Notes under the pieces: model-generated | The model's input: only the letters and a program-made list of their open reading frames with translations | The model's database searches: none | Told to the model about the DNA's origin: nothing | Assembly (NCBI GenBank): GCA_021228405.1 | Contig: JAJQRF010000002.1 | Location: forward strand, 930,001 to 994,000 | Direction: 5' to 3' | Length of the DNA: 64,000 nt | From: Pyrinomonadaceae bacterium | GTDB lineage: Bacteria; Acidobacteriota; Blastocatellia; Pyrinomonadales; Pyrinomonadaceae | Shown here: positions 1-64,000 of the stretch, piece after piece | Numbering within the stretch: position 1 is the first letter of the stretch | Layout: each line of letters begins with the position of its first letter | Translations under genes and position numbers: made by a program

Positions 1-845
1 CCGTCGCTCGAATCGATCGCATCATAGAGAATTTTCGCTTTTTCTTCGTTTATTTTTTGCATCGCCTTCACGCCGCCTTTGTTTTTCAGCCATTCGCAGA
101 CGAGGCTTACGAGATAAATTCCCCAGGTGTTCGGCGTGTTGAGCATCGAATCGTTTTTCGCAATGGCGCGGTAATCGAGCATTGCAAATTGATTTGAGGG
201 AACTTTTTCGAGCATATCGTCGCGGATAATGACGAGCGTCACGCCCGAAGGTCCGATATTTTTCTGTGCTCCGGCGTAGATGAGCGCGTATTTGTCGAAA
301 TCGAGCGGTTTGGAAAGAATGTTCGACGAGGCATCGCAGACGACGGGAATGCCTTTGCCGTCGAGTTCGTATTTGAACTCAACGCCGTCGATCGTTTCGT
401 TTGAACAATAGTGTATGTAATCTGCCGTTTGACTGAAATTAAGTTCGTCCTGTTCGGGAACGGATTTGTAATTTGTTTCTTTCGTAGAAAAAATGACGTT
501 CACTTTGCCGCATTTTTTCGCTTCCCTGACGGCTTTTTCGCCCCATGCTCCCGTCACGATGTAATCCGCCGAATTTTTTAAGAAATTGATCGGAATCATC
601 GAAAACTGCAAGCTTGCGCCGCCTTGCAGGAAAAGAATTCGGAAATTTTCGGGGACGCTCAAAAGCTCGCGGATACCGTTTTCGGCGGAATGCAGGATCG
701 GTGCGAAATGTTGCGAACGGTGGCTGATCTCCATCACGCTCATTCCGATACCGTTCAGGGAAAGCATTTCGCTTTGGGCTTTTTCCAAAACTTCGGTCGG
801 CAGAATCGCCGGACCTGCGCTGAAATTATAGATTCTTTTCGTCAT
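1..845 (-). CDS. serC: Phosphoserine aminotransferase SerC, 3' part outside the window
   Basis: This PLP enzyme converts 3-phosphohydroxypyruvate and glutamate to phosphoserine in serine synthesis (and acts in some PLP synthesis routes). Reading the minus strand from the ATG at 845 gives MTKRIYNFSAGPAILPTEVL, the typical SerC N-terminus. The PLP-lysine region reads GAQKNIGPSGVTLV. About 281 codons are present of a usual 360, so the C-terminal quarter lies to the left of base 1. It is transcribed away from the gene at 1076, and the 230-base gap between them is AT-rich with no further gene seen. The frame is open throughout. Confidence 0.95.
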   Translation of the reverse strand, partial: MTKRIYNFSAGPAILPTEVLEKAQSEMLSLNGIGMSVMEISHRSQHFAPILHSAENGIRELLSVPENFRILFLQGGASLQFSMIPINFLKNSADYIVTGAWGEKAVREAKKCGKVNVIFSTKETNYKSVPEQDELNFSQTADYIHYCSNETIDGVEFKYELDGKGIPVVCDASSNILSKPLDFDKYALIYAGAQKNIGPSGVTLVIIRDDMLEKVPSNQFAMLDYRAIAKNDSMLNTPNTWGIYLVSLVCEWLKNKGGVKAMQKINEEKAKILYDAIDSSD

Positions 846-1075
846 CGAATTTTTTAGTGAAACCTGCAAAAAAATTACAATAGCACAGAGCGGTTTAATG
901 TTGAATTTCGCAATTCCGACTTATTTTTCGATTTCTGCGGATTGGGCGGCGGTTACGTTTCAAAATTCACATAAAAGTGAGTTAAAATACACAATATCTG
1001 TCAAACTCTTTTTTTGAAGATGGCATCTTAGAAAAGCGTTTCCCGAATTTAATGGACACAATTTGGAGGATTTCA

Positions 1076-2443
1076 ATGTTTAGAAAAAAATATTTTACGA
1101 GTTTTTTATCAATTGCAATACTACTTGCCGCGAGTGCGGCGGTCTTTGCACAGAGTTCGCCCGTGAGCGGACGCGTGGAATTAAAAAAGGCTGACGGCAC
1201 GACCACTCCCGTCACTGATGCGGTCGTCGACGTTTACCGCACCGACATTAAAGGTAAACCGCCCGGAACCAAAACCAACAAAAAAGGCGAATTCAGCTTT
1301 GCCGGATTACTGCTCGGCGGAACTTACGCTCTTTCGGTCAGCGCACCCGGAGCTAAACCTGAAATCCAACCGAATATCAAAGCCGGACAGGAAAGAATCG
1401 TTATCACCTTGATGGAAGGCGACGGCAAGCGTTGGACGGAAGATGAAGTCAGACAAGCGTTGGCAGCCGGTCCGCAAACGACGGGCGGGACGAATACTGC
1501 CGCCGCGCCGACCGCCGAAGAAAAGAAAGCGGCTGAAGATGCCAAAAAATCACAAGCCGAATATGATGCAAAGGTAAAGGAAATCAACGCCAAAAACGAA
1601 AAGATCAAACAAAATACGGCGATCATTCAAACTTCTCTGAAAGAAGGCAACGATGCCTTTAATGCTAAAAATTACGATCTGGCAATTACCAAATACGAAC
1701 AGGGAATCGCCGCCGAACCTGATTTTGTCGGAAGCGCGCCGGTGCTTAACAACAACAAAGGCGCGTCTTTGAAAAGCCGTGCGGTCGATACTTATAACCA
1801 ATTTGCAAAATCGACCGATGCCGCCGCAAAAGCCGAAGCGATGGGAAGAGTTAAAAAAGACCTGACCGACGCGATTGCCGCTTATGCAAGATCATATCAG
1901 GTATTGAAAGGCGCACAGCCTGCGGATATTAGCAATCAGGCTGTGTATGATTCGACCAAATACACGGCATTGGCGGGTTTGACCGACAGCTATCGTTTAC
2001 TGGTTATTACCAAGTCGGACACGTCGAAAGCCGCCGAAGCAAAACTTGCTTACGACGATTATTTCGCGGTTGAAACCGATGCGGCGAAAAAATTGAAAGC
2101 ACAGATCACGCTCGGCGATATTATGCGTGAAGCCGGCGATTCGGACAATGCGATTGCCGCTTACCGTGTTGCGCTCGAAGGCTCGCCTGAAAATGCCGAA
2201 GCTTTAGCGGGATTGGGCTTGTCGCTCTTTAACTCGGGTGTGGTCAACAACAACAAAGACCAAATGCAGGAAGGTTTGAACGTGATGCAAAAATTCGTCG
2301 ATGTCGCGCCGGTCGCCGCAACGGACAGCGCATATATGAAGGAATTGAAGCAGAGCGTAAAAGAAGCGGTCGAATATCTGAAAACACAGGAAAAACTGAC
2401 ACCGCAGAAAACACCGAAAACCAACACCAAGAAAAAGACCTAA
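1076..2443 (+). CDS. Secreted protein with carboxypeptidase-regulatory-like domain and TPRs
   Basis: The protein has 455 residues. The start at 1076 is preferred over an upstream ATG at 1052 because GGAGGA (1065-1070) sits just before it and a clean signal peptide follows (MFRKKYFTSF to AVFAQS). After cleavage comes a beta-sandwich of the CarboxypepD_reg/Cna-B kind (about residues 27-110), then an Ala/Lys/Glu-rich stretch that should be helical (about 140-190), then several TPR-like helix pairs. The C-terminus is Lys/Thr-rich. The family is common in Acidobacteriota as a periplasmic scaffold protein; no enzyme motif is visible and no partner can be named. It is a single gene with its own terminator. 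Confidence 0.85.
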   Translation: MFRKKYFTSFLSIAILLAASAAVFAQSSPVSGRVELKKADGTTTPVTDAVVDVYRTDIKGKPPGTKTNKKGEFSFAGLLLGGTYALSVSAPGAKPEIQPNIKAGQERIVITLMEGDGKRWTEDEVRQALAAGPQTTGGTNTAAAPTAEEKKAAEDAKKSQAEYDAKVKEINAKNEKIKQNTAIIQTSLKEGNDAFNAKNYDLAITKYEQGIAAEPDFVGSAPVLNNNKGASLKSRAVDTYNQFAKSTDAAAKAEAMGRVKKDLTDAIAAYARSYQVLKGAQPADISNQAVYDSTKYTALAGLTDSYRLLVITKSDTSKAAEAKLAYDDYFAVETDAAKKLKAQITLGDIMREAGDSDNAIAAYRVALEGSPENAEALAGLGLSLFNSGVVNNNKDQMQEGLNVMQKFVDVAPVAATDSAYMKELKQSVKEAVEYLKTQEKLTPQKTPKTNTKKKT

Positions 2444-2464
2444 AATTTAGTTCAAAATAGAAAA

Positions 2465-2516
2465 AAAGAAGTCGCGACTGTTATGATAAATTTCAGCCGC
2501 GACTTCTTTATTATTT
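2465..2516 (+). terminator. Rho-independent terminator after the TPR protein
   Basis: A perfect 12-bp stem pairs 2465-2476 (AAAGAAGTCGCG) with 2498-2509 around a 21-base loop and is followed by a T-rich run. The start codon of the next gene (2519) lies immediately after it. Confidence 0.75.
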
Positions 2517-2518
2517 TT

Positions 2519-2995
2519 ATGAGTATCAAGATCAGAAAAGCCGGAATTAACGATTTGTCGCAAATTATTAGTCTAATGCGTGAATTTGCAGTTTTTGAAA
2601 ATCTCGAAGATTCATTTTTCGTCACCGAAGAAAAACTTTCCGAAGCGTTTTTCGGAGAAAAAGCATTTGCGAAAAGTCTGGTTGCCTATTCCGAAAACGA
2701 AATGATCGCGTTTGCCGTCGGCTTTCCGGTTTTGAAAACCTTTCGCGGCGAACGTTCGTTTTATCTCGAAGACCTTTACATCAAACCCGCATTTCGCGGC
2801 AAAGGTTTGGGCTTTGAAATGCTCAAAGCCGTCGCCAAACTCGCAACCGGAGAAAACTGCGTCCGAATGGATTGGCAAGCCCTCGATTGGAACGTCAACG
2901 CCCTCGAATTTTATAAAAAAATCGGGGCAGAAGCCGATTCGGGTAACGTGGATTTTCGACTCATCGAAGAAAAATTCAACGAACTCGCATCTTAA
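2519..2995 (+). CDS. GNAT N-acetyltransferase, spermidine/spermine acetyltransferase-like
   Basis: This 158-residue protein covers one complete GNAT domain and should transfer acetyl from acetyl-CoA to an amine. The acetyl-CoA loop is seen as FRGKGLGFEMLKAV after the strand YLEDLYIKPA, and the C-terminal part MDWQALDWNVNALEFYKKIG matches the diamine/spermidine acetyltransferase subgroup closely. The substrate is inference from that similarity. I place the start at 2519; an upstream in-frame ATG at 2483 would put the start inside the preceding terminator hairpin. The ribosome site is weak. Confidence 0.85.
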   Translation: MSIKIRKAGINDLSQIISLMREFAVFENLEDSFFVTEEKLSEAFFGEKAFAKSLVAYSENEMIAFAVGFPVLKTFRGERSFYLEDLYIKPAFRGKGLGFEMLKAVAKLATGENCVRMDWQALDWNVNALEFYKKIGAEADSGNVDFRLIEEKFNELAS

Positions 2996-2999
2996 ACGA

Positions 3000-3100
3000 G
3001 AAAATTAACCGCAGATAAACGCGGATGGACGCAGATAAAAATTGATTCAGCAAAATCAGAAACATCTGCGTTCATCTGTGAAAATCTGCGGTTAATTTTC
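3000..3100. repeat. Intergenic hairpin repeat, CGCAGAT word family
   Basis: The arm at 3000-3016 pairs perfectly over 17 bp with 3084-3100, and 3029-3036 pairs with 3064-3071. Each arm carries several copies of a word close to ACGCAGATAA. The same word family recurs at 4881-4960 and 27323-27414. Confidence 0.8.
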
Positions 3101-3206
3101 TTTCCCTGAAAAATTCTGTCACAAACTTCGGCGCGTCGGTGTTTTTGATTATGTAGATGCAAAACGCATTGATTCCGAAATCAAAATCAAAAAAAGGGAG
3201 TTTCTA

Positions 3207-4112
3207 ATGTCCAGTAAATACCGAAAACTATTTAGTCTTTTTACCGCTTTCATCATTATCGTTCTTGGAAAATACGTCATCGTTGCGCAAACCGAAATCC
3301 GCGGCGACTGGAAGGCAAGCGTCAATTCCGAAAAATCGGAAAAGAAACTGAATCTTTCAATGTCGCGCAATAGCGGCAAAAACAACCGCAATCAGATGGG
3401 TTCAAGTTTCGATGTCAAGGATTTTGAAGGATTATCCGAAAGCCAATTTGCCAATTCAAACGTCAGATTCAGTTTGACGCGCGAAGCCGGAAGAGTGGAT
3501 TTCGAGGGGAATTTTTCAAACAATAAAGGTTCGGGAACGTTTGTTTTCAGACCCGATCAGCAGTTTTTTTCGGCAATGAAATCACGCGGTTTCGATTTTG
3601 AAAAGCCTTCAAAAAACAGCCGTGAAAACGAGGTCGAAAACCGTATGTTTGCGGCGATGGCGTTGGACGTAAAATTGGCGACTGCCGACGATCTGCTTTC
3701 GGCAAATTTCGGCGATCTTGATGTTGACGATCTTTTCAAAGCCACGATCTTTAAGATAGATTCGTCGTTTATGCGCGAAATGAAAGCTTCGGGTTTTCCG
3801 AATCTTGGGATGGAAGAACTTGTCAAAGCAAGAATTTTCAAGATCGATGCTGAATTTTTGCGTTCACTGAATGAAAACGGTTTAGCAACGGAAGATTTTG
3901 AAAACGTCGTCAAGATGCGTATTTTCAAAATTACGCCCGAATTTATCAACGGAGTTCGCGCCGAAGGTTTTTCCAAACTCGACATCGAAGATTTGGTCAA
4001 AATGAAAATCTTTAACATCGATGCCGAATTTATCCGCAAAGCCCGCGCTGAAGGCGTGCCGATGGATGTCGAAAAACTTGTTCAAAAACGAATCGGTGTT
4101 TGGGGCAAATAG
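3207..4112 (+). CDS. Secreted protein with four to five 29-residue helical repeats
   Basis: The 301-residue protein starts at 3207 behind AGGGAG. It has an N-terminal hydrophobic signal segment ending near residue 28 and a beta-rich region (about 30-120). From about residue 170 there are four full repeats and a partial one, each with the core LVKxRIFKIDxEFxRxxxxxG. Similar repeats occur in acidobacterial proteins, often attached to M56/BlaR-type sensor peptidases (recalled family knowledge, not checked). Here no peptidase domain is present, so the repeats stand alone in an exported protein. Function is unknown; a binding or scaffold role is inference. Monocistronic, with a strong terminator after it. 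Confidence 0.75.
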   Translation: MSSKYRKLFSLFTAFIIIVLGKYVIVAQTEIRGDWKASVNSEKSEKKLNLSMSRNSGKNNRNQMGSSFDVKDFEGLSESQFANSNVRFSLTREAGRVDFEGNFSNNKGSGTFVFRPDQQFFSAMKSRGFDFEKPSKNSRENEVENRMFAAMALDVKLATADDLLSANFGDLDVDDLFKATIFKIDSSFMREMKASGFPNLGMEELVKARIFKIDAEFLRSLNENGLATEDFENVVKMRIFKITPEFINGVRAEGFSKLDIEDLVKMKIFNIDAEFIRKARAEGVPMDVEKLVQKRIGVWGK

Positions 4113-4127
4113 AAAATTTTCAAACGC

Positions 4128-4163
4128 AAAAAAGGGAGAAAGTTTGCTTTCTCCCTTTTTTTT
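4128..4163. terminator. Bidirectional terminator
   Basis: AAAGGGAGAAAG (4131-4142) pairs over 12 bp with 4147-4158 across a TTTG loop. A-runs on the left and T-runs on the right let it serve both the repeat protein (+) and the convergent yceH-like gene (-). Confidence 0.85.
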
Positions 4164-4204
4164 ATGCTCAAATCCAGGCAGTTCTATCTGCTTTTTCCGA
4201 CCTT

Positions 4205-4846
4205 TTACTCAAACTGTTTCTTAAATTCTTCAAATGCTTTTTTGAATTCGTCCAGCTCGTTTCGCAGAGCCGTTACTTCTTCTTCGAGTTTTTCAACGCG
4301 GTCGTCCTGGACGAGCGCGGCGGTGCGCGGTGTGTAAGCGGGAACTTTCGGTTCGCCGCAGAGCAGATGCGCATAGCGGGCTTCTTTTTGTCCGGGCTGG
4401 CGTTCGAGTTTGACGATCAACGGATCATCGCGCATTTGCAAGGCTTCGAGCGTTTCGTTGACATCGTTGAGATCACGAAAATCGTAAAGTCTGCCGGTTC
4501 TTTCGCGAATTTCGCCGATGGTTTGCGGTCCGCGCAACATTAAAATACACAGAACGGCGGTTTCCGAAGGTTCTAATTCGTAAACGTTCGGCAGCATATG
4601 TTTGTATTTCGGGACACGCGAAGTGCTTCCGTAAAAAACATAAGCGAGATTGCGGTCGCGCAAATGGTCAAGGGCTTTTTGAACGATGTCTTCGTTGTAG
4701 AAAACGACCGGTTCGCGGTTCGTTTTCTGGTTGCAGGCGGCGACGAGCGCGTTCATCGTCAAAGGATAATATTCGGGTGTGGTCAGTTGTTTTTCAACTA
4801 AACTTCCGAGGATTCTGGCTTCGATTTCGGTTATCTGTTCGGGCAT
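4205..4846 (-). CDS. YceH/DUF480 family winged-helix protein
   Basis: The protein has 213 residues, close to E. coli YceH. The N-terminus EARILGSLVEKQLTTPEYYP and the segment LMLRGPQTIGEIRERTGRLY are family hallmarks; the domain consists of two winged helices. The C-terminal 40 residues are heptad-like (LEEEVTALRNELDEFKKAF) and should form a coiled coil. The biochemical role of the family is not established. It is a single gene that converges with the repeat protein. Confidence 0.9.
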   Translation of the reverse strand: MPEQITEIEARILGSLVEKQLTTPEYYPLTMNALVAACNQKTNREPVVFYNEDIVQKALDHLRDRNLAYVFYGSTSRVPKYKHMLPNVYELEPSETAVLCILMLRGPQTIGEIRERTGRLYDFRDLNDVNETLEALQMRDDPLIVKLERQPGQKEARYAHLLCGEPKVPAYTPRTAALVQDDRVEKLEEEVTALRNELDEFKKAFEEFKKQFE

Positions 4847-4880
4847 AGCGGTTTATAGGATAAATGAAAAAAGCGAATAA

Positions 4881-4960
4881 GTGAAACTACAGATAGACAA
4901 GATAAACACAGATAATTAAAAGAAAAATCGGTGTTTATCCGTGCTTATCCGTGGTTTCAT
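4881..4960. repeat. Intergenic hairpin repeat, CACGGATAAA word family
   Basis: The arms 4881-4913 and 4927-4960 are inverted copies with a few mismatches. The right arm shows the near-tandem unit TTATCCGTG in steps of about ten bases. It is related in word to the hairpins at 3000 and 27323. The element sits directly upstream of the GTG-started exonuclease gene. Confidence 0.75.
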
Positions 4961-4986
4961 TTTTGAAATAGTTTACAATTTATCCT

Positions 4987-5559
4987 GTGAACATCTTGAT
5001 CGCCCGTTCGGAAACCGACATCGAAACGGCTTATAACAAACTCAAAAACTCGGAAATTTTAGGTTGCGACACGGAAACTTCCTCGCTTTCGGCACGGAAG
5101 GGAAAACTTTTTTCGATCCAGTTTTCCGACGGCGATTTTAACGTTTTAGTTCCGTTTTCCGAAGGCGTTTCGATGGGAAAATTGGAAGAAATTTTGCTTG
5201 ATGCAAATGTCGTCAAGGTCTTTCACAATGCGCGTTTCGATCTGGAATTCCTGCGCGAAAACGGTTTTCAAATAAATAACTTTTTCTGCACGATGATCGC
5301 CGAAAAACTTTTGACGAAAGGCGCGGGACAATCCATTTCGCTCGCCGAAACGCTTTACCGTTATTTCGCCGTCGATCTCGACAAATCGCACCGCGCTAAA
5401 TTTAATCGAGATTGGAACGGCATCTGGACGAAAGACTTGGTCGAATACGCACTTTCCGACGTTGTTTATCTGCCGAAACTGATGACGGAACAAAAATTAT
5501 GGCTCGAAAGACTTGGCTTGCGCGAAGATTTTGAAAGACAGATCGGCAAGATTATTTAA
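4987..5559 (+). CDS. Single-domain 3'-5' exonuclease (RNase D/WRN type, DEDDy)
   Basis: This 190-residue protein is a bare DEDD exonuclease domain and lacks the HRDC domains of full RNase D. The three exo motifs are visible: DTET near residue 28 (exo I), HNARFDLEFL (exo II) and YALSDVVYL (exo III with Tyr, hence DEDDy). It should trim RNA or DNA from 3' ends using two metal ions; the substrate cannot be told. The start is GTG at 4987. The intergenic hairpin at 4881-4960 lies just upstream. Confidence 0.88.
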   Translation: MNILIARSETDIETAYNKLKNSEILGCDTETSSLSARKGKLFSIQFSDGDFNVLVPFSEGVSMGKLEEILLDANVVKVFHNARFDLEFLRENGFQINNFFCTMIAEKLLTKGAGQSISLAETLYRYFAVDLDKSHRAKFNRDWNGIWTKDLVEYALSDVVYLPKLMTEQKLWLERLGLREDFERQIGKII

Positions 5560-5597
5560 ACCCTCAAACAAAATATAATCGTTTCAGTTTTGAATTT

Positions 5598-6071
5598 TTA
5601 CCAGCGATGATACGCCGGATGACCTTCTTTGACGGCGACAAAAGTTCCTTTGCACGTCGCGCAAACTTTTTCGTCGGCGATCAGTTCGGCTTCGACGATC
5701 GCTTTATCTTCGGTCGATTCGACGACGCGCGCTTTCAGATAGATCGGGACGTTATACGGTGTCGGACGGCGCAGTTTGACGTGAAAATCTGCCGTGACGG
5801 TGCAATCGGGTTCGGTTTTGCCCTGTTTTTTCATCAAAAAATGAGCCGCCGCCCAGTTTGAATGACAATCGAGCAGTGCGCCGATGATTCCGCCGTTGAG
5901 CATTCCGGGAAATGCCTGATGATGTTCTTCCGCATGCCAGACCGCGACCACTTCATCGCCCGATTCGGATGGAAAACTACGGATTCGCAATCCTTTTTCG
6001 TTCCCGACACCGCAACCGAAGCAAATCCCGTTCGGCGCGTAAGTTTCCTGTAAAGATTTTTCGTTGTTCAT
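5598..6071 (-). CDS. PaaI-type hotdog thioesterase
   Basis: The protein has 157 residues and a hotdog fold. Visible features are an N-terminal CFGCG motif, the helix start FPGMLNGGIIGALLDCH that carries the acidic catalytic position, and DFHVKLRRPTP. It likely hydrolyses an acyl-CoA or other thioester; the acyl group is unknown. CFGC-type members are frequent in this protein family. It is on the same strand as the metallopeptidase gene at 6146, which lies 74 bases upstream of it, so the two could be co-transcribed. Confidence 0.85.
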   Translation of the reverse strand: MNNEKSLQETYAPNGICFGCGVGNEKGLRIRSFPSESGDEVVAVWHAEEHHQAFPGMLNGGIIGALLDCHSNWAAAHFLMKKQGKTEPDCTVTADFHVKLRRPTPYNVPIYLKARVVESTEDKAIVEAELIADEKVCATCKGTFVAVKEGHPAYHRW

Positions 6072-6145
6072 AAAAAATAGCTAAATAAAAAATGCGGCGG
6101 CATCGAGAGATCGCCGCCGCAAAACTCGAATTTACGGATTGAATA

Positions 6146-6967
6146 CTACCTGCCGAAGGTGTTGCATTGGCGCATATCGCCCGTTTGAAAGCCTTTTGCG
6201 AACCAATTGATGCGTTCCTTTGAAGTTCCGTGCGTGAACGATTCAGGGACGGCATAGCCTTGTGCACGTTTTTGAATCGTATCGTCGCCGACGGCGGACG
6301 CGGCGCGTAAAGCCTCTTCGGGATCGCCGGCTTCGACCAAGCCCTGTTTATTCGCATAATATGCCCAAACTCCCGCGTAGCAATCGGCTTGAAGCTCTAA
6401 GCGGACTGAAAGCGCATTTGAATTTCCGGCACGGTTTACTTTGTCCATCGTGCCGAGCAGATTTTGTACGTGATGCCCGACTTCGTGTGCGATCACATAC
6501 GCCTGCGCGAAATCGCCCGGTGCTTTGAATTCATTTTTCAACTCATTGAAGAACGAAAAATCGAGATACAGTTTTTGATCGCCCGGACAATAAAACGGTC
6601 CGGTCGAAGAACCCGCGACACCGCACGCCGATTCGACCTGATCGGTGAAAAGAACCAGCTTCGGATCGACATATTTCATCCGCGCCTGTTCGGGCAAAAT
6701 TTTGCGCCAAACATCTTCAGTACTGCCGAGAACCGAAGCGACAAAGCGTTTCTGATCGTCGTTTTGGGGTGCTTTTTGCGGTTGTTGTTGCTGTTGCGGA
6801 GCCTGAGTTTGCGGCGCATTTTCCAGCAATTGGCGCGGGTCGCCGCCGCACAAATAAATGACCAAAGCCAAAATCAGAATCCCGAAACCGCCGCCGCCGA
6901 CCGCGATTCCTCTTCCGCCAATTCCGCGCTGATCTTCGATGTTTGAACTTTCTCTTCCTCTAAGCAT
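6146..6967 (-). CDS. Neutral zinc metallopeptidase, YpfJ family
   Basis: The 273-residue protein has a Gly-rich N-terminus, one membrane span near residues 27-42 (FGILILALVIYLCGG), a Pro/Gln-rich linker, and a zinc peptidase domain. The zinc site is AHEVGHHVQNLLG with a downstream ELQADCYAG that supplies a third ligand. The organisation matches the neutral zinc metallopeptidases typified by E. coli YpfJ, expected to face the periplasm. The substrate is unknown. It is divergent from the MEST-like hydrolase, with only 76 bases between them. Confidence 0.92.
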   Translation of the reverse strand: MLRGRESSNIEDQRGIGGRGIAVGGGGFGILILALVIYLCGGDPRQLLENAPQTQAPQQQQQPQKAPQNDDQKRFVASVLGSTEDVWRKILPEQARMKYVDPKLVLFTDQVESACGVAGSSTGPFYCPGDQKLYLDFSFFNELKNEFKAPGDFAQAYVIAHEVGHHVQNLLGTMDKVNRAGNSNALSVRLELQADCYAGVWAYYANKQGLVEAGDPEEALRAASAVGDDTIQKRAQGYAVPESFTHGTSKERINWFAKGFQTGDMRQCNTFGR

Positions 6968-7043
6968 CTTTTTTCCGTTTCCTTTTATCTTTTCAGTATC
7001 TTAGCATTTTGCCCGAAATGACGAAAACTTTTATGCTGAAAAA

Positions 7044-7922
7044 ATGAATTTAACCGATTGGCAGGAAAGCGGAAAATATTTCGACTTTGAAGGCAAACCG
7101 ATTTTTTATCACTTGAGCGAAAATACGGACGAAGTTGTGCTTTGTCTGCACGGATTTCCTTCCGCTTCGTTTGATTATCATAAAATCTGGGACGGTTTGA
7201 CCGCAAAATACGCGGTTCTCGCATTCGATCTGATCGGCTACGGATTTTCGGCAAAGCCCGTCGATTTTGACTACACGACCTTTCGGCAAACCGATGTTCT
7301 GCAAGCTTTTGTCGAAAGTCTGGAAATAAAAGAAGTTCATATTCTCGCGCACGATTACGGCAACACGATCACACAGGAATTGCTTGCCCGAACCGAAGAA
7401 AACCGTCTGAATTTCGAGATAAAAAGCATTTGTTTTCTGAACGGCGCACTTTTTCCGGAAACGCATCGCCCGATTTTAGCGCAGAAAGTTCTCATCAGTC
7501 CGCTCGGTTTTCTGTTCGGGAAGCTGATTACGGATGCGATCTTCAAAAAAAGCCTCGCCACGGTTTTCGGAAAAGACACACAGCCGACCGAAGCGGAACT
7601 GGAAGATTTCGTGACGCTTTTCAAACATAACGGCGGGAAAAAAATCGCGCATAAATTGATTCGTTATATGACCGAACGCGCCGCATATCGTGAACGTTGG
7701 GTCGGTGCATTGAAAAGGATGAAAATCCCGTTTCGATTCATCAACGGCTCGGAAGATAAAGTGTCGGGCAAACATCTGGTCGCACGCTTTCGGGAAGTTT
7801 TGCCGCACCAAAAAGACATCATCGAATACGAGAATATCGGACATTTCCCGCATTTCGAGGTTCCTGACGATATTCTGAAAAAATATTTTGATTTCCTCAA
7901 TAAATTTTATTTATTTCACTAA
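7044..7922 (+). CDS. Alpha/beta hydrolase resembling haloalkane dehalogenase and animal MEST
   Basis: The 292-residue protein is a complete alpha/beta hydrolase with a cap. Its oxyanion region is LCLHGFPSASFDY and the nucleophile elbow is HDYGN, so the nucleophile is Asp as in dehalogenases and epoxide hydrolases. The acid lies near GSEDKVSG and the His in NIGHFPHFE. The cap, with NGALFPETHRP, VFGKDTQPTEAEL and ERWVGALK, follows the animal protein MEST/PEG1 segment by segment (compared from memory). Reaction unknown. The gene stands alone. Confidence 0.85.
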   Translation: MNLTDWQESGKYFDFEGKPIFYHLSENTDEVVLCLHGFPSASFDYHKIWDGLTAKYAVLAFDLIGYGFSAKPVDFDYTTFRQTDVLQAFVESLEIKEVHILAHDYGNTITQELLARTEENRLNFEIKSICFLNGALFPETHRPILAQKVLISPLGFLFGKLITDAIFKKSLATVFGKDTQPTEAELEDFVTLFKHNGGKKIAHKLIRYMTERAAYRERWVGALKRMKIPFRFINGSEDKVSGKHLVARFREVLPHQKDIIEYENIGHFPHFEVPDDILKKYFDFLNKFYLFH

Positions 7923-8022
7923 CACTTTATTTTTTGGTAAGTTTGCTTCACAAGCAGGTTTGAAAAGTTAAAAAAATGCTGTATTTTCTAGCTTTTACAA
8001 AGCCGATTGGGTAATAAAAATC

Positions 8023-8052
8023 TTGACACGAAGCCTACAAGAAAACTATTAT
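8023..8052 (+). promoter_or_regulatory. Sigma-70 type promoter of the HU gene
   Basis: A consensus -35 TTGACA (8023-8028), an 18-base spacer and a -10 TATTAT (8047-8052) lie 57 bases before the HU start. This is the best sigma-70-like promoter in the window, as fits a strongly expressed gene. Confidence 0.8.
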
Positions 8053-8108
8053 TTTCTTTAAAACTTAGTTAAGAGTTTTGCTTTCAATATCTTCAAGGAG
8101 GAACAGTT

Positions 8109-8387
8109 ATGATTAAACTCGATATCGTCAACGAAGTTGCCGATAAAACAGGAGTCCCGAAGCAAAAAGCGGAACAGGTTGTCGATTCGCTTTTTAACGC
8201 GATGAAGGATGCGCTTGCCAGGGGTAAACGTATCGAGCTTCGCGGTTTTGGAGTTTTTGTAGTTAAACCACGAAAACGCGGCGTTGGACGCAATCCGCGC
8301 ACGGGTAAGGAAGTTCCCATTCCGGCGGGAAAAACTATCCGATTTAAACCCGGCAAAGACTTGCAAGCCAAAGCCGTTAAGAAATAA
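8109..8387 (+). CDS. hup: HU-family histone-like DNA-binding protein
   Basis: The protein has 92 residues, full length for HU. It shows the dimer helices (KLDIVNEVADKTGVPKQKAE), the LRGFGVFVVK turn, and the DNA-binding beta arm GRNPRTGKEVPIPAGKTIRF. It packages and bends DNA as a dimer. A near-perfect Shine-Dalgarno (AAGGAGG, 8095-8101), a consensus promoter and an own terminator agree with high-level single-gene expression. The C-terminus ends in a short Lys-rich tail. Confidence 0.97.
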   Translation: MIKLDIVNEVADKTGVPKQKAEQVVDSLFNAMKDALARGKRIELRGFGVFVVKPRKRGVGRNPRTGKEVPIPAGKTIRFKPGKDLQAKAVKK

Positions 8388-8410
8388 AATAGTCCTAAGT
8401 TTTTAAATCT

Positions 8411-8462
8411 AAAATCGTAAACTGCAAGCGAGTTTTCAGTCTTTGCGGTTTACGATTTTTGT
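8411..8462 (+). terminator. Terminator of the HU gene
   Basis: A long stem pairs AAAATCGTAAACTGCAAG (8411-8428) with 8441-8459, with one or two mismatches, and T residues follow. Confidence 0.75.
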
Positions 8463-8476
8463 AATTAGGGTTTTAG

Positions 8477-9514
8477 ATGTCAGATTTCGATTCAATCGCC
8501 AAGCAGGTTTTTTATGAACGCGACGCTCTGCGTCCGACCTTCAAAACCTGGCTTAAACATATATTTTTCCTGCTTCTCACCGTTTGCACCGCTACCATCG
8601 CGGGAACGCTTTATCCCTTCGGAAAAATAGACATTTTGCCGACCGATGCCGAACCGCAAACCTGGACGGAAATATATAATTTCGGGCTTTCGCTTCCGTT
8701 TCGCTATGTCGGCGTTGTGACGAATGCCGTCACGCAGCTTTTTACGAATGGCGAAACTCTGCAATACGGTTTGAGCTTTTCGCTTTCGCTTTTATTTATC
8801 TTGATCTGTCACGAAATGGGACATTACATCGCGTGTCGGATTTATCGTGTCGATGCGACTTTGCCGTTCTTTCTGCCGACACCGCCGATGGTCGGACCTG
8901 CGGGAACTTTCGGCGCATTTATCAAAATCCTGTCACCGATCCCGTCGCGCAAAGCAACTTTCGACATCGGTGTTGCCGGACCGATCGCAGGGTTTATCGC
9001 GCTGATTCCGATCTCTTTTCTGGCGTTTCTCACCTTCAAACAAACCGGAACGGTTCCGCTCCAAAAAATTCCCGAAGGAACTCTGATATTTTCCGATCCT
9101 TTATTTTTTAGAATGCTGGCGTGGATTTTCGGGATCGATCTGCAAATTCCGATGCTTCCGAACCCTTTTTATTTTGCAACCTGGGTCGGTATGCTGGTGA
9201 CGGCGTTAAATCTGATCCCGTCAGGACAACTCGACGGCGGACACGCGGTTTTTTCGGTTTTCGGTGCGAAAGTTCACAAATGGACGGGGATTATCGCTTT
9301 CATCACAATGGCGGTTCTTTCTGTTTTGGGGTGGATTTATTTCAACAGTCCGAGCGGATTTTTGTTTGTCGTGATCCTGGGAATAATGATGCGGATTCGT
9401 CATCCCGAACCGCTCGACAATTCACCGCTCGACCTCAAGAGAAAAGTGATTGCGTTTATTACTTTGGTGATCTTTATTCTTTGCTTTTCTCCGTTTCCGA
9501 TTCAGATAAGTTAG
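8477..9514 (+). CDS. Site-2 protease family (M50) membrane metallopeptidase
   Basis: This 345-residue integral membrane protein has about seven hydrophobic segments. The zinc site HEMGHYIACR sits in one span and the second motif NLIPSGQLDGGHAVF in a later one, as in S2P proteases that cut substrates inside the membrane. GPIAGF and the FFLPTPP loop match the plant/cyanobacterial EGY-type subgroup. The substrate (for example an anti-sigma factor) cannot be told. It follows HU after a terminator. Its last 41 bases overlap the convergent Uma2 gene. Confidence 0.9.
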   Translation: MSDFDSIAKQVFYERDALRPTFKTWLKHIFFLLLTVCTATIAGTLYPFGKIDILPTDAEPQTWTEIYNFGLSLPFRYVGVVTNAVTQLFTNGETLQYGLSFSLSLLFILICHEMGHYIACRIYRVDATLPFFLPTPPMVGPAGTFGAFIKILSPIPSRKATFDIGVAGPIAGFIALIPISFLAFLTFKQTGTVPLQKIPEGTLIFSDPLFFRMLAWIFGIDLQIPMLPNPFYFATWVGMLVTALNLIPSGQLDGGHAVFSVFGAKVHKWTGIIAFITMAVLSVLGWIYFNSPSGFLFVVILGIMMRIRHPEPLDNSPLDLKRKVIAFITLVIFILCFSPFPIQIS

Positions 9515-10085
9515 CCGGAAACGAAACATTTCGATAAATATCGCTCAAAGACAATTTACAAGGCACGGACTTTAATTCAACGATTTCCGTTAGATCATTA
9601 AATTCCAAATTTATCCAAAAACCGTCGCCGTGTTTGATAAACTGCGAAACGTGCGGACGGTGCTGTGCAACTAAAAGATATTCGGTGAAGCTCTTGATCG
9701 ATTTGTAATAACTGAACTTATCGCCGCGATCAAAGGCTTCGGTCGACTCGGAAAGCACCTCAACTATTAATTGCGGATTGACGAGCAAATCCTGACCTGA
9801 AAGATTTTCAAACTCCGCTTCGCCGCAAAGTGCGGTCAGATCAGGATAGCGGTAAGGCGGATAAGCAGGGACTTTTATCCGCATATCCGATGGAAAAGAT
9901 TCACAACCTTTTATACGAAGTTGCGCGTCAATCTCGGTCAGTAAATTGCGAACAATTCGATTATGACTCGGACTTGCACCAGCCATAGACCAAACATTTC
10001 CGTCCCAAAATTCAAATTTTTCTTCGCTGGACTTTTCGAGTTCGATATATTCTTCGAGCGAATAAATTTGTTTGAAAGCCTTCAT
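9474..10085 (-). CDS. Uma2 (DUF820) family PD-(D/E)XK protein
   Basis: The protein has 203 residues. It has the Uma2 pattern: N-terminal SLEEYIELEKSS and EFWDGNVWSMAG, then YPDLTALCG and LIVEVLSESTEAFDRGDKF, which carry the acidic nuclease positions. The fold is restriction-endonuclease-like. The cellular role is not established; these genes are numerous in cyanobacteria and acidobacteria. A second, distant copy lies at 49190. The 3' end overlaps the M50 gene on the other strand by 41 bases. Confidence 0.88.
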   Translation of the reverse strand: MKAFKQIYSLEEYIELEKSSEEKFEFWDGNVWSMAGASPSHNRIVRNLLTEIDAQLRIKGCESFPSDMRIKVPAYPPYRYPDLTALCGEAEFENLSGQDLLVNPQLIVEVLSESTEAFDRGDKFSYYKSIKSFTEYLLVAQHRPHVSQFIKHGDGFWINLEFNDLTEIVELKSVPCKLSLSDIYRNVSFPANLSESETEKSKE

Positions 10086-10088
10086 TTA

Positions 10089-11138
10089 TTAAACCTCATC
10101 TGCTTGCGGCAAAAGTCCTTTAATCTCCCTGACCATTTTTTGCACGTCCTCGTGGTCTTCGAGCGCGATCATAAAAAAGTCGTAGCTTGTTTTGAAACAA
10201 ACCATTCCGTTTCCGAAAAACCAAACGCCTTCGAGCAACGGATTTCCGCCCAACAGCCAATCGATCGGTGCGCCCGTGACCGTTTTCGGGTTGATGATAT
10301 TAGTCATCATCATCGCGCCCGAAGCGAAGGCAAAAGAACCGAGAAGCGGTGCGCCGATCGATTTGACGATCGCACGTTCAAATTCGACTTTTTCGGCTTC
10401 GGCTTTCGTCAATTCGCCTTTCAGAATCAAATCTTCCTGCGTTTTGAGATATGAATTAAATTGTTCGCCGAGCATTTTCACCGACCACGCCGGAAGCGCG
10501 GAATTGAAAAGCCAATGCGAACTCAAACCCGTAAAAACTGCGCCGAGTCCTGCACCGACCGCCATCGAAACGCCTGTCGTGGCAGCTTGCAGAGGATTTT
10601 CCAAAACCCAATCGGTCGTTTTTTGAAATGTTTTGACGGCGGAATCGAAAGTGCGCGTCCAGCTTGCACCGAAATTGAAAATGCTCGAAGCCGTCTGCGC
10701 GGTTTGGCTGACGGTTTTCCTGGTTTCTTCAAAAACATCGCCCGCTTTTTCTCCGGCGGAACTGATGACTTCACCGGCTTTTTTACCGACATTTTTGATA
10801 ACTTTTTCCGCTCCGACGGCAGTTGCGGCGGCAACATCGGCGGCTTTGCCGGAAACATCTCCGGCGGCATCGCGCAGAGGTTCTGATGCTTCGTAAACTT
10901 TTTTCGCCGCGCCCTCGGCAGTTTTGAAAGTTCCTTCGGCAACTTTGACGGCTTGCTTGCCGACCTCCGATTTTTCGGCTTCGGTCTTGATCTTTTGCGC
11001 GCCTTTCTGCGCCGTGTCGATGACGGCTTTCGCGCCTTCTTCGAGTTTGTCTTTTAAGCCCAACTGCTTATCGATCTCTTCAAATTTTTCCTTCGCTTCG
11101 CGTTGCCATTGTTCAAAACGTTCTTTGTAATCTGCCAT
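10089..11138 (-). CDS. Membrane protein with long LEA-like amphipathic N-terminal region
   Basis: I do not recognise a named family. The 349-residue protein begins with about 150 residues rich in Ala, Lys, Glu and Gly in imperfect 11-residue steps (for example KKAGEVISSAGEKAGDVF), like LEA or YtxH-type amphipathic helices. Two or three hydrophobic segments follow near residues 185-215 and 265-320. It ends with a charged tail. It has a good AGGAAA site and sits three bases upstream of the Uma2 gene, so the two are probably co-transcribed. A role in desiccation or envelope stress is only a guess from composition. Confidence 0.75.
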   Translation of the reverse strand: MADYKERFEQWQREAKEKFEEIDKQLGLKDKLEEGAKAVIDTAQKGAQKIKTEAEKSEVGKQAVKVAEGTFKTAEGAAKKVYEASEPLRDAAGDVSGKAADVAAATAVGAEKVIKNVGKKAGEVISSAGEKAGDVFEETRKTVSQTAQTASSIFNFGASWTRTFDSAVKTFQKTTDWVLENPLQAATTGVSMAVGAGLGAVFTGLSSHWLFNSALPAWSVKMLGEQFNSYLKTQEDLILKGELTKAEAEKVEFERAIVKSIGAPLLGSFAFASGAMMMTNIINPKTVTGAPIDWLLGGNPLLEGVWFFGNGMVCFKTSYDFFMIALEDHEDVQKMVREIKGLLPQADEV

Positions 11139-11287
11139 ATTTTTCCTCGTTGAAAAGTCTTCTCAAAAAATACGTTTTACCGAATAATTTTGTTCGATTT
11201 GATGCGTTTTTGCATCCAAATACTGTCTGATTATACCGCAAAGTTTGTTTTTACACGCAAATTATTTGTGATAACCTTGGAGAGTTT

Positions 11288-11494
11288 ATGCCATTAGTAA
11301 AATGTCCGACGTGCGGACGCGAAACAGAATATACGGGTAATGAATTTCGCCCGTTTTGCACGGAAAGATGCAGATTGATCGACTTCGGCGCATGGGCGGA
11401 TGAAGAATTTGCCCTGCCGACTCAGGAAACCGAATTGAGCGAAGAAGATTTGGATAAAATCCAGAAAGTTCTGGAAGAAAAAGCTAATTTATGA
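11288..11494 (+). CDS. yacG: DNA gyrase inhibitor YacG, zinc-ribbon protein
   Basis: This 68-residue protein is full length for YacG. Four cysteines form the zinc site: CPTCGRETEY and, 15 residues on, FCTERCRLIDFGAWADE. In E. coli YacG binds GyrB and blocks DNA binding. The tail SEEDLDKIQKVLEEK is helical. Its stop overlaps the ATG of the next gene by four bases, so the two are translationally coupled. Confidence 0.92.
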   Translation: MPLVKCPTCGRETEYTGNEFRPFCTERCRLIDFGAWADEEFALPTQETELSEEDLDKIQKVLEEKANL

Positions 11495-11754
11495 ATTTCG
11501 TAAGTTTATTTTTTGACGTTCCGCCGGTTGCGGGCGGAATCGGAATTTTTGCGGTTGTCGCGCTTGTTTTTATCGCGATTGCGGCGGCGTTTTTCTCATA
11601 CGTGATGCTTCGCAAGACCGTCAAAATGGCGATTCGGATGGTTATCGTCGCGATCATCTTGCTGGTCGCACTCGTCGGAAGCGTGGCATTTATCTGGTTC
11701 AGTTCGGGCGATTCGCCGCGCCCGCGCCCGACTCCGGGCAAAAGCGCAAGATAA
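11491..11754 (+). CDS. Small protein with two membrane spans
   Basis: The protein has 87 residues. Two hydrophobic helices are obvious (about residues 16-40 and 49-70), separated by the basic turn LRKTVKMAIRM. A short Pro/Arg-rich tail follows. No family is recognised. It overlaps yacG by four bases (ATGA) and precedes the MFS gene by 12 bases, so the three form a likely operon. Confidence 0.7.
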   Translation: MNFVSLFFDVPPVAGGIGIFAVVALVFIAIAAAFFSYVMLRKTVKMAIRMVIVAIILLVALVGSVAFIWFSSGDSPRPRPTPGKSAR

Positions 11755-11766
11755 ACTTATTTTTGA

Positions 11767-13020
11767 ATGCCTGACACTGAAAAAAATCCTCAGAAAAAAA
11801 GATTCTGGCATCGTTATCAAGGACTTTCGCAAAATGTTCTTGCCTTAAGCGCGGTCAGTCTTTTGAACGACACTTCGAGCGAAATCATTTATCCGCTTCT
11901 GCCTGCTTTTCTCGCGCTGACGCTTGGCGCATCGCCTTTTTTCATCGGATTGATCGAAGGTTTTGCCGAATCGGTCGCAAGTCTTCTAAAACTTTTTTCG
12001 GGATATTTGAGCGACAAATTCGGCAACCGCAAACTGCCCGTTTTTTTCGGATATTCGCTCGCAAGTCTGGCGCGTCCGATTCTCGCTTTTGCGACGAGCT
12101 GGCAATATGTTTTGTTTGTGCGCGTGACGGATCGCGTCGGAAAGGGCATTCGCGGAACGCCGCGCGATGCTTTGATCGCCGATTCGGTTCCGCCGAACAA
12201 ACGCGGAATTGCTTTCGGTTTCAACCGCGCCGCCGATCATCTCGGCGCGATTTTAGGTCCGGTTTGTGCGTTCGTTCTGCTTTATTTTCTGGCGGGAAAT
12301 CCTGAAAATCCGTCCGCGCAGGATTATCGCCAAGTCTTTCTTTTTGCTTCGATTCCCGTTGTTTTAGGTCTTTTCGTAATCGTCTTTTTCGTCAAGGAAG
12401 AGAAAAAAGAAAAGCATAAATTGGAAGAAAACTACACGCCGATCAAACTTTCACTCAAAGAATTTGACGGAAATTTCAAACGCTTTCTGGTCGTCGTCGC
12501 GCTTTTTACTTTGTCGAATTCGACCGATGCTTTTTTGCTTCTTCGTGCCGAACAGACGGGAATTCCGCCCGCCGTTTTGCCGCTTCTCTGGATGGCTTTG
12601 CATTTCAGCAAAGTTCTGTTTTCATTGATCGGCGGCGATCTTTCGGACAAACTCGGACGCAAAACGCTGATCTTTTCGGGTTGGCTCGTTTACGCTTTGG
12701 TTTATGCGGGCTTCGCTTTCGTCGATGCGGCGTGGCAATCGTGGGTTTTGTTTATCGTTTACGGGATTTATTTCGGGTTGACCGAAGGCGTTGAAAAAGC
12801 ACTGGTGGCGGATTTGGTCGATGAAAAAAAACGCGGCACGGCTTACGGTTTTTACAATCTCGCTTTCGGTATCACGGTTTTTCCCGCTTCGCTTTTGTTC
12901 GGGATTTTCTGGACAAACATCGGCGCACCCGCCGCTTTTCTTATCAGCGCATCGATCTCGATTTGCGCGGCAATTCTCCTTTTAACGATTCATACGAAAA
13001 AGGCTGACGAAATCAGTTGA
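11767..13020 (+). CDS. MFS transporter
   Basis: The 417-residue protein has about twelve hydrophobic segments and the MFS loop motif in both halves: GYLSDKFGNRKLPVFFG and GDLSDKLGRKTLIFSG. The N-terminus SLLNDTSSEIIYPLLPAFL is typical of a large subgroup of putative drug or sugar-phosphate exporters. RVTDRVGKGIRGTPRDALIA also fits that subgroup. The substrate is unknown. Its 3' end contains the terminator of the convergent M48 gene. Confidence 0.9.
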   Translation: MPDTEKNPQKKRFWHRYQGLSQNVLALSAVSLLNDTSSEIIYPLLPAFLALTLGASPFFIGLIEGFAESVASLLKLFSGYLSDKFGNRKLPVFFGYSLASLARPILAFATSWQYVLFVRVTDRVGKGIRGTPRDALIADSVPPNKRGIAFGFNRAADHLGAILGPVCAFVLLYFLAGNPENPSAQDYRQVFLFASIPVVLGLFVIVFFVKEEKKEKHKLEENYTPIKLSLKEFDGNFKRFLVVVALFTLSNSTDAFLLLRAEQTGIPPAVLPLLWMALHFSKVLFSLIGGDLSDKLGRKTLIFSGWLVYALVYAGFAFVDAAWQSWVLFIVYGIYFGLTEGVEKALVADLVDEKKRGTAYGFYNLAFGITVFPASLLFGIFWTNIGAPAAFLISASISICAAILLLTIHTKKADEIS

Positions 13021-13034
13021 TTCCATCAGCCTTT
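12997..13034 (-). terminator. Terminator of the M48 gene inside the MFS 3' end
   Basis: Read on the minus strand, AAAGGCTGA (13034-13026) pairs with TCAGCCTTT (13007-12999) and a T run follows. It overlaps the last codons of the MFS gene. Confidence 0.65.
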
Positions 13035-13055
13035 CTGCGTGTTTCGGTAAAGATT

Positions 13056-14453
13056 TTAATTCAAACGAATCGAATTAATCATATTGCGAAAAGCCGTGTT
13101 GTATCTCGACGCTTCGCCCGAAGGGACAACGGCAGCGATATAAAATAAATTGCCGTTTTGGAGTTGCGCCGTGTAGATCGTGACGGTTTCAGCCCGGTTT
13201 GTGACCGGCGAACGACCTTCCAAAACGGTCGTGTAAGCGTTGCGACCGCCTAACGTTCCGCGTGAATAATTGGTCTTTTGCCGCAAATAACTGTTCGCCT
13301 GCAAAATTCCGTTGACGTAATCTTCGGTCGCTTGCTGTAAATTGTTCGATTGCGGCTGGAAAACTCCGATCATCGCACCGTGCGTGATACCCTGATTGCC
13401 ATACGCGCCCTGCGGAGCAAATGTGACCTGATTTTGGTCTTCGAGCGTTTCCCAATTGCTCGGAACTCTCATACTGAAAAGATTTCCGCCCGTGTAAGAC
13501 TTAGTGCTTGTCGAAGGATAAGCAACGCTTGTCTGGTATCTGCCGTTGTTGACAGGACTTTGTTGACCGCTTCCGCCGTTTTTTTCGATCTCAGCCATCG
13601 ACGGTGCTTTCGGCATTCCGCGCAGACGGCTTTGAACGCGCTCGAAATCGCGTGTAATTTTGATCGGGTTCGACGAAACGCGAAGCATCGAGGCTTCTTT
13701 GTTGATCTTGTCGTAACGATTGCCCGGATCGGGGTGACTGCTCAACCATTCGGGCGCACGGCTTCCGCCGCTTTGTTGCTGAATGGTTCTGAACATATTA
13801 GCCAGATCGCGCGGGTCATAGCCCGCGTCCGCCAAAATCTGCGCGCCGAGAATGTCGGCTTGCGTTTCATATTCGCGGCTGTATTTCGTCAGCCAAGCCG
13901 CCGCGCCGACCGCGCCGAGCTGTGCGCCCGCTTCACCGCCGAGAATCGCGCCGCCCAAGATTAAACCGATCGTGCCGAGCTGTGTGCCGATGCTCGATTG
14001 TTTCGTCGCTTGTGCCGTTCCGTGTCGAAGTGCGACGTGCGAAATCTCGTGCGCCATCACACCCGCCATTTCGCCTTCGTTCTTCGCGGCTTCGATCATT
14101 CCGCGATTGACATACATCGGTCCGCCCGGAAGCGCGAAAGCATTGATGTCACTCGCATTTACGACTTTGAAACGGTAATCGAAAGCGGGTTGTTGAAACT
14201 GCGAAGGAATCGCTCTCACGAGTCTTTCGCCGACAGTGGTGACATATCTCTGTGCGTCCGAATCGTTCAGGATCGGAAATTGTTTTTCCGCTTCGCCTGC
14301 CGCCTGATTGCCGAGCTTCACGTCATCCTGCACCTTGTATTTATTTTTCGGCATGCTAATCCGTGTTTGCGCCAAGACCGAGATCGGCAAAACAAACATC
14401 GTCCACGCCAGTAAAATCGACGCTAAACCTTTGCTAAAATTATGTTTCTTCAT
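13056..14453 (-). CDS. Secreted M48 zinc metalloprotease, BepA-like
   Basis: The 465-residue protein has a signal peptide (to about residue 28, SVLAQ) and an M48 domain. The zinc site is GVMAHEISHVALRHG, and the third ligand lies in EYETQADILGAQ. It should act in the periplasm on outer-membrane proteins in the way BepA does. Unlike E. coli BepA, the roughly 190 C-terminal residues show no clear TPRs; instead there is a separate beta-rich domain after a Gly/Ser/Gln linker near residue 300. A strong AGGAAC site precedes the ATG. Confidence 0.9.
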   Translation of the reverse strand: MKKHNFSKGLASILLAWTMFVLPISVLAQTRISMPKNKYKVQDDVKLGNQAAGEAEKQFPILNDSDAQRYVTTVGERLVRAIPSQFQQPAFDYRFKVVNASDINAFALPGGPMYVNRGMIEAAKNEGEMAGVMAHEISHVALRHGTAQATKQSSIGTQLGTIGLILGGAILGGEAGAQLGAVGAAAWLTKYSREYETQADILGAQILADAGYDPRDLANMFRTIQQQSGGSRAPEWLSSHPDPGNRYDKINKEASMLRVSSNPIKITRDFERVQSRLRGMPKAPSMAEIEKNGGSGQQSPVNNGRYQTSVAYPSTSTKSYTGGNLFSMRVPSNWETLEDQNQVTFAPQGAYGNQGITHGAMIGVFQPQSNNLQQATEDYVNGILQANSYLRQKTNYSRGTLGGRNAYTTVLEGRSPVTNRAETVTIYTAQLQNGNLFYIAAVVPSGEASRYNTAFRNMINSIRLN

Positions 14454-14611
14454 CTGTTCCTCCCGAATTTTATTTTATTTAAGTCTATTCAAATCTTTCT
14501 AAATAAGCAAAATTATCAAAATAATAAGCTGACTTAAGATGAAAAAAGACGTTTTTTGCGTTCGCCCGAATTTGATTCATTCGATAGACAGGCGCGTTTG
14601 TCGTCTTTAAC

Positions 14612-14643
14612 TTACTTTAAAAGCAGTTTTGTTTTATACTGCT
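14612..14643 (+). promoter_or_regulatory. Candidate promoter and operator of the XRE gene
   Basis: TTACTT (14612-14617), a 17-base spacer and TATACT (14635-14640) precede the XRE start by 17 bases. The inverted repeat AGCAG (14622-14626) and CTGCT (14639-14643) overlaps the -10 and could be an operator for autorepression. Weak -35. Confidence 0.4.
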
Positions 14644-14657
14644 AGTTCTAAAATAAG

Positions 14658-15113
14658 ATGCTGACAAATAAGACAGATAATAAAACGAGAGAATTCAGGA
14701 ACAGATTGATCGAGCTTTGCGGAACGAATCAGCCTGCGGAATTGGCGCAAAAAATGGACATTTCCTATCAGGCAGCCCGCAACTATCTGAACGGCAGATT
14801 ACCTGAAACCAATGTTTTATTGATGATTGCCGAAAAAACGAAATGCTCGATCCACTGGCTGTTAACGGGCGAAGGCAAGAAATTCATCTCGGAACAGGAT
14901 AACTTAAACACACTCATAATTTCCGACCAAATGAAGGCATTTGTCAGGGAGCAATGTCTGGAAGTTTTTAGCGAACTTTTTGCCGTGTCGGATGAACCCG
15001 CTCAGATCGAAATAAACAATGTCGAGCAAAAAGTCGTCAAAATAGCCTCCGGCAAGATCAGGCTCGAAAAAACGGGAAAAAAATCTTCGGTTTTACCGGA
15101 AAATCAATCCTGA
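14658..15113 (+). CDS. XRE/CI-type helix-turn-helix regulator
   Basis: The protein has 151 residues. Residues about 10-70 are a lambda-repressor-type HTH: ELAQKMDISYQAARNYLNGR followed by CSIHWLLTGEGKKF, the ending typical of XRE proteins next to prophage and accessory genes. The C-terminal half (FVREQCLEVFSELFAV and a Lys-rich tail) is unknown and could bind a partner or ligand. It converges with mini-protein 1, only 26 bases between stops. A decayed copy of its last 180 bases lies at 15833-16012, joined to another mini-protein in the same geometry. I infer that it regulates the mini-protein or TPR genes. Confidence 0.85.
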   Translation: MLTNKTDNKTREFRNRLIELCGTNQPAELAQKMDISYQAARNYLNGRLPETNVLLMIAEKTKCSIHWLLTGEGKKFISEQDNLNTLIISDQMKAFVREQCLEVFSELFAVSDEPAQIEINNVEQKVVKIASGKIRLEKTGKKSSVLPENQS

Positions 15114-15139
15114 TCGCCGGTTTTAATTAATATTTCTTT

Positions 15140-15376
15140 TTATCTGAAGATCGAACTCAGATAATCTTGAATAAAATCAATTACAAAATTCGTCGTTTCG
15201 CTTGATTTTTTTATATCGCTGACCGACGTACTGACCGCACAATTTCCCGTGCAGTTTCTGCCGCCATTTCCCATATTCCCATCATCCGTAAAACCGCCTG
15301 CACCCATACTTCCATCAGCAAAAGCAGTCGCACAGAAAAGGATGACAACAAAGAAAATTTCTATTGTATTTTTCAT
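15140..15376 (-). CDS. Secreted mini-protein 1 of the XRE-TPR island
   Basis: The protein has 78 residues. The ATG at 15376 is chosen over one at 15382 because AGGAG then lies six bases away, exactly as in mini-protein 2, and all three paralogues then begin MKNTI. A 20-residue signal peptide ends AFA. The mature part has two DGxMGxGG repeats, a CTGNC pair, a Ser/Thr/Lys linker, and an amphipathic tail NFVIDFIQDYLSSIFR. No known family is recognised. It is the second gene after mini-protein 2 (gap 46 bases) and converges with the XRE gene. Confidence 0.75.
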   Translation of the reverse strand: MKNTIEIFFVVILFCATAFADGSMGAGGFTDDGNMGNGGRNCTGNCAVSTSVSDIKKSSETTNFVIDFIQDYLSSIFR

Positions 15377-15422
15377 TCTCATCTCCTTGAATTTATTTGA
15401 ATTTAATCAATAACACAAACTA

Positions 15423-15665
15423 TCATCCAAAAATGGAAATCAAATAATCTTGGATAAATTTAATCACCGAATCGGTTGGGGTTGAAGAATTTGACAAGCA
15501 AGTTGTATTCGGCGCACAGGTTTTTCCGTTGCCCATACTGCCATCCGTAAAACCATTGCCCATATTGCCCTCGTCCGCAAAACCGCCATTTCCCATACTG
15601 CCGTCAGCAAAAACAGTAGAACAGAAAAGAACGATCACTAAGAAAAATTTAATTGTGTTTTTCAT
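15423..15665 (-). CDS. Secreted mini-protein 2 of the XRE-TPR island
   Basis: The protein has 80 residues: a signal peptide MKNTIKFF to TVFA (20 residues), then three instead of two DG/EG-x-MG-x-G repeats, a CAPNTTC pair, and the tail SVIKFIQDYLISIFG. It is preceded by AGGAG and ATAAAA. Its upstream DNA matches that of mini-protein 3, including a run AACAAATCAAAAAA on the coding strand. Conservation is strong at both ends and weak in the middle. That pattern fits a processed or structured secreted product; the function is unknown. Confidence 0.75.
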   Translation of the reverse strand: MKNTIKFFLVIVLFCSTVFADGSMGNGGFADEGNMGNGFTDGSMGNGKTCAPNTTCLSNSSTPTDSVIKFIQDYLISIFG

Positions 15666-15705
15666 TTTTATCTCCTTCAGGACTTAATTTTTTGATTTGT
15701 TTTTT

Positions 15706-15735
15706 TTGATACTTTTGCGGTATCGCATTTATAAT
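15706..15735 (+). promoter_or_regulatory. Duplicated TPR-gene promoter, now without an intact gene
   Basis: TTGATA (15706-15711), an 18-base spacer and TATAAT (15730-15735) copy the TPR promoter at 16359-16388 exactly in hexamers and spacing. It now reads into gene remnants. On the minus strand the same core gives TATAAA and may serve mini-protein 2. Confidence 0.6.
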
Positions 15736-15800
15736 AACAAAAAATCCATAATTAGCCAGAACAAAAACACTCAACATAATCAATTTTGTATGCCGATATT
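15736..15800 (+). pseudogene. Remnant of the 5' end of a second TPR gene
   Basis: Aligned by eye with the intact TPR gene start, this stretch keeps the spacer after the promoter and then AAAACACTCAACATAATC against AAAACTCTCCACACACAATC, followed by the shared AATCAATTTTG (15778-15788 here, 16434-16444 there). The start ATG is lost, a 3-base indel is present, and an in-frame stop follows. Homology fades by about 15800. Confidence 0.6.
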
Positions 15801-15832
15801 TAACCTGAAATATCTTGCCGAAATAGTTCTAA

Positions 15833-16012
15833 AGAAAATTTAAATACACTTCCAACATCCGACCAAATGAAATCATTTGTCAGTAGAAATATCCGAAAGT
15901 TTTTAACGAATTTTTTATTTTGCCGAAAGAGTCTTTTTATCGAAAAGAAAATCAGCGAATGCAAAATCGTTAAAATAAATTCAGATTAAGATCAGGCTTA
16001 CAACGACAAAAA
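15833..16012 (+). pseudogene. Remnant of the 3' half of a second XRE gene
   Basis: This stretch aligns base by base with the tail of the XRE gene (about 14905-15075). It shares TCCGACCAAATGAA, CATTTGTCAG and AAGTTTTTA, then AAGATCAGGCT near the end. The reading frame is broken by substitutions and stops, and the HTH part is absent. The similarity continues through the downstream spacer (CCTGATCG and TTTTTATC) into mini-protein 3, as the XRE gene does into mini-protein 1. The 408-base gap 15666-16073 holds only the promoter copy and these two remnants. Confidence 0.75.
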
Positions 16013-16073
16013 TAAATATTTAGTTTTTCGGAATAGTAAACCTGATCGGTATTTTTATTAAACACTTAAGTTT

Positions 16074-16316
16074 TTATCCGAAGATCGAATTCAGATAGTC
16101 TTGGATAAAATCAATTACAAAACTAGTTGTTTCGCTTTCGCTTGACTTTTTTGGATCAACAGTCGGCTTATTGATTGCGCAATTGCTTGTGCAAGTTCTG
16201 CCGCCGGCACCCATAGTTCCGTCATCTGTAAGACCACCAGCACCCATAGTTCCGTCGGCAAAAACGGTTGAGCAGAAAAGAACGATTACGAAGAAAAGTT
16301 TAATTGTGTTTTTCAT
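16074..16316 (-). CDS. Secreted mini-protein 3 of the XRE-TPR island
   Basis: The protein has 80 residues. The start at 16316 follows AAGGAG and aligns with the paralogues; a longer reading from 16367 would place the ribosome site inside the gene. It has a signal peptide MKNTIKLF to TVFA, two DGTMGAGG repeats separated by LTD, the pair CTSNC, a polar linker, and the tail SFVIDFIQDYLNSIFG. It is closest to mini-protein 1. It is divergent from the intact TPR gene, with 98 bases between them that hold a strong promoter. Confidence 0.75.
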   Translation of the reverse strand: MKNTIKLFFVIVLFCSTVFADGTMGAGGLTDDGTMGAGGRTCTSNCAINKPTVDPKKSSESETTSFVIDFIQDYLNSIFG

Positions 16317-16358
16317 TATATTATCTCCTTGGGGGATTGTTTTTTTTGATTTGTTACC

Positions 16359-16388
16359 TTGATACATTAAGCCTTTTATGTTTATAAT
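16359..16388 (+). promoter_or_regulatory. Promoter of the TPR/LexA-fold gene
   Basis: TTGATA (16359-16364), an 18-base spacer and TATAAT (16383-16388) lie 26 bases before the ATG at 16415. On the minus strand the same core reads TATAAA, so the two divergent genes may share it. Confidence 0.7.
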
Positions 16389-16414
16389 GGCAAGAAATTT
16401 CGTTAGCTAATTTG

Positions 16415-17941
16415 ATGAAAACTCTCCACACACAATCAATTTTGAGTCCTGGTGTTCTAATCGATAAACTTTTTCGTTTGGAAAGACAGGGCAGATATGC
16501 CGAAGCTCTTACAGAAGCTAAACAGTTTTGGAATGATACAGATACGCCGCCTGTTCTGGAAGGATTTTCCAAGTATGAAGCGGCTGATATGTTTTTAAGG
16601 CTAGGTGCTTTGATTGGTTTCGATGGACAAAATAATCAAATTCCAGACGCTCAAATAAGTTCAAAAAATTTTCTTTCAAAAGCTCATCAAGATTTTATCG
16701 AGTTGGGAAAAACCGAAAAAATTGTGGAGTGCGAAAACTATCTGGCACTTGCTTTTTGGCGAACAGGCGAATTCAATGAAGTAAAAATATGGATTGAGGA
16801 AGCCTTTTCTCATAATCTACCAGACAGTCATCAAACAAAGTTACATACTTATGTGATAGAAAGCTTAGTTAATCTCTCACTTGGGGATTATCAAGCAACG
16901 TTTGACCTAGTCCTGCAAATTGAAAAGTCATTCAATGATTGCGGTGATGATTTTTTGAATGGTAGTTTTTATACTAATGTCGCCGCTGCTTATGAAAAAG
17001 TAGGTAATCATCAAAAAACTCTTCATAATTTAGAAGTTGCGAGATATTATCATCAAAAATCAAAACATAAAATTTACTTAGGAGTTGTAGAAAATAATCT
17101 GGCGCAGTTATACAAGCTGGAAGAACGTTTTCAGCAGGCGCATTTGGCGAGCGATAATGCGACGAAGATTTTCAAACAGATCAAAGACCGCACTCGCGAA
17201 GGGTTTTCGCTCGATACGAAAGCGCAGATTTTTATTCACGAGCAGAAGTTTGAAGAAGCTCTGCAAGTGATCGAAAAAGCCCTCAAAATTTTAGCCAAAA
17301 CCGAAAATAAAGGTTATTTCGTCGAAACGATGCTCACGAAAGTTAAGGCATTGGTGCATCTCGATGAAATTTCGGCGGCAACGATGTGTCTTTTTGAAGC
17401 GGTTGAAATCGCCAAAGTTCACATCGGCGAAGAAACCGCAAACAATCTGATTAAGGAATTTGAAAACACCTTGCGCGAAAAAATGGCAGTTAAACCGAAC
17501 CGCGAAGAGAACGTGGAAAAGATCGAGGAACGAGCAGAAACCGCCGGGAAAGATGAAATAGTCGAAACGGAAGAAACGGATTCGGGCATTGCTCTGGAAT
17601 TTGTTCTGCCGCCGCAACTTTCTCACTATGACGATATTCAGGTCGTTCAGATTCAGAACAGGCATCTCGAAGCGGTTGGATTAAAGCAGGATTCGCTTGC
17701 CATCGTTGTCAGAGAAACGGTCAATCGCGGAGATTTGGCGGCTATTTCCGAAAGAGAAACGGAAGCCGTGATGTGCGGTTTTTACGATTGCGATTTCGGG
17801 ATCGTTTGTCTGGAAGGGATCGAAAGCGAACCGCAGTTGTTTGACGAAAACGAAATTGAAATTCTCGGAAAGATCGTCGGCGTTTGCGATGCGCTACCCA
17901 CCAACGGCAATAAATTATTTGTCCAACCCTTAAAATTTTAA
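16415..17941 (+). CDS. TPR protein with degenerate LexA/S24-like C-terminal domain
   Basis: The protein has 508 residues from ATG 16415; a TTG three bases earlier is possible and no clear ribosome site is seen. Residues about 15-350 form TPR-like helix pairs (for example NVAAAYEKVGNHQKTLHNLE). A Glu-rich linker follows, and the last 115 residues resemble the LexA/S24 fold: VGLKQDSLAIVV, then EIEILGKIVGVC. By eye the catalytic Ser and Lys positions are not conserved, so it is probably not a peptidase. Base composition changes near 17095 from AT-rich to host-like. I infer a sensor or effector for the neighbouring secreted mini-proteins. Confidence 0.8.
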   Translation: MKTLHTQSILSPGVLIDKLFRLERQGRYAEALTEAKQFWNDTDTPPVLEGFSKYEAADMFLRLGALIGFDGQNNQIPDAQISSKNFLSKAHQDFIELGKTEKIVECENYLALAFWRTGEFNEVKIWIEEAFSHNLPDSHQTKLHTYVIESLVNLSLGDYQATFDLVLQIEKSFNDCGDDFLNGSFYTNVAAAYEKVGNHQKTLHNLEVARYYHQKSKHKIYLGVVENNLAQLYKLEERFQQAHLASDNATKIFKQIKDRTREGFSLDTKAQIFIHEQKFEEALQVIEKALKILAKTENKGYFVETMLTKVKALVHLDEISAATMCLFEAVEIAKVHIGEETANNLIKEFENTLREKMAVKPNREENVEKIEERAETAGKDEIVETEETDSGIALEFVLPPQLSHYDDIQVVQIQNRHLEAVGLKQDSLAIVVRETVNRGDLAAISERETEAVMCGFYDCDFGIVCLEGIESEPQLFDENEIEILGKIVGVCDALPTNGNKLFVQPLKF

Positions 17942-18021
17942 TCTGATTTAACCGCGTTCAGAGTTTCTGCTTCGGCAGTCTTTTCGCTGACCGACCGCCG
18001 CCTGAAGACGGAACTCTAAAA

Positions 18022-18213
18022 TTAAACCGTGATGCTTTTCTCTTTTGTCAAAGGCTTGACCGGCTGTTTTTCGTGAGTGGAAATCGGTTTCAAAACGTCC
18101 TGAATTCTTTTTATAAAAACTCTGACTTCTTCTGAATCAATTTTTTCGTTGTGGCGTTTCTCGATCAGAAAAGCGAAAGCCAGATCATTCCCCAAATCAT
18201 CCAATAAATTCAT
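18022..18213 (-). CDS. Small hypothetical protein
   Basis: A 63-residue frame, MNLLDDLGNDLAFAFLIEKR followed by a helical segment and a Pro/Lys-rich tail. Codon use looks like neighbouring genes, which is the main support. No ribosome site is seen and no family is recognised. Just downstream of the TPR stop, at 17967-17984, is a short CTGC-TTCG-GCAG stem with T residues that may end the TPR transcript. Confidence 0.45.
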   Translation of the reverse strand: MNLLDDLGNDLAFAFLIEKRHNEKIDSEEVRVFIKRIQDVLKPISTHEKQPVKPLTKEKSITV

Positions 18214-18312
18214 ATATTAATTTGTAAGCAGTAAACGCACGCCTTCCTAAAATTACCTTTTACTTCAAAAACGGTCCGATTTTTTTCCGAATCAACAATG
18301 GTATTTATCCAA

Positions 18313-18340
18313 TGTTAGAACAATGTTAATTAAATGTTAA
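18313..18340 (+). promoter_or_regulatory. Candidate Pho box upstream of pstS
   Basis: Three direct repeats TGTTAg/a start at 18313, 18324 and 18335, exactly 11 bases apart (complement TTAACA-N5-TTAACA-N5-CTAACA). This is the spacing and, on the minus strand, the hexamer of PhoP/PhoB sites. TATAAT follows at 18380-18385. The 308-base gap 18214-18521 shows nothing else except AT-rich leader sequence. Confidence 0.55.
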
Positions 18341-18521
18341 ATCTGCCCTTGAGAAAAAAGCCCTTCCGAAAAATTTAAGTATAATTTAACCCGTAATGAC
18401 AAAACTTTAGACTATAATCAAAGAAAATTTTGGGTTGAAACATAACGTCTAAACTATTGTTTTAATAATATTTTAAGAGATCATTTATCAAAAACGGTTA
18501 TAAGAATTGCGGGAGATTTTA

Positions 18522-19625
18522 ATGACTGGAAGCAATTTTTTTACGAGAAAGATTACAGGTATTTTTTTGTTTATGTGTCTGTCGCTGAGTCTGGCTTGCA
18601 GTGGTCAGCCGATGGGCGAAAGCAACGGTTCACAGGGCGGCAATTCTAAATTAACGGGCGCAGGTTCGACATTTGTAAAACCGATGATGGACAAATGGAC
18701 GAACGAGTTCGGAAAGCTTTATCCGTCGGTCAAAATCGATTATTCGGGCGGCGGCTCGGGCGCGGGAATCAAGGCGATTCAGAATCAAACTTCCGATTTC
18801 GGCGCGTCTGATGCGGCGATGTCCGACGACGAATTGAAACAGGCGAAAGGCGGCGAGATCGTTCATATTCCCGTCGTTCTCGGCGCGGTCGTGCTGACTT
18901 ATAATTTGAAGGAAGTTACCGAGCCGCTGAAACTTACGCCGGAAATCATTGCGGACATTTATCTCGGCAAGATCAAAAAATGGAACGACGAAAAGATCAA
19001 AAAGGAGAATCCGAACGCCGCGCTTCTGGCTTCGGACATTACGCCCGTTTTTCGCGCTGACGGGAGCGGAACATCGGATGTTTTCACGGATTTTCTTTCA
19101 AAAACGGTTCCCGAATGGAAGGAAAAGGTCGGACGGACAAAAAATCCGCAGCTTCCGCAAGGTGTCGGGATCGGCGGAAAAGGCAACGAAGGCGTGATGG
19201 GACAAGTCAAAAACACGCCGAACACGATCGGTTACGTCGAACTGACTTTTGCGAAAGCGAATAATCTGCCGACGGCTTTGGTCAAAAATGCGGCGGAAAA
19301 TTTTGTCGAAGCGACGAGCGAAACGGTTTCGAGTGCCGCCGCCGGAATGACCGCGAAAATGCCCGAAGATTTGCGTTATGAGATCACAAATGCAGAGGGC
19401 GCGGACGCTTACCCGATTTCGGGAATGGTTTACATTTTGGCTTACAAAGATCAGAAAGACACGGTGAAGGGTAAAAACCTGGCTGATTTTTTGTGGTGGG
19501 CGATTCACGACGGCGAAAAATACGTAAAGGAATTGCACTATGCGCCGCTTCCCGCCGAGCTCGTGAAAAAGACCGAAGCAAAGATAAATTCACTTTCAAA
19601 CGGCGGAAAATCGTTAAGACCGTAA
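18522..19625 (+). CDS. pstS: Phosphate ABC transporter substrate-binding lipoprotein PstS
   Basis: The start at 18522 follows GGGAGA and gives a lipoprotein signal ending LSLAC; a TTG at 18507 is rejected. The mature 340 residues bind phosphate outside the inner membrane and hand it to PstCA. Phosphate-loop motifs are visible: GAGSTFVKPMMDKW, DYSGGGSGAGIKAI, TSDFGASDAAMSDDE and FRADGSGTSDVF. It is the first gene of pstSCAB-phoU and is preceded by a candidate Pho box, so phosphate starvation control is likely. Confidence 0.97.
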   Translation: MTGSNFFTRKITGIFLFMCLSLSLACSGQPMGESNGSQGGNSKLTGAGSTFVKPMMDKWTNEFGKLYPSVKIDYSGGGSGAGIKAIQNQTSDFGASDAAMSDDELKQAKGGEIVHIPVVLGAVVLTYNLKEVTEPLKLTPEIIADIYLGKIKKWNDEKIKKENPNAALLASDITPVFRADGSGTSDVFTDFLSKTVPEWKEKVGRTKNPQLPQGVGIGGKGNEGVMGQVKNTPNTIGYVELTFAKANNLPTALVKNAAENFVEATSETVSSAAAGMTAKMPEDLRYEITNAEGADAYPISGMVYILAYKDQKDTVKGKNLADFLWWAIHDGEKYVKELHYAPLPAELVKKTEAKINSLSNGGKSLRP

Positions 19626-19634
19626 ACGCAGAAA

Positions 19635-20561
19635 ATGGCTAAAACAGGCACGACCGGGGACAAGATTTTCCGCACCGTTTTATTGATTGCCGTTTCGATA
19701 ATTCCTTTAATTGTCGCGGCGATAATTTATATGATGGTGCAGAATTCTCTGCCGACGCTTCAGCGTTTCGGAGTCGGTTTTCTGACGGGAAGAGAATGGA
19801 TTCCGGCGCAGGAAACCTTCGGCGCACTGCCTTTTATTTACGGAACAATCGTTTCTTCGGTCATTGCACTGATAATTTCCGTGCCGCTTTCGCTCGGAAT
19901 CGCGATTTTTCTGGTCGAACAAGCCCCGAAAAATCTGGCAAAACCGATCTCGTTTATGGTCGAATTGCTCGCGGCAATTCCTTCGGTCGTTTACGGGCTT
20001 TGGGGAATTTTCGTGCTTGCGCCGTTCGTCCGCGATTATCTCGGCGCATTTTTGCAGAAATACCTGGGTTTTCTGCCGCTTTTTCAAGGTCGTCTGACGG
20101 GAATCGGGATGCTGACGGGCGGAATCATTCTCGCGCTGATGATAATTCCGATCTTAACGGCGGTCGTGCGCGATGTTTTGGAAGTTGTGCCCGTGACACA
20201 GCGCGAAGCCGCGCTTGCGCTCGGCGCGACGAAATGGGAAACGACGAAGGTCGTGCTCGGAAACGCGGCTTCGGGCATTGCGGGCGCGGTCGTTTTAGGG
20301 CTTGGACGTGCGATCGGCGAAACGATGGCGGTGACGATGGTGATCGGAAATTCACCGCAGATTTCCGCTTCCGTCTTTGAACCCGCTTACACGATCGCTT
20401 CGGTTTTGGCGGCAAATTTCGCCGATGCGACCGAAAAAATCTACCTGAGCGCACTGATCGAAATGGGATTGGTTTTATTTTTTGTAACTTTTGCCGTCAA
20501 TGCGTTGGCGAAACTTTTGATTATCGGCGTTTCACGTAGAAACGGCGTTGCTAAGGCGTAG
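19635..20561 (+). CDS. pstC: Phosphate ABC transporter permease PstC
   Basis: The protein has 308 residues with six hydrophobic segments and the permease coupling region REAALALGATKWETTKVVL, which contacts the ATPase. LAAIPSVVYGLWGIFVLAPF is typical of PstC. It forms the inner-membrane channel with PstA. It starts nine bases after pstS. The gap to pstA (100 bases) is filled by a hairpin repeat. Confidence 0.96.
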   Translation: MAKTGTTGDKIFRTVLLIAVSIIPLIVAAIIYMMVQNSLPTLQRFGVGFLTGREWIPAQETFGALPFIYGTIVSSVIALIISVPLSLGIAIFLVEQAPKNLAKPISFMVELLAAIPSVVYGLWGIFVLAPFVRDYLGAFLQKYLGFLPLFQGRLTGIGMLTGGIILALMIIPILTAVVRDVLEVVPVTQREAALALGATKWETTKVVLGNAASGIAGAVVLGLGRAIGETMAVTMVIGNSPQISASVFEPAYTIASVLAANFADATEKIYLSALIEMGLVLFFVTFAVNALAKLLIIGVSRRNGVAKA

Positions 20562-20563
20562 AA

Positions 20564-20653
20564 AGTCTTGAGTCAAAAGTCCTGAGTCGAAAAAAACTTC
20601 GGATTTGAAAGTTTGGATTCGGACTTTGGACTCAAGACTCCTGACTCCGGACT
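20564..20653. repeat. Heptad hairpin between pstC and pstA
   Basis: The left arm (20564-20588) is AGTCTTG AGTCAAA AGTCCTG in seven-base steps. The right arm (about 20621-20653) is GGACTTT GGACTCA AGACTCC TGACTCC read as a seven-base tandem. The arms are inverted copies with scattered mismatches. It fills the whole gap inside the operon. Confidence 0.8.
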
Positions 20654-20661
20654 GTTGAAAA

Positions 20662-21507
20662 ATGGCTGAAACAAATTCACAAAATCACGGGCGCAGAAAG
20701 CTTGTCAGCAGTGTGATGACGACGCTGACGGCGGCGTGTGCGGTTTTTGTGGTTGCCGTTTTGCTTTTGATAATTTCATACATTGCGATTCGCGGGTTTT
20801 CTTCGATCAGCGTTCAGTTTTTGATCGACACGCCGAAACCCGTCGGCGAAGGCGGCGGCATCGGCAACGCGATTCTCGGTTCGGTGATGATGACCGCGCT
20901 CGCTGCCGTGATCGGTTTGCCGATCGGAGTTTTGGCGGGAATTTATCTCGCGGAATTCGGCAATAACTGGTATGGAAACGTCGTGCGGTTTCTGGCTGAC
21001 ACTTTGGTCGGTGTGCCTTCGATCATTATCGGGATTTTTATTTATACGCTGATCGTTGTGCCGATGGGCAGACAATCGGGTTTGGCGGGCGGGCTTGCGC
21101 TGGCACTGATAATGATTCCGATCGTGGCGCGCACGACCGAAGAGATGATTCGGCTCGTGCCCGATGCGATGCGCGAAGGTGCGTTGGCACTCGGCGCACC
21201 GCAATGGCGCGTGACGTGGAACATCGTGCTTCCGGCGGCTTCGACGGGAATCGCGACGGGCGCGATGCTTGCCATCGCAAGAATTACGGGCGAAACCGCA
21301 CCGCTTTTGTTTACTGCGCTGAACAGCCGTTTTTATAATTTTTATCTCGATCAGCCGATGTCGTCTTTGACGGTTCAAATCTTTAATTACGCGACCGGAC
21401 CGTTCGAGGTCGAACACGCGATGGCTTGGGCGGCAACGTTAATTTTGGTCGGGATCATTCTGGTGATAAATGTTCTGGTGCGGTTTTTGACGCGCAAGCG
21501 GTTTTAG
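20662..21507 (+). CDS. pstA: Phosphate ABC transporter permease PstA
   Basis: The protein has 281 residues and six hydrophobic segments. [20 protein letters not shown] and the coupling helix [20 protein letters not shown] identify PstA. It pairs with PstC as the membrane channel. The ATG lies eight bases after the heptad hairpin, without a clear ribosome site, so translation may depend on the structure upstream. pstB follows after 13 bases. Confidence 0.96.
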
Positions 21508-21520
21508 GATTGGAGTTTTT

Positions 21521-22312
21521 ATGACATACCGAATTTCCGAACTCCGGCAAACTATGAGAAGCAAGATAAGCGTTTCAAATTTGAATTTTTACTACGGTAA
21601 AACACAGGCTTTGCAGGATATTTCGATGGAAATTCCCGAACGTGAAGTCGTCGCTTTTATTGGTCCGTCGGGTTGCGGAAAGTCGACGTTTTTGCGAACG
21701 CTGAACCGTATGAACGACACGATCGCGGGAACGCGTGTCGAGGGAAAAGTCACGATTGACGAGCAAAATATTTACGCTTCGGGAACGGATGTGGTCAGCT
21801 TGCGCCGTAAGATCGGGATGGTTTTTCAGAAATCGAATCCGTTTCCGAAATCGATCTTTGAAAACGTCGCGTATGGAATCCGCATCAACGGAATTCATAA
21901 AAATAAAGCCGATCTGCACGAACGCGTCGAAAAGGCTCTGCGCGATGCCGCCCTCTGGGACGAAGTGAAAGACCGTCTGAATGCTTCGGCTTTCGGGCTT
22001 TCGGGCGGACAGCAACAGCGGCTCTGTATTGCGCGTGCGTTAGCGGTTCAGCCGCAGGTTATCCTGATGGACGAACCCGCGTCCGCACTCGACCCGATTG
22101 CGACGCAGAAGATCGAAGAACTTGTCGTCGATCTGAAGAAGGATTACACGATCGTCATCGTGACGCATAATATGCAGCAAGCATCGCGCGTTTCGGACAA
22201 AACGGCGTTTTTTATGCTCGGAAAACTGGTCGAATTTAATCCGACGCAAAAGGTTTTCCAAAATCCCGACGAGCGTTTGACGGAAGATTACATTACGGGA
22301 AGATTCGGGTGA
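21521..22312 (+). CDS. pstB: Phosphate ABC transporter ATPase PstB
   Basis: The protein has 263 residues. Walker A is GPSGCGKST, the signature is [15 protein letters not shown], and Walker B is [13 protein letters not shown]. The segment [17 protein letters not shown] is specific to PstB. It drives phosphate import by PstSCA. A GGAG site precedes the ATG at 21521; an internal ATG 36 bases later is an alternative. The following 122-base gap to phoU holds a heptad hairpin. Confidence 0.97.
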
Positions 22313-22317
22313 TGTTC

Positions 22318-22404
22318 GATTTGGAATTGTGGATTTGGGATTGCGGATTGTTAAGAATGAAGATTTGCCTTTAAATTAGAATCCGCAATCCCAAATCCCA
22401 AATC
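22318..22404. repeat. Heptad hairpin between pstB and phoU
   Basis: GATTTGGGATTGCGGATT (22332-22349) pairs perfectly over 18 bp with 22380-22397. The arms are tandem seven-base words: GATTTGG AATTGTG on the left, AATCCCA AATCCCA on the right. Confidence 0.85.
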
Positions 22405-22434
22405 AAAATGTGTTAAATTAATAGCGTTACAGAA

Positions 22435-23097
22435 ATGGAAAATCGTTTGTTAGACCATCAGTTAGACGTTTTGCGCGACAAGATATTACTGCTCGGCGGA
22501 AAGACCGAAGCCGCGCTTCACCGTGCGATGCAGTCGTTGACGCAACGCGACAGCGAGCTGGCGAAATTGGTGTTGGAAGAAGATTCGGTGATCGACCGGA
22601 TGGAACTTGAAATAGACCGTTTGAGCGTCGAGATTCTCGCGCTTCAACAACCGGCGGCGCACGATCTGCGTTTTGTCATTTCGGTTGCGAAGATCACGCC
22701 GATTCTCGAACGCATTGCCGATCACGCGGGAAGCATTGCTGATGCGGCTTTGATTCTGAATAATGAGCCGCAACTGAAAAATTACATCGATCTGCCGCGA
22801 ATGGCAGAAGTTGCGGCGGAAATGTTGCGCACCGCGCTTGATGCCTTCACGTCCGAAGACTCGCAGGTTTCACGCGAATTAATCAAGCGCGACGCGGAAA
22901 TCGACGAGGCTTATCATCGTGTTTTCAACGAACTGCTGGAAATTATGATTGATAATCCGCAATCGACGACGAGCGCGGCGCATCTGCTTTTCGTCGCCAA
23001 GCATTTGGAAAGAATCGGAGATTACGTCAAGGATATTTGTGAACTCAACGTTTACCTCCGCGAAGCCGCATTTATCAAACACAGTCAAGCGGAATAG
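22435..23097 (+). CDS. phoU: Phosphate transport regulator PhoU
   Basis: The protein has 220 residues in two three-helix repeats. The metal-binding motifs are ERIADHAGSIADAAL and, later, KHLERIGDYVKDICE. PhoU senses Pst activity and keeps the PhoR kinase off when phosphate is plentiful. No phoR/phoB pair lies in the window, so its partner must be elsewhere. It is the last gene of the pst operon. Confidence 0.95.
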   Translation: MENRLLDHQLDVLRDKILLLGGKTEAALHRAMQSLTQRDSELAKLVLEEDSVIDRMELEIDRLSVEILALQQPAAHDLRFVISVAKITPILERIADHAGSIADAALILNNEPQLKNYIDLPRMAEVAAEMLRTALDAFTSEDSQVSRELIKRDAEIDEAYHRVFNELLEIMIDNPQSTTSAAHLLFVAKHLERIGDYVKDICELNVYLREAAFIKHSQAE

Positions 23098-23229
23098 TTT
23101 TACTGCATTACAAAATTAGATTTACAGAGATTTATCATTAACTTTTATTAAATTGCGGAAATAGACAAGCCGAACTTGTTCGGATATATTTTAATTTCTC
23201 AATTCAAACGTAGATACGGAGATAAGAAA

Positions 23230-23850
23230 ATGGCTTTTAGCTTATTACCGCGTGAAGACGAATATTTCGATTTGTTCACGCAAATAACCGGAAAAATACA
23301 GGAAGCTTCAAACATTCTCGTCGAAATGCTGCAAAGCAAAGACGGAAATTTTGAAACATATACGAAACGAATCAAAGACACGGAACACGCTTGCGACGAA
23401 CTGACGCACAAGATCACGACCAAACTGAACAAGTCGTTCATCACGCCGTTTGACCGCGAAGACATTTACACGCTGGCGGTCGCGCTGGACGACGTTTGCG
23501 ATTATATCGACGCGGGCGCGCGCGCCATCGTGATGTATGACATCCGCGACATCAACGATCACGCCGTAAATCTTGCCAAAGTGATTCAAAAACTGGCGGG
23601 CGCGATCAATTCGGCGATCTCGATCTTGAAAAAACCGAACGATATGAATCGGCATTTTGTCGAGATTCACCGGCTTGAAAACGAAGCCGACGAAATTTAT
23701 TTTCGTGCGATCGGCGAGCTTTTCAAAAGTTCGACTGATCCGCTTTCCGTTATTCGATACAAAGAGCTTTACGAGATTCTCGAAAACGCGACCGACCGCT
23801 GTGAGAGCGTCGCCAACATCATCGAAAGCATTATTCTGAAACACAACTAA
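23230..23850 (+). CDS. DUF47 family PhoU-like protein, Pit accessory
   Basis: The protein has 206 residues from the ATG at 23230, which follows GGAGAT; longer readings from 23176 have no site. The family (DUF47, related to PhoU) is commonly encoded next to Pit transporters and is thought to control them. Visible helices include EHACDELTHKITTKLNKSF and DRCESVANIIESIIL. It lies 82 bases before pit with a heptad hairpin between, so the two form an operon. Confidence 0.9.
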   Translation: MAFSLLPREDEYFDLFTQITGKIQEASNILVEMLQSKDGNFETYTKRIKDTEHACDELTHKITTKLNKSFITPFDREDIYTLAVALDDVCDYIDAGARAIVMYDIRDINDHAVNLAKVIQKLAGAINSAISILKKPNDMNRHFVEIHRLENEADEIYFRAIGELFKSSTDPLSVIRYKELYEILENATDRCESVANIIESIILKHN

Positions 23851-23927
23851 AGCGAGTAGCGGGCAGCGAGTAGCGAGTAGATATTTTGTTTCTACCAGCT
23901 ACCAGCTAATAACTACTAACTACTAAC
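23851..23927. repeat. Heptad hairpin between the DUF47 gene and pit
   Basis: The left arm (23851-23880) is AGTAGCG in seven-base tandem; the right arm (23892-23927) is ACCAGCT ACCAGCT, then ACTAACT ACTAACT. The arms are roughly inverted copies but have drifted, so pairing is imperfect while the seven-base step is exact. Confidence 0.65.
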
Positions 23928-23932
23928 TTATT

Positions 23933-25024
23933 ATGGAAGCTACATATGCACTCGTGGTCTTTATCATCGTTATTGCGCTTATATTTGACTATACGAACGG
24001 AATGCACGATGCGGCAAATTCGATTGCAACGGTTGTTTCGACACGCGTTCTTTCGCCCGGCGTAGCGGTCGTGTGGGCGGCGTTTTTTAATTTTATTGCG
24101 TTCGCCGTTTTCGGAACAGCCGTTGCCAAAATGATCGGCGGCGGTCTGGTGAACAAGGACGAAATTCCGGCTGAACTCCGTCTTTACGTGCTTCTGGCGG
24201 GTTTGATCGGGGTCATCACGTGGAATTTGATAACCTGGTATCTCGGCTTGCCGACATCGAGTTCACACGCGCTGATCGGCGGATACGCGGGCGCGGCGAT
24301 TGCCGCATATGTCGGCACGCACGGCAGTGAAATGGGATATTTCGGCTCGCTTATCGCTTCATTCGGATCGAAAGGCGTAATTATTCCTTCGGGTTGGTAT
24401 CTGACGCTGTCTTTTATTGTCGGTGCGCCGCTCATCGGGATGACGCTCGGTTTTTCGCTGATGCTGGCGGTTTTCTGGATTTTCAAAGGCACTTCGATTT
24501 CCAGAGTTGATAAAGGCTTTCGTGTCGGACAACTTTTTTCCGCCGCCGCCTATTCGCTCGGACACGGCGGAAACGATGCGCAGAAAACAATGGGAATCAT
24601 CACCGCGGTTTTGGTTGCGGGCGGTTTTCTGGCTTCGGGCGAAGGCGGAAAACTTCCTGAAATTCCGCTCTGGGTCGTGCTTTCCGCACACGCGGCGATC
24701 GGTTTGGGAACATTGACGGGCGGCTGGCGCATCGTGAAAACGATGGGTTCAAAGATCGCCAAGCTTCAACCCGTCGGCGGATTTTGTGCGGAAACTGCCG
24801 GGGCGATCACTCTGGCGATTGCGACGCATTTCGGAATTCCGGTTTCGACGACGCACACGATCACGGGCGCGATCGTCGGTGTCGGTTCGACGAAACGCCT
24901 TTCCGCCGTCAAATGGGGCGTGGCGGGCAAGATCGTTTGGGCTTGGGTTTTGACGATTCCGATGGCTGGTCTGATCGCCGCCGTTTCGTATTACATAATT
25001 CTCGGAATTCACAAAGCTTTATAA
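23933..25024 (+). CDS. pit: Low-affinity inorganic phosphate transporter Pit
   Basis: The 363-residue protein has about ten membrane segments. Both PiT signature repeats are present: FDYTNGMHDAANSIATVVST near the N-terminus and SLGHGGNDAQKTMGII in the second half. GIPVSTTHTITGAIVGVGST is also typical. It takes up phosphate, probably as a metal-phosphate complex with protons. Together with pst it gives the cell both phosphate uptake routes side by side. Confidence 0.95.
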   Translation: MEATYALVVFIIVIALIFDYTNGMHDAANSIATVVSTRVLSPGVAVVWAAFFNFIAFAVFGTAVAKMIGGGLVNKDEIPAELRLYVLLAGLIGVITWNLITWYLGLPTSSSHALIGGYAGAAIAAYVGTHGSEMGYFGSLIASFGSKGVIIPSGWYLTLSFIVGAPLIGMTLGFSLMLAVFWIFKGTSISRVDKGFRVGQLFSAAAYSLGHGGNDAQKTMGIITAVLVAGGFLASGEGGKLPEIPLWVVLSAHAAIGLGTLTGGWRIVKTMGSKIAKLQPVGGFCAETAGAITLAIATHFGIPVSTTHTITGAIVGVGSTKRLSAVKWGVAGKIVWAWVLTIPMAGLIAAVSYYIILGIHKAL

Positions 25025-25048
25025 CTCGAAACACAAGCAGCATAACAG

Positions 25049-25094
25049 GCGGATAAAGCGAAAACAAAAATCGCGCTTTATCCGCTTTTCTCTT
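25049..25094 (+). terminator. Terminator after pit
   Basis: GCGGATAAAGCG (25049-25060) pairs over 12 bp with 25074-25085, and TTTTCTCTT follows. Confidence 0.85.
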
Positions 25095-25127
25095 GTTATC
25101 TACGATAATTTTTTGTAGTTTAAAGCG

Positions 25128-27311
25128 ATGAAAAAGTTCGGATTTTATTTGCTGATTTTAATTTCCCAATTTTATTTCGTTTGCCTTCAAACTTCTTCCG
25201 CTCAAACCTTTCAAGAAGAAAAACTCGCTCTAGCCACCCGTCAATGTCGAAACGAATCGGTTAAAACGATGCTTGCCGAAAAAGTTTCTCCCGATTCGCG
25301 CGACCGTTTCGATCAGCCCGCGATCTTGCTCGCTTTTCGCTGTGATCTGTTCGGCGGTCGGGATCGGGAGGAAAAAATCCGGGAACTCGTCAAAATGCTC
25401 GTCGAAGCGGGCGCGGATGTCAACGTCCGCAACGAATTCGGCGTTACGCCTTACCTTGCCGCCGAAATTTTCGATTTTGTAAATGCGGAAAACGTTTTGT
25501 CGGACAGCAAAAATATAAAGCCGAAACTGACCGATTATCTCGTTTCAAAAGGCGCAAATCCGAACATTAAAGATATTTACGGGCGCAACGGTTTTCAGCA
25601 TCTGCACAATGCCGATACAGGCGAAACCGTCGGTGAGCAGGTCTGGCGGCATCTGATCGAAAAAAGCGGAAGTTTAAAGACCGAAACCGAATATCAGATC
25701 GAAACGGCGAAGCAGAAAATTCAGGCGGCTAATCAATTCAGGTTCGGAAAATATAAAGCAAGTTTGGCGATGGCGGCGGTTTATTACGATTCTTTGGAAA
25801 TCTCGAAAGCGATCGGAATGACGCTTCCGAATATCGCCGACGATACGGACGAGGAAGGCGAAAATATTTATTTTTACGCCGTTCGCGCCGACAATCCGTT
25901 TCGTTTTCGCTTTCTGCTCGGACGCACGGTTTTTCCCGCCGGCGGAAACATTTCGGACGCACAGGCACAGGAGAAATACCAGCAGATCAACCGCGAAAAT
26001 CTGAAAAAGCGCAACAAAAACGGCTTGACTCCGCTCGAACTGAGTTATCAAACGGATTCGTTTTTGTTTCAGGGCTTTGCTTATGAAACGCTGAAAAATC
26101 CCAACGAAATCGACAAAGAAGGCTTAACGCCGCTCTTTCGTGCGATGCGAAGCAAAAATTTCCCGCTTATCTTTGCCTTGCTGACACACGAAAATATCGA
26201 CCCGAATTTAGCGGCAAATTCGGGCATAACGCCGCTCATTTACGCGGCTCAAAACAACGAAAAAGAACTTGTTACCCTTTTGCTTCACGGCATCAAAAAT
26301 CCGACTTTGGAAAAAGGCAAAGGCACTTTCAGGTTTGCGGCGGCGAACATAAATTTAACCGACAAAGACGGAAAAACTGCGCTGATGATCGCGGCTGAAA
26401 ACGGCAATCACGACATTGTAAAAGCTTTATTGAGAAACGGCGCAAACGTTTTTCTGAAGGATAAAAAAGACGAAACGGCTTTGAATTTGGCAATAAAAAA
26501 CAATCGTTCGGCGATTTTCTACAGGCTTGCGGCGGCAATGAAAATACTGAATCCGCAACCGATTTCGGGCGTGAAGAAAACCGCCGACAATGCAAAAAAT
26601 CCGACCGCTTTGATGATCGCATCGCAAGACGGCGATTTGGCGGAGTTAAAAAGATTGCTGAGATCGGGTGCGAAAATCGATGAAGTCGATGCAGACGGGA
26701 AAACCGCACTTTTTTATGCGATTTTGAACGACGAAATATACGCGGTGCAAACTTTGCTTACCGCAAAAGCGAACGTCAATCACGTTGCAAAGGGAAAAGC
26801 CACACCTTTGATGACGGCGGCGCGGTTTGGGCGCGACCAGATGATTCCGCTTCTTCTCAAAGCGGGTGCGAAAATCAATGAGCAGGATAATTTCGGCAAA
26901 ACCGCACTAATGTGGGCGACCGGAGCCGACATCGAAACCGTTGGCGAAATTATCAAAGGTAAACCGAATATTCATCTGAAGGACGAAAAAGGCGAAACGG
27001 CAATCGTTCAAGCTGTTAATAAAGGCAATTTTAACGCGAAAGAGATCGTTGCCGCTTTGCTCAAAAACGGTGCAAATCCGAACGATTCCGACGCAAATAA
27101 AAACAACACGATCAGGATCGCCGCCAAGACGAAACAGGACAATCTTTTCGTTTTATTACTGAAGTCAGGCGCAAATCCTTTCCAAAAATGCGATTTTGGA
27201 TTCGATACTTTCACGGAGCTTTATAATTACGCGCCCGACATCGAAGAATCGAACCGCATTTACAAGTTGGTTTACGAAAATACTTTGCCGAAATATCTGC
27301 CGAAACCTTGA
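25128..27311 (+). CDS. Secreted ankyrin-repeat protein
   Basis: The 727-residue protein has a signal peptide (to about residue 25, SSAQT) and no other membrane segment. More than ten ankyrin repeats can be recognised, for example DGKTALMIAAENGNHDIVKA, DGKTALFYAILNDEIYAV and FGKTALMWATGADIE, some with long insertions. It should be a periplasmic or surface binding protein; no catalytic domain is visible and the partner is unknown. The gene stands alone. The gap after it holds a hairpin repeat. Confidence 0.88.
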   Translation: MKKFGFYLLILISQFYFVCLQTSSAQTFQEEKLALATRQCRNESVKTMLAEKVSPDSRDRFDQPAILLAFRCDLFGGRDREEKIRELVKMLVEAGADVNVRNEFGVTPYLAAEIFDFVNAENVLSDSKNIKPKLTDYLVSKGANPNIKDIYGRNGFQHLHNADTGETVGEQVWRHLIEKSGSLKTETEYQIETAKQKIQAANQFRFGKYKASLAMAAVYYDSLEISKAIGMTLPNIADDTDEEGENIYFYAVRADNPFRFRFLLGRTVFPAGGNISDAQAQEKYQQINRENLKKRNKNGLTPLELSYQTDSFLFQGFAYETLKNPNEIDKEGLTPLFRAMRSKNFPLIFALLTHENIDPNLAANSGITPLIYAAQNNEKELVTLLLHGIKNPTLEKGKGTFRFAAANINLTDKDGKTALMIAAENGNHDIVKALLRNGANVFLKDKKDETALNLAIKNNRSAIFYRLAAAMKILNPQPISGVKKTADNAKNPTALMIASQDGDLAELKRLLRSGAKIDEVDADGKTALFYAILNDEIYAVQTLLTAKANVNHVAKGKATPLMTAARFGRDQMIPLLLKAGAKINEQDNFGKTALMWATGADIETVGEIIKGKPNIHLKDEKGETAIVQAVNKGNFNAKEIVAALLKNGANPNDSDANKNNTIRIAAKTKQDNLFVLLLKSGANPFQKCDFGFDTFTELYNYAPDIEESNRIYKLVYENTLPKYLPKP

Positions 27312-27322
27312 AGTAAAAAAAA

Positions 27323-27414
27323 TGAACGCGGATCGGGCAAATTATGCGGATAAATACGGATTTTTTATAAACGTAAATCAGTAAAATCTGCTGAATCTGC
27401 CTAATCCGCGTTCA
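27323..27414. repeat. Intergenic hairpin repeat, CGCGGAT word family
   Basis: Inverted arms 27323-27351 and 27386-27414 match at about 23 of 29 positions, with TGAACGCGGAT exact at the base. It shares words with the hairpins at 3000 and 4881. It lies between convergent genes. Confidence 0.75.
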
Positions 27415-27421
27415 GAAAAAA

Positions 27422-28117
27422 TTAAAAAGCGTCTTTTGTAAATTCGATAGTGTCGCCGTGCATCCAGCCTTTGGTGCCGTGTTCGCAGGAAACGTTATAC
27501 CACGGGCTGTTTTCATTGGCGCGTTTTTCGATCTTCAAACGGTCGTCTTTCGGCAAGAGGTCGGATTGTGCGGCATCTTTCGACGGTGCGGAACGCACGA
27601 ATGCGCTCGAAGCGATCACGCGACCGTTAAATTCTTCGTCGTCTTCATCCGTGTGTGTCAGATGTTCGCTGTTTAAGGGAAACGGTGTCGGCGTGGCAGT
27701 CGGTGATTTTTGCGGACGATTTTCCGCGTTATTCGCCGTATTTTTGACCGCAACCTGCGAATTATTTGCGGGCGAAAGTTTTCCCGATAAAAACAATGCG
27801 GCTAAAACCAGGCTTCCGCCGAAGATCAAACCGACGAGCATAAAAAGCAGATATTTCCAGAAATTACTGCGTCTTTCAACGACGACGGGCGTGACGATTT
27901 CCTGCGGCGGCGTTGGGAAATTGAATTGTTCGGTGGTTGGCGGCGGTGCGGAAAAATCGACCACGATCGGATCGCGGTGAATTATGGTTTCTTCTTCGTC
28001 ATCCGGTATAAATTCCGACGGCGGCACAAAATTTTCCGCAACGAGCGGCGTTCCGTCAACTGTGCAAAAACTGAGCGAATCGTCAAAAACCTTACTGCAT
28101 TGCGGACATTTTTTCAT
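27422..28117 (-). CDS. Zinc-ribbon membrane protein with SH3-like domain
   Basis: The protein has 231 residues. The N-terminal zinc ribbon is KKCPQCSKVFDDSLSFC, a form common in acidobacterial proteins linked to Ser/Thr kinases. One membrane span follows near residues 85-110 (YLLFMLVGLIFGGSLVLAAL), then a polar linker. A bacterial SH3 domain makes up the C-terminus (FVRSAPSKDAA, WYNVSCEHGTKGWMHGD). The ribbon should face the cytoplasm and the SH3 the periplasm. Role unknown; linkage of envelope binding to signalling is inference. Confidence 0.8.
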   Translation of the reverse strand: MKKCPQCSKVFDDSLSFCTVDGTPLVAENFVPPSEFIPDDEEETIIHRDPIVVDFSAPPPTTEQFNFPTPPQEIVTPVVVERRSNFWKYLLFMLVGLIFGGSLVLAALFLSGKLSPANNSQVAVKNTANNAENRPQKSPTATPTPFPLNSEHLTHTDEDDEEFNGRVIASSAFVRSAPSKDAAQSDLLPKDDRLKIEKRANENSPWYNVSCEHGTKGWMHGDTIEFTKDAF

Positions 28118-28283
28118 ATAATTTCAGTCTGAACACCTTTATTTACAAGTCTTGATTTAATCAGGAAAGGACAATTAATAAACTATCAAATGCCGTGAAA
28201 AATTGAAAACTTTGACCGCCTTGTATTTCGGAAGAATATCTGTGTCGATGCCGAAATGATATAATCTGAAATTTGGAGTTTTT

Positions 28284-29393
28284 ATGAAAATCGCAGTAGC
28301 AATGAGCGGCGGCGTTGATTCTTCATCAGCCGCCGCGTTATTAAAGGAACAAGGTCACGAATTGGTCGGTTTTACGATGCAGTTGTGGAATCAGCGGCGC
28401 GGAATTTCGGTTGACGAAAACGGCGATCCGTTGCCGTCGCGCTGTTGTTCGCTCGACGACGTTTACGATGCGCGTCGCGTCGCCGAAAGTTTGGGAATTC
28501 CGTTTTACGTTTTGAATCTCGAACAGGAGTTTGAAAAATCCGTGGTCGAACCCTTCGTCCAGAGCTATCTTTCGGGCGAAACGCCGATTCCTTGCGTGGC
28601 GTGCAATTCGCGTCTGAAATTTGCTTCGCTCGACCGAATGGCGATGAGCCTCGGTTGTGAAAAAGTAGCGACCGGACACTATGCGCGGGTCGAATTTGAC
28701 GAAAAAGCGAATCGTTACCGGTTATTTCGCGGAAAAAATCATTGGAAGGATCAAAGCTACTTCTTGTGGGAGTTGACGCAGGAACAGCTTTCACACGCTT
28801 ATTTTCCGCTCGGCGAAATGTTGAAATCCGAAGTCCGCGACATTGCCCGCGATGCCAATCTTTACGTTGCCGAAAAGCAGGAATCGCAGGAAATCTGCTT
28901 CGTTCCCGACGGAAATTATTCGGGATTTATCGACCGCTATTTGGAACACGAAAACCGCACCGAAGAATTGCCGAAAGCGGGCGAAATCGTCAACACAAAA
29001 GGCGAAAAGATCGGCGAACATACGGGAATTCACCGCTACACGATCGGTCAACGCCGCGGTCTGGGAATCGCACACGAAAAACCGCTCTATGTCGTGCAGA
29101 TCGAACGCGCGAAAAATCAGATTATCGCCGGCGAAAAGGAAGAACTGAGTTCATCGGAATTTATCGCTAAAGGCGTAAATTGGGTTGCCTTCGACGAACC
29201 GGACGAACCTGTTCGCGCTTGGGTAAAGGTGCGTTATCGCCACGAACCCGCGCCTGCAACGATTTACGCTTTGCCCGAAAACCGTGCAAGAATCGTTTTC
29301 GACGAACCGCAATCCGCGATCACGCCCGGACAAGCAACGATCTTCTACAACGGCGAAGAAGTTGTCGGCGGCGGTTGGATCGTGCGAAGTTAG
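28284..29393 (+). CDS. mnmA: tRNA-specific 2-thiouridylase MnmA
   Basis: The 369-residue enzyme activates U34 of Glu, Gln and Lys tRNAs with ATP and inserts sulfur. The PP-loop is [15 protein letters not shown]; the first catalytic Cys lies in [11 protein letters not shown] and the second in [21 protein letters not shown] and GHYARVEFD are also family motifs. The start follows TTGGAG. A -10 like TATAAT (28260-28265) lies just upstream. Full length and intact. Confidence 0.96.
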
Positions 29394-29442
29394 TGGAAAA
29401 AAATCATTGCAAAGTTTATTTATCGGGTTTAAGATTTGAAAT

Positions 29443-29667
29443 ATGCAAGTTTCAGAAATTTTACAATTGAGCGTCGCGGAAAGAGTTCAAATCGTTGAAG
29501 ATATTTGGGACAGCATTGCTGAAAAACCTGAAGAATTGGGTTTGTCCGAAGGAGAAAAAATCGAGTTGGACAAACGGCTTGAAAGCTATAAACAAAACCC
29601 GGACGAAGGAACCGAATGGGAAACTCTGAAGAAGAATCTCTTGCAAACCGAACAGAACGCGAAATAA
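29443..29667 (+). CDS. Antitoxin of the addiction-module (TIGR02574-like) family
   Basis: The 74-residue protein begins LQLSVAERVQIVEDIWDSIA, the hallmark of this antitoxin family. It then has LSEGEKIELDKRLESYKQNP and GTEWETLKKNL, the part that wraps the toxin. It should neutralise the ParE/RelE-type toxin encoded next. The two genes overlap by 52 bases in different frames, an unusually long overlap that ties their translation together. Confidence 0.9.
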   Translation: MQVSEILQLSVAERVQIVEDIWDSIAEKPEELGLSEGEKIELDKRLESYKQNPDEGTEWETLKKNLLQTEQNAK

Positions 29668-29948
29668 TCGTTCGGCGCGAAGCTCAAAGCGAAGTTCAGA
29701 AAGCTTTTCATTATTACCAAGAAAAAAGTGAAGGTTTGGGCTTTGAATTTATGCGCTCGCTCGATGCCGCTTTGCAATCTATCAAACGAAATCCTTTTGC
29801 ATATCGAAAAATTTATCAGGAAACACGACGTGTTTTGTTGCGAAAGTTTCCATACGCAGTTTTCTATATAATTGAAGAAAATCGTATTGTTGTAATTGCC
29901 TGTTTTCACCAAAAACGAAGCGAAATCGATTGGTTACGCCAAACATAA
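29616..29948 (+). CDS. ParE/RelE-family toxin
   Basis: The protein has 110 residues with the RelE/ParE fold: IVRREAQSEVQKAFHYYQEK, then a strand RRVLLRKFPYAVFYIIEENR and IVVIACFHQKRSE near the end. This subgroup includes ParE (gyrase poison) and RelE (mRNA cleavage); which applies cannot be told. AAGGAA precedes the ATG at 29616, inside the antitoxin gene. About 18 extra N-terminal residues compared with typical members leave the exact start slightly open. Confidence 0.88.
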   Translation: MGNSEEESLANRTEREIIVRREAQSEVQKAFHYYQEKSEGLGFEFMRSLDAALQSIKRNPFAYRKIYQETRRVLLRKFPYAVFYIIEENRIVVIACFHQKRSEIDWLRQT

Positions 29949-30008
29949 AAACTATCGATAATATTGTTATTATGAGAAACTGATTTTACTAAAAAGGAGA
30001 AAAATATT

Positions 30009-30200
30009 ATGGCGCAAGCAAAAAAAAGACCGAGCAAAGCCGCGAAAGCGGCGCAGAAGATTTTAGAAGAATCGAAACTTCTGGCGGCAAATAAAACGAT
30101 CAGCGATTCAAAAAACGATCAGGCTTTTAAGCCGACAGAATCTTCGATCAAAGCAAACACGGCGGCGCAGAAAATCCGTCCGAACAAAAAGCGCGGTTAA
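30009..30200 (+). CDS. Small basic protein
   Basis: The protein has 63 residues, many of them Lys, Ala, Ser and Asn, with two similar segments KAAKAAQKILEES and KANTAAQKIRPNK. A strong AGGAG precedes the ATG and a strong terminator follows, so it is a real transcription unit. No family is recognised. The composition suggests a nucleic-acid-binding or disordered protein (inference). Confidence 0.65.
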   Translation: MAQAKKRPSKAAKAAQKILEESKLLAANKTISDSKNDQAFKPTESSIKANTAAQKIRPNKKRG

Positions 30201-30228
30201 TTGGATAATTAACCGTTTCATTTAGCAG

Positions 30229-30268
30229 AAAAGCCGTGAGTAAAATCAAATTTACTCACGGCTTTTTC
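30229..30268 (+). terminator. Terminator after the small basic protein
   Basis: AAAAGCCGTGAGTAAA (30229-30244) pairs perfectly over 16 bp with 30251-30266, and T residues follow. Confidence 0.9.
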
Positions 30269-30377
30269 AATGCAAACCGCTCAAGCCCTTAAATTTACCG
30301 CTCACAGATTTTCTCGGAACATTTTCTAAAAGTTACGGTATATTTCACTATTAATACTCGTTTCGGAGAAAAATCTT

Positions 30378-31850
30378 ATGTCAATCAGACAGTTATTCGG
30401 CAGTCCAAATCGAAGAACAATTATTTCAAACTTATTCTTATTACCGATTTTCATCGCCTTAAACTGCAATTTTATTTTCGGGCAAACATCTGATATTGCA
30501 ACAAATAAGCAAATCGACGCGATTTTTTCCAAATATAATTCAAAAACTTCGGGCGTGGCGGTTGCTGTTTTGAAAGACGGAAAAGTTGTCTTCAAAAAAG
30601 GTTACGGAACGGCAAATCTGGAATACGAAATTCCGATCTCGACCAAAACGATTTTCAATATTGCATCGGTTTCCAAACAATTTACGGCTTTTGCCATTTA
30701 TCTTTTGGAAAAACACGGGAAATTTTCGTTGGAAGACGACGTGAGAAAATTTATTCCCGAAATTCCCGACTATGGAAAAACCATTAAGATCAATCATTTG
30801 CTTGCACATACGAGCGGAGTCAGAGATCAAGCCGCATTGATGTCCGTGGCGGGGTGGCGTGCGGGCGAGGCGGTGACGACCGAAGATATTTTGCGAGTCA
30901 TCAGCCGCCAAAAGGAACTGAATTTTGAACCGGGGACGCGGTTTCTTTACAGTAATTCAGGCTACATTTTACTGGCGGAAATCGTGAAAAGAGTTTCTGG
31001 ACAATCGTTTTCTGAATTTACAAAAAAGAATATTTTCAAGCCGTTGGAAATGAACGACACGCAGTTTAATGACGATCACGAACGAATCATCAAAAACCGC
31101 GCCGAGTCATACGAATTAGAAAACGGCATTTTCAAAAAGAAGGCTTTAAATGATTCTTCCGTCGGCGCGTCGAATCTTTACACGACCGTCGAAGATATGG
31201 CGAAATGGGCTTTGAATTTTGAAAGCCCGAAGGTCGGCGATGCCGAATTGATAAGGCGATTTAACGAACCGTCGCTTTTGAACAACGGCGAACGAGTCGT
31301 TTGGGCGGCGAACGGAGATGACATCGGCTATCACGCGAAAGGTCAGATTCATTGGAATTATCGCGGCACGAAACAAATAAGCCACGGCGGACACACTGCC
31401 GCTTTTCGCAGTTCTTTCTGGCGTTTTCCCGAACAGCGCGTTGCCGTGATCGTTTTGAGCAACGACGAACATTTTGAACAGGTGAAAAATGTGACGGAGA
31501 TCGCCGATCTTTATCTTAAAAATCTGAAGCCGGATCTAAACTCAACTTCTGCACCTGCAACAAATAAAACGCCTGAAAGCTCGAACGCCGATTTGAAAAA
31601 TTATGAAGGCAGATTTTATAACGATGAACTGGAAACGGTTTATACGGCGAAAATCGTGGAAGGGAAATTAATTCTTTTTCACATAAGACACGGCGAAATC
31701 GCGTTAAACGACGCGGGCAATGACAAATTTACGGGAAGAATCGGGTTTCCCGTCGAGATCGAATTTATCAGAAACGAAAACGGGCAGGTTACGGGATTTA
31801 AGATTTCAAATTTCGGTGCTAAGAACGTGAGGTTTGAAAAAATGAAATAA
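30378..31850 (+). CDS. Secreted serine hydrolase of the beta-lactamase/class C family
   Basis: The 490-residue protein has a signal peptide (to about residue 36). Catalytic motifs are SVSKQF (Ser-x-x-Lys), YSNSGY (Tyr-x-Asn) and a downstream SHGGHTAAF. LAHTSGVRDQ is typical of the esterase/peptidase branch. The C-terminal 100 residues form a separate beta-rich domain often found after such hydrolases. It could be a peptidase, esterase or cell-wall enzyme; the substrate is unknown. GGAG precedes the start, and it forms an operon with the following gene, 13 bases apart. Confidence 0.9.
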   Translation: MSIRQLFGSPNRRTIISNLFLLPIFIALNCNFIFGQTSDIATNKQIDAIFSKYNSKTSGVAVAVLKDGKVVFKKGYGTANLEYEIPISTKTIFNIASVSKQFTAFAIYLLEKHGKFSLEDDVRKFIPEIPDYGKTIKINHLLAHTSGVRDQAALMSVAGWRAGEAVTTEDILRVISRQKELNFEPGTRFLYSNSGYILLAEIVKRVSGQSFSEFTKKNIFKPLEMNDTQFNDDHERIIKNRAESYELENGIFKKKALNDSSVGASNLYTTVEDMAKWALNFESPKVGDAELIRRFNEPSLLNNGERVVWAANGDDIGYHAKGQIHWNYRGTKQISHGGHTAAFRSSFWRFPEQRVAVIVLSNDEHFEQVKNVTEIADLYLKNLKPDLNSTSAPATNKTPESSNADLKNYEGRFYNDELETVYTAKIVEGKLILFHIRHGEIALNDAGNDKFTGRIGFPVEIEFIRNENGQVTGFKISNFGAKNVRFEKMK

Positions 31851-31863
31851 AGGAGAATTTATT

Positions 31864-32313
31864 ATGAAAATACTGAGCATTTTATTTATTTTGATCGGAT
31901 TTGTTGCCGCTGTTCCGGCGCAGAAAACGGCGGCGGACAAACCGGAAAAGGAATTGGCGAAAGTTCCGCTTGAAAATTATTTGCAGGCGCAGGCGACCGG
32001 AAATCCGGAATTTATCCGTAAGGCTTTTCACGCGGATGCGCGGATCATGGCTTTTCGTGACGGGAAATTGCTGAATTTGAGCGTCGAAGAATTTGCCGGT
32101 CGCTTTAACGGCAAAGCTTCTGCGGACGAAGCAAACCGCAAACGCACGATCGAAAGCCTGGAAATTTCGGGGAATGCGGCAATTGCAAAGATAGTTTTGG
32201 ATTATCCGACGGTCAAATTTACGGATTATATGTCGCTTTTGAAAATCGACGGCGAGTGGAAGATCGTCAATAAATCTTTTTATGCCGAAGTGAAGGAACA
32301 GCCGAAAAAATAA
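31864..32313 (+). CDS. Secreted NTF2/lumazine-binding-like protein
   Basis: The 149-residue protein has a signal peptide (AAVPAQK) and a single NTF2-like domain: LENYLQAQATGNPEFIRKAF, DARIMAFRDGKL and LLKIDGEWKIVNKSFYAE. This branch (putative lumazine-binding) is often secreted, and its ligands are unknown. It follows the serine hydrolase after 13 bases with AGGAG, so the two probably work in the same process. Confidence 0.85.
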   Translation: MKILSILFILIGFVAAVPAQKTAADKPEKELAKVPLENYLQAQATGNPEFIRKAFHADARIMAFRDGKLLNLSVEEFAGRFNGKASADEANRKRTIESLEISGNAAIAKIVLDYPTVKFTDYMSLLKIDGEWKIVNKSFYAEVKEQPKK

Positions 32314-32356
32314 GGGAATCGTTCGCGGATAAGTAATTTATATTCGATTTTGTTTG

Positions 32357-32434
32357 GGAATAAGTGAAAAGTGAGAAGTCAGAAGTGAGAGATTTTACTT
32401 TCGATTTCTCATCTATTCCTTTTCACTTAATTCC
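32357..32434. repeat. Heptad hairpin upstream of the LytS-like kinase gene
   Basis: The left arm reads AGTGAAA AGTGAGA AGTCAGA AGTGAGA in exact seven-base steps. The right arm (32405-32434) is an inverted, degraded copy ending TTTTCACTTAATTCC. Pairing is good at the base and poor at the tip. Confidence 0.65.
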
Positions 32435-32510
32435 GCACAAGTTTGTCATTTAGTTAACCCGGAACTTCTTTGTCCGTGTTAAGCTGTCGATGATCTGATC
32501 TGAAAATCGA

Positions 32511-33554
32511 GTGATTCAAAAATTCAAAAATTCGTTCTGGCTTTTTCAGATCGGCGGCTGGCTGATCTATTTTGTGATGATCTACATCACATTTTTGACC
32601 ATTGCCGCCGAGGGGAATTTTCTGCGTCTTTTTTATCTTAAACTTTTTCGCGCTTTCATCGGATTTTTGCTGACTTCGGTTTTACGCGAATTTTACAGAC
32701 GGATTTTTGATAAATACTCGCTCAATTTCGTTATCGCGACGGTCTTTATCTGCGCCGTGATTTTCGGTTGTATTTGGACGGCATTTGAAAATCTCTACAC
32801 TTTTCAAACTGCGGCAAGTTATAATTTTGCCGACAGTTTAGCGCGTGCACCGCGTGTCGTGCTCGATTTTGCAATGACTCTGACGGCGTGGAGTGCGATC
32901 TATTTCGGCTTTAAGTATTGGCAGAAAGCGCAAAGTGAACGCGAAAATGCGCTTGCATCTTCGGCTCTGGCGCAAAAAGCGCAACTTGAAATGCTGCGCT
33001 ACCAGATGAATCCGCATTTTCTTTTCAACGCTTTGAATTCGATCCGCGCTTCAATCGACGAAGATGGAAAACGCGCCGAACAAATGATTACTTCGCTTTC
33101 CGAATTTCTGCGTTATTCACTGCTTCACGAAAGCTCGAAAACTATCGAACTGCGCGAAGAGATCGAAGCGGTAAAAAATTATCTGGCAATCGAAAAGATT
33201 CGTTTTGAAGAAAAACTGGAAGTCGATTTCACGATCGAAAAAGCCGCGGAAGACTTTAAAGTTCCGTGTTTTTTGCTCAATCCGTTAGTCGAAAATGCGG
33301 TCAAACACGGATTACAGACAAGCGCGAAACCTCTCAAGATCAATCTTTCAGCAAAAATTTCGGAAAATAAATTGATTCTCGAAATCTCAAATTCGGGAAA
33401 ATTGCAGGATGTTTCAAACGGCAACGGAACGAAAATCGGATTGAAAAATGTCCGCGAACGGCTTGAAAAGCTTTTCGGCGGCGGTGCAAAATTCGGGTTA
33501 AAAGAAGAGAGCGGATTTGTAAAAGCAAAAGTAGAGATTTCAAGTGAAATATAA
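32511..33554 (+). CDS. LytS/YehU-type sensor histidine kinase
   Basis: The 347-residue protein has four membrane segments in the first 140 residues. A His_kinase domain follows with the phospho-acceptor motif QMNPHFLFNALNSIRASI, and a HATPase with NPLVENAVKHG and KIGLKNVRERLE. The start is GTG at 32511. It overlaps the response regulator gene by 11 bases. The signal is unknown; the sensor is entirely membrane-embedded. Confidence 0.93.
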   Translation: MIQKFKNSFWLFQIGGWLIYFVMIYITFLTIAAEGNFLRLFYLKLFRAFIGFLLTSVLREFYRRIFDKYSLNFVIATVFICAVIFGCIWTAFENLYTFQTAASYNFADSLARAPRVVLDFAMTLTAWSAIYFGFKYWQKAQSERENALASSALAQKAQLEMLRYQMNPHFLFNALNSIRASIDEDGKRAEQMITSLSEFLRYSLLHESSKTIELREEIEAVKNYLAIEKIRFEEKLEVDFTIEKAAEDFKVPCFLLNPLVENAVKHGLQTSAKPLKINLSAKISENKLILEISNSGKLQDVSNGNGTKIGLKNVRERLEKLFGGGAKFGLKEESGFVKAKVEISSEI

Positions 33555-34263
33555 AACGCTCATAGTCGATGACGAAAGGCTTGCCAGAAAGGAAATGCGG
33601 CGGCTTTTGACGAGATTTGATGAAATCTCGGTTATCGGGGAAGCGGAAAATTTGTCGGAAGCGGTCGAAATTATTGAAAAGGAAAAACCGCAGATCGTTT
33701 TTCTCGACATTCAGCTTTCAAACGAAAACGGCTTCGACTTGCTCGAAAAAAGCGGACAAGACTTCAAACTTATTTTCGTGACGGCTTTCGACGCTTACGC
33801 GATTCGGGCTTTCGAGGTTAACGCGCTCGATTATCTGCTGAAACCCGTCAATCCCGAGCGATTGGCAAACGCGGTCGAGCGAATAAAGGAAGAAAAAACT
33901 GACGAGAAAAACGAAATTCGTCCGCTCGAATTTGATGACCGCATTTTTCTCCAACTCGGCGAACGCTCGATATTTCTTAAAGTAAATGAAATTTCACACA
34001 TCAATTCGGCAGGCGATTACTCGGAAATAATTACGGTTTCAGGCAAAAAACATCTGATCGAAAGACCTTTACGCGAATGGGAAGAACGCTTGCCGGAAAA
34101 ATATTTTCTGCGGATTCACAGACAAACGATCATTAATCTGGAAGAAATCGAAGAAATCGAAACCTGGTTCAACCGGACATACCAGGTGCGTCTGAAAAAC
34201 TTTCGCCAAAAACTTGCTGTCAGCCGACGCTATGCCGTGAAATTAAAACAGAAATTTGTCTGA
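33544..34263 (+). CDS. LytTR-family response regulator
   Basis: The 239-residue protein has an N-terminal receiver with VDDERLARKEMRRLL, the phospho-Asp in VFLDIQL, and the Lys in DYLLKPV. A C-terminal LytTR DNA-binding domain follows (FLKVNEISHINSAGDYSEI, RIHRQTIINLEEIEEIE). It is phosphorylated by the preceding kinase and should bind direct repeats upstream of its targets. The start is GTG at 33544 inside the kinase 3' end. Confidence 0.94.
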   Translation: MKYKTLIVDDERLARKEMRRLLTRFDEISVIGEAENLSEAVEIIEKEKPQIVFLDIQLSNENGFDLLEKSGQDFKLIFVTAFDAYAIRAFEVNALDYLLKPVNPERLANAVERIKEEKTDEKNEIRPLEFDDRIFLQLGERSIFLKVNEISHINSAGDYSEIITVSGKKHLIERPLREWEERLPEKYFLRIHRQTIINLEEIEEIETWFNRTYQVRLKNFRQKLAVSRRYAVKLKQKFV

Positions 34264-34270
34264 AATGGAA

Positions 34271-34318
34271 AATGGTAAATCGTTAATTGTTTTTTTTTCC
34301 AATTAACGATTTACCATT
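34271..34318. repeat. Perfect 19-bp hairpin after the LytTR operon
   Basis: AATGGTAAATCGTTAATTG (34271-34289) pairs perfectly with 34300-34318 around a T-rich loop. The right arm shows the seven-base steps TTAACGA TTTACCA TTTACGA. No T-run follows the stem, so it is not a standard terminator. Confidence 0.75.
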
Positions 34319-34354
34319 TACGAAACATTTTCATTTCCTTTGCAGGCAATAAAT

Positions 34355-35623
34355 TTATTTCCTCAAAACCGAATACTCGATTCTTCGATTATAGAATTTG
34401 CCTTCGTTCGTATCGTTTGTCGTTTTCGGTTTCGTTTCGCCGTAACCTTTGGTTTCCAATGCGGACGGATTAACGCCGAATTTGATGAGCGCATCCTTGA
34501 CGGCTTTGGCGCGGTTTTCGGAAAGCGTCTGATTTGAAGCGTCGCTACCGTCGCTGTCCGTGTGCCCGCCGACTTCTAAAACGACCGTCGGCGGAAGTTT
34601 TTTGATGAAATTCGCGCCTTTCTGCAAAGCCGCGAGGCGAATCGGCGGAATATCATACTTTCCGCTGTCGAAATTGATGATGAGAATGTTCAAAGCCTTC
34701 GTTAAATCTTCGGGCGTGAACGGGTCGGGCAAACCGTCGAGCGCGGCGTTATAACAGCGTTCGGCTTTGTCAAATTCGCCGAGCCGGATGTTGTTGCAAT
34801 CTTCGCCCTGCTTAACCGCAACCTGTGAACAGCGGGCGATGATCGGTTCGGGTTTTACGCCGTCAACTCCTTTGATTTCACGCGCTTCGCACGTATAGCT
34901 CGGATGAATTATCTCGATCTTTTTCGTTTCCCCGGCTTTTAAGGTCGGCAGTTTGATCGAGCCGTCTTCGCTCGTTACACCCCAGAACGCGCCGTTTACC
35001 AAAACATTGCTTCCCGGCGGCGCACCTTTGACGGTCGCTTCAAACCCTGTGTCGCTCATCAGGAAGAAGTATACGAGAAGCAAAACCGCAACCGCGAAAA
35101 AGAACATCGACATCAATCCTGCGCTAACCCAAACCCAGACCGGAATTCCGCCTTTTTCCTGCTGTTCCTTTTGCTCCTGAGCGGCTTTTTCGGTCGGTGT
35201 CGGCGGTAGATTCTGATATTTTTGACGTTCGGCTTCGGGCAGACGAAAATATGGAGTTGTCGCACCGTAATTGTTGCCGAAATCTTCGTTTTGCGAGCCG
35301 CCGTAATTTCGTTGATTTCCGCCGCCGAAGTCGGTTTCGGAAAGGTCGATATTATGCTGTGTCACGCCCCAATCGTCCGAGCGCGGAGTGTTTTTCTGCG
35401 ATCCGGGCAGAAAAGTTTTGCCGAAATCGTCCTCGTCCTGATTCAGATTATAATTCGGAACCGTGTTTCCCCAATCGTCGTTTCGCGGCTGTGCCGGATA
35501 GTTGTAATTCGTTTTATCCCAATCGTTGTTTGACGAATTTCCGCCCTTGGGCAGATTGATATTCGGCATCGTTTTGGAAAAGTCGTCAGGCGGCGGACTT
35601 GGAACTTTCTTTGAATCGCTCAC
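34355..35623 (-). CDS. OmpA-domain membrane protein with Asp/Trp/Thr repeat N-terminus
   Basis: The 422-residue protein starts with GTG at 35623 behind AGGAG. Residues about 10-120 are disordered and repeat a motif such as DDWGNTVPNYNL, DDFGKTFLPG and DDWGVTQHNIDL at least five times. One membrane span follows near residues 165-190. A PEGA-like domain (LVNGAFWGVTSEDGSIKLPT) and a C-terminal OmpA domain (VVLEVGGHTDSDGSDASNQT, ENRAKAVKDALIKFGV) complete it. The OmpA part binds peptidoglycan. The cytoplasmic Thr repeats could be kinase targets (inference). Confidence 0.88.
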   Translation of the reverse strand: MSDSKKVPSPPPDDFSKTMPNINLPKGGNSSNNDWDKTNYNYPAQPRNDDWGNTVPNYNLNQDEDDFGKTFLPGSQKNTPRSDDWGVTQHNIDLSETDFGGGNQRNYGGSQNEDFGNNYGATTPYFRLPEAERQKYQNLPPTPTEKAAQEQKEQQEKGGIPVWVWVSAGLMSMFFFAVAVLLLVYFFLMSDTGFEATVKGAPPGSNVLVNGAFWGVTSEDGSIKLPTLKAGETKKIEIIHPSYTCEAREIKGVDGVKPEPIIARCSQVAVKQGEDCNNIRLGEFDKAERCYNAALDGLPDPFTPEDLTKALNILIINFDSGKYDIPPIRLAALQKGANFIKKLPPTVVLEVGGHTDSDGSDASNQTLSENRAKAVKDALIKFGVNPSALETKGYGETKPKTTNDTNEGKFYNRRIEYSVLRK

Positions 35624-35721
35624 GGTTTTCTAAACTCCTCTCGCTTGCAAAATAATTGCAAAAAATAAACGCGGAAAGAGAAGTTTAGCACAAAATGCGG
35701 GCAATCAATAAGCAAATTCGT

Positions 35722-36630
35722 TTACTTGATGTTCGGCGGCTGTGCATTTTTCGTGCGCAGGCTGATGCCTTCGTCAGCGACGAGAAAAACTTTTCGTGCG
35801 TCGTAAGTCGAAGTGTTGGTCGGAAAATATGAAAGCAGATAACGGTTTTTGCGAAGCTCGTCGCAGATGAATTTTGCCGCCGTTTGCGCTTCTTCGATCG
35901 GAAAAATCTTGCCGCCCGTGCCCTCGGTCAGTTGTTCGATGACCTGATTGGCTTTCGGAGAATTGCGCCGATACGCGCCGCCCGTGCGGTCGGGAATCTG
36001 CAACGCATAGACCGTGATGTTTTGATTCTGTAATTCGCCCAGAACCTTTTCAAACGGCGTTTTACTGCCGCGATCCAAACCGTCGCCGATCAGAACGACG
36101 GCGGTTTTGCGTGTTCCGGGCATTAAGGGCACGAGAATTTCGCGCGTGGTCGCTTCGAGCGCGTCGAAAAGATACGGATTCCCCTGTTTGCGAAAGGTCG
36201 AAAGCGAAGTTTCCATCTTTTTCGCATCGTCCGTCCATTCCTGAATGATCTCGGGTTTTTCGTCGAAAGCCGCCACGAAAAGCTGGTCGCCTTCAAATAT
36301 TTCGTAGGCAAATTCCATTGTCGCCGCTTTTAGTTTTTCGACATCGCCGCGAATCGTCTGCGAGTTATCGACCAAAATTAAAATCTTAGCGGGCGACGGA
36401 TCGTAGCTGAAATTTTTGATCTTTTGCTCAATTCCGTTTTCGTAAAGAAAAATATTTTCGGGTTTTATCTGGTCGGTTTTGCTGTCCGTCCGCCAAGCCG
36501 TGACGCTCAGGATCGTGCCTTCGAGGTCAGCCGAACCTTTGACGCTGTGACGCGATTGAGCGAATAAAAAAGCGGAGAAACACAATAAAAATAAACTCGA
36601 AATCCAAACTTTTTTAACCGAAAATCTCAT
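35722..36630 (-). CDS. Secreted VWA-domain protein, acidobacterial type
   Basis: The 302-residue protein has a signal peptide (LFAQSRH). Residues about 35-285 match the VWFA-related Acidobacterial domain: the N-terminal strand NIFLYENGIEQKIKNFSY and the metal site DNSQT, a variant of DxSxS. This domain type is a useful lineage marker. The role is probably binding at the periplasm or surface. It follows the zinc-ribbon gene after eight bases, with its ribosome site overlapping that gene's stop. Confidence 0.87.
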   Translation of the reverse strand: MRFSVKKVWISSLFLLCFSAFLFAQSRHSVKGSADLEGTILSVTAWRTDSKTDQIKPENIFLYENGIEQKIKNFSYDPSPAKILILVDNSQTIRGDVEKLKAATMEFAYEIFEGDQLFVAAFDEKPEIIQEWTDDAKKMETSLSTFRKQGNPYLFDALEATTREILVPLMPGTRKTAVVLIGDGLDRGSKTPFEKVLGELQNQNITVYALQIPDRTGGAYRRNSPKANQVIEQLTEGTGGKIFPIEEAQTAAKFICDELRKNRYLLSYFPTNTSTYDARKVFLVADEGISLRTKNAQPPNIK

Positions 36631-36638
36631 TTTTCACC

Positions 36639-36959
36639 TCAATCCTTTTTTGTCACGGGTTCTTTTGCTGTGGCAGTCGAATTGTCACTTTTCGTGTTTG
36701 ATGCAGAATCTGCCGAAGCGGTTGATTCGCTCGCCGAAGTTTTTTCGACCTTTTCGCTTTTGGTGCCCTTATCGGCTTTTTTTCCGGCGTAATCCGTTAC
36801 ATACCAGCCTTCGCCTTTGAATTGAAAACCCGAAAGCGACCATTGTTTTTCCAACTTTCCGCCGCAATTTTCACAGACCGTCAAAGGTGCGTCGGAAACC
36901 TTTTGCATTTTTTCGAGATGCGTTCCGCAATCGGCGCATCGATATTCGTAAATCGGCAT
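36639..36959 (-). CDS. FmdB-family zinc-ribbon protein
   Basis: The 106-residue protein has the FmdB-type ribbon MPIYEYRCADCGTHLEKMQK, with the second Cys pair in CENCGGKLEK. A Lys/Ser/Thr-rich, probably disordered tail of 40 residues follows. FmdB was first linked to formamidase regulation, but the general role is unknown. It heads a two-gene unit with the VWA protein. Confidence 0.9.
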   Translation of the reverse strand: MPIYEYRCADCGTHLEKMQKVSDAPLTVCENCGGKLEKQWSLSGFQFKGEGWYVTDYAGKKADKGTKSEKVEKTSASESTASADSASNTKSDNSTATAKEPVTKKD

Positions 36960-37123
36960 AAATACTTAAAAATTATTAATCGTCAGAATAAATAAAATTG
37001 TAATAACACTAAAATTATAGAAAGATGCCGCGCCTAATAGCAAATTTTGGCAAGCCGTTTGCCTGATTAATGAATCAAATTATCAGCAGTTTTTTGAATG
37101 AACAAGTTTTTAAAGGGAGATTT

Positions 37124-37714
37124 ATGAAAAAAGCGTTATTTTTAGGCATTTTGGCAACAATTTCGATTTTGGCGGTTTCCGCCTTCGGACAGAAAAAAAA
37201 TGAAAATGTTCTGCAAACCGTTCCGTCGGTTGACCTGAAACAATACAGCGGAACGTGGTATGAAATCGCGCGCTATCCGAATAAGTTTCAAGATCAATGC
37301 GTCGGGAACACAACCGCGACATACACGATCAAAAAGGAAAACAAGATCGAGGTTTTGAATCAATGCGTTAAGGAAAACGGCACGGTCGATAAGGCAAAAG
37401 GCGAAGCGCGGATAATCGATAAAAATACGAATGCGAAACTGGAAGTTCGTTTCGCACCGAAATTTTTATCTTTTATTTCAGCAGTTTGGGGCGATTACTG
37501 GATCATCGATCTGGATGAAAATTATAAATACGCCGCAATCGGCGATCCGAAACGCGAATACTTCTGGATTTTGAGCCGCGAACCGAAACTTGACGATGCG
37601 ACCTATCAAAGCATTCTGCGGCGCGCCGAAACTCAAGGCTTTAACCCTGCGAAAGTCATCAAAACACCGCAGAAGGTGGAAATCCTGAAAGGTGCGGTAA
37701 TCGAGAAAAATTAG
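37124..37714 (+). CDS. blc: Bacterial lipocalin Blc
   Basis: The 196-residue protein starts at 37124 behind GGGAGA (a longer reading from 37070 lacks a site). The signal peptide ends near SAFGQ, and there is no lipobox Cys, unlike E. coli Blc, so it should be soluble in the periplasm. Lipocalin motifs are YSGTWYEIARYPNKFQ, GDYWIIDLDENYKYAAIGDP and FWILSREPKL. It binds lipids such as lysophospholipids or fatty acids. Confidence 0.93.
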   Translation: MKKALFLGILATISILAVSAFGQKKNENVLQTVPSVDLKQYSGTWYEIARYPNKFQDQCVGNTTATYTIKKENKIEVLNQCVKENGTVDKAKGEARIIDKNTNAKLEVRFAPKFLSFISAVWGDYWIIDLDENYKYAAIGDPKREYFWILSREPKLDDATYQSILRRAETQGFNPAKVIKTPQKVEILKGAVIEKN

Positions 37715-37719
37715 AAATA

Positions 37720-37756
37720 AAAAAGGATGATGAGAAAATTTCTCGTCATCCTTTTT
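37720..37756. terminator. Bidirectional terminator between blc and trxB
   Basis: AAAAAGGATGATGAGAAA pairs with TTTCTCGTCATCCTTTTT with one wobble. A- and T-runs flank both sides, so it can end both converging genes. Confidence 0.9.
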
Positions 37757-37772
37757 CAATTTTGCGTCGAAT

Positions 37773-38780
37773 TTACCAATTCGTCGCGGTAACTTTTTCG
37801 GCTTCCGTGTGTTCGACGAGAAATCTTTCGGCATCGATCGCCGCCATACAACCCGAACCTGCCGCCGTGATCGCCTGACGATAATAAGAATCCTGTGCGT
37901 CACCGCAAGCAAAAACTCCTTCGACATTGGTTTTCATCGTGCGACCTTCGGTTTTCAGATAGCCGACTTCGTCCATATCGAGAACGCCCGCGAAAAGTTC
38001 GGTATTCGGTTTGTGACCGATCGCGATGAAAACGCCGTTCGTCGGAAAAATGCTTTCTTCGTTCGATTTATTGTTGAAAATCTTCACGCCCGTCACGCCT
38101 TCTTCCTTCGTTCCGAGAATTTCCCTTACTTCCGTGTTCCACATAATATCGATCTTTTCGTGATTCAAAACGCGTTCCTGCATAATTTTTGAAGCACGAA
38201 ACTCTTCGCGGCGGTGCATCAGCGTAACCTTTGACGCAAAACGCGTCAGAAACATTGCCTCTTCCATCGCCGTGTCGCCGCCGCCGACGATCACGACAGG
38301 CTTTCCGCGAAAGAAAAAGCCGTCGCACGTGGCGCAAGCCGAAACGCCGTTTCCGCCCAAGCCTTCGGGAACAGGTTCTTCGCCCGGAATACTGAGCCAT
38401 TTTGCCGACGCACCCGTTGAAATAATCAAAGTTTCGGCTTTGATAACGGTCGTGATCTCTTCGCTGTCCTGGCTTGCTTTACCGTAAAGCGTAAAAGGTC
38501 TTTGGCTGAGATCGACCTTATCGATCCAGGTATTCAAAAATTCCGTGCCGAATCTTTCGGCTTGGGCGCGGAATTGATTCATTAATTCCGGTCCCATAAT
38601 GCCCGATGCAAAACCGGGATAATTTTCGACATCAGTCGTGATGGTCAGTTGTCCGCCCGGTTGCGGTCCCTCGATAACGATCGGTTCGAGTTGCGCCCGC
38701 GATGCGTAAATGGCGGCGGTTAAGCCCGCCGGACCTGAACCGAGAATGACGACCTTGCGAGCGATTTCCGTATTTGACAT
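37773..38780 (-). CDS. trxB: Thioredoxin reductase TrxB
   Basis: The 335-residue flavoenzyme passes electrons from NADPH to thioredoxin. The FAD site is GSGPAGLTAAIYASRA, the redox pair is CATCDGFFF, and the NADPH site is VGGGDTAMEEAMFLTRFA. The second FAD motif is GVFACGDAQDSYYRQ. It is full length. The 205-base region upstream, shared with the divergent PilZ gene, contains ATAGTATAACTAT, a small inverted repeat. Confidence 0.97.
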   Translation of the reverse strand: MSNTEIARKVVILGSGPAGLTAAIYASRAQLEPIVIEGPQPGGQLTITTDVENYPGFASGIMGPELMNQFRAQAERFGTEFLNTWIDKVDLSQRPFTLYGKASQDSEEITTVIKAETLIISTGASAKWLSIPGEEPVPEGLGGNGVSACATCDGFFFRGKPVVIVGGGDTAMEEAMFLTRFASKVTLMHRREEFRASKIMQERVLNHEKIDIMWNTEVREILGTKEEGVTGVKIFNNKSNEESIFPTNGVFIAIGHKPNTELFAGVLDMDEVGYLKTEGRTMKTNVEGVFACGDAQDSYYRQAITAAGSGCMAAIDAERFLVEHTEAEKVTATNW

Positions 38781-39012
38781 AAAAATTTACGTTTACTCCT
38801 TAAAATAAATGTGCATTTATTTCTGATTTTATAGTATAACTATCATATAAAGTGCTAGTCGAATTGAAATGACCAAAGTTATATTTTATTAAATTGTATA
38901 AACCGTGAGTTCATTTTTAGCTTTACAAAAAAACTCAAATTAGTTATACCTTTGAAAGATTTCGTGTTAAACTTTTGGTATTTTAGTGACTTTCATTCGC
39001 AAAAAACCTAAC

Positions 39013-39390
39013 ATGGCAACTACGATGCAGCCTCATTTTGAGGAAAAACGCTTTGCGCTTCGGATGGCTTTGCGCCTTCCGGTGGTTGTTTCAGGTCGCG
39101 CCGAAGATGGTGCGGCGTGGAGCGAACCGACCGAAACTGACGACATTTCAACGCTCGGTGCGCTTTTCCAGCTTAATCAAAAAGTCAATCAGGGCGACGT
39201 TTTATACATTCGCTCGCATCGTCCGGACGGCGTTCCCGTCGAAGTCAAAGCACAGGTGATGCGAATCGCACCCGCTAACTACGGAACTTCCCGCGTCGGC
39301 GTTTCGATCACCGACCCGAAAGAAAGCTGGCTCCGGCTTTTTGTTGCGTGGGTCGCAGACGACAACGCGATGGACGGAAGCGAAGAGTAA
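39013..39390 (+). CDS. PilZ-domain protein
   Basis: The 125-residue protein is a single PilZ domain: KRFALRMALRLPVVVSGR, TDDISTLGALFQLNQKV and RVGVSITDPKESW. The usual c-di-GMP RxxxR is not clear (KRFALRMALR is the candidate). The D/NxSxxG position reads DISTLGA, which lacks the Gly at the usual place but keeps Asp and Ser. c-di-GMP binding is therefore likely but not certain. I chose ATG 39013; GTG at 38986 is an alternative, and neither has a good ribosome site. Confidence 0.82.
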   Translation: MATTMQPHFEEKRFALRMALRLPVVVSGRAEDGAAWSEPTETDDISTLGALFQLNQKVNQGDVLYIRSHRPDGVPVEVKAQVMRIAPANYGTSRVGVSITDPKESWLRLFVAWVADDNAMDGSEE

Positions 39391-39605
39391 ATCTAAAGCT
39401 AATATTTTAAAATTTTTTATGTAAAATCGGTTTTCATTGGGAGTGAAAGCCGAAAAGCCTTCTTGACTTGCCTTTCTTATTACTGATAATTAAATCAGTT
39501 GTTCATATTTTTCACACTCAGTTTTTCTAAATTTTCAAGTATTTGTTTCTGAGAAATTCAACGAATTCGGAGTTGGTTGGGTATTTGGTCGGCAGGGGAT
39601 ATTTT

Positions 39606-41525
39606 GTGAACAAGGGAATATTACAAACAAAAAATGTAAAATATTCGATGTCTGAAAAAAAACTTCCGACGTTTTGGATACGTCTGATTGCCGGTTTGTC
39701 ATCCGTTGCGGCGGCAGCCATTTCCCGAATAATTCTTACCCCGATTCTCGGAACCCGCGTTCCTTACGCCACTTTCTACGCCGCAATCATCTTTTCATCG
39801 CTTTTCGGCGGTTACGTCGTCGGAATTATTGCACTGATTCTTTCCTGTGTTCTGGTCGTCCTTTGGATCAATCCGTTTTTCTCTGCCAGCGAAGTTAATC
39901 AGGTTGAGTTTGTCGGGCTTTTACTGTTCATCGCGGTCAGCGCAATCATCATCTGGCTTAGTGAACGTGCGCGAAGGGCAAATTATGCCGCCGCCATTGC
40001 AGATCAGAAAAATACGATCATTCTCGAAAGCATTTCCGACGCATTTTACACATTGGACAACAATTGGGAGTTTATTTACGTAAATGCACAGGCAGAGAAA
40101 TATCTTGAAAAAACGCGTGAAGAATTACTAGGACAAAACGTTTGGGAAAAATTTCCGATGGCGGTCGGAAGTGTTTTCGAGGAAAATTACCTCAAAGCTT
40201 TGGAAGAAAAGAAAGCCGTTAGTTTTGAAGCCCTTTCGACCTTCAGCAATCGTTGGCTCGAAGTGAATGTCTATCCGTCGGGCGAAGGTCTTTCGGTTTA
40301 TTTTCGTGACATTACTCTGCGCAAAACGGCTGAAAAAGAAAAAGAAGAGCTTCTGGAAAAGGAAAAACAGGCGCGTATCGAAGCCGAAACCGCAAACCGT
40401 TTCAAGGACGAATTTCTGGCGACCGTATCGCACGAACTGAGAACGCCGCTCAATGCGATCCTGGGTTGGGCAAAAATTGCCGAAACGGGCGATTTGAGCA
40501 GTGAAAAAGCGTTGCGGGCGATGGAAATAATCAGCCGCAACGCCGTTCGTCAAAAACAGATTATCGATGATCTGCTTGATGTTTCAAGGATCATTACCGG
40601 AAAAATCCGGCTTAATCTGCAAACGGTCGAGCTTGTTTCAGTTTTAAAGGATTCGATCGAAACATTTATTCCCGCGATCGAAGCCAAAAAGATAAAACTT
40701 TCGACTTCCTTCGATAAAGAAAAAGTTTTCATTCCCGGCGATGCCGACCGGCTTCACCAGATTTTTTGGAATCTTATTTCAAACGCGGTGAAATTTGCAC
40801 AAAGCGGCGGTGAGATCGCGATCAAACTGGAAAGCGAAGGCGAGCACGTAAAGATAACCGTGAGCGACACAGGCGAAGGAATTTCCGCCGAATTTTTACC
40901 TTTTGTGTTTGAACGTTTTCGGCAGGAGGACGGAGGCACGAATCGTCGTTACGGCGGCTTAGGTTTAGGCTTGGCGATTGTCCGTAATCTCACCGAAATT
41001 CACGGCGGAAGCGTCTATGTCGAAAGCGACGGTTTGAACAAGGGCGCGACGTTTTCAGTCAAATTTCCTTTGCCCGCAAAACTTTCGGTCAAAAATGACG
41101 CGCGAACTAACGAAACGGAGCTTGGAATCGTTTCCGCCAGTTCTCTGAAAAGTTTAGCAGGCGTGAATGTTCTGATCGTTGAAGACGAAAAGGATGCCGC
41201 CGAACTCGTTAAATTTATTCTTGAAAATCTGGGCGCGAAAACTCATTTATCCAGTTCGGTCAAAGAAGCTCTGGAAAATTTCGATCAACAAACGCCCGAC
41301 ATCATCATCAGCGACATCGGAATGCCTGTTCAGGACGGCTACAATCTCATTAATCGGGTCAGAAAAACTCATCCGCATCTGCCCGCCATCGCCCTGACCG
41401 CTTACAACGCCAAATCAGATCGTGAACGCGCCGTCGCCGAAGGTTTTGATCTGCATCTTGCCAAACCGCTCGAAGCCGAGGAATTGGTAAAAGCGGTCGG
41501 TAATTTATTGAAGCGAAATATCTGA
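39606..41525 (+). CDS. Hybrid sensor histidine kinase (DUF4118, PAS, HisKA, HATPase, REC)
   Basis: I choose GTG 39606 because AGGGGA lies six bases before it; ATG 39648 is the alternative and lacks a site. A DUF4118/KdpD-type block of four membrane spans comes first, then a PAS domain (LESISDAFYTLDNNWEFIYV). HisKA has the phospho-His in ATVSHELRTPLNAILGWAKI, HATPase has NLISNAVKFAQ and GLGLGLAIVRNLTE. A receiver follows with VEDEKDAAELV and the phospho-Asp in IIISDIGMP. The output is therefore a phospho-receiver on the same protein. No dedicated regulator is adjacent, so the partner is unknown. Confidence 0.93.
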   Translation: MNKGILQTKNVKYSMSEKKLPTFWIRLIAGLSSVAAAAISRIILTPILGTRVPYATFYAAIIFSSLFGGYVVGIIALILSCVLVVLWINPFFSASEVNQVEFVGLLLFIAVSAIIIWLSERARRANYAAAIADQKNTIILESISDAFYTLDNNWEFIYVNAQAEKYLEKTREELLGQNVWEKFPMAVGSVFEENYLKALEEKKAVSFEALSTFSNRWLEVNVYPSGEGLSVYFRDITLRKTAEKEKEELLEKEKQARIEAETANRFKDEFLATVSHELRTPLNAILGWAKIAETGDLSSEKALRAMEIISRNAVRQKQIIDDLLDVSRIITGKIRLNLQTVELVSVLKDSIETFIPAIEAKKIKLSTSFDKEKVFIPGDADRLHQIFWNLISNAVKFAQSGGEIAIKLESEGEHVKITVSDTGEGISAEFLPFVFERFRQEDGGTNRRYGGLGLGLAIVRNLTEIHGGSVYVESDGLNKGATFSVKFPLPAKLSVKNDARTNETELGIVSASSLKSLAGVNVLIVEDEKDAAELVKFILENLGAKTHLSSSVKEALENFDQQTPDIIISDIGMPVQDGYNLINRVRKTHPHLPAIALTAYNAKSDRERAVAEGFDLHLAKPLEAEELVKAVGNLLKRNI

Positions 41526-41678
41526 TTCACATCCGTCAATCAAACTTTCCTTATTGATTGCAATTTCCGCTTTCCGCCGAATTTAACATCTATTTAATAT
41601 TTAATTCACTCCATTTTAACTTTTTGCACCTATTCTGCTTCTTGCTTACCAAAAAGATCAAAAAGAAATATCGGCAAA

Positions 41679-41713
41679 AAAGCGGAGTGCGTGGAGAACG
41701 CATCGTCCGCTTT
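41679..41713 (+). promoter_or_regulatory. Leader hairpin of the TonB-dependent receptor gene
   Basis: AAAGCGGA (41679-41686) pairs with 41706-41713 and, inside it, TGCGT with ACGCA around a GGAGA loop. It lies 38 bases before the receptor start. No T-run follows, so a leader structure is more likely than a terminator. Confidence 0.45.
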
Positions 41714-41751
41714 GATCTATATCAACAAAACCCTTTTGAAAGGAGTGAATA

Positions 41752-44700
41752 ATGCAATCAAAGCTTATCGAAAAGATTTTATTTTTAACTTTTATATTTA
41801 CGTTTTCCATTGTCGCATTCGCGCAATCCGATGCACGCATTACGGGAACCGTCACAGATGTAAACGGCGCGATCGTCCCGGGCGCGTCGATTGTCGTCAA
41901 GAATGAAAAAACAGGCGAAGTGAGAACCGTCACCGCCAACAATGACGGCATTTTCTTCGTCGCCGCGCTTAAACCGACGGCTTACACGGTTTCGGTCAGC
42001 GCAACCAATTTTGAAAATTTTTCACGCGCCGGCATCGAACTGCTTGCCGGACAGGAATCGACGGTCAACATCGCACTCCAACCGCAAGGTGTAGCGGCAA
42101 GTGTCGATATTGTGGCAAATGAGCAGGTTATCGTCGACACGTCTTCGGCGAGCTTGAGTGCGAACGTCAATACGCGCGAAGTCGAAGGTTTGCCGATCAA
42201 CGGTCGCCAGCTTTCACAGCTTTATCTGCAGGCTCCGGGCGCGGTCAACAGCGGTTCGGGAACTTTCGGCGACATCCGTTTTTCAGGTCGCGCCGTTCAG
42301 CAAAACGTCGTCCGCTATGACGGCGTAGAAGGAACTGCGATCATCGACGCTTCGCCGGGTAATTTGAACGGCGAGGTCCCGTCGCCGTTTCGCTTGCAAT
42401 CGAGCCTTGAAAACGTGCAGGAATTTCGCGTCGATTCGTCGAATTTTCCGGCTGAACAGGGAACGGGAACGGGCGGACAGATCAACGTCGTGACCAAATC
42501 GGGCGGCAACGAATTTCACGGCTCGGCGTTTGAATATTTGCGCCGCGATTCGCTCGATGCGAGAAATTATTTCGATAACGTCACGCCCGGAGTTGCGAAA
42601 AGCAAATTGACGCTCGATCAATTCGGCGGTTCGCTCGGCGGTCCGATCATTAGGGACAAACTTTTCTTTTTCGGTTCCTATGAACAATATCGCGGACGTT
42701 TCGGTTTGAACTTTGTCGAAGCCGCGCCGAGCCTCAGTCTGGCACAGCCGGGCGCATTGATTCCGGGAACAAACACGCCCGTCAATCCGGCGATTCAGCC
42801 TTATATCACGGCGTTTCGTTCTCAGTCGGCGGTTGTTTTAAGCGGTGCTTCGGCAACGAACGGTTTCGATATTTTACAATTGCAGGACAACGAGAAAACC
42901 GACGAAAGATCGTTTGCGGCACGTTTCGATTACCAGATCAATCAGATGAACAAGGCATATTTTCGATTTTTCCGCGATCAGGGCAAAGACATTGCGCCCG
43001 AAGGCGTTTCGGGTCGCGTCGTGACGATCGAAGCCGTTCCGCAAAACGGGGTTTTCGGATTTCAATCGATCTTGAACAGCAAAGGTTCGCTTATCAATGA
43101 ATTCAAGATCGGCTACAACGGCGCACGGACACGCATCAACGGTTCGGCTCCGACGGTGGCGGGCTTGGATTTTTCAAGCGTGATCCTGAACATCAGCGGA
43201 AGCGTCGCAAACACGGGAATTGCGGGACAGGGAACTTCGTCGGGGATTTCGATTCCGGGCGGATTGGTTCGCGCTAACTCGGCAACGAACGGACGCGGAC
43301 AGCCTTATACGCCTTATTCGCTCGGTTTTATCGACAGTTTCAACTGGATCAAAGGCAATCACAACATCAAATTTGGCGGCGAAATTCGTCTGATTCGCCT
43401 TTATACCGACCGTTTGGGCGGCACGACTTACACTTTTTCAAATCTCGCGTCATTTCTGGCGAACACGCCCGCGTCGGTGCAATATCTCGGCGATGTCAGC
43501 GCGGCAAGCCCTTTCAATAACGGTTTGACGGGCGAACGGCTGGCGAAACAGGAATATTACATCGGTTACGCGCAGGATGAATGGAAAATCCGTCCGGGTT
43601 TAACTTTGAATTACGGGTTGCGTTACGAATATTATGCGCCGCTCCGTGAAGACCGCAACGGGCAGGTTTTGTTCGACATCGAAACCGGACAACTCAAACC
43701 TTCCGATACACAGGCTTTCAGATCGTCGAAAAACAATTTCGGTCCGCGCGTCGCGGTAACGTGGTCGCCGAATATTGACGGAACCGGATTTTTCGGCGGA
43801 AGCAAAACGGTTTTGCGCGGCGGTTTCGGAATTTATTACGGTCCGGGACAAACGGAAGATCAAATTCAGCCGATCGAGAGCGACCGCGTTTCTTCAACGA
43901 TCTCAAGCGGTTCATTGCTTGCTTTCCCGGCGAACACGGCGGCAATTGTCGCCAATTTCAACTCGAATCCGCTCAATCGACAATATCAGCCGCGCGCTTA
44001 TTCAAACGATTACAAGATTCCCGAAAGAGTTTATCAATACAGTTTTTCGTGGCAGCAACAGCTTCCGTATAACCTTGTTTCGACGGTTGCATACGTCGGA
44101 AGCCAGGGACGCAATTTATTCTTAAGAAGCGTTGCGAACAAAATTTTACCCGGAAATACGACGATTCCGAACGGCACGAATCTGCCGAACGGCGTTGGTG
44201 TTATCAATCGCACGAATGCGGCGGGACAGGTTATCGGCGTTAATACGGTTCGCGAGTTCGACATTCTTTCGGGCACGACGCAAAACCGCCCGTTTGCCGA
44301 GATCGACTACAAAACGAGCGGCGGCGACGACAGCTATAACGCACTTCAGTTTTCATTGCAGAGAAGTTACAGCACGGGGTTGACGGTCAATGCGCAATAC
44401 ACATACGCGCACAGCAAAGGCACGACTGCCGGATCGAACGAAGCGCGAACGGGTGCACAACTCGACAATTTTGAGGCAGACCGCGGTCGCAACAACTTCG
44501 ACATTCGTCACACTTTTAATGTCAGCGCGCTTTATGAGCTTCCCTTCGGAAACGGTAAAAGATTCGATTTCGGAAAGGCGGGCAACTTCTTTCTCGGCGG
44601 TTGGCAGATTGGCGGAATCGTCAATGCCAGAAGCGGCGTGCCGATCGAAGTTCTGGTCGTGCGTCCCGATGTGGTGATTCAATGCCAATCAGCGACAGGT

Positions 44701-45300
44701 TGTCCGAAAGGTGACGGGACATTTTTCGCAAACGGTTTCGTGGCAAACCTGCCGTCATTCGGAACGAACTTACCGGCACTTCCGAGCGGATTCGTCGCGG
44801 TTGTCAACACGCCGGGCGGCGGAGCTTCGCGCAATATTCGCCGACCGAATCTGGTTAGCGGCGTAAATCCGTATCTGAACAACGACCGTAACTTTATCAA
44901 TCCGGCGGCGTTTTCCACACCCGCGCCGGGAACGTTCGGCGATTTTCCGCGCAACGAACTTTCGGGACCGAATTTCCGACAAGTCGATCTGATTCTGGCG
45001 AAAAAATTCAGGTTTTCGGAAAGAATGAATTTTGAATTCCGCACCGAAGTTTTCAATATCTTCAACACGACGAATTTTGCGAATCCTTCGGTCACGCTCA
45101 ATAATGCTTTGCCGAATCTGAGCTTTAACACGACGACGAGCATTTATTCGGCAACGACTTCAAACGTCTTACAGCCCGGTCAAGCCTTTACGCAAAGCGC
45201 GGCGGGTTCGACCTTCGGACTTCTGCGTTCGACCGTCGGCAGAACCGTCGGACTCGGAACCAACCGGCAAATCCAATTCGCATTTAGATTCAATTTCTAA
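41752..45300 (+). CDS. Oar-type TonB-dependent receptor
   Basis: The 1182-residue outer-membrane protein has a signal peptide (VAFAQS) and an N-terminal carboxypeptidase-regulatory domain (ARITGTVTDVNGAIVPGASI). A plug region follows (residues about 130-260, including GTGTGGQINVVTKSGGNEFH), then a long beta-barrel that ends in the aromatic tail IQFAFRFNF required for BamA insertion. Large receptors of this type are plentiful in Acidobacteriota and probably import oligosaccharides or peptides with TonB energy. The substrate is unknown, as no linked hydrolase or SusD is present. AAAGGAG precedes the ATG. Confidence 0.95.
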   Translation: MQSKLIEKILFLTFIFTFSIVAFAQSDARITGTVTDVNGAIVPGASIVVKNEKTGEVRTVTANNDGIFFVAALKPTAYTVSVSATNFENFSRAGIELLAGQESTVNIALQPQGVAASVDIVANEQVIVDTSSASLSANVNTREVEGLPINGRQLSQLYLQAPGAVNSGSGTFGDIRFSGRAVQQNVVRYDGVEGTAIIDASPGNLNGEVPSPFRLQSSLENVQEFRVDSSNFPAEQGTGTGGQINVVTKSGGNEFHGSAFEYLRRDSLDARNYFDNVTPGVAKSKLTLDQFGGSLGGPIIRDKLFFFGSYEQYRGRFGLNFVEAAPSLSLAQPGALIPGTNTPVNPAIQPYITAFRSQSAVVLSGASATNGFDILQLQDNEKTDERSFAARFDYQINQMNKAYFRFFRDQGKDIAPEGVSGRVVTIEAVPQNGVFGFQSILNSKGSLINEFKIGYNGARTRINGSAPTVAGLDFSSVILNISGSVANTGIAGQGTSSGISIPGGLVRANSATNGRGQPYTPYSLGFIDSFNWIKGNHNIKFGGEIRLIRLYTDRLGGTTYTFSNLASFLANTPASVQYLGDVSAASPFNNGLTGERLAKQEYYIGYAQDEWKIRPGLTLNYGLRYEYYAPLREDRNGQVLFDIETGQLKPSDTQAFRSSKNNFGPRVAVTWSPNIDGTGFFGGSKTVLRGGFGIYYGPGQTEDQIQPIESDRVSSTISSGSLLAFPANTAAIVANFNSNPLNRQYQPRAYSNDYKIPERVYQYSFSWQQQLPYNLVSTVAYVGSQGRNLFLRSVANKILPGNTTIPNGTNLPNGVGVINRTNAAGQVIGVNTVREFDILSGTTQNRPFAEIDYKTSGGDDSYNALQFSLQRSYSTGLTVNAQYTYAHSKGTTAGSNEARTGAQLDNFEADRGRNNFDIRHTFNVSALYELPFGNGKRFDFGKAGNFFLGGWQIGGIVNARSGVPIEVLVVRPDVVIQCQSATGCPKGDGTFFANGFVANLPSFGTNLPALPSGFVAVVNTPGGGASRNIRRPNLVSGVNPYLNNDRNFINPAAFSTPAPGTFGDFPRNELSGPNFRQVDLILAKKFRFSERMNFEFRTEVFNIFNTTNFANPSVTLNNALPNLSFNTTTSIYSATTSNVLQPGQAFTQSAAGSTFGLLRSTVGRTVGLGTNRQIQFAFRFNF

Positions 45301-45318
45301 TCGGCGGACAAAGGGAAG

Positions 45319-45354
45319 AAAAAAGGAACTTTGAAATTTCAAAGTTCCTTTTTT
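45319..45354. terminator. Perfect palindromic bidirectional terminator
   Basis: A 36-base perfect palindrome of two 18-base halves begins AAAAAAGGAACTTTGAAA. A- and T-runs at its ends serve the receptor (+) and the convergent M1-like gene (-). Confidence 0.9.
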
Positions 45355-45375
45355 GTTTGATCGATAATTATTTCT

Positions 45376-47484
45376 CTATTTTACCGCCGTTGTCTGCGTT
45401 TTTTCTTTCGGATCATACGGTGTGGCTTGATATTTCTTTACGGCTTCCTGCGCGTTGTCGTAATTGTCGCCGAGATTTTCGGCACGTTTGTAAGCGGCAA
45501 CGGCGCGGGTGCGGTCGCCTTTGGCATCATAAGCGTTGCCCATTTTGATGTTCGACCAGACCGAAAGCCACGTGGGTTCCAATCTTCCGCCCAGAGTCGC
45601 TTTGAAATTATCGATTGCCAGATCGTAATTGCGTTGTTCGAGAAACAACAAGCCGAGATGATAATAAATCCACGAATTTGAACGGTCGAGCTTTAACGCT
45701 TCTTCAAATTGCTTTTGCGCTTCGACGTAATTTCCTTCCTTGAATTGTTCGATTCCGCGCCGCGCGATCGAAGAAATGCGGAGTTCGGGCGAGATTCTCA
45801 AAAGTTTATGATTCGGGTCGATTATCACGCCGAGCGGTTTTCCGTCCGATTCGATATTGAAATCCGCACTTGAGTCGTCGATCTGAACCGTGATGGTTTT
45901 CAAGCCGCCTTCGCCTTCGCTTTTGAGTTGGATTTCGAGCGGTAAACGCAGATTGTCATAGTTTTGCTTGACCGTTCCGCGCGTGATAAATTTTCCGGCG
46001 CGGGTGCGGATAATCAAATAATCGGACGTAAATTCGGGAACGCCCGTTCCTTCGACCCAACGCGCAAAGAAATAACGCATCGGCTGTCCGGCAACTTCGC
46101 TCGTCAGTTTTTCAAAATCGTCGATCGAGGCGTTTTTACCGCGAAATCTTTGCAGATACGTGTTCATCAACTGATTGAATTTCGCTTCCCCGAGCGTATC
46201 GCGCAAAAGTTTGAAAACAAATGCGCCCTTTGCATACATAATATATTGATAAGCGACCGATTGATCGTCGAGATTCGCGGGAGTTCTCGTCAAAGACGCG
46301 GTTTGCTCGAATGTCAAAGATTTTTCGAGCAGTTCGCGGCGCAGATTGTCGAGCTGTGCGCCCGTCATAAGACTTTCGCGCAAAGAAATCGCACTAAATT
46401 CCGCCAAACCTTGCGAGAGCCACGCATCGTCAAACGATCTCAAGCCGACCGTCAAACCCCACCATTGAATCGCGGCTTCGCGTTGAAGCCTTTCCGAAGT
46501 CACTTCACGAGCCTGTTCAAACGGACGCGTCCCGATAAAAATCTGTCCGGGCGATGAATAAAAATCAAGACTTTCATCGTCGATCTGCGAAACGATCAGG
46601 CGGTTTCCCGAATCCGGCATTCCGTATTTTTTCGTGTAAAACTGCAAAGCACGTCCGAGCGTTTCGCCGTAATTGGCAACGAGCGCGTCGCTCGGGGTTT
46701 TCGTGTTAAATTGCAATTCATATTCGCCGAAACGCAGAGTTTTGTTCGTGTATCTGCCGTAAGCAAATGTTCCGACAAGACTTTCTTTGTTGCGGACAAA
46801 ACGAGATTTTCCGCCTGTTTGCGTGACGGGCGCATCGCTCATCCCGACCAGATTCATTCCCGACGGAAGCGAGATCGAAATATCGGAAGTCGCAAAATCC
46901 GCCGCGTAATCGTGAAACGGAAACCAGCGCGCCGCATACATCAGATAACCGTCTTTCGGACCGATATAGGCAAGCCGTTTCGTCAAAAGCGGTCCGCCTT
47001 GCGGCGTGACCAGAATTCCGCTGTATTTGAAACGCAAGATCACGTTCGTGCCTTTCGTCACCGTGTCGCCGAGATCAATCTTTACGCTCGGACCCAGATC
47101 GGAAACGCCGACTTGGTCTTGAATGAAAGTAACGGTCGGCTGTGGCACGACGGGCGTTTTGACGGGAGTTTTCGGTTTCGGTGTCGGCGCGGTTGTCGGA
47201 GTTGCGGACGCAGAAGCCGGCGCAAGCGGTTTATCCTGACGCGTGATCGTGTCGATCTTCAGCGAACCGTTCAACTCGAACGAAACACTGCGTGTGTCTT
47301 CGAGCGGCACGAAAGTGACATCGACCGTCGCCGTCAGTTTATTTTCGACCGGATCGAGCGCGACATCCATTACATAATTTTTAACGTCAAACGGCGTGCG
47401 CTGAACTTGCTGTGCGAAAACTGCCGTTGCCGACAGCATCAGCAATCCGAACGCGGGGAAAACGATTTTCTTAAAAATTTTCAT
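45376..47484 (-). CDS. Secreted M1-peptidase-like protein lacking the zinc site, with TPRs
   Basis: The 702-residue protein has a signal peptide (AVFAQQ) and an M1-aminopeptidase N-terminal beta domain (YVMDVALDPVENKLTATVDV). The catalytic helix reads LQREAAIQWWGLTVG where active enzymes have HExxH-x-WWG: both His ligands are replaced, by Arg and Ile. The helix with the third ligand survives as LSQGLAEFSA. The C-terminal 130 residues are TPRs (EEALKLDRSNSWIYYHLG). It should be an inactive, probably binding, relative of M1 peptidases. It is well conserved in frame and is not a decayed gene. Confidence 0.87.
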   Translation of the reverse strand: MKIFKKIVFPAFGLLMLSATAVFAQQVQRTPFDVKNYVMDVALDPVENKLTATVDVTFVPLEDTRSVSFELNGSLKIDTITRQDKPLAPASASATPTTAPTPKPKTPVKTPVVPQPTVTFIQDQVGVSDLGPSVKIDLGDTVTKGTNVILRFKYSGILVTPQGGPLLTKRLAYIGPKDGYLMYAARWFPFHDYAADFATSDISISLPSGMNLVGMSDAPVTQTGGKSRFVRNKESLVGTFAYGRYTNKTLRFGEYELQFNTKTPSDALVANYGETLGRALQFYTKKYGMPDSGNRLIVSQIDDESLDFYSSPGQIFIGTRPFEQAREVTSERLQREAAIQWWGLTVGLRSFDDAWLSQGLAEFSAISLRESLMTGAQLDNLRRELLEKSLTFEQTASLTRTPANLDDQSVAYQYIMYAKGAFVFKLLRDTLGEAKFNQLMNTYLQRFRGKNASIDDFEKLTSEVAGQPMRYFFARWVEGTGVPEFTSDYLIIRTRAGKFITRGTVKQNYDNLRLPLEIQLKSEGEGGLKTITVQIDDSSADFNIESDGKPLGVIIDPNHKLLRISPELRISSIARRGIEQFKEGNYVEAQKQFEEALKLDRSNSWIYYHLGLLFLEQRNYDLAIDNFKATLGGRLEPTWLSVWSNIKMGNAYDAKGDRTRAVAAYKRAENLGDNYDNAQEAVKKYQATPYDPKEKTQTTAVK

Positions 47485-47556
47485 TCTCTATTGTAGGAAA
47501 CCTTAAAATTCAGTTAATTGCTTATTTTTGATGTTAGCAGAATATAATTCGTTGGC

Positions 47557-48762
47557 TTACCTGATATAAATCGGATTGGAAAAAATCCACGGCATTTTAT
47601 CGAATGGACTGCCGAGCGCGTCGAGATAAACTTCGACGCGGTAAGTTCCTTTTTCCTTTGCTTCAAAAACCGTTTCGGATTTTCCGCCTTCTTCAAATAC
47701 CTTTTCGCCGTTCTTAAATATCGCGAAACGCACGTTCTGCGGCGCATTTGCTTTTAATTTCACGCCGTTTTGCAAAGCGATTTCGTCACCCTGAATTTTC
47801 GTTTCCGCATTCGTTTCAGCCGTAAACGAAAAGCCGCTCGTGTCGCCCAAAACGTCGATCCCGACGAAAAGATTTCCGTTCCTGATCGCGCCGATCAGAT
47901 TTTCACGAGTTAACTGCTTGTCCTTCGCCAGCAAAATATGGGCGCGTGTCAGCCCGAAGATCGTCGCGTAATCGTCGAGCTTTAGATTGATGATTTTATT
48001 TCCCGCATCGTCGCCGAGCAGATGAAAACCGATGTTTGAATGCGCATCCGTCCCTGAAAAAAGCGTTATCTTCCGCTTCGCGGAAATTTCGTCGTATTTC
48101 TGCAAATTTGCATCGGGACGCACGAAATATTTGGCTAAAAGCTGTTTCGGATATTTTCCGTAAGCCCAGAGCGCGTCGAGCGGGAAAATCGCGGGATTCA
48201 TCTTTTTCGCGTTCGTGTGAAGCGAAAAAACTTCGATTCCGTCAAAATTTGCGTCCCAGGTTTTGAATCTTTCGGGATAAGTTATGAGCGCGATTCGATT
48301 TTGCGCGTGGACTTTTTCGAGAAACGTTTCGGTTTTATCGAACGCCAGATTGTAAGCGTCCGCGCCGCCCGGAATCATCAGAAAACGGTCAACGCTCGCC
48401 GTATCGACTTCGTTTCCGCCGACGAAAAGCGTTTTCCCGTAAAATCCGTTCAAGGTCAGAGCTGAAGTGTCGTAATTTTCCGAAAAATGTTCGGTCATCA
48501 CGACAAAATCGAGTTCGTTCTGATTTGCCGCGCCGATCAATTCGTCAAAACTTCCCGTGCTGTGTCCGCCTAAATTGGTGTGCGCGTGGATGATTCCTTT
48601 GTATTCGTTAAAATTAGGATTGGAAAGATTTGTTCGTTGCGATTGCAGTTGATTAATTTTTTCCGCCAATTTTCCGGTTTGAAAACGCCGATAAATAAAC
48701 GGAATCTGCGCCAGAAGAATGACGGCAAGCAAAATCAGCAGAATTTTTTTCCAACGTTTCAT
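47557..48762 (-). CDS. Membrane-anchored PHP-domain phosphoesterase-like protein
   Basis: The 401-residue protein has an N-terminal membrane anchor (KILLILLAVILLAQIPFIY) and a PHP domain outside the membrane. Metal ligands are visible in GIIHAHTNLGGHSTG, VVMTEHFSEN and SGTDAHSNIG. PHP enzymes hydrolyse phosphoesters; the substrate is unknown. The C-terminal 90 residues are beta-rich. It is the last gene of a six-gene minus-strand operon; a long hairpin fills the 131 bases after the preceding gene. Confidence 0.85.
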   Translation of the reverse strand: MKRWKKILLILLAVILLAQIPFIYRRFQTGKLAEKINQLQSQRTNLSNPNFNEYKGIIHAHTNLGGHSTGSFDELIGAANQNELDFVVMTEHFSENYDTSALTLNGFYGKTLFVGGNEVDTASVDRFLMIPGGADAYNLAFDKTETFLEKVHAQNRIALITYPERFKTWDANFDGIEVFSLHTNAKKMNPAIFPLDALWAYGKYPKQLLAKYFVRPDANLQKYDEISAKRKITLFSGTDAHSNIGFHLLGDDAGNKIINLKLDDYATIFGLTRAHILLAKDKQLTRENLIGAIRNGNLFVGIDVLGDTSGFSFTAETNAETKIQGDEIALQNGVKLKANAPQNVRFAIFKNGEKVFEEGGKSETVFEAKEKGTYRVEVYLDALGSPFDKMPWIFSNPIYIR

Positions 48763-48768
48763 TTTTAT

Positions 48769-48895
48769 AAAGTTTGCAGGAAGTTGGCAGAGTTACGGAA
48801 AGTTTGCAGATAGTTGAAGTTTTTCTCAAAAATTCGGTAAGTTTTCACCAACTAGCCGTAAACTTTCTGCAAACTTTTTGTCAACTCTGCCAACT
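48769..48895. repeat. Long hairpin repeat between the Dabb and PHP genes
   Basis: AGTTGGCAGAGTT (48782-48794) pairs with 48883-48895 and AAGTTTGCAGA (48800-48810) with 48866-48876. The words AGTTTGCAG and AGTTGGCAG recur along each arm. It spans the whole gap and touches the stop codon of the Dabb gene. Confidence 0.8.
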
Positions 48896-49184
48896 ACTCC
48901 ATGAAATCCACCGAAACAACCTTTTCGGCGATCTGTTTGCCAAGCTTGGCAACTTCCTGATGATCGGGATGAACGGTGTAAAAATCTAACGCTTCCATAT
49001 CGGGATAAGTTGCGATCAAACCCGTATCGAACGAACGGTCGAGATGCAAAACATCGCGTCCGACCGAAAAACTCAAAATATTCGGAATCACATTCGGCAG
49101 ATTATTGAGTTTCGCAATATGTTCGGCGCGTTGCGCTTCGCTCGTTTCCGCCTTGTATTTCCAACAGACGATGTGTGTCAGCAT
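48894..49184 (-). CDS. Dabb (stress-responsive alpha/beta barrel) protein
   Basis: The 96-residue protein is a complete Dabb domain: LTHIVCWKYKAETSEAQRAE, FSVGRDVLHLDRSFDTGLI, FYTVHPDHQEVAKLG. These dimeric ferredoxin-like barrels may be enzymes or binding proteins; the function is unknown here. It lies five bases after the Uma2 gene within the operon. Confidence 0.88.
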   Translation of the reverse strand: MLTHIVCWKYKAETSEAQRAEHIAKLNNLPNVIPNILSFSVGRDVLHLDRSFDTGLIATYPDMEALDFYTVHPDHQEVAKLGKQIAEKVVSVDFME

Positions 49185-49189
49185 AATTT

Positions 49190-49804
49190 CTAATCCCAGA
49201 TTTTATTCATCTCCAGCGAGAAATCCTTTAACAGATTTTCGCCTGAAACGCTTGCCGGATTTTCCAGAATTTCGGTTTCCGAATTCGGACGATAAACATA
49301 AACTTTCCGCTCGATCGGGTCGATCAGCCAGCCTAACGACGCGCCGTTTTCAAGATATTCCGTCATTTTGTTTTTTAGATTTGTCAGCGAATCGGACGGC
49401 GAACGCAATTCGACCACGAAATCGGGACAGATCGGCGGAAATTTTTTCCTTTCGTCCGCACTCAGATTATTCCATTTATCATTTTTTGCCCACGACAGAT
49501 CGGGCGAACGCTTTGCGCCGCTTGGCAGACGGAAAACGGTCGAGGAATCGAAAGCCACGCCGCTTCGGTCTTTTTCCGACCACTTTCCAAATTCCAAAAT
49601 TAAAGAAAAATTACGAATTCCTGTTTCTCCTCCGGTCGGGGGCATAATCACGAGTTCTCCTTCTTTGGTAAGTTCGATTTGCAGATCGGGATTGTGACGG
49701 CAGAAATTTTCAAATTCGTCATCGTTCATTTTTTTCAAAACGTCGGTAAAATCCAAAACGATCGGAAAGAAATAATTGCCGACTTCGACGGTTTCGATTT
49801 GCAT
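49190..49804 (-). CDS. Uma2 (DUF820) family PD-(D/E)XK protein
   Basis: The 204-residue protein has the nuclease-like positions in RSPDLSWAKNDKW and CPDFVVELRSPSDSLTNLK. WLIDPIERKVYVYRP is also typical. It differs strongly from the copy at 9474, so the two are not a recent duplication. It sits between the SRPBCC and Dabb genes with gaps of three and five bases. Confidence 0.88.
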   Translation of the reverse strand: MQIETVEVGNYFFPIVLDFTDVLKKMNDDEFENFCRHNPDLQIELTKEGELVIMPPTGGETGIRNFSLILEFGKWSEKDRSGVAFDSSTVFRLPSGAKRSPDLSWAKNDKWNNLSADERKKFPPICPDFVVELRSPSDSLTNLKNKMTEYLENGASLGWLIDPIERKVYVYRPNSETEILENPASVSGENLLKDFSLEMNKIWD

Positions 49805-49807
49805 AAT

Positions 49808-50266
49808 TTATTCTCCTTCTTCGCACCATTTCCGCGTAACTTCGTGGCGATAAGCAAACATTTTTTCGAGTTTCGGGACGACTGCAAAAGGTGCGGCAAG
49901 CTCACCCAAAAAACTCAGCGGCGGTTCGTATTCGATCTCGTCGCGTAATATCGCGCCGTCTGTGTGCGGTAAAATTATATGTTGATGCCGCCAGCTCGCA
50001 AAAGGTCCCGAAATCTGCACGTCTTCAAACATTCGCGGCGGTTCGTATTTCGTATGTTCGGCAACCCAACGCGCCGGAAAAAGTCCGAGAACCTTCATTT
50101 CGATGATCGCCTGCGAGCCGATTTTTGAAATGTCGGCTTTTTGGATGACCTTTGCGTTTTCCCAGGGCGGCACGAGGCGTTCAAAAGCGTCGGGCAATTC
50201 GTGAAAAGCAAAAACCTTTTCGGGCGGTGCCTTAATGATTGTTTCTTTGACGAATTGCATTTTCAT
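49808..50266 (-). CDS. SRPBCC-fold protein
   Basis: The 152-residue protein is of the START/polyketide-cyclase-like type: FVKETIIKAPPEKVFAFHEL, then the HQHIILPHTDGAILRDEIEY strands. It forms a hydrophobic ligand pocket; the ligand is unknown. Its ATG overlaps the stop of the thioredoxin-like gene by four bases, so they are translationally coupled. Confidence 0.85.
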   Translation of the reverse strand: MKMQFVKETIIKAPPEKVFAFHELPDAFERLVPPWENAKVIQKADISKIGSQAIIEMKVLGLFPARWVAEHTKYEPPRMFEDVQISGPFASWRHQHIILPHTDGAILRDEIEYEPPLSFLGELAAPFAVVPKLEKMFAYRHEVTRKWCEEGE

Positions 50267-50793
50267 TTTGCCTTTTCAGTCTTGGCGGGCGACCATTTCG
50301 TTAAAAAATCGGTAAATTTTTGTTTGTTATACGATTTTTTCTCTTCGAGTTCGGCAGTGTCCTGCGAATGAATCAGCTTCCCGTCTTTTTCCAGCACGAA
50401 AAGATGCGGATAGCCTTTGATTTCGGGATAGTTTGCCAAAAACTCTTTATTTTCGTTTTCTTCGCTCATATTTATCTTGAGCCAAACGAAATTTTCATCG
50501 ACGATCTTTGCCAAATCCTTGTTTTCGATCAGGTAATAATCCATAATCCGGCACCAAACGCACCATTCGCCGCCGATGTCGAGAATTATCCGTTTGTTTT
50601 CCGTCGCCGCTTTCGCGATCGCAGTTTGCAGATCATCCGCCGCATTGCGTGCCGGGTCGAATTTTTCCCGCTCAACGGTCGGTTCTGTCGAAACTTTCGG
50701 TTTTGCTTCAGCCTTTTTAACCGTGGTCGATTGCGCAAACGTTGCAACGCTTGCGACCAATATCATCAAAAAAATATATCCGAATTTTTTCAT
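50263..50793 (-). CDS. Secreted thioredoxin-fold protein
   Basis: The 176-residue protein has a signal peptide (VATFAQS) and a thioredoxin fold with the redox motif WCVWCRIMDYYL. The cis-Pro region reads KGYPHLFVLEKDGKL. The form fits the DsbD-C/SoxW-type periplasmic thioredoxins. It starts four bases after the decarboxylase stop in the operon. Confidence 0.87.
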   Translation of the reverse strand: MKKFGYIFLMILVASVATFAQSTTVKKAEAKPKVSTEPTVEREKFDPARNAADDLQTAIAKAATENKRIILDIGGEWCVWCRIMDYYLIENKDLAKIVDENFVWLKINMSEENENKEFLANYPEIKGYPHLFVLEKDGKLIHSQDTAELEEKKSYNKQKFTDFLTKWSPAKTEKAK

Positions 50794-50797
50794 AAAA

Positions 50798-52246
50798 TTA
50801 TTTTACCGCGTCTTTTACTTTTTCGTTTAATAAATTCCAGACTTTCTCTAAATGTCTTTCTTCTACTCTGATGCTTCCGACCGACAAACGGAGCGTAAAT
50901 TTTCCGTTTAATTTCGTGTGCGAAAGATATGCTTCGCCCGAAGCGTTGATCTCATTCATTATTTTTTCGTTAAAAGCGTCTAAATCTTCCGTCGTTTGCG
51001 GGCAAGCGCGAAAACAGACGAGCGCAAACGGAACGGGCGCAAGCATTTCAAAATTCGGCGAATCGTCAACCCAATTTGCGAAAAGCCGCGCCAGACGGCA
51101 ATGTTCGCGCAGTCTGGCGATCAAACCTTCCTGACCGAAATAACGCATTACGAACCAGAGCTTCAAACTCCGAAATCTGCGTCCGAGCTGGATTCCGTAA
51201 TCCATCTGGTTCGTGACGGTTTCCGCAACTTTCAGATATTCGGCGACGAGCGAAAAGGTTTTTTTCAGCAAATCCAAATCCTTGACATACAAAACCGAAA
51301 GATCGAACGGCGTAAAAAGCCATTTGTGCGGATTGGTCACGATCGAATCGGCGCGTTCCATTCCGCGAAAATAATGCTGAAATTCGGGCACTATCGCCGC
51401 GCTTCCCGCGTAAGCCGTATCAACGTGCAGAAAAATTTTGTTGCGTTCGCAGATGTCTGCGATCTTTTCGACCGGATCGACGCTCGAACTCGAAGTCGTG
51501 CCGATCGTGGCAACGACACAACAAGGCAGAAATCCGGCGGCTTTATCGTCGGAAATCGCTTCGCGCAATTTTTCCGCGTCCATTTCAAAACGCTCATTGG
51601 TCGGAATTTTGACGATGGAACGCGTGCCGAGCCCGAGCAGGATGACGGCTTTATCTATCGAAGAATGTGTCTGTTCGGAGCAATAAATCCGCAAAAGCGG
51701 TAAATCGGTTCTGCCGCTCATTCCTTTTTCACGGATACTTAAATTCAGCTTTTCACGCGCCATTGCAATCGCGTGAAGCGTCGAGATCGAAGCCGTATCA
51801 TAAATAATCCCGCTGAAATCTTCGGGCAAAGCCATCATTTGCCGCAGCCAGACGAGCACAACGGGTTCGAGCTCGGTCGAAGCGGGCGAAGTGCGCCAGA
51901 GCATCGCTTTCATATCGAACGCCGACGCGAACATATCGCCGAAAATGCCGACCGAGCTTGTCGAAGTCGAAAAAAGCCCGTGAAAATTCGGGTGATTCCA
52001 ATGTGTGACGGCGGGCAGGATCAGTTTTTCGACATCTTTGATAACATCCGAAAAATCTTCGCCTTTTTCCGGCGCGGATTTCGGAAGCCGATTTTTGAGT
52101 TCGTTCGGTTCGTTTTGCGAGAGAACGGGAAAGTTTTCGAGATTTTCAAAATAATCGGCGATCCAATCGACAATTTCGTAGCCGAAACGCCGAAAATCTT
52201 CCTTCGGCATATCGCCTAAATGCGTTTTATTTTCGTTTTCCTTCAT
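50798..52246 (-). CDS. PLP-dependent aromatic-L-amino-acid decarboxylase-type enzyme
   Basis: The 482-residue enzyme is of group II PLP decarboxylases. The PLP lysine is in TNPHKWLFTPFDLSVLYV and the PLP-facing segment is HVDTAYAGSA. The N-terminus PKEDFRRFGYEIVDWIADY is close to animal DOPA/aromatic amino acid decarboxylases. The substrate is likely Trp, Tyr, Phe or DOPA (inference). I use ATG 52246; a TTG at 52255 is possible. It is the first gene of the six-gene operon and is divergent from livK. Confidence 0.92.
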   Translation of the reverse strand: MKENENKTHLGDMPKEDFRRFGYEIVDWIADYFENLENFPVLSQNEPNELKNRLPKSAPEKGEDFSDVIKDVEKLILPAVTHWNHPNFHGLFSTSTSSVGIFGDMFASAFDMKAMLWRTSPASTELEPVVLVWLRQMMALPEDFSGIIYDTASISTLHAIAMAREKLNLSIREKGMSGRTDLPLLRIYCSEQTHSSIDKAVILLGLGTRSIVKIPTNERFEMDAEKLREAISDDKAAGFLPCCVVATIGTTSSSSVDPVEKIADICERNKIFLHVDTAYAGSAAIVPEFQHYFRGMERADSIVTNPHKWLFTPFDLSVLYVKDLDLLKKTFSLVAEYLKVAETVTNQMDYGIQLGRRFRSLKLWFVMRYFGQEGLIARLREHCRLARLFANWVDDSPNFEMLAPVPFALVCFRACPQTTEDLDAFNEKIMNEINASGEAYLSHTKLNGKFTLRLSVGSIRVEERHLEKVWNLLNEKVKDAVK

Positions 52247-52297
52247 CTTTTTCAAGCTGTCAAATGATTTTGAGCTAGAATTTTAGCGAATAATAAC

Positions 52298-52333
52298 TCG
52301 ACATACTATCCGAAAAAGGTATAATTCCTTTTT
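52298..52333 (+). promoter_or_regulatory. livK promoter with operator-like palindrome
   Basis: TCGACA (52298-52303), a 16-base spacer and TATAAT (52320-52325). A perfect inverted repeat AAAAAGG (52313-52319) and CCTTTTT (52327-52333) is centred on the -10, a typical repressor position. Confidence 0.55.
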
Positions 52334-52359
52334 GTATATTTATTACGTAAAGTTATAAA

Positions 52360-52416
52360 ATGCTCTGAAAAGTAAACTTTTCCAAGCGATTCGGCGTAAT
52401 ATGCCCGTCAGAGCAT
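52360..52416 (+). promoter_or_regulatory. Structured leader of the liv operon
   Basis: ATGCTCTGA (52360-52368) pairs over 9 bp with TCAGAGCAT (52408-52416). Inside lie a small stem AAAAG-TAAA-CTTTT and a weaker GGC-N7-GCC. This gives a junction-like fold about 50 bases before livK. It does not match a riboswitch I know. Confidence 0.45.
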
Positions 52417-52466
52417 AACAATTCTAAAATTTAAGACTAAACAAAATTTTATCTGAGAGGTAAAAA

Positions 52467-53759
52467 ATGACCAGAATATTTTTAGCCATTTGTGTGGTAT
52501 CTTCCTTTTTATTTTCGCTCGCCTGTGTTCAAAAAGGCGCAAACAGCACAACAACTTCGAGCGGCGACACGATCAAAGTCGGCGTTTACGGCGATCTGAC
52601 CGGACAAACTTCCAGCTTCGGACAATCGACCAAAAACGGAATTCAGCTTGCAGTTGACGAAATCAACGCCGCCGGCGGTGTCAACGGAAAGAAGATCGAA
52701 TTAGTTGTTGAAGACGATCAGGGCAGACCCGAACAAGCCAAAACGGTAGTTTCAAAACTGGTAAATCAGGACAAAGTCGTTGCCGTTCTCGGCGAAGTCG
52801 CTTCGACTAATTCACTGGCTGCCGCGCCGGTCGCGCAGGAAGCGAAAGTTCCGATGATCTCGCCTTCTTCAACGAATCCGAAAGTTACGGAAGTCGGCGA
52901 TTACATTTCGCGTGTTTGCTTTATCGACCCGTTCCAGGGTTCGACAATGGCAAAATTTGCCGCAACTACCTTGAAAGCAAAAACAGCCGCGATTCTCGGC
53001 GACGTGAACTCGGACTACAGCAAAGGCTTGACGCAGTTTTTTGAAGAAGAATTTACCAAACAAGGCGGAAAAGTTCTTGCGAAAGAAGCTTATACACAAT
53101 CCGACCCGGACTTTAAAGGACAACTTACGAAAATCCGCGATCTGAAACCTGACGTGCTTTATATTCCCGGATACTACGGACAAGTCGGAATTATTGCGAA
53201 ACAGGCACGCGAACTCGGAATGGAAATGCCGCTTCTCGGCGGCGACGGTTGGGATTCGCCGGAACTCTGGAAGCTTGGCGGCGATTCTTTGAAAAATTCA
53301 TACATTTCAAACCACTACTCGGCTGACAATCCGGCTCCGGAAATTCAAAATTTCGTGAAAAATTACAAAGCGAAATTCAATGTCGTGCCCGATTCATTGG
53401 CGGCTCTGGCTTATGATGCCGCGAAGGTTTTGGCAGACGCACTCAAACGAGCAGGCGGAACGGACAGCGTAAAATTGAAAGATGCGATCAACTCGACCAA
53501 GAATTTTGCAGGCGTAACGGGAACGATCACATTGGACGACAAACGCAATGCGGTCAAGCCCGCCGTCGTTTTATCGCTCGATCCGGCAGGCAGCAAATTT
53601 ACCTTTAAGGAAACGATTTATCCCGAAGGAATGACACCGGCGACAAACACTGCCACCGCCGCGAACAGCAACACCACAGCAAATGCGGCAAACACCACGG
53701 CAAATACAGCGTCGAATAGTGCCGCAAATTCGACAAATACTGCAAACGCAACGAAATAG
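52467..53759 (+). CDS. livK: Branched-chain amino acid ABC transporter binding lipoprotein
   Basis: The 430-residue protein has a lipobox (LFSLAC) and a two-lobe Leu/Ile/Val-type binding domain: KVGVYGDLTGQTSSFGQSTK, LAVDEINAAGGVNGKKIELV and YIPGYYGQVGIIAKQAREL. The last 38 residues are only Asn, Thr, Ala and Ser with a final Lys (for example ANSNTTANAANTTANTA), a low-complexity tail not usual for this family. The specificity may be amino acids or amides. The ribosome site GAGAGG is good. It is the first gene of livKHMGF. Confidence 0.92.
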   Translation: MTRIFLAICVVSSFLFSLACVQKGANSTTTSSGDTIKVGVYGDLTGQTSSFGQSTKNGIQLAVDEINAAGGVNGKKIELVVEDDQGRPEQAKTVVSKLVNQDKVVAVLGEVASTNSLAAAPVAQEAKVPMISPSSTNPKVTEVGDYISRVCFIDPFQGSTMAKFAATTLKAKTAAILGDVNSDYSKGLTQFFEEEFTKQGGKVLAKEAYTQSDPDFKGQLTKIRDLKPDVLYIPGYYGQVGIIAKQARELGMEMPLLGGDGWDSPELWKLGGDSLKNSYISNHYSADNPAPEIQNFVKNYKAKFNVVPDSLAALAYDAAKVLADALKRAGGTDSVKLKDAINSTKNFAGVTGTITLDDKRNAVKPAVVLSLDPAGSKFTFKETIYPEGMTPATNTATAANSNTTANAANTTANTASNSAANSTNTANATK

Positions 53760-53785
53760 GTTTAGAATTTGTCCGTTTTAGGAGC

Positions 53786-53849
53786 TTGCAGAATCAGGAT
53801 TTTTCCGATTCTGCAAACTCCGCAAACTCTGAAAATTCTGCAAACTCTT
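53786..53849. repeat. Hairpin and 9-base tandem repeat between livK and livH
   Basis: TTGCAGAATC (53786-53795) pairs perfectly with 53807-53816. Tandem nine-base words GCAAACTCC, GCAAACTCT, GAAAATTCT and GCAAACTCT run from 53813 to 53848. livH starts five bases later. Confidence 0.75.
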
Positions 53850-53853
53850 AGAT

Positions 53854-54771
53854 ATGGATACTTTTGTTCAGCAACTTATCAACGGTCTAACCATCGGTTC
53901 CATCTACGCGCTGATCGCGCTCGGCTATACGATGGTTTACGGTATTTTGCGTCTTATCAATTTCGCTCACGGCGATATTTATATGGTCGGCGCATATGCA
54001 GGACTTTTTTTGGCGACCTCGCTCGGATTTGCGGCTAATCCTTCGGCATTCGGTTTTGTTGTCACTCTCGTCGGTTCGATGGCGATTGCCGCCGCAATGG
54101 GAATGGCGATCGAGCGGTTTGCCTATCGTCCCGTGCGGAAGTTCTCAAAAATGACAACGCTGATAACGGCAATCGGAATGTCGCTTTTGATCGAGTATCT
54201 CTTCGTTTTCTTTTTTGAAGGAAAGCCCAGATCGTTTCCGCAACTTTTACCGAATGACAACATTACGCTTTTCGGTAATGCAACGATTTCGACTTCACAG
54301 ATATTGATTTTCGTCGTTTCGATGGTGTTGATGGTCATTTTGCAATACATCATCTATAAAACAAAGATCGGGAAGGCGATGCGCGCCGTATCTTTTAATT
54401 TGAATTCCGCCAAATTGATGGGAATCAACACGGATTTCGTCATCGCATTTACTTTTGCGCTCGGTTCGGCACTGGCGGCGGCAGGCGGCGTTTTAACGGC
54501 GCAATACAATCCGAAAATCGACCCTCTGATGGGAATCATTACCGGGTTGAAAGCTTTTGTCGCGGCGGTTCTCGGCGGCATCGGAAACATTCCGGGGGCG
54601 GTTCTCGGCGGATTGCTGATCGGTGCGGCGGAAACTATGGTCGTCGGTTACGGAAGCTATATCGGCATTCCCTCGACTTATCGTGATGCGGTTGCATTCG
54701 CAATCCTGATCTTGGTTTTACTTCTGCGTCCGGCAGGTTTGCTCGGCTCGAATGTTCAGGAAAAAGTCTAG
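53854..54771 (+). CDS. livH: Branched-chain amino acid ABC permease LivH
   Basis: The 305-residue protein has about eight membrane segments. LINGLTIGSIYALIALGYTM and YGILRLINFAHGDIYMVGAY are the LivH signature. GGIGNIPGAVLGGLLIGAAE near the end contacts the ATPase. It forms the inner-membrane channel with LivM. The hairpin repeats on either side replace normal operon spacing. Confidence 0.95.
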   Translation: MDTFVQQLINGLTIGSIYALIALGYTMVYGILRLINFAHGDIYMVGAYAGLFLATSLGFAANPSAFGFVVTLVGSMAIAAAMGMAIERFAYRPVRKFSKMTTLITAIGMSLLIEYLFVFFFEGKPRSFPQLLPNDNITLFGNATISTSQILIFVVSMVLMVILQYIIYKTKIGKAMRAVSFNLNSAKLMGINTDFVIAFTFALGSALAAAGGVLTAQYNPKIDPLMGIITGLKAFVAAVLGGIGNIPGAVLGGLLIGAAETMVVGYGSYIGIPSTYRDAVAFAILILVLLLRPAGLLGSNVQEKV

Positions 54772-54772
54772 C

Positions 54773-54846
54773 GATTTTGGATTTCGGATTTTGGATTTTG
54801 GATTTATTTTTCAAAATCTGCAATCTCAAATCTCAAATCTCAAAAA
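54773..54846. repeat. Heptad hairpin between livH and livM
   Basis: The left arm (54773-54805) is GATTTTG GATTTCG GATTTTG in seven-base steps; the right arm (54813-54846) is AATCTGC AATCTCA AATCTCA. The arms are inverted copies with one or two mismatches per word. livM starts three bases after the element. Confidence 0.85.
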
Positions 54847-54849
54847 TAT

Positions 54850-55899
54850 ATGAATTGGGTTAAATCAATAATTGTCGGAATCATTGCCATTGCAATTTTA
54901 TATGTTTTGAACGCGGCAATGTCGGCGACGGGTTTCTTCGGAATCGGGATTGACGACTATCAGAGCCGTTTGCTCGTCTTTATCGCCATCAACGTTATTT
55001 TGGCGACATCGCTCAATCTCATCAACGGTTTTACGGGACAATTCTCGATCGGACACGCCGGATTTATGGCGGTCGGCGCGTATGCTTCGGCATATTTTAC
55101 GGTTACTCACGGGAAAGCGATCGAAACCTCGCTTTCGGGATTGGGCGAAACGGTCGCATCGAGCATCGTTTTACTGCTTGCCATCGGCATCGGCGCACTG
55201 GTCGCGGCAATTGCCGGACTTATCGTCGGAATTCCTTCGCTGCGTCTGAAAGGCGATTATCTTGCCATCGTAACGCTCGGATTCGCCGAAATCATTCGTA
55301 TCGTTATTTTGAATATCGATGCGGTCGGCGGCGCGACGGGTTATCAGGTTCCGGGTTATGCAAACTTTTTGTGGATCGGAATTTTTGCGATCATCACGGT
55401 CGTCGTCATTCATAATATCGTCAAATCCGATGCCGGACGCGCTTTGATTTCGATCCGTGAAGACGAACTTGCCGCTGAAGCGATGGGCGTGAACGTGACG
55501 CGCTATAAAGTTACTTCATTCGTGATCGGTTCGGCGTTTGCCGGAGTTTCGGGCGTTCTGTTCGCGCATTACAACAAGTTTCTTTCGACGAACGATTTCC
55601 AGTTTATTAAATCCTTCGAGATCATCATTATGATCGTCATCGGCGGAATGGGTTCGATGACGGGCGCGATTCTCGGCGCGATCATCGTCACGCTTTTGCC
55701 CGAAATTTTACGGCTTTTGCCAGCCATCCAGATCGGCGAAACGACATTTCAATTTGCCGATCTGCGGCTCGTTATTTTCGCGCTTATCTTGATTTTGACA
55801 ATGATTCTGCGTCCGCAGGGAATTTTGGGAACGACGGAATTTACCGATTTCTTCAAGCGTTTCAGGCGTGCGGACAAGCCGACAGGAGGTTTGGAATAA
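54850..55899 (+). CDS. livM: Branched-chain amino acid ABC permease LivM
   Basis: The 349-residue protein has about nine to ten membrane segments. NLINGFTGQFSIGHAGFMAV and LRLKGDYLAIVTLGFAEIIR are LivM hallmarks; GRALISIREDELAAEAMGVN is the coupling region. It partners with LivH. Its stop overlaps the livG ATG by one base (TAATG), in contrast to the hairpin gap before it. Confidence 0.95.
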   Translation: MNWVKSIIVGIIAIAILYVLNAAMSATGFFGIGIDDYQSRLLVFIAINVILATSLNLINGFTGQFSIGHAGFMAVGAYASAYFTVTHGKAIETSLSGLGETVASSIVLLLAIGIGALVAAIAGLIVGIPSLRLKGDYLAIVTLGFAEIIRIVILNIDAVGGATGYQVPGYANFLWIGIFAIITVVVIHNIVKSDAGRALISIREDELAAEAMGVNVTRYKVTSFVIGSAFAGVSGVLFAHYNKFLSTNDFQFIKSFEIIIMIVIGGMGSMTGAILGAIIVTLLPEILRLLPAIQIGETTFQFADLRLVIFALILILTMILRPQGILGTTEFTDFFKRFRRADKPTGGLE

Positions 55900-56675
55900 T
55901 GGAAAACGGAAACGGAAACTATATTTTACAAACCGATAAAGCGACGATCAAATTCGGCGGCTTGACGGCTGTAAACGAGCTTACGATGCAGGTCAAACAA
56001 GGCGAGATTTACGGTTTGATCGGTCCGAACGGGGCAGGAAAAACGACGATCTTCAATCTTTTGACCGGGGTTTACGAACCGACTTCGGGCGACATCAACA
56101 TTGCCGGAACACGCATCAACGGGATGCGTCCGTATCAGATTTCGCGCATCGGCGTTTCGCGCACATTTCAAAACATCCGGCTTTTTCCTTCGATGAGCGT
56201 TTTGGAAAATGTCGTTACTGCTTGTCATCGTCACGCCAAGCAATCTTTGCTCGACGGCGTTCTGCGTTTGCCGAGATATTACAAAGACGAAGCCGAACAT
56301 CGGAAATTTGCGCTCGAACTGCTTGAAATATTCGATCTGGCAAAATATAAGGACGAAGGCGGCACGTCCCTTCCTTACGGTAATCAACGCCGTCTGGAAA
56401 TCGTTCGTGCACTGGCAACGCGTCCGCAATTGCTTCTTTTAGACGAACCTGCGGCGGGAATGAATCCTTCCGAACAGGAAGATTTAACGCGGCTGATTAA
56501 GGAAATCCGCGACCGGTTCGGCTTAACCATCGTGCTCGTCGAACATAATATGCGCGTCGTGATGGGCGTTTGCGAACGTATTCAGGTCGTCGATTACGGA
56601 AAATCGATCGCGCTCGGACTTCCGCAAGACATCAAAAACGATCCGAAGGTTATCGAAGCATATCTCGGAGATTAG
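55899..56675 (+). CDS. livG: Branched-chain amino acid ABC ATPase LivG
   Basis: The 258-residue protein has Walker A GPNGAGKTTIF and the family marker ISRIGVSRTFQNIRLF. The signature is the usual LivG variant PYGNQRRLEIVRAL, and Walker B is LLLLDEPAAGMNP. It powers the LivHM permease together with LivF. It starts on the last base of livM. Confidence 0.96.
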   Translation: MENGNGNYILQTDKATIKFGGLTAVNELTMQVKQGEIYGLIGPNGAGKTTIFNLLTGVYEPTSGDINIAGTRINGMRPYQISRIGVSRTFQNIRLFPSMSVLENVVTACHRHAKQSLLDGVLRLPRYYKDEAEHRKFALELLEIFDLAKYKDEGGTSLPYGNQRRLEIVRALATRPQLLLLDEPAAGMNPSEQEDLTRLIKEIRDRFGLTIVLVEHNMRVVMGVCERIQVVDYGKSIALGLPQDIKNDPKVIEAYLGD

Positions 56676-56688
56676 ATTTCGATTTTTC

Positions 56689-56753
56689 GGTCTTTGGTTT
56701 TTTGGCTTTTGGTTTTTGCACGACCAAAGACCAAAAACCAAAGACCAAAGACT
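56689..56753. repeat. Heptad hairpin between livG and livF
   Basis: GGTCTTTGGTTTTT (56689-56702) pairs perfectly with 56733-56746. The right arm is CCAAAGA CCAAAAA CCAAAGA CCAAAGA in seven-base steps. The livF ATG lies three bases after it. Confidence 0.85.
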
Positions 56754-56756
56754 ATT

Positions 56757-57461
56757 ATGCTTACATTAGAAAACGTATCCGTCAGTTACGGCGCAATCGA
56801 AGCCCTGACCGACATCAATTTACAAGTAAATCAAGGCGAGGTCGTCACGTTGATCGGTGCGAACGGCGCGGGAAAAACGACGACTCTGCGAACGATCACG
56901 AGTCTTCTTTCACCGAGAGAAGGGCGCGTAATGTTTGAAGGCAAAGAGATCAGCAGTATCGCGGCGCACAAACTTTTGCCGATGGGAATTGCGATGTCGC
57001 CCGAGGGACGCGGCGTTTTCGCGAATCTTTCGGTGCGTGAAAATCTCGAAATGGGCGCGTATATTCGCAAGGATAAAAAAGAAATTGCCGACGATATGGA
57101 AAAAGGTTTTTTGATGTTTCCGCGCCTGAAAGAACGCGAACAACAAAAAGCCGGAACGCTTTCGGGCGGCGAACAGCAAATGCTCGCAATGGTTCGTGCG
57201 CTGATGTCGCGTCCGCGTCTTTTATTGCTCGATGAACCGTCGCTCGGACTTGCGCCGCTCGTCGTTCACCGCATTTTTGAAGCAATTGACGAAATCCGCG
57301 CCGGCGGCACAACTATTCTGCTCGTCGAACAAAACGCTAACGCCGCGCTTCATCATTCAGACCGCGCCTATGTGCTTGAAACAGGCAGAATCGTGATGGA
57401 AGGCGATTCCAAACAACTCGCCGCCGATCCGCGCGTGAAGGAAGCATATCTGGGCGAATAG
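56757..57461 (+). CDS. livF: Branched-chain amino acid ABC ATPase LivF
   Basis: The 234-residue protein starts at ATG 56757, just after the heptad hairpin; an in-frame GTG at 56694 would lie inside the repeat. Walker A is GANGAGKTTT, the signature is LSGGEQQMLAMVRAL, and Walker B is LLLLDEPSLGLAP. It is the second ATPase of the transporter and the last gene of the operon. Confidence 0.96.
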   Translation: MLTLENVSVSYGAIEALTDINLQVNQGEVVTLIGANGAGKTTTLRTITSLLSPREGRVMFEGKEISSIAAHKLLPMGIAMSPEGRGVFANLSVRENLEMGAYIRKDKKEIADDMEKGFLMFPRLKEREQQKAGTLSGGEQQMLAMVRALMSRPRLLLLDEPSLGLAPLVVHRIFEAIDEIRAGGTTILLVEQNANAALHHSDRAYVLETGRIVMEGDSKQLAADPRVKEAYLGE

Positions 57462-57483
57462 TTTTCTTTCTTAAAACGAAATA

Positions 57484-57516
57484 AAAAAAGGCAGGTTTTA
57501 AGCCTGCCTTTTCTTT
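57484..57516. terminator. Bidirectional terminator after livF
   Basis: AAAAGGCAGG (57486-57495) pairs with 57503-57512 with A- and T-runs at both ends. It can end livF and the convergent PpiD-like gene. Confidence 0.85.
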
Positions 57517-57532
57517 TGTCCGATTTTTATTT

Positions 57533-59503
57533 TTATTGTTCGGGAAGCGTCGGAACTTCGTCAAGTTTGGCGATCACATCCTGATAGATCGTGATGTCTT
57601 TCGCCGCTTCCATTTTCTGTCTGGTCGAAGCCAGATATTCCTGAAAAACTTCGCCGCGTTTCTCCGCCAATATCGACTGCATCAGCGAATCGCGTTGTTT
57701 TGCAAAATCTTCCTGCTTTGCGTCCTCGCGTTTCGTTACGCCGACAATATACCAGTTATCGCCGACTTTGAGCGGGGTTTTGGTAACTTCGCCTTCCTTC
57801 AAGCCGTTGATCGCATCTTCAAGCTGTTCGTTGGTCGAAGCCGTCGGTCCTTGTCCGAGCGGTGAACCGAGAATGAAACTCTTTTGATCCAGTGCCTTTA
57901 AGCTTTTGGATTCGGCGGCGGCTTTCAATCCGGCGGCATTTGCCGCGCCCGAAGCGATCTGTTTGGCGATCTCTTCGACCTGCGTTTTAGCTTTTTCGAG
58001 TTTGACGATTTCCGCGATCTGCGATTTTACTTCATCAAATTCGGCATCACGCGGTTCTTTTTTGTCGGCAAGAAGCGGAATCGCAAAACCGTTCTGCACG
58101 GGAATTTTATCGCCGACATCGTTGACGTTTTCGAGCGTCGCAATTCCTTCTTCAAACTGCGGCGAAATGCCGATGTTTTCGACGTTATCGCCCGGTTTGA
58201 TGTAATTCGTTTCACGCACCATGTCAGCCGCGTTCATATTTGCCTGAGAGGAAAACTCGGTGGCGGTTTTCTGCACGTCCTTCGATTGTTTCAAACTGTC
58301 CACAACTTTCTGTGCAAGCTCTGCCGCAACTCCGTAGGCTTTGCGGTTTCTGAGGCTTACTTCCAATTCTTTCTTCGCATCTTCAAATGTTTTTGGAACT
58401 TCTTCACCGCGGCGGAGAATGAAATATCTGCTTTGATAGCTGATCGGTTCGGTAACTTCGCCCGGTTTCATCGTCAAAAGACGTTGATACGGATCGGTCG
58501 GATTATTCGGATTTGACTTGACCGGACCGGGAAGCCGTCCGCCCTTTCCGGCAGTTGCAGGATTTTCCGATTGACCTTTGGCAAGCTCGGCAAATGCTTC
58601 TTCGGAAATTTTTCCGCCGTCTTTACGCGCTCTTTCGACAAGCTGATTGGCTTTTTCCAAGACCTGTGAATCAAATTCGGGTTTCGGAACGCGCAGAACG
58701 ATTTCCTGTCCCTGAACGCCCGCGTTCTTTTTGTCGGCAGGCAATTTATCGTATTCGGCTCTCAATTCTTCGTCGGAGATCGGTAGTTTTTCGCCGACTT
58801 TTGCCGTATTAAGAAAAACGTAGCGGATTTTCTTTTGCGGAACGCTGATGAAATAGCTTTTCTTGTTTTGCTCGAAATAAGCCTTTAATTCTTCGTCGGT
58901 CGGTTTGAGCGTCTGCGCGAGTTCGGCGGTATTGACGGGAACGTATGTAAGATCGAATTTCGTGTTCTTGCGATTGAAATCTTTGAGCAGTTCTTCTTCT
59001 GAAACATTTACGCCCGAAGTCAGAAAGGCTTCGAGTTTTTGCGCGCTGACCTGATCGCGGACGGCTTGTTCATAAGCCGACACACTGCCGAACTGGTCGG
59101 TTACGTTTTGTTCGTAACGTTTCTGATCGAAGGGCGTGCCGTCGTCTGATTTGAATTGTTTGCGGATTTCGTTGGCAACTTCAGCGTCGGTCGCACGAAA
59201 GCCGAGTCGTTCGGCTTCGATGCGGACAATGCGGCTGCGGATCAATCCGTCCATCATCATTTTTGCCGGAAGCGAACGTCCGCCGCCGAAACGTTCCATA
59301 CTCTGTTTCTGGCGGGCAAGTTCGCCGACCGTGACGGTTTCACTGCCGACTTTTGCCGCCGTTTCTTCACTGCGCGAAAGGTCGGTCTGCACGAAATTGC
59401 GCGTCGGCGCATAGAAAAAGACCAAACTTGCCACCATCAAAATGGCAAAGATCAAAAGAACAAAATTGCGTGTTCTTTCTAAACGACTGAAAAACTTTAA
59501 CAT
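57533..59503 (-). CDS. PpiD/SurA-type membrane-anchored peptidyl-prolyl isomerase
   Basis: The 656-residue protein has an N-terminal anchor (NFVLLIFAILMVASLVFFY) and a large periplasmic part. A SurA_N-type chaperone region (about 45-185) comes first. A parvulin domain (about 260-370) follows, with LAKGQSENPATAGKGGRLPG and ILRRGEEVPKTFEDAK, then a second chaperone/parvulin-like part to the C-terminus. The layout fits PpiD, which helps newly exported proteins leave the Sec translocon. AGGAAAC precedes the ATG. Monocistronic. Confidence 0.9.
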   Translation of the reverse strand: MLKFFSRLERTRNFVLLIFAILMVASLVFFYAPTRNFVQTDLSRSEETAAKVGSETVTVGELARQKQSMERFGGGRSLPAKMMMDGLIRSRIVRIEAERLGFRATDAEVANEIRKQFKSDDGTPFDQKRYEQNVTDQFGSVSAYEQAVRDQVSAQKLEAFLTSGVNVSEEELLKDFNRKNTKFDLTYVPVNTAELAQTLKPTDEELKAYFEQNKKSYFISVPQKKIRYVFLNTAKVGEKLPISDEELRAEYDKLPADKKNAGVQGQEIVLRVPKPEFDSQVLEKANQLVERARKDGGKISEEAFAELAKGQSENPATAGKGGRLPGPVKSNPNNPTDPYQRLLTMKPGEVTEPISYQSRYFILRRGEEVPKTFEDAKKELEVSLRNRKAYGVAAELAQKVVDSLKQSKDVQKTATEFSSQANMNAADMVRETNYIKPGDNVENIGISPQFEEGIATLENVNDVGDKIPVQNGFAIPLLADKKEPRDAEFDEVKSQIAEIVKLEKAKTQVEEIAKQIASGAANAAGLKAAAESKSLKALDQKSFILGSPLGQGPTASTNEQLEDAINGLKEGEVTKTPLKVGDNWYIVGVTKREDAKQEDFAKQRDSLMQSILAEKRGEVFQEYLASTRQKMEAAKDITIYQDVIAKLDEVPTLPEQ

Positions 59504-59662
59504 CTTTTGTTTCCTAATTACTGAAGATTTGAATTAAATTGTCATCTTGGACAAACCGCGATTTTAGCAGATTAGCGCGCAAAGTCCAATCGCCTAAAGC
59601 TGAAACTGCCGTAAACATCGAATAAATTCAGTTTGTTTGATGAACGGATTTGAAAAATATCT

Positions 59663-59748
59663 GCCCACGAAACACACGAAAATTACGAAAAAAAGAAAAG
59701 AAAGATTTTCCTTTTTTTATTTTCGTTTCTTTCGTGTATTTCATGGGC
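59663..59748. repeat. Long hairpin repeat after the M20 gene
   Basis: Arms 59663-59700 and 59711-59748 are inverted copies over 38 bases with few mismatches; CACACGAAA and GCCCA at the base are typical. The word CACGAAA recurs in the arms. It abuts the M20 stop codon. Confidence 0.8.
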
Positions 59749-59755
59749 AAAATTC

Positions 59756-60895
59756 CTACTCCGAAAGAAGCAAAAGCGTCATCAGCGTTGCACGATTGGC
59801 GAGGTCGTCGATCAAAATATATTCATCGAGCGTATGCGCGCCGTTTCCCGCAACGCCCAAACCGTCGATCAGCGGAACGCCGAGCGCACCGACAAAATTT
59901 CCGTCAGACGCACCGCCGACCTGTGTTTCACCGAGTTGGTAATCGAAGCTTGCCGCCAGATTTTTTGCCTTTTCATAAAGCGCGACGACTTTTTCGGTTC
60001 GTTCCATCGGCGGACGATTGATCGCGCCGCTAATTGCGATGGAAACTCTTTCGTCCGTCGATTGCAGATTTTTGATCGCGTTTTCGACTTTGACGGCTTC
60101 GCTCATCGAAGAAAAACGCACGTCAACCAAACATTCGGCGTGTTCGGGAATCACGTTTGAAGCCGTTCCGCCGTGGATTTGGCAAACATTAGCCGTCGTT
60201 CCTTTTTCGAGATTATTGAGTTCGTGAATTTTCGGGATTTGTTTGGAAATCTCCAAAATCGCGCTTGCGCCTTTTTCGGGTTCCAAACCGGCGTGTGCGG
60301 GAATTCCGTGCGTTTTGACGGTAAACATTCCCGTTCCCTTACGTGCGGTTTTCACTTTTCCGTTTGCCGAAGGCTCGCAAACCAAACAAAATTCAGCATT
60401 TGCCGCTTCGCGTTCGACGATTTCGCGTCCCGTAAAACTTCCGATTTCTTCATCGCACGAGAGCATAATCGTGAACGGGCGAACGTTTTCGATTTTGTTT
60501 TCTGCCAGAAAACGCAGAACAGCGAGCATCAAAACGATGTTTGCTTTCATATCGAAAATGCCGCAACCGTAAAATTTTCCGTCTTCGATGCGCGTCGGAT
60601 TTTGCAGTTTCGCACCGACGGGATGAACCGTATCGGTGTGACCGAGAATGAAACAGGGTTTTCCACCTGTGGAAAACTTTCTGATGATAAGATGTTCGCC
60701 GTATTCTTCGGCAAAAGTTTTCTCAATTATCAGATCGAGCGGAATTTTTGCCAATTCGCTTTCGATCCACGAAACGACTTTTCGGCTTCCTTCAACATCG
60801 AAAGACGGCGATTCGATCTCGACGATCTCGTAGATCGAATTTAGTAAAAGTTCCTGCTGCTGTTGAAAATATGCGCGGATTTCTTTGGCGTTCAT
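59756..60895 (-). CDS. M20 family metallopeptidase, carboxypeptidase G2-like
   Basis: The 379-residue protein has the di-zinc site spread over ILGHTDTVHPVG, CDEEIGSFTGRE and AEFCLVCEPSANG, with the last His in GVAGNGAHTLDEY. GGASDGNFVGALGVPLIDG is typical of glutamate carboxypeptidase/G2-like members. No signal peptide is seen, so it is cytoplasmic. Its ATG overlaps the S1/P1 nuclease stop by one base, so the two are co-translated. The substrate is probably a peptide or N-acylated amino acid. Confidence 0.92.
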   Translation of the reverse strand: MNAKEIRAYFQQQQELLLNSIYEIVEIESPSFDVEGSRKVVSWIESELAKIPLDLIIEKTFAEEYGEHLIIRKFSTGGKPCFILGHTDTVHPVGAKLQNPTRIEDGKFYGCGIFDMKANIVLMLAVLRFLAENKIENVRPFTIMLSCDEEIGSFTGREIVEREAANAEFCLVCEPSANGKVKTARKGTGMFTVKTHGIPAHAGLEPEKGASAILEISKQIPKIHELNNLEKGTTANVCQIHGGTASNVIPEHAECLVDVRFSSMSEAVKVENAIKNLQSTDERVSIAISGAINRPPMERTEKVVALYEKAKNLAASFDYQLGETQVGGASDGNFVGALGVPLIDGLGVAGNGAHTLDEYILIDDLANRATLMTLLLLSE

Positions 60896-62106
60896 TAAAA
60901 ACTCACGTCGGTAATTCCGTTTTTCGCGGCGAATTCACGCGCTTCCTTTTCGGTTTTGAAAATTCTTTCGATTGAATACGGACGCATAATCATTTCACCG
61001 TTTACCATCATCGGATACATCGGTCGTGCTTGAATATCGTCGGGATCGTGACAGAAATTCAACAAACTGATTTCATATTTCGGATTTTTCGGGCGCGTTT
61101 TCGTGATCGGATATTCGGCACGGCGGATGATTTTGCAGGGAAGATTGTTTTCATCGACATTTACCGAAGCGGTTTTCTTGCTGAAAATTCCGTTCAGCAA
61201 TTCACCGAGCCGATAACCTGCCATCGTCAGCTGTTTTTCCGAAACCCGCAAAGCGTTTTTCTTGTATTTTTCCGAAGGCATTTGATTGCGTTTCAGGTCG
61301 GGCGTGAAAACGTCGGTCGGATTATAGGCGAAACTTTCCTTTTTCCATTCTTCAAAATTCGTAACCGCGAGCGAACTCTGCATTTTGGCAAATGGATATT
61401 GTTTCATCATTGCCGCCGCGATCGGGAAGAGATAATCTGCATCGCAAGCGTCATTTTGACGCGGAATATTTCTGCCCAGGATCGAATCCCAATACCAGTG
61501 AAGATTGTCCGAAGGTTTTGCGTCCTTCGGTGTGATTAGAAACAAGTTGCCGCCCTGATCGCCTTTCGGTTCTACGTCCGTGATTCTGCCCGAAGTGTGA
61601 AGCGGTTGGTGAATATCGCCGCCGAGATGCAAAATCCACGCAAGCGCGATTGCTTTATCGGCATCGGAAGCGGAAGAATCGCGCAAAACTTTATCAAACT
61701 CGACGAGTTTTTCGAGAGCTTTGCCGCCGTCTTCGGAATGTTCGACAATTTCGGCTTTATTGCCGTTTTGTTTCCAGAAATAATCGGAATAATGCCAGTT
61801 TCCTTTGTGATATTTTTTGTAGCGAACGTCAAATTTGCGGTCGCGCACGATGTCCGCCCAGGTTGCCGCGATCATAAAAAGTTCGAGCTTTTTCGCCGCA
61901 TCCGAACGCGAATCCTGTAAATAGAAAACGCTCAAGTCGGAATCTTCGGGCGCGGCAAGCAAAATCTTTATCGCCGCTTCACGCGCTTCAGGCGACATTC
62001 TCTGCCACGCGATATAAGCCGTTATTTTGTGTCCGGCATCGTCCCACGCCGACACCGAAACGATCGAACACATCGTCAATATCAAAACTGCAAGAAATTT
62101 TTTCAT
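60895..62106 (-). CDS. Secreted S1/P1-type nuclease
   Basis: The 403-residue protein has a signal peptide ending VSVSA before WDDAGHKITAYIAW, so the mature N-terminal Trp can be the first zinc ligand as in P1 nuclease. Other ligands are in NWHYSDYFWK and ILHLGGDIHQPLHTSGR. It should cut single-stranded nucleic acids with three zinc ions. The C-terminal 120 residues are longer than in the fungal enzymes and are beta-rich. GGAGAA precedes the ATG. It is first in an operon with the M20 peptidase. Confidence 0.92.
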   Translation of the reverse strand: MKKFLAVLILTMCSIVSVSAWDDAGHKITAYIAWQRMSPEAREAAIKILLAAPEDSDLSVFYLQDSRSDAAKKLELFMIAATWADIVRDRKFDVRYKKYHKGNWHYSDYFWKQNGNKAEIVEHSEDGGKALEKLVEFDKVLRDSSASDADKAIALAWILHLGGDIHQPLHTSGRITDVEPKGDQGGNLFLITPKDAKPSDNLHWYWDSILGRNIPRQNDACDADYLFPIAAAMMKQYPFAKMQSSLAVTNFEEWKKESFAYNPTDVFTPDLKRNQMPSEKYKKNALRVSEKQLTMAGYRLGELLNGIFSKKTASVNVDENNLPCKIIRRAEYPITKTRPKNPKYEISLLNFCHDPDDIQARPMYPMMVNGEMIMRPYSIERIFKTEKEAREFAAKNGITDVSF

Positions 62107-62327
62107 TATTCGTTCTCCAGAATCTACTTCAAAGATTTTAACGAATTAAAGAGATTAGAGAAAGTAGGAAATCGGAAGAAATTAAGCGATGCGAAAAATT
62201 GAGTTTAAATGAAAGACAAATTATTTATAAAAAATATCATCCAATAAACTGCAAAACTTTTTCCGAGGTTCGTCTTAGCAATGTAGGACGAATCACATTG
62301 AATTAAATAGATGTGAGGTGAATAAAA

Positions 62328-62588
62328 ATGCAATTAGCTTTAGGACAAAACACGATAGCAAAAATGACGGTCAGCCAATACGAAGCGACGTTTGGCAACA
62401 AAATAGGTTTATTTGGAAAGATTTTCGGCTGCTGGCACAAGGAATTGAGCCGCCCGTTTTCCGACAAAAATTCAGCTTATCGCGCCTGTCTGCACTGCGG
62501 CGCACGGAAGCGTTTTGATACGGAAAATTTAAAGACTGTCGGACCGTTTTATTATCCTCCGGCAATATCGTCTAAAACTGCTGTTTAG
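62328..62588 (+). CDS. Small Cys-containing protein
   Basis: The protein has 86 residues with AGGTGA before the ATG. Three cysteines and aromatic residues stand in FGCWHKELSRPFSDK and YRACLHCGARKRFDTE, a zinc-ribbon-like pattern. I recall similar short proteins in acidobacteria but can name no function. Upstream, TTCGTC (62269-62274) and GACGAA (62287-62292), overlapped by CAATGT/ACATTG, form inverted repeats that may be a control site. Confidence 0.65.
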   Translation: MQLALGQNTIAKMTVSQYEATFGNKIGLFGKIFGCWHKELSRPFSDKNSAYRACLHCGARKRFDTENLKTVGPFYYPPAISSKTAV

Positions 62589-62636
62589 ACGATCAACTAC
62601 CCCCTTCCTATGTCCTGCCTAACTTAAAACCTACCG

Positions 62637-62676
62637 AGCCTGATTTTACCCTTTTAAAGTCAGGCTTTTTCTTTTA
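62637..62676 (+). terminator. Terminator after the small Cys protein
   Basis: AGCCTGATTTTA pairs with TAAAGTCAGGCT (one wobble) across a C/T loop; TTTTCTTTT follows. Confidence 0.85.
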
Positions 62677-63939
62677 TATTTTCTGTAAAATCAAAGCGGA
62701 ATTTTTCGAGCCGAAACCGATGCAATTGCAAAGCGCGGTTTGGACTTCGGCTTTTTGTGCAACATTCGGCGTGTAATCCAGATCGCAGGCTTCGTCCTGA
62801 TCGTCTAAATTTATCGTCGGTGCGATGATTCCTTTTTTTATGGCAAGCAAAGCCGCGCCGATTCCGGCTGCGCCCGATGCGCCTTGCGGATGTCCGATCT
62901 GCGATTTTGTCGCGGAAGTTTTCAGCTCATAGGCGTGTTTGCCGAAAGCATTTTTGATCGCCTGCGTTTCGATGCGGTCATTTAATTGCGTCGAAGTTCC
63001 GTGAAGATTGACGTAAGCGATTTCTGCGGGCGAAACGCCCGCATCCTTCATCGCCAGAGTCATCGCTCGTGCAGGTTCGACCCCGTTTTCTTCAAGGCGA
63101 ACGCGGTGATAAGCATCGCACGTCGAACCGTAACCCGAAATTTCGGCATAGATTTCCGCGTTTCTCTCGCTTGCGCTTTCCAGACTTTCCAAAACGAAAA
63201 TCCACGCGCCTTCGGCTAAAACGATTCCCGAACGCTGTTTGTCGAACGGACGCGAAGCGCGTTCGGGTGCGTCGTTAAAGTCTTTCGTCAAAACTGTCAT
63301 TAAATTGAATCCTTCGAGAATGCCGCGGGCAATCGGCGCGTCAACTCCGCCCGCGAGCATCATATTTTGTTTTCCCAAAGAAATATGTTGTGCGGCGTAA
63401 GCAATCGCATCGGTCGAAGACGTGCATCCGGTCGAAACGATGTGCGAAAGTCCGTGAAGCCCGAAAACCATCGAAAGTTCGGAAGAAAGTCCACCGTGCG
63501 TCGAAGACGGAATTGTGTAAACGCTCGCTTTGTTGGCTTCGCCTGTCAGCCAATAAACGTATTGTTTTTCGGTAAATGCAAGTCCGCCGCCGCCTGTGCC
63601 CAAAACCACGCCGAAGTTTTGCCGTTCTTCGAGCGAAAGATTTTCGGGTTGAATATTTGCGTCTTTAACGGCTTCGCGGGCGGCTTTTAAGGCGAGCGGA
63701 ACGGTGCGCGGAACGTGCTTGCGGTCTTTCGGGTTCAGTTCTGATTCCCAGTCGAAATTACGAATTTCCGCCGCGATCCTGACGGCAGAATTTGAAGCGT
63801 CGAAACTTTCGATTCGTTTGATCCCGCTTTTCCCGTTTTCGAGCGAAACCCAGAAATTATCGTGTCCAATGCCGATTGGGGTCACGCATCCGAAACCCGT
63901 AATGACGACGCGGCGCGTTTTCGTAAATTCTTTAAACAT
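62674..63939 (-). CDS. Beta-ketoacyl-ACP synthase, FabF type
   Basis: The 421-residue condensing enzyme has its catalytic Cys in STGCTSSTDAIAYA and the two His in VNLHGTST and SQIGHPQGASGAAG. The Lys is in the latter segment (ATKSQIG). It extends acyl-ACP in fatty acid synthesis, or in a specialised pathway. The Cys motif STGCTSSTD differs from the usual ACATG form of housekeeping FabF, so a special role is possible. It lies at the window edge. No Shine-Dalgarno is seen; instead a hairpin ends just before the ATG. Confidence 0.9.
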   Translation of the reverse strand: MFKEFTKTRRVVITGFGCVTPIGIGHDNFWVSLENGKSGIKRIESFDASNSAVRIAAEIRNFDWESELNPKDRKHVPRTVPLALKAAREAVKDANIQPENLSLEERQNFGVVLGTGGGGLAFTEKQYVYWLTGEANKASVYTIPSSTHGGLSSELSMVFGLHGLSHIVSTGCTSSTDAIAYAAQHISLGKQNMMLAGGVDAPIARGILEGFNLMTVLTKDFNDAPERASRPFDKQRSGIVLAEGAWIFVLESLESASERNAEIYAEISGYGSTCDAYHRVRLEENGVEPARAMTLAMKDAGVSPAEIAYVNLHGTSTQLNDRIETQAIKNAFGKHAYELKTSATKSQIGHPQGASGAAGIGAALLAIKKGIIAPTINLDDQDEACDLDYTPNVAQKAEVQTALCNCIGFGSKNSALILQKI

Positions 63940-63940
63940 A

Positions 63941-63971
63941 AAAAATACTATGCTTTGAGCATAGCATTTTT
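63941..63971 (-). promoter_or_regulatory. Hairpin directly before the FabF-type start codon
   Basis: CTATGC (63948-63953) pairs with GCATAG (63959-63964), extended by A/T pairs to about 12 bp. Read on the minus strand a T-run follows and then the ATG at 63939. It is either the terminator of an upstream gene outside the window or a translation-control element. Confidence 0.5.
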
Positions 63972-64000
63972 CGTTTACGATTGACCAAAATCTCTATTTT

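Follow-up and report, generated by a model that had tools for sequence, protein, structure and literature searches.

The window, i.e., the whole 64,000-nucleotide stretch of Pyrinomonadaceae DNA analyzed here, carries three small precursor genes that form one copy of a large precursor–regulator system rather than an isolated, odd family of secreted proteins. We propose, at a probability of roughly 0.6, that the precursors are the source of short signaling peptides and that the TPR protein encoded divergently from them is their cytoplasmic receptor, the two constituting an RRNPP-like system in the diderm Acidobacteriota. Cytoplasmic TPR receptors reading peptide signals are known from Bacillota; Acidobacteriota are abundant, little understood soil bacteria, and the system resembles a peptide language used between cells, of which none had been noticed in this bacterial group before. 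A preliminary description of the three genes overlooked the regulator partners and the much wider family, throughout which the unit occurs whose local form is DGxMGxGG.

Small Exported-Type Proteins of the Window

The precursor genes lie in tandem on the minus strand. Precursor 1 (15140–15376) has 78 aa counted from MKNTI, an alternative start in the ORF caller giving MRMKNTI and 80 aa; its signal peptide is followed by the units DGSMGAGG and DGNMGNGG (15257–15316, DGSMGAGGFTDDGNMGNGGR), the Cys pair CTGNC and a tail. Precursor 2 (15423–15665; 80 aa) combines a signal peptide with three units, DGSMGNGG, EGNMGNGF and DGSMGNGK (15525–15605), CAPNTTC and a tail, and precursor 3 (16074–16316; 80 aa) carries a signal peptide, two identical DGTMGAGG units (16197–16256), CTSNC and a tail. 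The unit regions were delimited by copy comparison and the repeat test. ORFs and translations thereby bear out the described signal peptide MKNTI...FA (predicted here by sequence rules), the mature start DG, the Cys pairs and the unit numbers of 2, 3 and 2. The tail had been given as FVIDFIQDYLxSIFG for all copies, which is exact for copy 3; copy 1 has FVIDFIQDYLSSIFR, ending in SIFR, and copy 2 has SVIKFIQDYLISIFG.

The three frames are real genes, because their dN/dS lies between 0.15 and 0.21 (about 0.21 for copies 1–2, 0.15 for 1–3 and 0.16 for 2–3, at a dS of 1.0–1.6 that is close to saturation). An AAGGAG-like ribosome site precedes every start codon, the gaps in the copy alignment are whole codons, and the differences fall mostly at codon position 3. 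A diversifying use had been suggested for the copies; the same dN/dS values do not support diversification by selection among them. No known family was recognized in the preliminary description, and we found no Pfam match for the three proteins at E ≤ 10 and no NCBIfam match at E ≤ 1 for precursor 2, the sole copy searched.

Self-comparison of the window showed 125 nt present in three copies at 72–80% identity. Copies 1 and 3 arose by a tandem duplication (14898–15389 versus 15834–16331, 71%). The duplicated stretch included the 3′-end of the HTH gene discussed below, whose second copy persists in decayed form on the plus strand at 15834–16050, the latter coordinate being approximate. The module is AT-rich, with a G+C content of 0.33–0.40 over 15000–17250 compared to about 0.46–0.58 in the genes before 14000. 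A promoter-like TTGATA-18-TATAAT ahead of the TPR gene (16359–16388), with a copy at 15706–15735, was considered and rejected, as the scan found 4 sites versus 6.3 expected and thus gives no evidence. Rfam at gathering thresholds detected no RNA element in 14000–18500.

TPR and HTH Partners

Both partner genes are on the plus strand, outside the span covered by the preliminary description. The first one (14658–15113), convergent with the precursor genes, encodes a CI-type HTH protein (Pfam Phage_CI_repr, E 7.4e-7, over the cut-off), a proposed DNA-binding partner. The second one (16412–17941, with ATG at 16415 as the likelier start) is divergent to precursor 3 at a distance of 95 bp and encodes the proposed receptor, a protein matching TPR_12 over the cut-off. 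Its AlphaFold2 model (pLDDT 87) consists of a superhelix at residues ~10–360 and a beta domain at ~395–505 (17594–17926), the latter placed by profile alignment and models.

Modeled alone, this C-terminal domain is predicted to have the S24 (LexA/CI) fold: its best 30 structure matches are LexA, lambda CI, UmuD and phage 186 repressor, headed by 3k2z (Z 11.8, 3.0 Å over 102 residues); Foldseek was also run. A search of PDB sequences with the domain alone produced no match at E ≤ 10. In a profile alignment to LexA 3k2z (E 0.0015), the places that we take to be those of the catalytic Ser–Lys dyad are occupied by His and Gly. The predicted domain fold and the CI-type HTH in the neighboring gene resemble LexA and phage CI; unlike in these repressors, the HTH and C-terminal domain are encoded by separate genes, and TPR stands in the HTH position of a chain that itself contains no HTH.

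Homologs of the HTH gene were found past the precursors in 12 more loci with this kind of TPR protein (L008, L079, L083, L084, L086, L092, L093, L094, L095, L096, L104 and L105; in L086 the contig end truncates the precursor and the TPR gene is missing), and the local module therefore comprises three genes. At the corresponding place no HTH homolog was found in L009, L020, L021, L080, L081, L082, L085, L089, L090, L091, L097 and L098. L085 has a weak HTH match at another place, and in L009, L020 and L089 an HTH_8-like stretch, under the Pfam cut-off, lies within the TPR protein itself. The TPR partners of L081, L097 and L098 are chains of 355–363 aa without an output domain and have no CI-type HTH homolog nearby.

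Pairing of Precursors and TPR Genes

Separate profiles for precursors and for TPR proteins were run against 60 genomes belonging to the family of the window. A larger TPR group, scoring 149–197 bits with the first TPR profile, has divergent precursors of other sequence; in these wide-family precursors, a unit of the type G[DEIW][IM]xxG, in many cases with a linker rich in proline, lies between a signal peptide and a hydrophobic tail. Precursors were then called by fixed rules on position (opposite strand, start at −150 to +400 bp, 40–130 aa) and on sequence (a ribosome site, a basic N-terminus and a hydrophobic core, and small residues where cleavage is expected). Such a precursor is present at 93 of 102 testable TPR loci in Pyrinomonadaceae (close loci 16/17, wide 54/58, later loci 17/21, own genome 6/6), whereas under the same rules a single TetR gene out of 29 and a single one of the 42 other window genes pass. 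The rules were fixed after inspecting the close loci and 18 of the 58 wide ones (15 of these 18 pass); among the loci unseen before that, 56/61 pass (wide 39/40, later 17/21).

The close set is made of 20 stretches minus L086 (contig end, no TPR gene), L088 (TPR fragment) and L087 (moved to the wide set), the wide set of 60 loci minus the contig edges L065 and L069, and the TetR control of 30 loci minus the edge L173, while the window-gene control counted 2/43 before removal of the TPR gene itself. Later loci were dropped if residues 31–200 of the TPR protein were identical to earlier ones, and L207 was an edge. Nine loci fail the rules: a looser rule gives L066 a precursor, L191 and L193 have precursors just beyond the limits, and within 1200 bp no precursor was found in L071, L073, L091, L146, L184 and L194. 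The precursor in L193 has five GNITV units and is separated by 417 bp from a TPR gene whose product has 817 aa.

In the reverse direction, the 60 genomes were searched with a profile built from 16 precursors of the wide family. At E ≤ 1e-6 (rows weaker than that, to 0.001, were excluded) this profile has 103 matches, 102 of them divergent to a TPR match and 100 of these 102 no more than 500 bp from its start. Conversely, 100 of 144 TPR places have a divergent match to this profile; the places are 140 rows, taken without the window genome and at least one short fragment (G049:C574), plus four places, and the other 44 include the close subfamily, whose precursors the wide profile does not cover. 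Outside the window genome, the first precursor profile had 18 matches. A TPR match lies divergent to 13 of them, G037:C82 is next to an HTH gene where its contig ends, and the other four, all weak (E 4e-4 to 4e-3), are without a TPR match. In 87 loci, the starts of the two genes are a median of 124 bp apart. At G009:C17:46388-47362, three precursor matches stand in a row beside one TPR gene, a tandem array like that of the window.

The window TPR protein has ten matches in its own genome at E ≤ 0.001, six with E < 1e-13 and four generic ones with E > 1e-4, and all six of its relatives have a divergent upstream precursor. Ten own-genome precursors are thus distributed as three in the window, one with 108 aa and five units at C7:440.9 kb, two plus two at C4:1089–1093 kb, one at C4:488 kb and one at C7:1154 kb; all share the signal peptide, the unit, two Cys and the tail. 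A sixth TPR gene of the genome (L021:8405-9466) ends at 353 aa near a contig end, and the start of contig C10 (L088:34-723) has a matching C-terminal part, which may reflect an assembly break or a broken gene.

In the samples taken, the module is confined to one family. The wide TPR profile matched 5 of 199 genomes of a phylum sample at E ≤ 1e-45, with at most nine candidates scored per genome, and all five belong to the family of the window. In a class sample of 118 genomes, 40 match at E ≤ 1e-20; 37 of these belong to the family, and the other three are weak matches in another one (E 2.5e-25 to 6.4e-21). TPR matches per genome reach eight among the 60 genomes and ten, fragments included, in the class sample; the own genome has nine rows, some of which are pieces of one gene.

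Fold and Outputs of the TPR Proteins

Among the structures on which the TPR model can be superposed are pheromone-bound Rap (4gyo, Z 24.9, 6.0 Å over 336 residues; 8rsv, Z 24.9, 6.3 Å over 336) and NprR (5dbk, Z 24.0, 5.7 Å over 312). The fold does not by itself point to pheromone binding, since LGN (5a6c, Z 26.5, 3.8 Å over 319) and APPBP2 (8jal, Z 27.4, 4.2 Å over 319) superpose equally well. A PDB sequence search returned NprR (6.7e-7) and RapH (1.6e-6), both ranked under many other TPR proteins, and Pfam scans, one set covering six TPR proteins down to E 10 or 1 and another covering seven down to E 0.01, gave general TPR models, with no RNPP-, Rap-, ComR- or Rgg-named model. N228 is invariant and N229 almost so in the close TPR set, and the wide set shows no variation at the corresponding NN; such Asn residues hold peptide backbones in other TPR proteins.

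Wide-family TPR proteins possess C-terminal regulator domains: HTH_8 in L115 and L197, HTH_8 and a receiver in L119, sigma-54 AAA+ plus HTH_8 in L180, and the same in L062, where HTH_8 is just below the cut-off. Those examined are therefore transcription regulators.

Relation to Known Peptide Systems

In Bacillota, RRNPPA systems (Rap-Phr, NprR-NprX, PlcR-PapR, AimR-AimP) likewise have neighboring genes for a small Sec-type precursor and for a cytoplasmic TPR regulator. Passages of two papers report repeated pheromones in some RRNPPA precursors, several precursor genes per receptor at some loci, and receptors without a precursor (PMC9765709, PMC11343458), and RRNPP/RRNPPA systems are described in Firmicutes in passages of PMC10075063 and PMC9765709. 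The acidobacterial system differs in its phylum and diderm cell, in the divergent gene order, in the TPR being followed by an HTH_8, sigma-54, receiver or LexA-like output, in the position of the unit at the mature N-terminus with repetition inward, and in the absence of RNPP-named models among its Pfam matches. Most likely it works like RRNPPA, and we do not class it as a member.

Searches of the literature, with preprints outside their scope, for RRNPP, quorum sensing or peptide pheromones in Acidobacteria, Acidobacteriota, Blastocatellia or Pyrinomonadaceae, and for peptide quorum sensing in Gram-negatives, gave no such system among the matches listed; RRNPP together with "acidobacteri" was absent from the literature searched. 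In heterocyst-forming cyanobacteria, which are diderm as well, the short peptide of a small precursor, PatS, acts on the DNA-binding regulator HetR. HetR is not a TPR protein, and we know of no comparable family of divergent pairs there.

We regard it as an even bet that Pyrinomonadaceae possess a peptide language of their own, with up to about eight private precursor/TPR channels per genome and interchangeable outputs (HTH_8, sigma-54, receiver, or a dead LexA domain with CI-type HTH), which evolved apart from Bacillota RRNPPA. If true, Acidobacteriota would have a large, separately built counterpart of the Bacillota systems and a readable signaling code, their regulation could be tested with cheap synthetic peptides, and many new peptide–receptor pairs would become available. 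Small exported proteins and TPR regulators, many of them still unnamed, would likewise gain a function class.

Proposed Mechanism and Alternative Explanations

We hypothesize that the precursor exits via the Sec pathway, that signal peptidase exposes a mature N-terminus formed by the first unit (DGxMGxGG in the window), and that additional cuts release the remaining units. A released peptide would re-enter the cell, with an oligopeptide permease as the candidate route, and sit in the TPR groove, altering transcription. At the window locus the output would be split between the TPR protein, fused to a presumably protease-dead LexA/CI dimer domain, and the separate CI-type HTH protein; at other loci TPR would act through a fused HTH_8, sigma-54 AAA+ plus HTH_8, or HTH_8 plus receiver. 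Counting against signaling is the diderm cell, which demands a second export and import step.

The units are repetitive in many precursors. When each mature part was tested against shuffled versions of itself, a significant internal repeat of seven residues was present in 35 of 80 (p < 0.05; 30 at p < 0.01), the remaining 45 having none; a loose anchor pattern, which also picks up out-of-register stretches, finds at least two units in 57 of 98 precursors. At the six non-anchor positions, identity is 0.376 between units of one precursor and 0.193 between units of different precursors (0/5000 permutations). The first unit begins no more than two residues from the predicted cleavage site in 68 of 88 unit-bearing precursors. 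Over 98 pairs of TPR proteins with 60–70% identity, the precursors keep 0.53 of the unit (a figure that counts the anchoring Gly), 0.42 of the tail and 0.33 of the linker.

Within the peptide-signaling reading, we favor the unit over the tail as the ligand. The same module might instead use the conserved C-terminal helix (VIDFIQDYLxSIFG in the window) to bind the TPR groove, with the repeats serving otherwise, which we consider somewhat unlikely. TPR distance does track the tail best (r 0.669, against 0.426 for the signal peptide and 0.152 for the unit, 83 pairs; tail 0.475 and unit 0.315 in 66 wide-family pairs), and because both tail and signal peptide follow it better than the unit, the correlation test does not single out the unit; coevolution was accordingly dropped as proof of the ligand. 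The tails of this subfamily are amphipathic, as the preliminary description had noted for the three copies, and 7 of 10 own-genome tails are more amphipathic than at least 95% of their own shuffles; furthermore, several of the matched TPR structures bind segments of other proteins, and a passage of PMC9765709 places the pheromone of most RRNPPA precursors at the C-terminus. Linked inheritance could account for either correlation, and slow change of the tail together with linkage would suffice for that of the tail, which is the conserved part, whereas the unit is the varied one. Moreover, unit copies within one precursor change jointly: L210 and L213, with TPR proteins 75% identical, have GETSTPP twice and GETATPP twice, respectively.

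Signals, bacteriocin-like toxins and surface proteins had all been suggested for the small proteins, and the fixed pairing with TPR regulators now favors the first of these. Exported effectors (bacteriocin-like, surface or adhesive), with a TPR gene that only regulates its neighbor on another cue, would agree with the hydrophobic tails and with the common control of an adjoining gene by a divergent regulator. We judge this unlikely, given a near-obligate pairing in both directions across very different regulators and precursors, units that are copied within precursors and differ between paralogs of one genome, and a scan of ten window neighbors in which neither an immunity gene nor a dedicated export gene was found. 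It is distinctly improbable that the TPR protein binds unexported precursor, so that the cytoplasmic level reports the state of Sec or the envelope with no cell-to-cell signal: such a gauge would spare a diderm cell the re-import and agree with the pairing and with a signal peptide and a tail that are both hydrophobic and conserved, but it leaves unexplained why units are repeated and locus-specific and why a genome holds several private pairs. Short repeated cores, and at least one Cys past residue 20 in 54 of 98 precursors, also recall precursors of modified peptides (RiPPs), a highly improbable identity considering the Sec-type signal peptides and the lack of a modifying enzyme among the ten window proteins adjoining the module.

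Neighboring Genes and Further Observations

A defense system was considered and rejected for lack of a PADLOC match for the window TPR and HTH proteins at E ≤ 0.001; one wide-family TPR protein gave two weak generic matches. A search with a close alignment gave eight loci, the last of which is a weak, generic TPR match in a Bacteroidetes record. Viral contigs searched with alignment A5 contained no relative. Five contigs listed as viral in IMG/VR (L258–L262) carry wide-family TPR genes, with a divergent precursor in 5/5 under limits slightly wider than the main rules. The own genome has three SBP_bac_5 genes, in keeping with the oligopeptide permease proposed above as a route of re-entry. In the window, the TPR gene is followed by phosphate-type ABC transporter genes (binding protein, two permeases and ATPase; 18507–22312), and the HTH gene adjoins a Peptidase_M48 gene (13056–14453) whose product has a signal-peptide-like start and may be a processing enzyme.
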